From positions 1-21,330 of the IMG/VR virus record IMGVR_UViG_3300037071_001253: DNA of 21,330 nt; one strand, 5' to 3'. Both the position numbers and the translations under genes were made by a program. The DNA is from a virus. Numbering within the stretch: the stretch's first letter is position 1; each line of letters opens with the position of its first letter. Shown here one piece after another: positions 1 to 21,330 of the stretch. A model generated the notes under the pieces. It searched no databases, was not told where the DNA came from, and worked only from the letters and a program-made list of their open reading frames with translations.

Positions 1-270
1 TGTGGGCTCGTCATAAAGAATCGCTTGAATCTCCGTTTCAAAGCAGATGATGAACGCTCCCTCACCCTCCAGCCAAATCTTCACACCCGCATAACCAGAG
101 AATAGAACATAATCTCCCGGCTTAAGATAACGAACGTTTGGTCCTACATACTTCACGATACCTTGATCCGCACGTTCTTTCGCCATGTCAGGAATTATAA
201 TCCCGCCAGGACTTTCGTCGGGGTCCACTATGGGAGTTATTGCGACTTTGTTTCCTTGTAGGTCTAGCAT
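1..270 (-). CDS. GroES-like co-chaperonin (3' end beyond window)
   Basis: The gene starts at the ATG complementary to 268-270 and stays open through 90 codons to the window edge, so the C-terminus is missing. The protein shows the GroES/Cpn10 pattern: an early strand (NKVAITPI, residues 7-14), a mobile-loop equivalent with GGIIIPD at 22-28, then GIVKYVGP (38-45) and LKPGDYVLF (49-57), which is the beta-barrel signature of the family. In the family these proteins form a ring lid over a GroEL-type chaperonin; T4 gp31 is the classic phage example and is needed to fold the capsid protein. No GroEL is visible here, so a host GroEL is the likely partner. A purine-rich AAAGAAGAAAG precedes the ATG as a weak ribosome site. 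The start overlaps the upstream HNH gene by 83 bp, which is unusually long. Confidence 0.88.
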   Translation of the reverse strand, partial: MLDLQGNKVAITPIVDPDESPGGIIIPDMAKERADQGIVKYVGPNVRYLKPGDYVLFSGYAGVKIWLEGEGAFIICFETEIQAILYDEPT

Positions 271-730
271 CTTTCTTCTTTCTTTTCTTGTATGGTTTAG
301 CCAACCACGCTGCAAAAGCTTTACGAATTTGTTGTCTAAGCAATTCAAGATGATGCGGATTAGGCATTTGATTCTTTATCTGACATACTCTAGCGTACTC
401 ATAGACCGGCTTCATAAGCGGTTGATAAAGTACGTGCACATTTTTATGGTGGCGAGAGCACAACCAAACAATATCTTCGGGTAGGAAACTGACGTAGCGC
501 CGAGCATAGTATTCAGGTAGAATTTTAGCGAACGCCATTTCACTACCTATATGATGGCGCTGCATTTTGTCCTTAGCCTTACCACACTTGGCGCATTTTT
601 TAACAACCGTAACTCTCGTCAAGTTACAGTTAAAGTTTACGTCAGGTTCATCCCTCCCATAGATTCTTATCCAGTTAGCTACTCGTTCCTTCCATTCCAA
701 CAACGCTTTCGTTTGGTACATTTTCGCCAT
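188..730 (-). CDS. HNH-type zinc-binding endonuclease candidate
   Basis: This 180-residue basic protein has the cysteine/histidine layout of HNH nucleases: CAKC at 46-49, RHH at 58-60 as the candidate catalytic start, and C91, H94, H95 and H99 (LCSRHHKNVH) as the closing half. In phages such proteins nick or cut DNA, often near packaging or replication genes, or are free-standing homing enzymes. The C-terminal 50 residues are strongly basic and partly encoded inside the start of the GroES-like gene, so this tail may be expendable. A GGAG lies 5 nt before the ATG. It is the first gene after a short gap (731-796). The HNH assignment is fairly sure; the substrate is unknown. Confidence 0.7.
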   Translation of the reverse strand: MAKMYQTKALLEWKERVANWIRIYGRDEPDVNFNCNLTRVTVVKKCAKCGKAKDKMQRHHIGSEMAFAKILPEYYARRYVSFLPEDIVWLCSRHHKNVHVLYQPLMKPVYEYARVCQIKNQMPNPHHLELLRQQIRKAFAAWLAKPYKKRKKKDARPTRKQSRNNSHSGPRRKSWRDYNS

Positions 731-796
731 AGAATCTCCAGTTGCCGGAGTTAGTTTAAGCGCAACCCCCGGCGTAATCGCATGCCCCTTGACTAA

Positions 797-1264
797 TTAA
801 CTAAGGGGACTAAAACATCCCGGCTTGAATTCCTGCTGCACCGCACCCTCGAAAGTGCGTACATCCGCAGCGAAACGTACACGCATACCCTTTGCAGAAT
901 TCCACGCATCGCCGCACTGACCAGTAGTCACATCGTAATTCCAATCGGCGCCACGAAACGCTGCGTTGAAATCCTTTTCACTTGCCGAATCACGCTTGTA
1001 CCCATGCACCGCCATAAGAAACTGCTTGGCAATTGCCTGAGCACCATCGGATGTAAGATAGCAAGTGTAGAAAACCTTCTTTCCCTTTGACGGTCCTTCC
1101 GCAACAGTAAGCGGATAACGAATGCCTACAGACGTTCCCTTGTTATCTGACTTCTCACGGGTAAACGCCTTTGGCTCACCAACAATTACCTCGTACTCAT
1201 CTGGATCGAGGACTTCAATTGTTGCTGAAACCGCATCGGGATTGAAGTTAAACGGTGCAGTCAT
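797..1264 (-). CDS. DUF669-like phage protein, possible ssDNA-binding protein
   Basis: This is a 155-residue soluble protein. The order of features resembles DUF669-type phage proteins: an N-terminal FNFNPDAV, a strand around YEVIVGEP, then RYPLTVAEGPSKGKKVFYTC, where the EGP-KGKKVF element is typical, followed by a helical stretch (AQAIAKQFLMAVHG). DUF669 genes usually sit beside Sak4-like ATPases and PD-(D/E)XK nucleases in phage replication modules and are suspected single-strand DNA-binding proteins. The same companions occur here at 3183-5014, with four genes between. A GGGAG lies 9 nt before the ATG. The similarity is judged by eye, and other OB-fold or orphan proteins remain possible. 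Confidence 0.5.
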   Translation of the reverse strand: MTAPFNFNPDAVSATIEVLDPDEYEVIVGEPKAFTREKSDNKGTSVGIRYPLTVAEGPSKGKKVFYTCYLTSDGAQAIAKQFLMAVHGYKRDSASEKDFNAAFRGADWNYDVTTGQCGDAWNSAKGMRVRFAADVRTFEGAVQQEFKPGCFSPLS

Positions 1265-1303
1265 TGTTCGGTACTCCCATAATATAAGATAAGATAATAT
1301 TGC

Positions 1304-1825
1304 CTACGCAAATCCAAGCTTTACATCGTACTTTCCTTCTACAGCATTCCAGTTGAATTGTATCACCGCATCAAATTCGTCGAATCGTGGTTGCGTTTGT
1401 CTATTCAACTGGCCCATCACTTCATAGGTAGATAGCCTTACTTTGTTCTTTGCACGCATGAGCGTATGACGTTTAAACAGCTCGTCGAAGGAAACATTAA
1501 AGTAATAAGCTATCCGTCTATACCCATGTACCGTAGCAAGAGTTATAAATTGCTTACGGCTTTCTACGGTTAGATTCATGTTATCTAAGTAAATGTCGTC
1601 CCGCCGAACGACTGCTCTCTTGAATTCCTCAAAGGAACGATCAAAGAAAGTAGGATCACGTAGATACATTTGCCACGCTATCCCGTAGTCTGGGCTGTAA
1701 TACTTCAATCTTAATAGGTCCCACGAAAAGTGATGCAGGGCGAAGTTGACGCTTTTCAGCGAAGCGTATAGTGTGGACTTCCCCGATCCACTTGGCGCGA
1801 TTGGAACTATTAAGAAAGGCGGCAT
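1304..1825 (-). CDS. Polynucleotide kinase-like P-loop protein
   Basis: The 173-residue protein opens with a Walker A loop, APSGSGKST at 10-18, behind a hydrophobic strand. It has SWD near residue 36, where this family has a substrate-binding aspartate, DNMNL at 81-85, and an Arg/Lys-rich lid region (RHTLMRAKNKVR, 119-130). That order matches the AAA_33/T4 PseT-kinase type (zeta-toxin-like fold), enzymes that phosphorylate 5'-OH ends of DNA or RNA. There is no phosphatase domain, so it would be kinase only. A plausible role is nucleic-acid end repair, for example after tRNA or DNA nicking by a host defence. AGAGGA precedes the ATG, and the gene starts 8 nt after the upstream stop, so it is co-transcribed. 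Confidence 0.7.
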   Translation of the reverse strand: MPPFLIVPIAPSGSGKSTLYASLKSVNFALHHFSWDLLRLKYYSPDYGIAWQMYLRDPTFFDRSFEEFKRAVVRRDDIYLDNMNLTVESRKQFITLATVHGYRRIAYYFNVSFDELFKRHTLMRAKNKVRLSTYEVMGQLNRQTQPRFDEFDAVIQFNWNAVEGKYDVKLGFA

Positions 1826-1833
1826 TTATTCCT

Positions 1834-2658
1834 CTATGCTGCTACAGGCGTTCCGTAAACTTCTACTGGACCATACTCATGTGACATAACTTGCTGATCG
1901 GCAGGACAAGCTGGTTCAGTAGGATCGAATTGATACTGATTGTAATTCAACTCATCGAAACCATAATTCACATCAATTGCTTTGTCATTATTTGGCGTTG
2001 TCCACGGTGTCTGATTAACCTTGCGCTTCACACCGTCAACAATCATTTCCAACGTCTTGTTCTTGAAATCAGCAATCCATTCAAACACATACGGTACGCC
2101 CTTCGTTACTACGAAGTCGCAATAATATGAGAAGAATGGAGACTGCAATAGAACTGATGGACGAAGCTTTCCATCATAGTTAGAGAACGTACCAAAGCAA
2201 TGATTCGTTCCATTCTGCGTACTCCAGAATGCATGCTTGCAACCGTTACCAGTAGCAGGCTTCCAATCTGTAAGATACGTAATCTCCTGCTTAACACGAA
2301 GCTTTGAAAGCATAGTAGCTGCTGCAAAGTTCTTAGCAACTACTGAACTACCATATCCTGCTGGAGAACCAAGCTTCTTATTAAACCGCATCTTCGCACC
2401 TACAAACGTCAGATTACTAAACAACGTCTGTTCGTGCGGACGATCAATAGGACGCCACGGCTTTGATGCATCACCAAAATCCGCTGCCATCCAAGATGCA
2501 TGACTGAACAGTAGAATCTCTCCCGGCTCTGGAACTGGTGGATCGGGTGGAATTGGTGGAAGCTCACCACAATTCATACAATCATGAATCTTCTTCAACC
2601 AATCATTTGTTTCTGTGCTCTTGATAATCAGTGTGTCTAGCTGCTGTTCGATGGTCAT
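1834..2658 (-). CDS. Lectin-like (jelly-roll type) protein with proline hinge
   Basis: This 274-residue protein has three parts. Residues 1-33 are a helical head ending in a Cys pair (C27, C30). Residues 34-46 are a proline hinge (PPIPPDPPVPEPG). The rest is rich in aromatics, Asn and Gly and looks like a concanavalin A-like beta-sandwich: alternating strands such as YVFEWIADFKNKTLEMIVDG near 190-210 resemble the ligand-binding strands of LamG or polysaccharide-lyase-like folds. The modular head-hinge-sandwich layout fits a surface or virion-attached carbohydrate-binding protein, which is odd inside a replication block. Its ATG overlaps the stop of the membrane miniprotein upstream (ATGA), so the two are coupled. 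No catalytic residues could be assigned, and function is unknown. Confidence 0.55.
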   Translation of the reverse strand: MTIEQQLDTLIIKSTETNDWLKKIHDCMNCGELPPIPPDPPVPEPGEILLFSHASWMAADFGDASKPWRPIDRPHEQTLFSNLTFVGAKMRFNKKLGSPAGYGSSVVAKNFAAATMLSKLRVKQEITYLTDWKPATGNGCKHAFWSTQNGTNHCFGTFSNYDGKLRPSVLLQSPFFSYYCDFVVTKGVPYVFEWIADFKNKTLEMIVDGVKRKVNQTPWTTPNNDKAIDVNYGFDELNYNQYQFDPTEPACPADQQVMSHEYGPVEVYGTPVAA

Positions 2659-2828
2659 GTGTGTATACCAAGGTTAATTCCAAATACAACCTGTAGAACG
2701 TACAGAGCGGCGATTATGGCACCTACGATGTTAATGATTCTCTTGATGTTTGCTGCCATAGGAATGAAATTCACTACGAGCAGCACCAAGCCCAATACTA
2801 TTAGCGGGCCAATCCATTGGAGATTCAT
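2655..2828 (-). CDS. Two-helix membrane miniprotein, 57 aa
   Basis: A longer frame exists upstream, but the ATG at 2828 is the better start. It overlaps the previous stop as TAATG, has a strong GGAGGG 9 nt upstream, and removes an unlikely hydrophilic N-terminus. The protein has two hydrophobic segments, roughly residues 6-23 and 32-48, joined by a short loop with NIKR, so it should span the membrane twice as a hairpin. It ends in an ATGA overlap with the lectin-like gene. The topology would fit a pinholin or holin, a superinfection-exclusion protein or a membrane anchor, but no endolysin is nearby and nothing in the sequence selects among these. Confidence 0.65.
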   Translation of the reverse strand: MNLQWIGPLIVLGLVLLVVNFIPMAANIKRIINIVGAIIAALYVLQVVFGINLGIHT

Positions 2829-3208
2829 TAGATTTTTCCCTCCAGCATAATGGAAGTGTTCGCCCACATCTTACTGTCTTGTAGCTGTCGTATCGCGTGA
2901 GTGCGATCGGCGCAGCGCGGACATAGTGCAAGTATCATCTTGGCAAGATAAGCATACATCTTAGCCAAATCTTCCATTAGAACAATTTGTTGCTGTGTAG
3001 GAACATGATGCTTGAACCGCTCATTAATCTCATTCAGATCACGAATGATCTGTTCTGAGGCTGCTTGCATATCTTCCCTAGCTTTGTCCATTACAACTTC
3101 TTCTACTCTCTCTTTAAGCTGTGCTTCTTCTGCCAGATGATCTGGATCACTCTGACGAATAGCATCTTCTACGATTGGCTCGTTATTTCCCTTTGGCTCG
3201 TTGTCCAT
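2828..3208 (-). CDS. Acb2/Tad1-like nucleotide-sponge candidate
   Basis: The protein is 126 residues. The N-terminal 60 are acidic and predicted helical. Residues 64-123 match the pattern I know from the small phage family now called Acb2/Tad1 (DUF7681): RFKHHVP at 64-70 (family: RF-YH-P), a helix ending in LCPRCADR at 95-102 (family: LCP-SRE), and a final helix AIRQLQDSKMWANTSI at 105-120 (family: A-TKLEEA-MWAN-AI). Characterised members bind the cyclic nucleotide or gcADPR signals of CBASS and Thoeris and so shut off these defences. The long N-terminal extension is unusual for the family. GGAGG lies 7 nt before the ATG. The gene overlaps the Sak4-like gene by 26 bp and the miniprotein by TAATG. 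Family placement is from memory of motifs, not a search. Confidence 0.72.
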   Translation of the reverse strand: MDNEPKGNNEPIVEDAIRQSDPDHLAEEAQLKERVEEVVMDKAREDMQAASEQIIRDLNEINERFKHHVPTQQQIVLMEDLAKMYAYLAKMILALCPRCADRTHAIRQLQDSKMWANTSIMLEGKI

Positions 3209-4061
3209 CTTTAATCCTCCGGATCATGTCAGTAATTTTGAGGTTCTGTTCTACGGTTTCAAAGGTAGCACCATATCTATTACCAGCAAGTAGTATCTCA
3301 TCGCCACTAGTACGAACACGGTAAGCAGTATTAGAGCCACCACCCACTGCTTCCGTATGAAATACACAATCAAACAAAGAGGCAACAGCATCAGGAAAAG
3401 TCTGCCCAGTAAAAGCGGGACGTACTTTAACCAAAGTAGGAAGCTCTCCAATTTGGTCACCCTTCTTAAATGTAAATCGTTCGTGAGCACCAATGATTAG
3501 ATGCTTCTTGTATCTCTGGCATGTATCAATGAGTGCAGTAACGAATCCCATAATGAGATTCATTTCCAATCCATAATCCTGCACCGTTGACATAATCACA
3601 CCTTCCTTCTCTACCGCCTTCATCGTCTTGGATTTGAGAGTGCGCTCGTTAATCTCAAGACCTTTCCAGAATGCAGACTTGCTAAGTGCTGTGCTATCGT
3701 CAATACAGATTGTGTCAAACTGATCGTTCATATTGATTAGCGCGTAGTTGATTGCATCCTTAATCTTTGTAAGCATTATTGATGTTTCTGGTAATCCAGT
3801 CTCAGGATCAACAGGATCAGCAACTACTACGATCATTGGATTCGCCCCTACTTTTTCTTTGAACAGAGGCGAGAGCAAAGTTGCATGTCCATTTCCATTC
3901 GAGATAAAGAGTGAACGATCACCAGCAGAACCCATCACGAATGTCTTACCACTTTTTGCTGGACCATACAATAGAACTGTGACACAATCTCCCGGCGGCA
4001 TTTCCACTAGCCGCTTAAACATTTCAGGAGTCATTACTTCTTTTCCTGGCGCGACTGGCAT
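3183..4061 (-). CDS. Sak4-like AAA_24 RecA-fold ATPase
   Basis: The 292-residue protein has a clear Walker A, GPAKSGKT at 33-40, and a Walker B, DTICIDD at 116-122, in a RecA-like core. The layout and length fit the AAA_24 domain of phage Sak4-type proteins. These act with an ssDNA-binding protein in single-strand annealing and homologous recombination during phage replication. The next genes are a RecB-like nuclease upstream and, further down, a DUF669-like protein, a grouping often seen with Sak4. It starts with TAATG on the stop of the nuclease gene, behind GAGAGGA, so the two are translated together. The ATPase is certain; the Sak4 label is likely. Confidence 0.8.
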   Translation of the reverse strand: MPVAPGKEVMTPEMFKRLVEMPPGDCVTVLLYGPAKSGKTFVMGSAGDRSLFISNGNGHATLLSPLFKEKVGANPMIVVVADPVDPETGLPETSIMLTKIKDAINYALINMNDQFDTICIDDSTALSKSAFWKGLEINERTLKSKTMKAVEKEGVIMSTVQDYGLEMNLIMGFVTALIDTCQRYKKHLIIGAHERFTFKKGDQIGELPTLVKVRPAFTGQTFPDAVASLFDCVFHTEAVGGGSNTAYRVRTSGDEILLAGNRYGATFETVEQNLKITDMIRRIKDGQRAKGK

Positions 4062-5014
4062 TATTCCTCTCCTGCTTCATCATGTGCAAGTGGATTCCAA
4101 GGACGCTGAACAAAATCTTGCTCAAGCCTACTGATTTGCATGCGTGTAGTCGGTGATGTGCATACCTTGTGATATGGACAACGCTCACAAGATTGCTCAT
4201 TCATCGGCCAGTTATCATCTTCGAATGACTTCTTTATTGAGTGATTCCAAGTTGTAGCATCTTGAAGCCAATTACTAAGCTGCTCATTACTACGAGAAGC
4301 AATGAGAGTATGCAACTTAGGGCCATTAGTTTTGTTATTGTGGAGTACCTCAACAAAGAGGCGCTTGATTGGTTCGGCAGGTACACCATCCGTCGTGCCT
4401 CGAAGCAATGATAGAGAATACATATAACGACTAAATTGATCGTTAGGATTAAGCTTGCGCTCATATGAATCTCCGAAGCGTGATGCCGTCTTGAAATCTC
4501 TGATTGCAGGATCACCGTCTACTTTCACAACTTGGTCAATACGTCCTGCTGTGTAGAATCCATCTGGCATCTGCACATTGAATGGCATTTCAACGGACAG
4601 CACTTCAAACGTGCGCGAGATTCTCTCTGCACGCACTTTCTTCACAGCTTCGATGCATGACATGATTAGACGGTTCTCGGTCATATACTCATACCAAGAA
4701 CCAACTGGTGGGTTACCGCCTGTTTCTCTCCACAATTTGGTGGCAGCGTTAATACCTGCCATCGACGATGCTTCGTTAAGCTCGCCAGTTTTTTGTAGCT
4801 CTAGTTCGAGAACCTCCCTGAATTTATGGTATGCTCCACCGAAACGAAAGTAGATTGGTACATCTTTCACATCACGCGCTAGAACGTATCTGTAGAAAAA
4901 CTTACGCGGACACTCTTTATAAGTACCAGTCATGGACGAATCCATAGGCTTAGTACCTTCAAGAATGTTCGCAAGCGTGATGTATCTTACTAGGTCGTTG
5001 TATTGACTATCCAT
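4061..5014 (-). CDS. PD-(D/E)XK nuclease, RecB/Cas4-like with Fe-S cysteines
   Basis: The 317-residue protein carries the RecB/Cas4 nuclease motifs in order: CPRKFFYRY at 35-43, the helix AYHKFREVLE with H63, E142 in the strand before the core, GRID with D160, DFKT with D173 and K175 as the catalytic pair, and the Q193-to-Y199 motif (QFSRYMY). C35 together with C276, C279 and C285 (CERCPYHKVC) gives the four-cysteine arrangement that binds a 4Fe-4S cluster in AddB and Cas4. Such phage enzymes resect DNA ends to make single strands for the annealing ATPase encoded next. The start overlaps the upstream gene by 8 bp. All catalytic positions are present, so it should be active. Confidence 0.88.
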   Translation of the reverse strand: MDSQYNDLVRYITLANILEGTKPMDSSMTGTYKECPRKFFYRYVLARDVKDVPIYFRFGGAYHKFREVLELELQKTGELNEASSMAGINAATKLWRETGGNPPVGSWYEYMTENRLIMSCIEAVKKVRAERISRTFEVLSVEMPFNVQMPDGFYTAGRIDQVVKVDGDPAIRDFKTASRFGDSYERKLNPNDQFSRYMYSLSLLRGTTDGVPAEPIKRLFVEVLHNNKTNGPKLHTLIASRSNEQLSNWLQDATTWNHSIKKSFEDDNWPMNEQSCERCPYHKVCTSPTTRMQISRLEQDFVQRPWNPLAHDEAGEE

Positions 5015-5402
5015 TTGTGTACGGGCTCTCTATAGTATTGAGTAGTTGGTGCTTGGCGTACTTGTAATTGAAGATTTCGTTGTTAACTGGATACCATTCA
5101 CTCGCGGTACCACATACAATCCAATCATTGAAGCTAGCATACAACTTACCACTTCCACCTTGCTTTGCTTCCATCGTGAACTCAACCATGAAATCTTTGA
5201 TCTGGTCACCGATTCTGGCGCACTGATAAACTCTCATGTTGCGTGGTAGAATGATGTGTCCATCCATACACTGCAAAGCAAACTCTGGTGTGATCTGTAC
5301 CGCTTTGACGATGCGAGGAAGATTAATGTATTCCTCTAGAACATTAACTAGGTGTATTTGATTCAGGTTCTTGTGTTCCGGCTCCAAGTTGCGGTCGTTC
5401 AT
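5007..5402 (-). CDS. Small phage protein, PGDYG-like beta fold
   Basis: I do not assign a function. The frame could start earlier at a TTG (5426), but the ATG at 5402 has AAGGAG 10 nt upstream and shortens the overlap with the upstream gene to 59 bp, giving 131 residues. The middle reads KAVQITPEF, then a strand, then DWIVCG-SEWYPVNNEIF. This resembles a widespread small phage family in which a modified-site or DNA-related beta domain ends in GDWIV-G-GE-YPV-PDIF. The resemblance is moderate. It overlaps the nuclease gene by 8 bp, so it belongs to the same operon. Confidence 0.6.
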   Translation of the reverse strand: MNDRNLEPEHKNLNQIHLVNVLEEYINLPRIVKAVQITPEFALQCMDGHIILPRNMRVYQCARIGDQIKDFMVEFTMEAKQGGSGKLYASFNDWIVCGTASEWYPVNNEIFNYKYAKHQLLNTIESPYTNG

Positions 5403-5736
5403 TGTCAATAATCTCCTTGATTTCAAGATCTATAACAAGGGTCTTAGCTTTACCAGTATCAAGATTAGACTGCACTACTTCACGAAAGATCAACTCAAGT
5501 GTAGATGGATCGAAGTTCTTATAATACGCTCGCGGTGGAATCATCGCATAGAACTTCAGAATCACTTCTATGTTCGTCGCTGGATATGCTGACCAATGGC
5601 GATCGTTCAGACAAAACTCGTTCACTATCTTCTGAACTCTGTCCATGTGTATCCGGTACAGTTTCTCCTGCGGAGCGTATGGATTCTGATTCGTCCTCAT
5701 GTATTCTATCGGCTCCTGATCGTATCGGTCTTTCAT
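5344..5736 (-). CDS. Unknown phage protein, weakly RusA-like
   Basis: The 130-residue product begins at the ATG at 5736, which has GGGAGG 12 nt upstream. The frame also extends to a TTG at 5766. The core has a strand NIEVILKFYAMIPP, a helix (PSTLELIFREVVQS) and a strand LVIDLEIKEI. This is faintly like RusA Holliday-junction resolvases, but I cannot find the conserved D-DN and DD catalytic pairs, so the resemblance may be false. The first 218 bp overlap the preceding frame (5519-5998) in another register. In the shared stretch this frame has the more protein-like composition. Confidence 0.55.
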   Translation of the reverse strand: MKDRYDQEPIEYMRTNQNPYAPQEKLYRIHMDRVQKIVNEFCLNDRHWSAYPATNIEVILKFYAMIPPRAYYKNFDPSTLELIFREVVQSNLDTGKAKTLVIDLEIKEIIDNERPQLGAGTQEPESNTPS

Positions 5737-5998
5737 TTGGTATTGTATCCTCCCAATGAACTTCAACTACAAATCTAACTGGATCAATCTCTAACCATAC
5801 TCTTGTAATCAACGATGGTCTTGGTCCTCCGTAACCCCATACTAATGCACGGAGGTCGTCTTGATTCTTGAGATTAAGTCTGTGATTCTTCGCGTTGTCA
5901 GGATCGTAACGTGGCTTCACAAAACAGTTGAAGAATACATTATAATCCCACGTAAAGATTCGACTGCTATGCTGTGCTGCGAAGTCTTCCCGTTGCAT
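5519..5998 (-). CDS. Unknown protein; C-terminal part may be out-of-frame shadow
   Basis: The first 87 residues look like a real protein: aromatic-rich FTWDYNVFFNCFVKPRYDPD, then WGYGGPRPSLITRVWLEID and a clean strand VRFVVEVHWED. GAGG lies 6 nt before the ATG. From about residue 88 onward the frame overlaps the next gene and becomes a Ser/Asp/Glu-rich stretch of the kind produced by reading another gene in the wrong frame. Three readings are possible: a true long overlap, a ribosomal or sequencing frameshift that joins residues 1-87 to the gene at 5344-5736, or a truncated gene. Function is unknown. Confidence 0.45.
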   Translation of the reverse strand: MQREDFAAQHSSRIFTWDYNVFFNCFVKPRYDPDNAKNHRLNLKNQDDLRALVWGYGGPRPSLITRVWLEIDPVRFVVEVHWEDTIPNERPIRSGADRIHEDESESIRSAGETVPDTHGQSSEDSERVLSERSPLVSISSDEHRSDSEVLCDDSTASVL

Positions 5999-6170
5999 TT
6001 GCTGCCTCAGCTATACGTTCGCGTGGGGTGTTATATGTGCATTCTTTACGATAAGCTGACAGCAAGCGCCGTAAGGTTTCATTGAGTGACTCATTTGGAC
6101 ACTCTTTGAAGAACCATCTTACGTCGTCTGCTAGCAAAAGCACCTCACGTTTTGTATGCTTCCGAGGCAT
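5967..6170 (-). CDS. Small basic helical protein, 67 aa
   Basis: Not recognised. Residues 8-40 form an apparent helix-turn-helix-sized unit (VLLLADDVRWFFKE, then ESLNETLRRLLSAY), faintly like small ribbon-helix-helix or SeqA-type DNA-binding domains. The tail is Arg/Ala-rich. The ATG overlaps the preceding stop as TGATG and has no good ribosome site of its own, so expression probably depends on re-initiation. It overlaps the next frame by 32 bp. Confidence 0.5.
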   Translation of the reverse strand: MPRKHTKREVLLLADDVRWFFKECPNESLNETLRRLLSAYRKECTYNTPRERIAEAANATGRLRSTA

Positions 6171-6559
6171 CAGTTATCTTTCGCCATTTTTGCTTTGGCA
6201 ATTTCAACGTCCAGTTCTTCCTGCGCGATTGATTCCCAATTGGCATAATGAATCGTGTGCATGATCTTTGCAAGATTCTTTGCTGCATCTTCCAACCAAG
6301 GATGGAAGGTATGAAACATTGCTACTCCGTTACCTGCAAAGCAAACAATGTCCCATGTCGTAAGCTTGTCGTAGTCTGGTGAACTCTTGAGAGCATCCCA
6401 AACACGTTTGGCGCGTTCGTCAGGTGATGCAGTCTTTGAATCAGCCAACTGAATTATATCAAGGATTTCTCTTACAGCTTCTGGTGCAATTTTCTCTGTT
6501 GTTCCGGGTTCGGCGGATTGTTCAGCAGGGTTTCCGCCGCTCGAATCGTTGCCATCCAT
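6170..6559 (-). CDS. Unknown soluble protein, 129 aa
   Basis: Not recognised. The first 24 residues are low-complexity (Gly, Ser, Pro, Glu). The rest is predicted helical with aromatic patches (WDIVCFAGNGVAMFHTFHPW) and an amphipathic, charged C-terminus. GAGG stands 8 nt before the ATG. It ends in a TGATG junction with the following small gene. The N-terminal 88 bp overlap another possible small gene (6472-6705), so the disordered head might be partly an artefact of a wrong start. Confidence 0.6.
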   Translation of the reverse strand: MDGNDSSGGNPAEQSAEPGTTEKIAPEAVREILDIIQLADSKTASPDERAKRVWDALKSSPDYDKLTTWDIVCFAGNGVAMFHTFHPWLEDAAKNLAKIMHTIHYANWESIAQEELDVEIAKAKMAKDN

Positions 6560-6705
6560 ATATCAACCTCGTTATTAGGCACGACAAGAGAACCCAACGT
6601 AGTGTTTACGTCAGGCTCTCCGTCGTCCGTTGATGTAGTTTTATGAATCAGTATCAGAGACTCAGCGGAGCCGCGTTGATGGGCCTCTGTAGAAATCTGT
6701 ATCAT
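6472..6705 (-). CDS. Possible small protein, 77 aa
   Basis: This frame fills the otherwise empty 100 bp between two clearer genes and has reasonable composition (SLILIHKTT, then LGSLVVPNNEVDIWMATIRAAETLL). It overlaps the upstream TSCPD-like gene by 44 bp and the downstream gene by 88 bp, and its ribosome site (GAAGAAG) abuts the ATG. That makes the start doubtful. No family is recognised. Confidence 0.38.
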   Translation of the reverse strand: MIQISTEAHQRGSAESLILIHKTTSTDDGEPDVNTTLGSLVVPNNEVDIWMATIRAAETLLNNPPNPEQQRKLHQKL

Positions 6706-7096
6706 CTTCTTCGTCGTCTATTCCCAGCTTGTCTTTAAGCTGATTATATTTGTCTCGCTTGTAAACCGAAAGCGCATACGCAAAACCTTCCGGCCCACTG
6801 CGAACTTCGACGGCGCGATTGCGAACAATACTAGTAACTACGGTACGATCGCTGCGAATGTTATAAAGCTCGCTGATCGTGAAATCAAGTCCCTTAGCTT
6901 CTAGTACGATGGAAGCAAGTGCGGCGACAGCTTCTACCCATGCCATTGTCATACTGCCGCTCTTACCAATACGTGCTAGAAGTTTAAACGGCTTCCCATC
7001 GTTATCCTCCAGAACGTCTACGAATAGTGTCCCATCTGGAGTCTTTACTTTGATGGTAGTACTTTTGTATACTACGTCATACTTCGGCGCAACCAT
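6662..7096 (-). CDS. Stand-alone TSCPD-like domain protein
   Basis: The 144-residue protein contains the pattern of the TSCPD domain usually found at the C-terminus of class II ribonucleotide reductases and also as a free phage protein: VKTPDGTLFVDV at 17-28, DGKPFKLLARIGKSGS at 33-48, and a helix AWVEAVAALASIVLEAKG at 52-69. The signature TSCPD cysteine is absent: the motif reads KTPDG. The C-terminal 25 residues are acidic (IDDEEDDTD) and likely flexible. AAGGAG precedes the ATG. A regulatory or nucleotide-related role is suggested only by the family, and no reductase is encoded in this window. Confidence 0.6.
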   Translation of the reverse strand: MVAPKYDVVYKSTTIKVKTPDGTLFVDVLEDNDGKPFKLLARIGKSGSMTMAWVEAVAALASIVLEAKGLDFTISELYNIRSDRTVVTSIVRNRAVEVRSGPEGFAYALSVYKRDKYNQLKDKLGIDDEEDDTDFYRGPSTRLR

Positions 7097-7099
7097 TTT

Positions 7100-7453
7100 C
7101 TACTCCTTGACAGGATCTTTTACTTCCTCTGTCTCTACTTCATCTTCATATTCAATATCATCTTCCTCGTCGTCATCTTCACCTTCTTCTACGACTTCTT
7201 CTTCATCACCTTCTTCATCCTCATCACCTTCCTCACCTTCTTCATCCATCAACTTCATATCTTCCTCATCGAGCAACTTACGCAGCTTGCCATAGAATTG
7301 CTCAGTCGTGGAAGATTCATCGAACGCTACTTCTTCGAGGTCTGCATCAATCGAATCAAGAAGATCATCGACACCTTTCTTTATCTTCGCAAGATCAGCC
7401 GATTCCCAGTTGATGAGATCAATTGCAGCTTTCACCGCTGTAAGGCTTGACAT
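7100..7453 (-). CDS. Protein with long acidic C-terminal tail
   Basis: The 117-residue product has a helical N-terminal part (residues 1-60) and a tail from about 62 to 112 made almost wholly of Glu and Asp. Such tails mimic DNA phosphates or bind basic proteins and are found in DNA-mimic inhibitors and ssDNA-binding-protein tips. Either role is possible, but neither is shown. The start is a TAATG overlap with the upstream gene, with GGGAG before it. The coding strand here is highly repetitive (GAA/GAG/GAT), which explains a spurious Ser-rich open frame on the opposite strand. Confidence 0.65.
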   Translation of the reverse strand: MSSLTAVKAAIDLINWESADLAKIKKGVDDLLDSIDADLEEVAFDESSTTEQFYGKLRKLLDEEDMKLMDEEGEEGDEDEEGDEEEVVEEGEDDDEEDDIEYEDEVETEEVKDPVKE

Positions 7454-7683
7454 TATAGCTCCCTTAAGTATTTAAGTGTGTTGGGGTGAGAGGTTAACGG
7501 CTTCAAGAAAAATACATTACGATCGTCCAGTACATGAATGTAAGCTGGCTTGCGATCCGTACTGCGCCAAACTTCAATGCGTGTGCGCGTAGTAGAATCA
7601 TTGTACGTTGCTTGATACTTGAATCCATACGCTTTGAGTAGCGCGTAGGCTTGCACAATGTCGTAGACTTTGGCGGATGCCAT
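7453..7683 (-). CDS. Unknown small protein, 76 aa
   Basis: Not recognised. The order is helix (VYDIVQAYALLKAYGF), strand (RTRIEVWRS), strand (AYIHVLDDRNVFFL) and C-terminal helix, a compact alpha/beta domain. Both ends are TAATG junctions: it starts on the stop of the 58-aa membrane protein and its stop carries the ATG of the acidic-tail gene. This tight coupling supports it as a real gene. Confidence 0.6.
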   Translation of the reverse strand: MASAKVYDIVQAYALLKAYGFKYQATYNDSTTRTRIEVWRSTDRKPAYIHVLDDRNVFFLKPLTSHPNTLKYLREL

Positions 7684-7859
7684 TATTTCATCCTCATGGT
7701 GTAATCTCTGGTACTTAGAGTCTTAGCAATACTCTTAAGCATCAAGAATCTTACAAATGAAGTGATGATAGAAGCAAAGAATATGAGTGTGAAGATTACC
7801 CTTACTTCAATGGGTAACTCATTCCACATCACTTGTGCTGCTTGCCATAGCTCTTTCAT
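7683..7859 (-). CDS. Single-span membrane miniprotein, 58 aa
   Basis: Read directly from the sequence. It starts at the ATG at 7859, which overlaps the upstream stop as ATGA with AGGA 6 nt before it, and ends in a TAA that carries the next ATG. One hydrophobic segment (VRVIFTLIFFASIITSFV, about 19-36) is flanked by an acidic, Trp-containing N-terminus and a Lys/Arg-rich C-terminus (RFLMLKSIAK). By the positive-inside rule the C-terminus should be cytoplasmic. No family is recognised. Confidence 0.65.
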   Translation of the reverse strand: MKELWQAAQVMWNELPIEVRVIFTLIFFASIITSFVRFLMLKSIAKTLSTRDYTMRMK

Positions 7860-8185
7860 GCGTTATCCTGTAGGATTTCATATTGTGGAACAGGAATTTC
7901 ACGCACTTCCATGATACGATAGTTGTGATGCGATGGACGATAGTGCTTGTTCTCTGCGAATCTGCCATAAAAATGAAGCGCGACAGTGCAGTTAGCAAAC
8001 TTGGTAGCTTGCGAAATATCATCGACCCACTTATATTCTTGTGGCTGTCCAGCAAGAAATACCGGCGAACGCATTGATTGATTTTCATAAGCAAGTACAA
8101 ACATGGTATGGACTCCTAGCTTAACATCGTAGATACCAGTGCGTTCGTAGAATTCTTCTAGTGTATTGCAGAATGGATTAGACAT
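7856..8185 (-). CDS. Unknown protein, 109 aa, starting at the 3' end of tRNA-Lys
   Basis: Not recognised. The frame reaches an ATG at 8194 inside the tRNA acceptor stem. The ATG at 8185 is preferred because it lies just past the tRNA and has GGAG 4 nt upstream, supplied by the tRNA acceptor strand itself. The protein looks like a small alpha/beta domain: YDVKLGVHTMFVLAYENQ, then VALHFYGRFAENKHY, then IMEVREIPVPQYEIL. It ends with ATGA onto the membrane miniprotein. The ribosome site inside a tRNA is the notable feature here. Confidence 0.6.
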   Translation of the reverse strand: MSNPFCNTLEEFYERTGIYDVKLGVHTMFVLAYENQSMRSPVFLAGQPQEYKWVDDISQATKFANCTVALHFYGRFAENKHYRPSHHNYRIMEVREIPVPQYEILQDNA

Positions 8186-8186
8186 A

Positions 8187-8260
8187 TGCTCCATATTGGA
8201 ATCGAACCAATAGCCTACTGATTAAAAGTCAGTTGCTCTAGCCAATTGAGCTAATGGAGC
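8187..8260 (-). tRNA. tRNA-Lys (UUU anticodon)
   Basis: A complete 74-nt cloverleaf on the minus strand. It has a 7-bp acceptor stem (GCTCCAT/ATGGAGC), a D stem GCTC/GAGC, an anticodon stem ACTGA/TCAGT with loop CTTTTAA (anticodon TTT), a 5-nt variable loop, a T stem ATTGG/CCAAT with loop TTCGATT, and discriminator A. No CCA is encoded. It lies downstream of tRNA-Gln in the same transcript, and its 3' end touches the next gene. Confidence 0.97.
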
Positions 8261-8369
8261 GAAATGGGTTGGTTATATATCCTATCCGTGCCCGGAAGCT
8301 TTCTGTGGCTATGCGGTTTCCGTTTATGGCTAGCTCTTCCACATACTTACTTGTCAGATATATAACCAT
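8238..8369 (-). CDS. Possible 43-aa ORF between the two tRNAs
   Basis: The ATG begins on the discriminator base of tRNA-Gln and has a strong GGAGGG 5 nt upstream, inside the tRNA T-arm and acceptor. The frame ends in a TAG within tRNA-Lys. The peptide (start MVIYLTSKYVEEL) has ordinary composition. It repeats the arrangement at tRNA-Lys, where a gene also starts at the tRNA 3' end with its ribosome site in the tRNA. Against it, the stretch can equally be read as a structured RNA spacer, and the length is short. Confidence 0.25.
   Translation of the reverse strand: MVIYLTSKYVEELAINGNRIATESFRARIGYITNPFRSISSIG
8271..8367 (-). ncRNA. Structured segment A between tRNA-Gln and tRNA-Lys
   Basis: A perfect 11-bp inverted repeat (GGTTATATATC at 8271-8281 and its complement at 8357-8367) closes a 97-nt segment. 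Inside are a second pair (GGAAG 8294-8298 with CTTCC 8336-8340) and a small CGG-TTT-CCG hairpin (8314-8322). No T-arm can be fitted, so it is not a canonical tRNA. It may be a processing spacer or an independent RNA. A short ORF overlaps it. Confidence 0.35.
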
Positions 8370-8440
8370 TGCATCCCTCCGATTCGAACGGAGATTACTG
8401 TGATCCAAAGTCACAGGACTTGCCATTAGTCGAGGATGCA
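8369..8440 (-). tRNA. tRNA-Gln (UUG anticodon)
   Basis: A complete 72-nt cloverleaf on the minus strand. The acceptor stem is TGCATCC/GGATGCA, the D stem GACT/AGTC, the anticodon stem TGTGA/TCACA with loop CTTTGGA (anticodon TTG), and the T stem CTCCG/CGGAG with loop TTCGAAT. The discriminator is A and no CCA is encoded. The normal glutamine anticodon and the absence of in-frame stops in neighbouring genes indicate the standard genetic code. Confidence 0.97.
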
Positions 8441-8442
8441 GT

Positions 8443-8535
8443 TGCTACAATTAGGAGTCTTAAGTTGCTGTGCTAGCATAGCCACAACCCAATTTTACAG
8501 GATAGCTTTCGCTAGAGCCCAACCTAATCGTAGCA
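8443..8535 (-). ncRNA. Structured segment B upstream of tRNA-Gln
   Basis: The ends (8443-8455 and 8523-8535) pair over 13 positions. The single non-Watson-Crick position is G-U only when read as minus-strand RNA, which points to a transcribed RNA structure in the tRNA direction. Inside, on the minus strand, are TAGC-GAAA-GCTA (a GNRA tetraloop hairpin) and a GCTA-TGC-TAGC hairpin. No open frame of note lies here and no tRNA fold fits. It could be a phage small RNA, a ribozyme-like element or a leader element of the tRNA transcript. Confidence 0.4.
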
Positions 8536-8542
8536 TTAACTA

Positions 8543-8609
8543 GCAACGGATAAGGACTTCATGCTGGGATAATTCGCCATTGGATAACCCAACACTTTCG
8601 ACCCGTTGC
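8543..8609 (-). ncRNA. Structured segment C after the 88-aa gene
   Basis: A 67-nt stretch is closed by a perfect 7-bp inverted repeat (8543-8549 and 8603-8609) that abuts the stop codon of the upstream gene. On the minus strand it contains a TTGG-GTTAT-CCAA hairpin. The plus strand has three GGATAA copies (8548, 8567, 8582). There is no T-tract, so it is not a normal terminator. It is possibly an RNA-processing signal ahead of the tRNAs. Confidence 0.25.
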
Positions 8610-8876
8610 TTACGGCGGTGGAGCAGGTGGAGTCCAATCATCAATTACATCTTCTTGTGATTCGAGGACTTCAAAATTCTTGAACTCCTCACCCTTCGCA
8701 AGAAAAGCGTAATTGCCAAACGTCTTTGTACGTCCACCAAAATGCAGATCATCAGCTGCATCCAGAACTCCAACTTCCTCTAGAGCATCAGTAACTCTGT
8801 CAATCGACAGTCCTGCAAGCTCTAGATCCAAATACGCCAACACCAAATTTACAACTTTCGCTGAGACTTGAATCAT
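8610..8876 (-). CDS. Unknown protein, 88 aa
   Basis: Not recognised. The N-terminal 40 residues are predicted helical (VVNLVLAYLDLELAG, then VTDALEEVGVL). The middle contains HFGGRTKTFGNYAFLAKGEEF, and the tail is proline-rich (WTPPAPPP). The protein is acidic. A strong GGAGG lies 6 nt before the ATG, which follows the upstream stop by one base. It is the last protein gene before the tRNA region. Confidence 0.62.
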   Translation of the reverse strand: MIQVSAKVVNLVLAYLDLELAGLSIDRVTDALEEVGVLDAADDLHFGGRTKTFGNYAFLAKGEEFKNFEVLESQEDVIDDWTPPAPPP

Positions 8877-8877
8877 T

Positions 8878-9051
8878 TTAAGCCTCCTTCACAACTCCGG
8901 TCGGCGCGTCAAGCGGAACGCCCAACGCATTCATTTCCTCAACTGCCCACTTCTTCAACGTATCAGCGGAAGCCTTGTCAGTACGCATCAGCGCGCTCAT
9001 TTCGGCGAGCGAGCAAGCACCACTCTTAACGATGTAAGAAAGCGCGGTCAT
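8878..9051 (-). CDS. Small helical protein, 57 aa
   Basis: Read directly: ATG at 9051, TAA at 8878-8880. The product (start MTALSYIVKSGACSLAEMSAL) looks like two or three helices with an Ala/Leu/Met pattern typical of small DNA-binding or chaperone-like domains, but no family is recognised. AAGGA stands about 8 nt before the start within the end of the upstream gene, and its own stop overlaps the strong GGAGG of the next gene. Placement in the operon supports it. Confidence 0.6.
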   Translation of the reverse strand: MTALSYIVKSGACSLAEMSALMRTDKASADTLKKWAVEEMNALGVPLDAPTGVVKEA

Positions 9052-9053
9052 TA

Positions 9054-9428
9054 TTATGTATCCTTTTCTTGTGAGACTTCGGGTGCATTAATAATTGATT
9101 CTGGCTTAACTGATCCCGGCAAGTAACCACCACGCGGCATAAAGATTAGACAGCCGTGCGTATCATCACGACCACAATACTGGTATTCTTTGTAGAGCAA
9201 ACCCTCTTTCACCAATACATCTGTAATTTCATTGGCGGGGAGCGTATCCCAAGGTACGTTTGTGTACTTCTTTACTAGCTTGCTAACGTATCCTATCGAG
9301 ATGTTTTTCTGCATGAACTCTACAACCTTCCTAACAAACTCTTCGTTTTCTTCCTGTAGTATTCTAGTGAGGTCAACGTATTGTTGGAACGCTGTCATAT
9401 GGTCCCCCATGACCCCAAGGTAACACAT
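9054..9428 (-). CDS. Unknown protein, 124 aa, winged-helix-like
   Basis: Not recognised. Residues about 25-85 could form helices followed by a short beta wing (FVRKVVEFMQKN, YVSKLVKKYTNVPWDTLPANEITDVLVKEGLLY), which is the feel of a small winged-helix domain. Three ATGs lie close together (9428, 9410, 9398). The first has AAGGG 6 nt upstream and is kept; the third has GGGGGA and is the main alternative. A TTGACA hexamer lies at 9436-9441 on this strand, but no -10 follows it. Confidence 0.58.
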   Translation of the reverse strand: MCYLGVMGDHMTAFQQYVDLTRILQEENEEFVRKVVEFMQKNISIGYVSKLVKKYTNVPWDTLPANEITDVLVKEGLLYKEYQYCGRDDTHGCLIFMPRGGYLPGSVKPESIINAPEVSQEKDT

Positions 9429-9459
9429 TGCCTTCCCTTTGTCAAGCCCCCCTCCTATA

Positions 9460-9903
9460 TTAAAGTGGCCGAATCATATCTTTGAAGTGCAGTGTACGGT
9501 AGTTATGGTGTATGTCGCTGAGAAGATTCTGAGCCTTCTCTGAATACTCTGGACTGTACATAAGATATTCCAGATTATCCATTTCATTCATGTTGAACAT
9601 CCTACGGATATCACGCACTGCATCGTTGTAACCCATGTCACGAATCTTCCTACGTTCTGCTATAGCAAGTGATCGTTCGTATTCTTCTCGTCGTCCAAGC
9701 CTAGGCTTGTCATAACTTCTGGCGTAGTGAGGAAAGCGGAGATAAAAAGTAAGCTCACGATACAGTCGAACCACCCAATTAACAGGTACAATCCATGCAA
9801 TCCGCCTGCCTGTATCAAAGTCATGATATGCTAGTCCCATGTACGGCGGAATAGATTCACCTTCACGAATGTATGCTTTGAGTTTAAGCTTTTCGGTAAT
9901 CAT
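9460..9903 (-). CDS. Unknown basic protein, 147 aa
   Basis: Not recognised. The protein is rich in Arg, Tyr and Trp. An N-terminal beta region (LKAYIREGESIPPYMGLAYHD, then RRIAWIVPVNWVVRLYREL) is followed by charged helices (YERSLAIAERRKIRDMGYND) and a Tyr-rich end. The ATG overlaps the stop of the 24-aa membrane peptide (ATGA), with AAGAAAG before it. Confidence 0.6.
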   Translation of the reverse strand: MITEKLKLKAYIREGESIPPYMGLAYHDFDTGRRIAWIVPVNWVVRLYRELTFYLRFPHYARSYDKPRLGRREEYERSLAIAERRKIRDMGYNDAVRDIRRMFNMNEMDNLEYLMYSPEYSEKAQNLLSDIHHNYRTLHFKDMIRPL

Positions 9904-9974
9904 TGCATTTCTTTCTTAGGCTTGTAGCCTAAAGCTACTAGAATTATAATGTAGATTATCCAGTTCGTTTCCAT
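9900..9974 (-). CDS. Membrane micropeptide, 24 aa
   Basis: The ATG at 9974 overlaps the upstream stop as TAATG. The frame codes for METNWIIYIIILVALGYKPK plus four residues and stops in an ATGA overlap with the next gene. A single hydrophobic core (residues 5-17) with Lys residues at the end fits a one-pass membrane peptide, C-terminus inside. It fills an otherwise empty gap exactly and is coupled on both sides, which is why it is called despite its size. Confidence 0.5.
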   Translation of the reverse strand: METNWIIYIIILVALGYKPKKEMQ

Positions 9975-10195
9975 TATTGAAAGTGTCTCCCCTCAGCAAA
10001 TGTATAATCAACTTCACTGAAGGATTCACGCTCAGGTTGTGGCTTGCGTGGTGATACGATGATTAACTTCTCTACTTCTGAGAATGGGATGTTGCAATTC
10101 CAACAACGGTGTGAGCGGTAGAAATCATGTCCACGTTCGGCGCATTGGCGCTTGATTGCTTCGTTTAGTGTTTCACCTTCGCGTTGGAAAATCAT
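9974..10195 (-). CDS. Small zinc-finger-like protein, 73 aa
   Basis: C18, H23, C31 and C34 (RQCAERGHDFYRSHRCWNC) could bind one zinc ion, and the spacing resembles short zinc ribbons seen in many phage orphan genes. The rest is a charged helix and an acidic C-terminus. A strong GAGGAG precedes the ATG, and both junctions are TAATG overlaps. A nucleic-acid or protein-binding role is inference only. Confidence 0.62.
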   Translation of the reverse strand: MIFQREGETLNEAIKRQCAERGHDFYRSHRCWNCNIPFSEVEKLIIVSPRKPQPERESFSEVDYTFAEGRHFQ

Positions 10196-10368
10196 TATTT
10201 AATCTCCTCTACTCTAGCGGTACAATTCTCATGTTCCTCTTTATTGAGCATAGCATGTGCAGCTTCACTTGCAATTCTTTCTGATGCAGCTTCCATCGTA
10301 AACGAGAACCAATCAATCCATTCGTGATTGCTTCCCATATACATGAATGTAACTTTATACTTTTTCAC
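10195..10368 (-). CDS. Small protein with GTG start, 57 aa
   Basis: The gene begins with GTG at 10368, which overlaps the upstream stop as GTGA and has GAGGA 7 nt upstream. It ends in a TAA carrying the next ATG. The product begins with a beta segment (KKYKVTFMYMGSNHEWIDWF), followed by a long amphipathic helix (MEAASERIASEAAHAMLN) and a charged tail. The start choice is well supported by spacing. Not recognised. Confidence 0.6.
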   Translation of the reverse strand: MKKYKVTFMYMGSNHEWIDWFSFTMEAASERIASEAAHAMLNKEEHENCTARVEEIK

Positions 10369-10544
10369 TTGCGGTTCCTCTTTCTTGCAAGCTTCGCAGC
10401 CTTAGACTTCTTATTGCGCTTGCGTTGTCCAGTAGTGTATGCACTAAGAATCTTCTTCTCAGTGTCCTTCCCTACCTTTGCACCTTTCATTACCGCATCA
10501 ACCATCATGTTCAACGTGGCTAGTGAATGAGGTTTGGCGGGCAT
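10365..10544 (-). CDS. Small highly basic protein, 59 aa
   Basis: The frame runs further upstream, but the ATG at 10544 (MPAKPHSLATLNMMVDAVMKG) has GAGGG 8 nt upstream and follows the previous stop by one base, so it is chosen. The C-terminal third is a Lys/Arg cluster (RKRNKKSKAAKLARKRNRK), which should bind nucleic acid or act as an RNA-binding arm. The N-terminus has an amphipathic helix. No family is recognised. Confidence 0.62.
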   Translation of the reverse strand: MPAKPHSLATLNMMVDAVMKGAKVGKDTEKKILSAYTTGQRKRNKKSKAAKLARKRNRK

Positions 10545-10545
10545 T

Positions 10546-10773
10546 CTAATGTCCCTCTGTGAGTGGAACATCCATTGTCTTACGCGGACGCTGAGGATTC
10601 TTGATGTAATATTCATCAATCGCTTCGAGCACAACATCAAGCACACTGTGCTTGTAGATTACAGTATCAACTTCCTTGAGCGTATCATGCGCCCACCAAT
10701 ATTCACCATCGTAGTGAAGTATCACGTCTCGATTATGGAAAGCGCGCTTCATCCTCTCGACTAGTCTCGACAT
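10546..10773 (-). CDS. Unknown protein, 75 aa
   Basis: Not recognised. It is a compact alpha/beta protein: a basic N-terminal helix (RLVERMKRAFHN), a strand with aromatics (VILHYDGEYWWAHDT), and a helix (VLDVVLEAIDEYYIK). GGGAGAACGGAGA precedes the ATG, and the start overlaps the upstream gene by 13 bp. Confidence 0.6.
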   Translation of the reverse strand: MSRLVERMKRAFHNRDVILHYDGEYWWAHDTLKEVDTVIYKHSVLDVVLEAIDEYYIKNPQRPRKTMDVPLTEGH

Positions 10774-11018
10774 TCTCCGTTCTCCCTCATAGTTTGATGA
10801 ACTGCGTTTAGCTTCTCAAGTAGTGTAGCAATCGCAACTCGATGATCGTATGCGCTTGTGTACCTATCGGTTAGCATCTTAACACCTTGCTCAAACATGG
10901 GTGTATTTTCGATTACTAAACCCATAGCTGCGCCAAGCGCATACGTGTTCGTAATCATTTCGTCGTGCGTGATTTCTAGAAAGTATCTTTGCTCAGGTCG
11001 CGGCTCATCATTGTCCAT
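10761..11018 (-). CDS. Unknown helical protein, 85 aa
   Basis: The frame is open to a TTG at 11051, but the ATG at 11018 has GAGG close upstream and keeps the overlap with the 35-aa membrane gene to 11 bp. The protein (start MDNDEPRPEQRYFLEITHDE) is acidic and mostly helical, with a Gly/Ala-rich segment (YALGAAMGLVIE) and a C-terminal coiled-coil-like helix. No family is recognised. Confidence 0.58.
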   Translation of the reverse strand: MDNDEPRPEQRYFLEITHDEMITNTYALGAAMGLVIENTPMFEQGVKMLTDRYTSAYDHRVAIATLLEKLNAVHQTMRENGECRD

Positions 11019-11115
11019 GTGTCCTCGCCCAATTTGCGAAGTAGAATACAATGATGATTAATATAATGTCAGCTAAGAAAGCTAACCCAATTACAATCTT
11101 ATCTTGCTTTGTCAT
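11008..11115 (-). CDS. Membrane miniprotein, 35 aa
   Basis: The ATG at 11115 overlaps the stop of the 27-aa gene (ATGA) and has GGGAG 6 nt before it. The peptide reads MTKQDKIVIGLAFLADIILI followed by a hydrophobic run ending in ANWARTHGQ. One transmembrane helix spans about residues 7-27, interrupted by an Asp at position 16. The charged N-terminus (KQDK) and RTHGQ end flank it. An acidic residue inside a membrane helix is unusual and suggests oligomerisation or pore behaviour, but this is speculation. Confidence 0.55.
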   Translation of the reverse strand: MTKQDKIVIGLAFLADIILIIIVFYFANWARTHGQ

Positions 11116-11195
11116 TTGCGACTCCCGATGTATTGGAATAATGCCCATATCGCATAGAGGAAAAGCGCGAAGATGATTTCTCCCCATGTGTTCAT
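11112..11195 (-). CDS. Membrane micropeptide, 27 aa
   Basis: The ATG at 11195 overlaps the helicase stop (ATGA) with TGAGG 5 nt before it, and the TGA overlaps the next ATG. The peptide (MNTWGEIIFALFLYAIWALF then QYIGSRK) is a single hydrophobic helix rich in aromatic residues with a basic end. Three coupled genes in a row (27, 35 and 85 aa) follow the helicase in this way. Confidence 0.55.
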   Translation of the reverse strand: MNTWGEIIFALFLYAIWALFQYIGSRK

Positions 11196-13480
11196 GGTAG
11201 CCTCAATTCACTCTTGAGCTTCTTGAGCAAATCCTTCACGATTGATTCATCACCTGTTACTTCATGTCCATCTACAACCTGTCCAATAATCATGAGCTTC
11301 GTATCAAGCAAGTCCCAAATCCAATTCTCGATTGTGGGATTCGCAAGCATGTAGTATGCTGATGCGCCATGCATGTTGCTGATACGTCCATAACAACGTC
11401 CGATCATCTGCATGAAGTCTTTGGGCGTCCAGAATAGATCGTTGAATACAACGTGACGGCCCATTGTGAGATTCAATCCTTCGCGTGCAACTGCTGATGC
11501 AACGAGGAAGTGAATGTTCGGATTCTCTTGAAACTCTTTCTCTGCTGCACGACGATCAACTTCGCTAACTTGTCCTGTCATTACTACTGCTTCTCCGCCG
11601 AGTCTGCGAGCAATAGCATTAGCAATTGGGACAAATTGCGTGAAGATAAGTACCTTCTTGTTGGGCTCATTATCTGGCGCTGAATCGTAAAGCTCAACAG
11701 CGAATTCTGCTGTTGCGTTAATCTTGTCGATCGCGCATACCTGCTTGAGACGCATGATCTGCACGAGTACATTGGGAACTTTCTTTTCTGCTCCTGCTTC
11801 CGCTGGATTCCAGTCTGCAAGAACAGTATACAATCCCTGCAATACCTTATCATACAGCTTCTTCGCTTTCTTGCTCAACGTGTGATAACGCACGATGTGT
11901 TCAACTTCTGGCAACTCAAGGATCACATCACGCTTGTATCTGCGGATCATGATTGGCTTGAGCAATTCATGCAACTCGCCAACGTTGCGTGGGAAACGTC
12001 CATCTTTGGAGTAGCTATTGCAGAATCGTGTGAAGCTGTTGTAAATGTCAGGCTGAACACAATTGAGAAGCGGCCAAAGTTCATCAACGCGATTCACAAT
12101 CGGCGTACCTGAGAATCCTCCAAATCCTTTGGCGCATGCAGCAAGACGGCGCATCGCTTGTGATTGTGCAGCATCTACATTCTTGATGTAGTGAATCTCA
12201 TCAGCGAGAACCAATTCAGGCTGCAAGATTTCCATAATCTCAAGCCACGGCCAAACTTCAGTCTTACGCTTCACAATCGCGCGTGTGCCATCAGGCATAT
12301 CTTCTTCGCCCATTTCTTCATGCTCCTCATTCCAACGCAATGAATCGTAACTCATTACATAGAATGTGTACTTACGCTTGAGCATGAGCATTGCGATATG
12401 CTTATCAGGCTGGCGTCCGCTAAGTTGAATGCCTTCCTCACCTGCAAACTTCTTAATCTCAGCAAGCCAATTGCTTACCAAGTTAGCAGGACACACGATA
12501 AGCACATTCGGATTGTAAAGCGGATCACCTGTTTCTACACGCTTCTGTTCACGCATACGCAATGCAATACCAATTGCTTGACAAGTCTTGCCGAGTCCCA
12601 TTTCATCACAATTGAGGAAGCGAAGATTCACCGCTTCTGCAAATGCAATTCCTGCCTTCTGAAACGGGCGAGCTTTCCAAGGTTCCTTGAACATTGCATT
12701 AACTTCTGCGTACATATTCTCATCCAGCGTGCTCTTATTCTGCTGAATGTCAATCACCTTGAGTCTTGCTTCTGCACTATCACTTGCTTGTTTCAATGCT
12801 TCATCAGTCCACTTCACGATTCCATCTTCGTTAGTTGGATTGATAGTTTGTGCTGCTGCAAACAAACGCCATCCTTCACTCAACGGAATGTACCATCCAC
12901 GTGAGTCCATATCCCAACGCTTGCCGGGAATACCATTACAGAATGAGGTATCCGACAAATCGCTGATACATGATACAATGTAGAATTTGTTGCTGATGCT
13001 AATATCGTATAGTGCGCTTGACCTATTGTCAGTAATCGCATTCAACGTATCAGCATCATACTTCAGCTTACACTTGGGGATTTCACCAATGGCGACAGAC
13101 GCTTGAAGCTTGCGATAATCTGCAAGATCAACACTGTTGTAGCGTCCATCATATTTACGGGAGGGAAGATTCATCATCGCAGCAACAACATCGGCGCGAT
13201 AGGGATTCATACGAATCCATACCTTTGTACTAACTGGAGACTTCACAACACGCATCACAACTAAGTCTACATCAACTAGCGACTTGATGTAGAAGTGATG
13301 TGCCATCATTGTACGTGCTTCATCAATACCATTACTCAATGATTCATAAGCAATGGCAAGTCTTTCATCCTCAGCTTCCTTATCACGCGCAATCTTCAAC
13401 TCTTTCGCTGCGCGTATTTCAGCCAAGCGCATAAGCAACTGCGCTTCCTCATCATCTTCTTCATGTAGTGGGTTAGACAT
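11192..13480 (-). CDS. HARP-domain SNF2-family helicase/translocase (SMARCAL1-like)
   Basis: Starting at the ATG at 13480 (AGGA 6 nt upstream; an in-frame upstream ATG lies inside the previous gene), the protein has 762 residues. Residues 1-50 are a charged coil. Residues 184-208 (start IPGKRWDMDSRGWYIPL) match a HARP motif, and a related but weaker stretch may lie at 88-125. The SNF2 core is complete: motif I DEMGLGKT at 292-299, motif II DEIH at 427-430, motif III SGTP at 457-460, VASAVAREGLNL at 660-671 and motif VI QMIGRCYGR at 691-699. HARP-SNF2 proteins rewind single strands and remodel forks; in phages they may act like T4 UvsW in fork rescue and recombination. It is the largest gene of the leftward block. 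Confidence 0.93.
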   Translation of the reverse strand: MSNPLHEEDDEEAQLLMRLAEIRAAKELKIARDKEAEDERLAIAYESLSNGIDEARTMMAHHFYIKSLVDVDLVVMRVVKSPVSTKVWIRMNPYRADVVAAMMNLPSRKYDGRYNSVDLADYRKLQASVAIGEIPKCKLKYDADTLNAITDNRSSALYDISISNKFYIVSCISDLSDTSFCNGIPGKRWDMDSRGWYIPLSEGWRLFAAAQTINPTNEDGIVKWTDEALKQASDSAEARLKVIDIQQNKSTLDENMYAEVNAMFKEPWKARPFQKAGIAFAEAVNLRFLNCDEMGLGKTCQAIGIALRMREQKRVETGDPLYNPNVLIVCPANLVSNWLAEIKKFAGEEGIQLSGRQPDKHIAMLMLKRKYTFYVMSYDSLRWNEEHEEMGEEDMPDGTRAIVKRKTEVWPWLEIMEILQPELVLADEIHYIKNVDAAQSQAMRRLAACAKGFGGFSGTPIVNRVDELWPLLNCVQPDIYNSFTRFCNSYSKDGRFPRNVGELHELLKPIMIRRYKRDVILELPEVEHIVRYHTLSKKAKKLYDKVLQGLYTVLADWNPAEAGAEKKVPNVLVQIMRLKQVCAIDKINATAEFAVELYDSAPDNEPNKKVLIFTQFVPIANAIARRLGGEAVVMTGQVSEVDRRAAEKEFQENPNIHFLVASAVAREGLNLTMGRHVVFNDLFWTPKDFMQMIGRCYGRISNMHGASAYYMLANPTIENWIWDLLDTKLMIIGQVVDGHEVTGDESIVKDLLKKLKSELRLP

Positions 13481-13619
13481 TGTTGATCCTATACTTTGTT
13501 GCAGCGAAGTATGCTGCAATCATAATTACAAGCGCCTGCATTCCGAAAAACTTGTATGCTGCTGACAACGTAACGGCAATCATCAGCAAATCGAGGAGGA
13601 AACTCATTACTTTGTACAT
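13473..13619 (-). CDS. Two-helix membrane miniprotein, 48 aa
   Basis: The ATG at 13619 overlaps the preceding stop (TAATG), and the TAA lies 8 bp inside the helicase gene. The sequence (start MYKVMSFLLDLLMIAVTLSA) shows a first hydrophobic helix at about 5-20, a short KFFG turn and a second helix at about 26-40 before a basic tail (TKYRINNV). This fits a membrane hairpin with a cytoplasmic C-terminus. No family is recognised. Confidence 0.55.
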   Translation of the reverse strand: MYKVMSFLLDLLMIAVTLSAAYKFFGMQALVIMIAAYFAATKYRINNV

Positions 13620-13819
13620 TAGAATTCACTCCCATCTTCTTCCATCGCCGCGATAACACCACGATGATGATTGCAGAATGTTTCGTACACACGCTTCGAG
13701 TTTCCATCATCATCAGTACGCACCGTGTATTTCGTGCGCTTCTCACAATATTCGGTTGACCCGATTGCGCCAATCAAATAACGGCAATGACCGCTATTTA
13801 GCGCAGGCTTATTTGCCAT
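13619..13819 (-). CDS. Small Cys/His protein, 66 aa
   Basis: H11, C12, C25, C49, H51 and H52 could form a zinc site (HCRY, YCEK, FCNHH), and the middle is a beta hairpin (RTKYTVRTDDDGNSKRVYE). Similar tiny Cys/His proteins are common phage orphans. GGAGG lies 8 nt before the ATG and both junctions are TAATG overlaps. Confidence 0.6.
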   Translation of the reverse strand: MANKPALNSGHCRYLIGAIGSTEYCEKRTKYTVRTDDDGNSKRVYETFCNHHRGVIAAMEEDGSEF

Positions 13820-14028
13820 TACTTGAGCCTCCTCATGAAAGAGAATGAGTCACGCAACACCTTGACGCTCACACGATATACCGCAGGCTTCGATGCAAAC
13901 TCAGGATAGAATGAGATTGCATTCTTGATTGCTTGCTTCTGATTCTCTGCGTAAATCTCGACAGACTGAATACACTTGCCTGTCACACGATTACGCACGA
14001 TGATTTGGTAGAGTTTCACTGTGTCCAT
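13819..14028 (-). CDS. Unknown small protein, 69 aa
   Basis: Not recognised. It shows an alpha/beta layout: KLYQIIVRNRVTGKCIQSVE (paired strands), a helix ENQKQAIKNAISFY, then a strand VYRVSVKVL and a basic end (RRLK). A strand-helix-strand unit of this size is often a protein-protein or nucleic-acid adapter. The ATG is preceded directly by GGAAGG, so the ribosome-site spacing is short, and it overlaps the upstream gene by 13 bp. Confidence 0.58.
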   Translation of the reverse strand: MDTVKLYQIIVRNRVTGKCIQSVEIYAENQKQAIKNAISFYPEFASKPAVYRVSVKVLRDSFSFMRRLK

Positions 14029-14288
14029 CCTTCCAACTTCATCAAATCATCATCAACTGCAATGATACCAACGATTGCATTCGTATCAAGCGGAGTCTCG
14101 CTTGTGAATACGCTGCCAAGCCATTCCAAATAATAATGCAGCGCATGCTGACACATCTTGTATTCTTGCTTGTACCAACTAATGGGATGTGATGCACCAT
14201 CATTCATTCCATCCAAGCAAATTTCAAGATGCTTGGTGAAGATTGCACGTTCTGCAACAATGAACGCACTATCATAACTACTTGACAT
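14016..14288 (-). CDS. Unknown protein, 90 aa
   Basis: The ATG at 14288 (MSSSYDSAFIVAERAIFTKH) is chosen over upstream in-frame codons because GGAGG stands 9 nt before it. The protein is mainly helical with Trp, Tyr and His residues in the middle (WYKQEYKMCQHALHYYLEWL) and an acidic C-terminal strand (AIVGIIAVDDDL). The start overlaps the first gene of the operon by 11 bp. No family is recognised. Confidence 0.58.
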   Translation of the reverse strand: MSSSYDSAFIVAERAIFTKHLEICLDGMNDGASHPISWYKQEYKMCQHALHYYLEWLGSVFTSETPLDTNAIVGIIAVDDDLMKLEGWTQ

Positions 14289-14811
14289 TGTGAGATTCCT
14301 CCTTCGCGCGTTCGATATATGCAGCAAGCTTGATATGTGCAGCGGCTTGCAATTCCCACAAGTTTAACGTGTCGGAATGAACGGTAACTGCGAGTTTCGT
14401 TATCGTATCTTGCACATAAAGATGCGTGGTCTTACGGTATTGCAGGCGTCCGCTTTGTACAATCTTCTCAGCGTGACGTATTGCAGAATCTTCGTGAATC
14501 GTAACTGACTCTGCATCAATTTCCTTGTGTTCAATGGGAGCATTTGGCGCAGTGAAGATACCAATGATACGCATGATTTCTTCTGCGTAATCTTGAATGC
14601 TTCCGGTCACATAAGGATGTGACGCCCACTTGGCTACAATGATACCATTTTCATTTCTCACAATCTTCTTTGCACCGCCATGCATTGCACACATGAATTC
14701 ACAACGCATCACGATTCCAAATTCTGCCGCTTTCTTCGCGGCTACTTCCGCATACATTGGTGAAAGCGCGCTCAATTGCGCATGTATGTCAGAGTAAGAA
14801 AGATTTTCCAT
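14278..14811 (-). CDS. First gene of the leftward operon, unknown, 177 aa
   Basis: Not recognised. The N-terminal half is helical and contains two Cys residues in RCEFMCAMHGGAKKIV. The C-terminal half reads as strands and helices (KTTHLYVQDTITKLAVTVHS, then LWELQAAAHIKLAAYIERA). Two starts compete: GTG at 14820 with AAGGA 4 nt before it, and ATG at 14811 with GGTGA 5 nt before it. The ATG is preferred but not certain. It lies about 119 nt downstream of the expected sigma54 transcription start at 14930, so it heads the long leftward block. Confidence 0.58.
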   Translation of the reverse strand: MENLSYSDIHAQLSALSPMYAEVAAKKAAEFGIVMRCEFMCAMHGGAKKIVRNENGIIVAKWASHPYVTGSIQDYAEEIMRIIGIFTAPNAPIEHKEIDAESVTIHEDSAIRHAEKIVQSGRLQYRKTTHLYVQDTITKLAVTVHSDTLNLWELQAAAHIKLAAYIERAKEESHNVK

Positions 14812-14919
14812 AAAATTCACCGCATCCTTTCAAATAATATTGCGCGAGACATTTTTCTACCACCTTGCAAGTTAACTAATTAGTCTAACCTAAATTGTCA
14901 CAATTGCGTAACGATTTGG

Positions 14920-14957
14920 TGGCACGGCTCTTGATGCACATGCAAGAATCGTGCCAA
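14920..14957. repeat. Dyad of two facing -24 boxes
   Basis: TGGCACG occurs on the plus strand at 14920-14926 and on the minus strand at 14950-14956, with CTCTTG/CAAGAA-type arms inside, giving a hairpin-like dyad of about 13 pairs. The plus-strand box lacks the -12 GC (TTGAT), so only the minus one should promote. The dyad spans the expected transcription start and might bind a regulator. Confidence 0.5.
14941..14956 (-). promoter_or_regulatory. Sigma54 (-24/-12) promoter of the leftward block
   Basis: The minus strand reads TTGGCACGATTCTTGCA, a complete match to the sigma54 consensus TGGCACG-N4-TTGCW, with GG and GC separated by exactly 10 bp. The start would fall near 14930, giving a leader of about 119 nt before the first gene. 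Sigma54 promoters need an AAA+ activator bound upstream, and none is encoded in the window. Confidence 0.75.
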
Positions 14958-14969
14958 GATTTTGTGATA

Positions 14970-15284
14970 TTATTCACCGCCTTCTTTATCAAAATCACCG
15001 TAAGTATCTACTAGCCTAACGATTGTAGTTTCAGGTACAACATCGTACTCGATTAGCTTTACATTAGCTTTGTTAAGAATCACAATCTTAGTATGATTCT
15101 TTCTATTGCGCCGACTGATTGCAAGATACATCATAAAGACATTCATCTCAGGGTATAAATCTAGCGTGTGTTCCTCGATGAATGCGTATGCTTCACCGCG
15201 CGTATTGAATGGTTTCAATCCCATTCTCAATTTGTTCTTGAATACACTATATTTATACTGCTTAATCTCCTCAATGACTGACAT
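14970..15284 (-). CDS. Unknown protein, 104 aa
   Basis: Not recognised. The N-terminal 45 residues are basic with a helix (TRGEAYAFIEEHTLDLY), followed by hydrophobic MNVFMMYLAISRR, a Lys-rich strand (KIVILNKANVKLIEYDVV) and an acidic end. AAGGA lies 8 nt before the ATG, which is 4 nt past the upstream stop, so it is co-transcribed with the 123-aa gene. It ends just upstream of the sigma54 box. Confidence 0.58.
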   Translation of the reverse strand: MSVIEEIKQYKYSVFKNKLRMGLKPFNTRGEAYAFIEEHTLDLYPEMNVFMMYLAISRRNRKNHTKIVILNKANVKLIEYDVVPETTIVRLVDTYGDFDKEGGE

Positions 15285-15288
15285 ATAG

Positions 15289-15660
15289 TTATTCCTTCTT
15301 CTTCATCAAATCAAACGGATTAGGTATAGGCTTTGTGTTATCTGCTACAATATCATCAATCTCAGCCATCAATGATTCCTTGCTTACTTCTACCTTGTGA
15401 ATGTGATAATAGATACGCTCATTACGCTTACGAAAGTACACAATCACAAGTGCATACGTTTCTTCGTTGTCTGCACAATGCTTACTATGCAATGTGTATT
15501 GCACATCACAAGGAAATTGTTTGGTGCGAATAAGCAAATCCATAATATGCTCACGCGCCCTCGATACAGATATAAACTGATGATCTACTTCTGATTCTAC
15601 TTCATTCGTTGATGGATCTTTAATGCGTATCACATATCTATAGATCGCTGACGTTCCCAT
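15289..15660 (-). CDS. Unknown protein, 123 aa
   Basis: Not recognised. The first two thirds look like a beta-rich domain: YRYVIRIKDPSTNEVESEV, then DVQYTLHSKH, then YALVIVYFRKRNERIYYHIH. A charged helical tail ends in KKKE. AGGA stands 9 nt before the ATG. It is the first gene left of the large inverted-repeat region, and I see no convincing promoter for it other than AT-rich sequence at 15753-15804. Confidence 0.58.
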   Translation of the reverse strand: MGTSAIYRYVIRIKDPSTNEVESEVDHQFISVSRAREHIMDLLIRTKQFPCDVQYTLHSKHCADNEETYALVIVYFRKRNERIYYHIHKVEVSKESLMAEIDDIVADNTKPIPNPFDLMKKKE

Positions 15661-15692
15661 TTCACACTATCCTTTCTGACCATTTACATATG

Positions 15693-15856
15693 AGCGATAG
15701 GTACCCCCTATCTACCTATACCTATGCCGTGCGTGTCGGCCTCTCTGTGGGGAAATTTGTTTTCTATTTTATATATTATTATATATATTTATATTCACAA
15801 AATACCCGCCCGACACGCACGGTACACCTATAGGTACATAGCCCCTACCTATCGCT
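15693..15856. repeat. 164-bp near-symmetric inverted repeat with AT-rich core, candidate origin
   Basis: Arms 15693-15739 and 15810-15856 are exactly equal in length. The outer 11 bp (AGCGATAGGTA) and inner 13 bp (CCGTGCGTGTCGG) match perfectly, and the 23 bp between them match at 14 positions. Seven of the nine mismatches are C facing C on the plus strand (CCCC, C, CC). The arms also hold repeated TACCTAT/ATAGGTA motifs at 15697, 15713, 15830 and 15846, like iterons. The core at 15753-15804 is almost pure A/T and could unwind easily. No gene lies in 15661-15971. The layout fits a replication origin, but a partition or regulatory site is possible. Confidence 0.6.
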
Positions 15857-15926
15857 AAAATCATTTTTGCTTTTACTCTTTAACCTACTGATTTTTATTC
15901 GCTGGAATCCTGGCATACGGGAAACA

Positions 15927-15952
15927 CGAAAACCCCCGCATTTCTGCGGGAG
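15927..15952 (-). terminator. Rho-independent terminator of the 140-aa gene
   Basis: The minus strand forms CCCGCA-GAAA-TGCGGG (15950-15945 and 15940-15935) with a tetraloop, followed by GGTTTTCGTGTTT. It lies about 20 nt past the stop codon at 15972, isolating this gene from the origin-like region. Confidence 0.85.
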
Positions 15953-15971
15953 TCCTCGTATTCCTGGGCTC

Positions 15972-16394
15972 TTAATATCCGAGCGCCGCGAACAGTTCTG
16001 CCTTGTGCTTCTCCAATTCGTCGGCTGTCGCGTTCTTCGCCTTCGCCTTGAAATCGTCGATGAGCGAAGCCTTTGCAGCTTTCGACATTCCGCGTTCCTC
16101 GAAGATGTATTCGAAAGCTGCCTTGATTCCGCTTTCGATTCTCTCCGCGATATTCGCATCTGCCTTTGCGGTGCGAACGGGCGCCGTACCTGCTTGCGTC
16201 GCCTTCGTATCGTACATCGAATTGACGAGAGTTACAACGCCATTCTCGCCACCAACTTCCGCCAACACTGCGGAGAAACCTTCGGGCGACTCGTCAAATT
16301 GCTTGACCCGAATTTCATACTCAACCTTTTTGTCACCTTGAGCCTTAACCTTCGGCTCAACCTTCTTCGTGATAAACTTGAAACCCGTAGACAT
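15972..16394 (-). CDS. Unknown G+C-rich gene with its own promoter, 140 aa
   Basis: Not recognised. An N-terminal beta part with many Lys residues (KFITKKVEPKVKAQGDKKVE) is followed by a Gly-rich segment and a helical, Ala/Lys-rich C-terminal half (start SKAAKASLIDDFKAKAKNA). The codon choice is visibly richer in G and C than in the leftward block, which suggests high expression or separate origin. GGGAG lies 8 nt before the ATG. The gene has a strong sigma70-type promoter, a palindrome in its leader and its own terminator, so it is a stand-alone unit, the arrangement expected of an early-expressed phage gene. Confidence 0.7.
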   Translation of the reverse strand: MSTGFKFITKKVEPKVKAQGDKKVEYEIRVKQFDESPEGFSAVLAEVGGENGVVTLVNSMYDTKATQAGTAPVRTAKADANIAERIESGIKAAFEYIFEERGMSKAAKASLIDDFKAKAKNATADELEKHKAELFAALGY

Positions 16395-16418
16395 TTTTTC
16401 GACTCCCGATTGTATATT

Positions 16419-16435
16419 CTAGGATTCGGTCCTAG
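16419..16435. promoter_or_regulatory. Palindrome in the leader of the 140-aa gene
   Basis: CTAGGATTCGGTCCTAG is a perfect 6-bp inverted repeat around a 5-nt loop. It lies between the expected transcription start (about 16446) and the ribosome site, so it is either an operator or a 5' mRNA hairpin. Confidence 0.45.
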
Positions 16436-16451
16436 CGCCGTAACTACCTAC

Positions 16452-16480
16452 ATAATAGCGCCTTGCCTCCGTCCTGTCAA
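16452..16480 (-). promoter_or_regulatory. Strong sigma70 promoter of the 140-aa gene
   Basis: The minus strand has a perfect -35 hexamer TTGACA (16480-16475), a 17-bp spacer and a -10 hexamer TATTAT (16457-16452). The expected start is near 16446. This is the clearest sigma70 promoter in the window and contrasts with the sigma54-type boxes elsewhere. Confidence 0.85.
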
Positions 16481-16488
16481 GAGCCAAC

Positions 16489-16531
16489 CTGACCCCTTCC
16501 CTGCCTACCTACTGACCCCGCCTAGCCTACC
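16489..16531. repeat. Imperfect direct repeat upstream of the sigma70 promoter
   Basis: CTGACCCC occurs at 16489 and 16512, each followed by a similar GCCTACC element (16503 and 16525), giving two copies of about 20 bp offset by 22-23 bp. The offset of about two helical turns and the position just upstream of the -35 fit tandem binding sites for a regulator. Confidence 0.4.
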
Positions 16532-16564
16532 GATTTTTTTCGCGGTGGCGTTTTTGCTGGCGCT

Positions 16565-16630
16565 TCACTTCGCGCGGGCGCGTGCAATTTCGCAAGCGAG
16601 CCAAGCGAGCCAAAGCGCGAACGCGCACAT
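16565..16630 (-). CDS. Possible hydrophobic micropeptide, 21 aa
   Basis: The ATG at 16630 has one of the best ribosome sites in the window (AAGGAGG, 8 nt away). It codes for a Trp/Leu/Ala-rich hydrophobic stretch (MCAFALWLAWLACEIARA, then RAK) with a basic end: a short membrane-active or membrane-anchored peptide. It lies after the terminator of the 57-aa gene, so it would need read-through or an unseen promoter. The underlying DNA contains GGCTCGCTT repeats, so chance is possible. Confidence 0.35.
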   Translation of the reverse strand: MCAFALWLAWLACEIARARAK

Positions 16631-16670
16631 TTTTTTGTCCTCCTTTCCGCCTGGACGATTTAGGGACATT

Positions 16671-16703
16671 CGCGGGAGAAAGACCCGGCGATGTTTTGCC
16701 GGG
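16671..16703 (-). terminator. Rho-independent terminator of the 57-aa gene
   Basis: The minus strand forms CCCGGC-AAAACATC-GCCGGG (16703-16698 and 16689-16684), followed by TCTTTCT. It lies 19 nt after the stop codon at 16722. Confidence 0.75.
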
Positions 16704-16721
16704 CCATTCTCGCGGAGCCGA

Positions 16722-16895
16722 CTAGTAAAGCTTGTCGGCAAGGTTGAGGAGATTCCACCGCTCGTTGTCGAGCGTCGAACGGCGCGCGTCGATGCGGTCC
16801 ATCTGGCGCAGCTTCGCTGCGGCCTGCGCGTTCGCGATCTTGCGGAATGCATCGGCCTGCTTCTGCGTGAGGGTGATGCTCTTGTCTCCGTACAT
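16722..16895 (-). CDS. Small helical G+C-rich protein, 57 aa
   Basis: Read directly: ATG at 16895 with GGAGA 7 nt before it, TAG at 16722. The product (start MYGDKSITLTQKQADAFRKI) is almost entirely one amphipathic helical region rich in Ala, Arg, Lys and Asp, ending in NLADKLY. It is the only protein gene between a sigma54-type promoter and a terminator, and its codons are very G+C-rich, like the 140-aa gene. Short single-gene units of this type often encode host-takeover proteins or late regulators, but nothing here identifies it. Confidence 0.62.
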   Translation of the reverse strand: MYGDKSITLTQKQADAFRKIANAQAAAKLRQMDRIDARRSTLDNERWNLLNLADKLY

Positions 16896-16913
16896 TTTTC
16901 TGTCTCCGCGTTG

Positions 16914-16933
16914 TGTGAGAGAGATTTCTCACA
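16914..16933 (-). promoter_or_regulatory. Hairpin at the 5' end of the 57-aa gene's transcript
   Basis: TGTGAGA (16914-16920) and TCTCACA (16927-16933) form a 7-bp stem with a 6-nt loop. The expected start from the sigma54 box is near 16934, so the transcript would begin with this hairpin, which may protect it from decay. An operator role is the alternative. Confidence 0.5.
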
Positions 16934-16944
16934 ACATCATATAT

Positions 16945-16960
16945 AGCAATGAGCGTGCCA
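16945..16960 (-). promoter_or_regulatory. Sigma54 (-24/-12) promoter of the 57-aa gene
   Basis: The minus strand reads TGGCACG-CTCA-TTGCT, a full match to the sigma54 consensus with 10 bp between GG and GC. The start would be near 16934, followed by a hairpin, a ribosome site and the ATG at 16895. Confidence 0.72.
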
Positions 16961-16992
16961 TATGCTTCCGCCTCTTAATATGCAATGAAGCG

Positions 16993-17073
16993 TGGCATGA
17001 TTGTTGGGTACGTTGCATCAGCGCCTCGATGTGGTGAGACAATGCCGCAGTTATTTCTGGCACGATTCTTAAC
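16993..17073 (+). promoter_or_regulatory. Two sigma54-like boxes with defective -12 elements
   Basis: TGGCATG-ATTG-TTGGG (16993-17008) and TGGCACG-ATTC-TTAAC (17058-17073) keep a good -24 element but lack the -12 GC. The second is identical to the promoter at 14941-14956 through its first 13 bases. They may be decayed promoters or binding sites that hold the polymerase without starting transcription. Confidence 0.4.
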
Positions 17074-17099
17074 TCATTGCACCGCAACGGGTTACCTGC

Positions 17100-17115
17100 T
17101 GGCATGACTCTTGCA
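17100..17115 (+). promoter_or_regulatory. Sigma54 (-24/-12) promoter of the rightward block
   Basis: TGGCATG-ACTC-TTGCA matches the sigma54 consensus except C to T at one tolerated -24 position, with 10 bp between GG and GC. The start would lie near 17126, giving a leader of about 270 nt before the first clear rightward gene at 17395. Confidence 0.68.
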
Positions 17116-17141
17116 TGGCGGGGAGGGGGATAAAACGTGAC

Positions 17142-17231
17142 ATGCTCGGAGCACGAAGCCTTTGCGAGAATACGCGAATCAAAATTATAAACATGAAAAA
17201 TAATTTACAAAAAAATTTTATTAGAAAATAA
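17142..17231 (+). CDS. Possible leader ORF, 29 aa
   Basis: An ATG 16 nt after the predicted start of the rightward transcript, behind a G-run (GGGG) that could serve as a ribosome site. The peptide (start MLGARSLCENTRIKIINMKN) is basic and Asn-rich. It might be a leader peptide or chance. Confidence 0.22.
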   Translation: MLGARSLCENTRIKIINMKNNLQKNFIRK

Positions 17232-17394
17232 TATCACGATTCTGATGCTTCCCCCACCGTCCCGTAAGTGGGTACAGGGCAACGGTTTAGAGGGTGTCTT
17301 TGGCGCACCCATACGGGCTTGCGGCGCACTGACGAATGTGGTAATATGATAGGTCACGGGCAAATATAATTGCTAATTATATGAAAGACTGTAT
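17232..17394 (+). other. Structured leader before the rightward genes
   Basis: No gene is seen here. Two short hairpins can be drawn: CCCAC 17253-17257 with GTGGG 17268-17272, and GGGTG 17292-17296 with CACCC 17306-17310. A weak sigma70-like pair (TTGCGG, 17 bp, TAATAT) ends near 17347. The stretch could carry an anti-termination or attenuation signal, but no known class is recognised. Confidence 0.3.
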
Positions 17395-17544
17395 GTGAAA
17401 AAGTTTTTTGGTACAGGTGATAAACAGAAGTCTAGTGGATTCTATGGCCTTTCTAACACAAAGAAGGGCCTTAAGTCTACGTTTAATGCCACGATGAAAG
17501 CAAAGATGAAGCAACTTGGCGTTAAAAATAAAGGTAACCGCTAA
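17395..17544 (+). CDS. Small basic protein, 49 aa, GTG start
   Basis: Starts at GTG 17395 and stops at 17544. The product (KKFFGTGDKQKSSGFYGLSN, then a Lys-rich tail) is strongly basic with a Gly/Ser/aromatic head, which suggests nucleic-acid binding. The ribosome site is weak (AAAGA). It is the first rightward gene and ends 2 nt before the terminase small-subunit candidate. Not recognised. Confidence 0.5.
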   Translation: MKKFFGTGDKQKSSGFYGLSNTKKGLKSTFNATMKAKMKQLGVKNKGNR

Positions 17545-17546
17545 CA

Positions 17547-18221
17547 ATGTCTCAATCTAATCTAGCTGAAAAAGAAATGTTGTTGGATGCGCTTGATGCG
17601 AAAGTTGATTCGCAAAACTCTAGCGCGCACAATGCGCCAATCATTTCTTCACAAGTTCCTTCTGGGGACGCTAACGCTAATGCGGCGGCTGCTGTCGGCG
17701 TTCTCAAATTTGATCGGCGCCGTAAGGTTCTCAAGAAGTCGGCTTCTTACAATCCAGCAACATGGAAGCCGATGTATGATGCAATCATCATGGATCTTGT
17801 TATCTTTGGTAGCAAGAAGAAGGATATAGCTGCACGTTTCAAAGTCACTCCACAAACAGTTTCCAATATCATCAATTGCGAACAGGGTAAGATCAAGATT
17901 CGCGCCGCACAAGAACGTGTACGCGAAACCATGATCCGTAGTATTCCTCAGCGCATGGGTGACATTGCTGAAAAGTTTGTGAATCGTATGGAAGAATTTG
18001 CAGCTGATGATACGCTGTACGAGAAGTCTCCATTTGCTGTGATTGATCGTGGTATGCGTTTCATGCAAGGTACCAGACTTCTCAGCGTACAAGATAATGT
18101 GAATACTTCTCCAGCATCATCTTTGCCAGCTGTATCTGAAAAAGCAATGGATCGTTTGTCACATGCGCTAGAGCGTATCAACGAATCCATTAATCCTCCA
18201 CAACAGAGGATCGGAGCCTGA
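17547..18221 (+). CDS. Putative terminase small subunit
   Basis: The 224-residue protein has a disordered N-terminus (1-50), a basic stretch (RRRKVLKK) and a helix-turn-helix at about 78-110 (KKKDIAARFKVTPQTVSNII). An amphipathic helical region follows (IPQRMGDIAEKFVNRMEEF), which could oligomerise. HTH plus coiled region, length and position a few genes ahead of TerL fit a small terminase that recognises the packaging site on phage DNA. It could alternatively be another HTH DNA-binding protein. AAAGG lies about 12 nt before the ATG. Confidence 0.6.
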   Translation: MSQSNLAEKEMLLDALDAKVDSQNSSAHNAPIISSQVPSGDANANAAAAVGVLKFDRRRKVLKKSASYNPATWKPMYDAIIMDLVIFGSKKKDIAARFKVTPQTVSNIINCEQGKIKIRAAQERVRETMIRSIPQRMGDIAEKFVNRMEEFAADDTLYEKSPFAVIDRGMRFMQGTRLLSVQDNVNTSPASSLPAVSEKAMDRLSHALERINESINPPQQRIGA

Positions 18222-18223
18222 AA

Positions 18224-18628
18224 ATGTCTACAATGGCTGTTGCAGATTGTGGTAGTATTCTTTGCGGAGTAGGTTCAGCTTCCTCAGATCCGATTATACC
18301 AGTTAAAAGTCACGCAGATGCTGAAAAGCTTAGTCTAATTTCTACGTCTGGAACTGCTGTTGCATCGTTTATTCAAGTATCATATAACTTCGATGTTAAC
18401 TATCAAGCTGCTGGCATCACACTCGCACAAGCAGTTTCAAATGCTGTTTGGCGCGATCTTCAGCGTGGTACTCCGCTTGCAGATGTAGTTGGTCCAGCAC
18501 AAGCTAAAGCAAATGAATATGATCCATTTATATGTGTTGCTTGGCGTGTTGCAGCTGGTACATCTGGAGCACCAGGAGTATTTGGGTCTACTTTTAGTCT
18601 TAAACTATTTAAGCGTTCTTGGCTATAG
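18224..18628 (+). CDS. Unknown protein, 134 aa
   Basis: Not recognised. An Ala/Ser/Gly/Val-rich protein with a Cys-containing start ([11 protein letters not shown]), beta-like segments ([13 protein letters not shown]) and a helix ([14 protein letters not shown]), ending in FKRSWL. The composition recalls small virion or decoration proteins, but this is only an impression. GGAGC precedes the ATG, and it follows the upstream stop by 2 nt. Confidence 0.55.
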
Positions 18629-18636
18629 GAGATTAT

Positions 18637-18783
18637 ATGCCTCTTTCAGGTGGATCGTCTAAAGAGATTATCTCTAAGAACATCAAGACTGAAATGCATT
18701 CAGGTAAGCCGAAGAAGCAAGCTGTCGCAATTGCAATGAGTAAAGCGGGAAAGGGTTATAAGAAGGGAGGGAAGAAAAAGTGA
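18637..18783 (+). CDS. Small basic phage protein, DUF6496-like, 48 aa
   Basis: The protein opens with [20 protein letters not shown] and continues with [18 protein letters not shown] before a Lys/Gly tail. This SSK-IS-NI---HSG-P-KQAVAIA-SKAG pattern is a widespread tiny family found near phage packaging and structural genes (DUF6496, from memory). Its function is not known. AGGAG precedes the ATG. Confidence 0.72.
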
Positions 18784-19001
18784 GCGGACCTCCACGTAGT
18801 GCTCTTGAATTCATCAACAAGTTGAGGTCAACGTATGGCCCAGCCGACTCAAGAGAAAGCACAATCAGCGCCGACGAAAGTGAACTTCGCAAGACGTTGG
18901 CTCACAAAGATGATTCAGAGCATAAAGCAACTCGCGGCGCGGCTCAAGTTCACGCGAACAAAGTAGCTGATAAGCTCAGAAAAGAACGGCGAGGCTACTA
19001 A
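18780..19001 (+). CDS. Small charged helical protein, 73 aa
   Basis: GTG start overlapping the previous stop, with GGGAGG 9 nt before it. The product (start [20 protein letters not shown]) is highly charged and helical after residue 40, with an Ala/His/Lys-rich C-terminus ([16 protein letters not shown]). It shares its MSGP opening, length and a basic C-terminal end with the next gene, so they may be diverged copies. Function is unknown. Confidence 0.6.
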
Positions 19002-19216
19002 TGTCTGGACCCAAGCCTGACAAATCTCCCGAGGCGCAGAAGTTACGTTCTTCCTTGCGCTACGTTCAAGACATTAGGGATCAGCTTTATAAAGCAGGTG
19101 AAGCAGGAGCGAATGACGTACATAGAGAAGCGAAGTTAAAGGGAGATTTGTCACGCGCACAACAGTCTGCTGCTGAAGTAGCAGATACATATAGAGCTTC
19201 AAGGAGGAAGAAATGA
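19001..19216 (+). CDS. Small charged helical protein, 71 aa
   Basis: The ATG sits in a TAATG overlap with GAGG before it. The product (start [20 protein letters not shown]) is helical and charged with a basic C-terminus (YRASRRKK). It may be a diverged duplicate of the preceding gene. Function is unknown; a scaffold-like or nucleic-acid-binding role would suit the composition. Confidence 0.6.
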   Translation: MSGPKPDKSPEAQKLRSSLRYVQDIRDQLYKAGEAGANDVHREAKLKGDLSRAQQSAAEVADTYRASRRKK

Positions 19217-19509
19217 GCGTTCGCGCATCTAACATGGATCAGCCACAGAAGATTTCTCGACCCGATGGATCTGTACGCAATGTATCTGAAGGTATGGGTA
19301 CAAAGTGTGGAGAGATTGCACCAACTGCTAGTGAGTTTGATCCTCGTATTATTGGTGATGCTTACAATTACGAGAAGCTGTACGGTGGTGATAAGCCACT
19401 TGGTTACGATGCGCTTCGTATGCATACGATGGATTGCGAGACTATTAAATCTACCGTAGATGGAAACGTTCCCGGTCGTGGTGAACAACAAGCAGCGAGG
19501 ATTCCATAA
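19213..19509 (+). CDS. Unknown protein, 98 aa
   Basis: Not recognised. Polar, low in hydrophobic residues, with Gly/Asp turns and an aromatic patch (IIGDAYNYEKLYGG). AAGGAGG stands 5 nt before the ATG, which overlaps the previous stop (ATGA). Confidence 0.58.
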   Translation: MSVRASNMDQPQKISRPDGSVRNVSEGMGTKCGEIAPTASEFDPRIIGDAYNYEKLYGGDKPLGYDALRMHTMDCETIKSTVDGNVPGRGEQQAARIP

Positions 19510-19712
19510 TGGGCGTCGATAACAGCGGTAACACAGGCAGCGGGAAGGGCTCCGCAAATCTGGGAGTGAACGGCGCAGAAGGACACGTTTCAATTCCGCG
19601 TCCAAGTGAGATTCATGTGAATCAGACTTCATCGGCGCCGGGAACAGTTACGACAGGTTTTAATCCGAAGAATCTTGGCAATTACCCGAAGGGCTCCGAT
19701 CGCTCTACTTAA
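19509..19712 (+). CDS. Gly/Ser/Asn-rich small protein, 67 aa
   Basis: Not recognised. It is rich in Gly, Ser, Asn, Thr and Pro with no clear secondary structure (start MGVDNSGNTGSGKGSANLGV), so it is probably disordered. The ATG is in a TAATG overlap with GAGGA upstream. It is the gene just before TerL. Confidence 0.55.
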   Translation: MGVDNSGNTGSGKGSANLGVNGAEGHVSIPRPSEIHVNQTSSAPGTVTTGFNPKNLGNYPKGSDRST

Positions 19713-19723
19713 GGAACTTCGAC

Positions 19724-21330
19724 GTGTCTGACGAAATTATAATTCCCGATCTTCCATCACCGTCAGACGTTGCCAAGGCAAGGAGAAGTGCAGAGAAGAA
19801 ATTTTCTCACCTCACACAGGAGCAAATCAGACACCTGCGTAGGTTGTGTAAGAAGAACAATTTTTTTCTCTGCACCTCCCTTGGCTACATATCACTAAAC
19901 AATAGTTATCATCGTGACTCTGTTTGTAGGTGGGTAGATGAAACAAAAGGCCGTCAATACAGGCTCAAGCTTGATCCGCGTGGACATTTTAAGTCAACTA
20001 TTTTTACCACCACGGATTGCATTCAAACTGCTCTACCTGATGATGACGGAGATTCTCCGTATCCGTATTCTCTAGGTCCAGATGTTCGTATACTGATTGC
20101 GCACGAAATTGATAAGATGGCACAGCGCTTTCTATACGGCATCACACAGCATTTCATGACTAACGAAGTTCTCGTAGGTTTGTTTCCTGAATGTATTCCT
20201 GATCCGAAGAAGCAGCGCATCAATCAAGCTGAAATGCAGCTTCCTCGAAATGTTACATTCAACGAACCTACTTTTGATACGATTGGTTTGGGTGGCAGAG
20301 GACAGGGACGCCACTATAATAAGCTAAAGCTAGACGACATTATTGGTGACAAGGCTAGAGATTCTCAGACTGAGATGGAGAATGCGATACTTTGGTTTGA
20401 CAATATTCTCTCCTTTTACGATGATCCATCTCGGGATCAACTCGATATCACAGGCACGCGCTGGAGTCTCGATGACGTTTACGCTCACGCAATGGAAGTC
20501 TACGGCGACCAACTTGCTGTTTATACACGTTCGGTAGAAGAAATTGATAAGGATATAAAGTCACCAACATACGGGAAGAAAGTTCCAATCTTCCCTGAGC
20601 GTTTCCCGCCAAAGACTCTTGAGATTCTACGCAAGAACAAGAAGGTTTGGCTGGCGCAGTATATGAACGATCCGCAGTCAGGTGCAACTGAATTCTCTCC
20701 TGACTGGCTTAAATTCTTCAAGTGGGGCAATTTTACACAGAAGGGTATTTACAACACACTTTCTTCGAGAGTACGTTTCGGTGAACTTTCGAATGGTCAG
20801 TATAGGATTGATAAAGCTGTTGGTGATCTTGACCGCGTTATTTTTATTGATCCAGCTATCACAGGTGACTTGGGATACGTCATCACAGGAACGGATGAAC
20901 AAAGTAATATTTTTACATTAGATGAATTTGGTGGAGTAATGACTCCGCCTGAAATGGTGAATAGGTTGTTCAGAGACGTACAGAAGTGGCAGCCTAGGCT
21001 TGTATGCATTGAAGAAGTTCTGTTCTCTAAGTTGTACGAGTTTTATCTGCAAGCTGAGATGAAGCTTCGTCGCATCTTCTTCAATGTAGAACCGATCAAG
21101 ATTGGTAACAAGCAGAAGCCTATTCGTGTACGCGGACTCTCTAACTTCTTTGCATCCGGTAAAATCTTCTTTCATGAGTCGCAAGAAGGATTAATCGAGG
21201 AGTTCAAAGCTTTTGGCGCCACAGCTACATATCACCGACTCGATGCAATGAGTATGGGAATTGGAGTTTGGCGGGCTGCTGTATCTAAGAACACTTTGGA
21301 TAAGCAGCGTGAAGCAGAAGAAAGGCTTCT
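19724..21330 (+). CDS. terL: Terminase large subunit (3' end beyond window)
   Basis: GTG start at 19724 with AAGGA 8 nt before it, open to the window edge for 535 codons. The ATPase has the Walker A variant PRGHFKST at 85-92, Walker B KLDD at 202-205 and a coupling motif TGTRW. The nuclease half has FIDPA with D376, the strand CIEE (E430/E431) and HRLDAM with D507, the acidic triad of the RNase H-like headful or cos nuclease. TerL with the small subunit docks on the portal, cuts concatemeric DNA and pumps it into the prohead. The portal gene would be expected to follow beyond the edge. All key residues seen are intact. Confidence 0.95.
   Translation, partial: MSDEIIIPDLPSPSDVAKARRSAEKKFSHLTQEQIRHLRRLCKKNNFFLCTSLGYISLNNSYHRDSVCRWVDETKGRQYRLKLDPRGHFKSTIFTTTDCIQTALPDDDGDSPYPYSLGPDVRILIAHEIDKMAQRFLYGITQHFMTNEVLVGLFPECIPDPKKQRINQAEMQLPRNVTFNEPTFDTIGLGGRGQGRHYNKLKLDDIIGDKARDSQTEMENAILWFDNILSFYDDPSRDQLDITGTRWSLDDVYAHAMEVYGDQLAVYTRSVEEIDKDIKSPTYGKKVPIFPERFPPKTLEILRKNKKVWLAQYMNDPQSGATEFSPDWLKFFKWGNFTQKGIYNTLSSRVRFGELSNGQYRIDKAVGDLDRVIFIDPAITGDLGYVITGTDEQSNIFTLDEFGGVMTPPEMVNRLFRDVQKWQPRLVCIEEVLFSKLYEFYLQAEMKLRRIFFNVEPIKIGNKQKPIRVRGLSNFFASGKIFFHESQEGLIEEFKAFGATATYHRLDAMSMGIGVWRAAVSKNTLDKQREAEERL

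Follow-up and report, generated by a model that had tools for sequence, protein, structure and literature searches.

Sites of the sigma54 -24/-12 type in the divergent control region of a viral genome and at the head of its helicase operon are probably real, and would serve as activator-dependent promoters bound by the sigma54 RNA polymerase of the host. Directly established are the sequence match, its statistics, the conserved position of the sites and the conservation of the -24/-12 elements in the face of spacer drift at fixed length. The window, namely the whole stretch of DNA analyzed here, corresponds to an entire viral record of 21,330 bases, recorded as linear and likely to be a fragment. 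Four further public contigs overlap or extend the window with 99-100% identity over the parts compared, and these sister contigs lengthen the same phage by some 19 kb in the rightward direction.

Examination of the gene layout revealed the left part of the window to be transcribed leftward and to contain a GroES-like gene (recognized by eye), as well as genes for a kinase-like ATPase, a Sak4-like protein, an exonuclease and an SNF2-type helicase (11192-13519, minus strand; phrog_62, E 8.5e-92), the last being kept in relatives and serving here as landmark of the early arm. A second landmark of the leftward arm is a 140-aa gene (15972-16394, minus strand) with diverged orthologues in the related contigs G008, G010, G011, G013 and G016. 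The right part of the window is transcribed rightward, starting with a probable small terminase or HTH protein (17547-18221, plus strand; HTH matches weak and below the cut-off) that precedes the large terminase gene in most relatives, and the large terminase subunit itself (19724-21328, plus strand; phrog_38, E 3.4e-52). Portal-, capsid- and tail-like genes follow the terminases on the sister contigs. The sign of the GC skew flips at approximately 16.6-17.0 kb, close to the point of divergence of two of the sites described below (16945 and 17100). When Rfam was consulted, a tRNA was the sole match.

Three sites, on the minus strand at 14941-14956 (TGGCACGATTCTTGCA) and 16945-16960 (TGGCACGCTCATTGCT) and on the plus strand at 17100-17115 (TGGCATGACTCTTGCA), had been reported in a preliminary description of this DNA. 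Each was confirmed to match TGGCAYG-N4-TTGCW exactly, and together they are the only exact matches in the window and sister contigs; the pattern had been picked after the sequence had been seen. The accompanying claim that no comparable match exists elsewhere in the window holds for exact matches but overlooked a fourth site on the plus strand at 14920-14935 (TGGCACGGCTCTTGAT), which faces the 14941 site to form a pair spanning 14920-14956, as well as two degenerate plus-strand copies, at 16993-17008 (TGGCATGATTGTTGGG) and at 17058-17073 (TGGCACGATTCTTAAC; repeat family D5), the latter having lost the -12 GC. Both degenerate copies lie in the same gene-free stretch as do the 16945 and 17100 sites. 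At the sites, the TGGCAYR-N4-TTGCW core is found with exact GG-N10-GC spacing.

The placement of the three sites in gene-free stretches, facing gene blocks, was likewise borne out, each lying upstream of genes in the right orientation. The 16945 site, which opens the leftward arm, would place some 39 nt of predicted leader before a 57-aa ORF (16722-16895, minus strand) that is preceded by a good, GGAG-type ribosome-binding site, and the 14941 site, which heads the helicase arm, some 110 nt before a 180-aa ORF (14278-14820, minus strand). Both ORFs, taken from the ORF list, are without a family match. The 17100 site faces the packaging or late arm and lies some 270 nt from the first small plus-strand ORF, making for a long leader.

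To score the sites, a weight matrix was built from 29 intergenic, ChIP-supported Salmonella sigma54 sites (Table 3 of PMC3844500). The training sites score 15.1-21.2, such that the 14941, 17100 and 16945 sites, at 21.2, 20.5 and 19.5, match the best real sites, albeit on a scale drawn from one enterobacterium. The 14920 site scores 15.9 and the degenerate copies at 16993 and 17058 score 11.5 and 7.2, respectively; the next best score in the window after the four sites is 12.7, i.e., noise level. The comparison of such a scan with shuffled sequence, as had been proposed earlier, placed the sites far above chance. Specifically, four window sites score at least 15, whereas 300 dinucleotide shuffles gave 0.24 such sites on average and never more than two; the third-best score was at most 14.2 in every shuffle.

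Relatives of the phage were reached stepwise, from portal to terminase to a three-member capsid alignment (43 loci), and are metagenomic contigs only; eight larger contigs and a further one, G006, were examined. Across these relatives, gene content near the helicase and the terminase is kept. Sites scoring at least 16 and directed toward the early arm were found between the helicase and small terminase genes in G008, G016, G010, G011, G013 and G014. More precisely, sites at a place equivalent to that of the 14941 site occur in G008 and G016, and sites before the orthologue of the 140-aa gene, the counterparts of the 16945 site, occur in G008, G016, G010, G011 and G013, those in G008 and G016 being weak (14.3 and 11.3). 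Across the eight genomes in which the divergent zone could be delimited, the window included, that zone holds 12 sites in 45,069 bases as opposed to four in the 301,729 bases outside, a 20-fold enrichment (binomial p 2.5e-8, or 3.6e-6 without the window), with 11 of the 12 zone sites pointing toward the early arm. The matrix scan detected no strong site in the zone of G009 or G015, and only a weak one (13.2) in that of G006, meaning that not every member of the phage family shows the feature strongly, a point that speaks against the promoter reading. When the control-region DNA was compared with phages and plasmids, only chance-level matches were obtained.

Where intergenic DNA aligns (G008 with G016, G011 with G013), five homologous pairs of sites could be compared. 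Flanking sequence was the basis for pairing the sites, and three of the ten score below the threshold of 16. Across the eight positions of the core (TGGCA and TGC), no changes occur in 40 comparisons, whereas the N4 spacer shows 14 in 20 at constant length (Fisher p 2e-9, a value that is optimistic since the matrix used to find the sites in the first place favors the core). In these five pairs, then, the -24 and -12 elements are conserved and the spacer is free to vary at fixed length. The same type of contrast between core and spacer has been applied in Escherichia coli (PMC4591121). Sigma54 recognition predicts just such a spacer, one that drifts freely while its length stays constant, and sites of such quality are held by selection in the relatives. 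The sigma54 reading is, as such, well supported by scores in the range of real sites, conserved placement, and frozen cores flanking a drifting spacer of fixed length.

Immediately upstream of the 17100 site lies a 25-bp palindrome (17070-17094, plus strand; TAACTCATT-N7-AACGGGTTA), a candidate regulator site that differs by one mismatch from TAANTCRTT-N7-AAYGAGTTA and is the best match to it in the window. Such a palindrome stands 4-6 bp before the -24 box in five phages, namely that of the window, G008, G016, G011 and G013. It was spotted post hoc and by eye in these five, such that the consensus is circular for them; the objective part of the observation is that the best palindrome match of each genome (0-3 mismatches in 17 positions) adjoins a sigma54-type site. 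This match leads clearly in four genomes and by a single mismatch in G013. An arrangement of two half-sites flanking a 7-bp center would suit a dimeric regulator, and the candidate binder may be an activator or a repressor, of host or phage origin. Usual activator sites stand farther from the promoter than does the palindrome, and this nearness counts against the promoter reading.

A source for the activator was sought among the phage genes. Neither an enhancer-binding protein (PF00158) nor a sigma54 DNA-binding domain (PF04552) was detected in the 11 phage records, with the same searches being positive in control genomes. Accordingly, either the host must provide both, or an unrecognised phage protein works via the palindrome; the lack of a phage-encoded activator in these 11 records also weighs against the promoter reading. 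Searches of prokaryote genomes with the portal and capsid alignments yielded no match and hence no lead to the host. Promoters for a T7-like phage RNA polymerase were disfavored, given that the sites are not followed by a shared initiation sequence and no such polymerase was seen among the ORFs read.

Sigma54 polymerase stays silent until an ATP-driven activator acts. In the proposed mechanism, host sigma54 RNA polymerase would bind the sites in the divergent control region and those that head the helicase operon, and the sites would serve mainly the leftward early arm and, in the window phage, also the rightward packaging arm, while a regulator of host or phage origin probably binds the adjacent palindrome to switch or modulate the promoters. 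From the sequence evidence, we infer host sigma54 binding, transcription from the sites and a role for the palindrome. A nitrogen or stress signal, suggested earlier as a possible trigger, is conceivable, if speculative.

The facing arrangement of the 14920 and 14941 sites, an unusual layout for a simple promoter and in that respect a further point against the promoter reading, was discovered post hoc and is found in at least 120 viral stretches. Among the matches listed, the gap between TTG and CAA measures 5-9 bases in 70 of 87 distinct pairs, as compared to 12 for gaps of 12-24 bases together, which serves as an internal control and points to a preferred spacing; arrays of three or four facing pairs also occur on some contigs. 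At positions left free by the search pattern, the pairs listed fit sigma54 preferences: position 15 is C in 88%, position 16 is A or T in 83%, and the base preceding TGG is C or T in 81%. Facing pairs fall within long ORFs in 41 of the 96 pairs listed, which is rarer than the 77% expected from coverage. An RNA hairpin was ruled out by eye for the facing pair, given the lack of complementarity between its two N4 spacers.

Beyond this phage family, an unrelated contig (L088) carries nine or ten sites on both strands within about 1 kb. Among cultured phages, Vibrio phage D419 has several sites and Pseudomonas phage Kat (Pakpunavirus, ON361135) has seven scoring at least 17.4 in two clusters, at 45.2-46.1 and 57.5-57.7 kb, which include the facing pair TGGCACGCTAATTGCAATTGCAAAGATTGTGCCA. 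It is conceivable, if somewhat doubtful, that facing pairs of the form TGGCAYG-N4-TTG-N5to9-CAA-N4-CRTGCCA represent a widespread phage element, i.e., a symmetric promoter or polymerase trap of 33-37 bp, sometimes arrayed, whereby unrelated phages couple two-way transcription or the availability of host sigma54 to the state of host activators, with Kat offering a cultured example.

These arrangements bear on the main alternative to the promoter reading, namely that the sites bind sigma54 polymerase but act mainly as traps, road-blocks or bidirectional elements, with closed complexes titrating sigma54 or controlling passing polymerases. The facing pair in the window, the many viral stretches with pairs at preferred spacing and in arrays, and the dense two-stranded cluster on L088 would all fit such a role. 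Still, it is considered unlikely for the phage family described here, where sites are mostly single or in tandem, directed toward the early arm and in many cases followed by plausible leaders.

Also improbable is that the motif serves another DNA-binding protein, such as a phage regulator, as its operator, forming a composite site with the 25-bp palindrome, and that its likeness to sigma54 sites is coincidental. Symmetric facing pairs together with the palindrome do resemble sites for dimers, and the degenerate copies retain TGGCAYG better than TTGC, yet the fixed and free positions (among them 15, 16 and the base before TGG) agree with sigma54 sites in unrelated phages and with the ChIP-based matrix.

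Little probability is assigned to expression of the arms from sigma70-type promoters, with the sigma54-like sites being accessory or silent. A strong sigma70-like match, TTGACA-N17-TATTAT (16452-16480, minus strand; 11 of 12 consensus positions), heads the 140-aa gene, and a weaker one lies at 17204-17232 on the plus strand. The strong match, however, serves only that gene and those downstream, not the three sites, on which no match to TTGACA-N16to18-TATAAT in at least 9 of 12 positions was found; selection on the sigma54-type sites of relatives likewise argues against this possibility. As the 140-aa gene has a sigma70-like promoter of its own, itself an observation against the promoter reading, the phage is not reliant on sigma54-type sites alone. 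The earlier description of the genome as sigma54-driven was thus too strong, although its assignment of the sites to sigma54 is well supported by the sequence. Finally, chance resemblance, for which the post hoc choice of pattern and a few strong matches within genes of relatives (G009 27431, plus; G010 5328, minus) might be cited, is contradicted by the shuffles, the conserved placement and the divergence of core and spacer, and was ruled out as having next to no probability.

Were early genes under sigma54 control, infection would hinge on host physiology, since the polymerase is silent without an activator. The near-perfect sites at the divergence of early and late genes suggest that these phages tie the start of gene expression to a host switch that is off until an ATP-driven activator acts. 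Because the sites recur in the phage family and related arrangements appear in many phages, including a cultured Pseudomonas phage, the idea is directly testable. The promoter reading further predicts a host with rpoN, excluding groups without it. To our knowledge, these are groups such as most Actinomycetota and Cyanobacteria.

The open-access literature yielded no account of sigma54 sites conserved in the control region between early and late phage genes, of facing pairs in phage genomes or of the sigma54-type sites of phage Kat, and sigma54 goes unmentioned in the PAK_P3 transcriptome paper. Beyond the annotation of Pseudomonas phage YuA (NC_010116), that literature gave no account of phage early genes placed under sigma54. 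The YuA record is a precedent, listing three promoters noted as -24/-12 and, according to the depositors, active (2000 MU), and to that extent promoters of this kind had already been seen in phages. Despite this likeness, the YuA promoters lie among structural genes in a different phage group, and the Salmonella-derived matrix found no TGGCA-type site on their annotated strand. Bacterial sigma54 (RpoN) promoters, such as those of Salmonella glnA, pspA and hypA (PMC3844500), share with the window sites the same core, GG-N10-GC spacing and score range; unlike these, the window sites reside on a phage, at an early/late divergence, with no activator gene found and with degenerate copies and a facing pair nearby. 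Phage Kat, in turn, resembles the window phage in having facing and clustered sigma54-type sites, yet is unrelated, cultured and has a known host, PAO1.

Pairs of sigma54-type sites (matches to the -24/-12 element) that face each other head to head proved to be widespread in viral contigs, with at least 120 stretches (among them loci L105-L183), the counterpart in the window being found at 14920-14956. Among the matches listed, the TTG and CAA of such viral pairs were preferentially separated by 5-9 bases, and arrays of three to four facing pairs were seen at L122, L150, L154, L159, and L174. Elsewhere, in L088, a contig unrelated to the window phage, approximately 1 kb of sequence (8691-9656) was found to contain 9-10 strong sigma54-type sites, distributed over both strands, as well as repeated CAACGAGTTA-like words. 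The same sigma54-type sites as in this cluster were detected in L086.

A 25-bp palindrome, TAANTCRTT-N7-AAYGAGTTA, adjoins a sigma54-type site both in the window (17070-17094) and in contigs of related phages (G008: 26776; G016: 31153; G011: 14067; and G013: 43667). In the closest relatives, a strong sigma54-type site also lies some 1 kb past the 3' end of the helicase gene (G008: 30534, minus strand; G016: 27053, plus strand). These two sites share an identical ATTC spacer and are directed opposite to the early arm, the leftward gene block. In the window, this arm includes genes encoding tRNA-Lys (ttt) and tRNA-Gln (ttg) at 8187-8440 (minus strand) and, close to its end, a GroES-like gene (1-348, minus strand) that is retained in relatives.

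Between two genes of the window, a large inverted repeat was noted (15688-15861), with 52-nt arms that are 79% complementary and an AT-rich center of 70 nt. The stretch at 15860-17190, where GC content reaches 51-58%, as compared to approximately 43% for the phage overall, contains one sigma70-like promoter and two small genes which, as judged by eye, seem to possess their own terminators near 15928-15955 and 16676-16720. This GC-rich stretch may correspond to acquired DNA.

Sigma54-type sites were also identified in cultured phages. Pseudomonas phage Kat (ON361135), cultured on host PAO1, presents seven strong sites, including a facing pair, distributed over two clusters at 45197-46103 and 57472-57657 (loci L223, L226, and L227). 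Likewise, Vibrio phage D419 (OZ195672) contains several such sites near a switch in gene direction (L224, 2848-3489), with a facing pair at 3008 (plus strand) and 3026 (minus strand).
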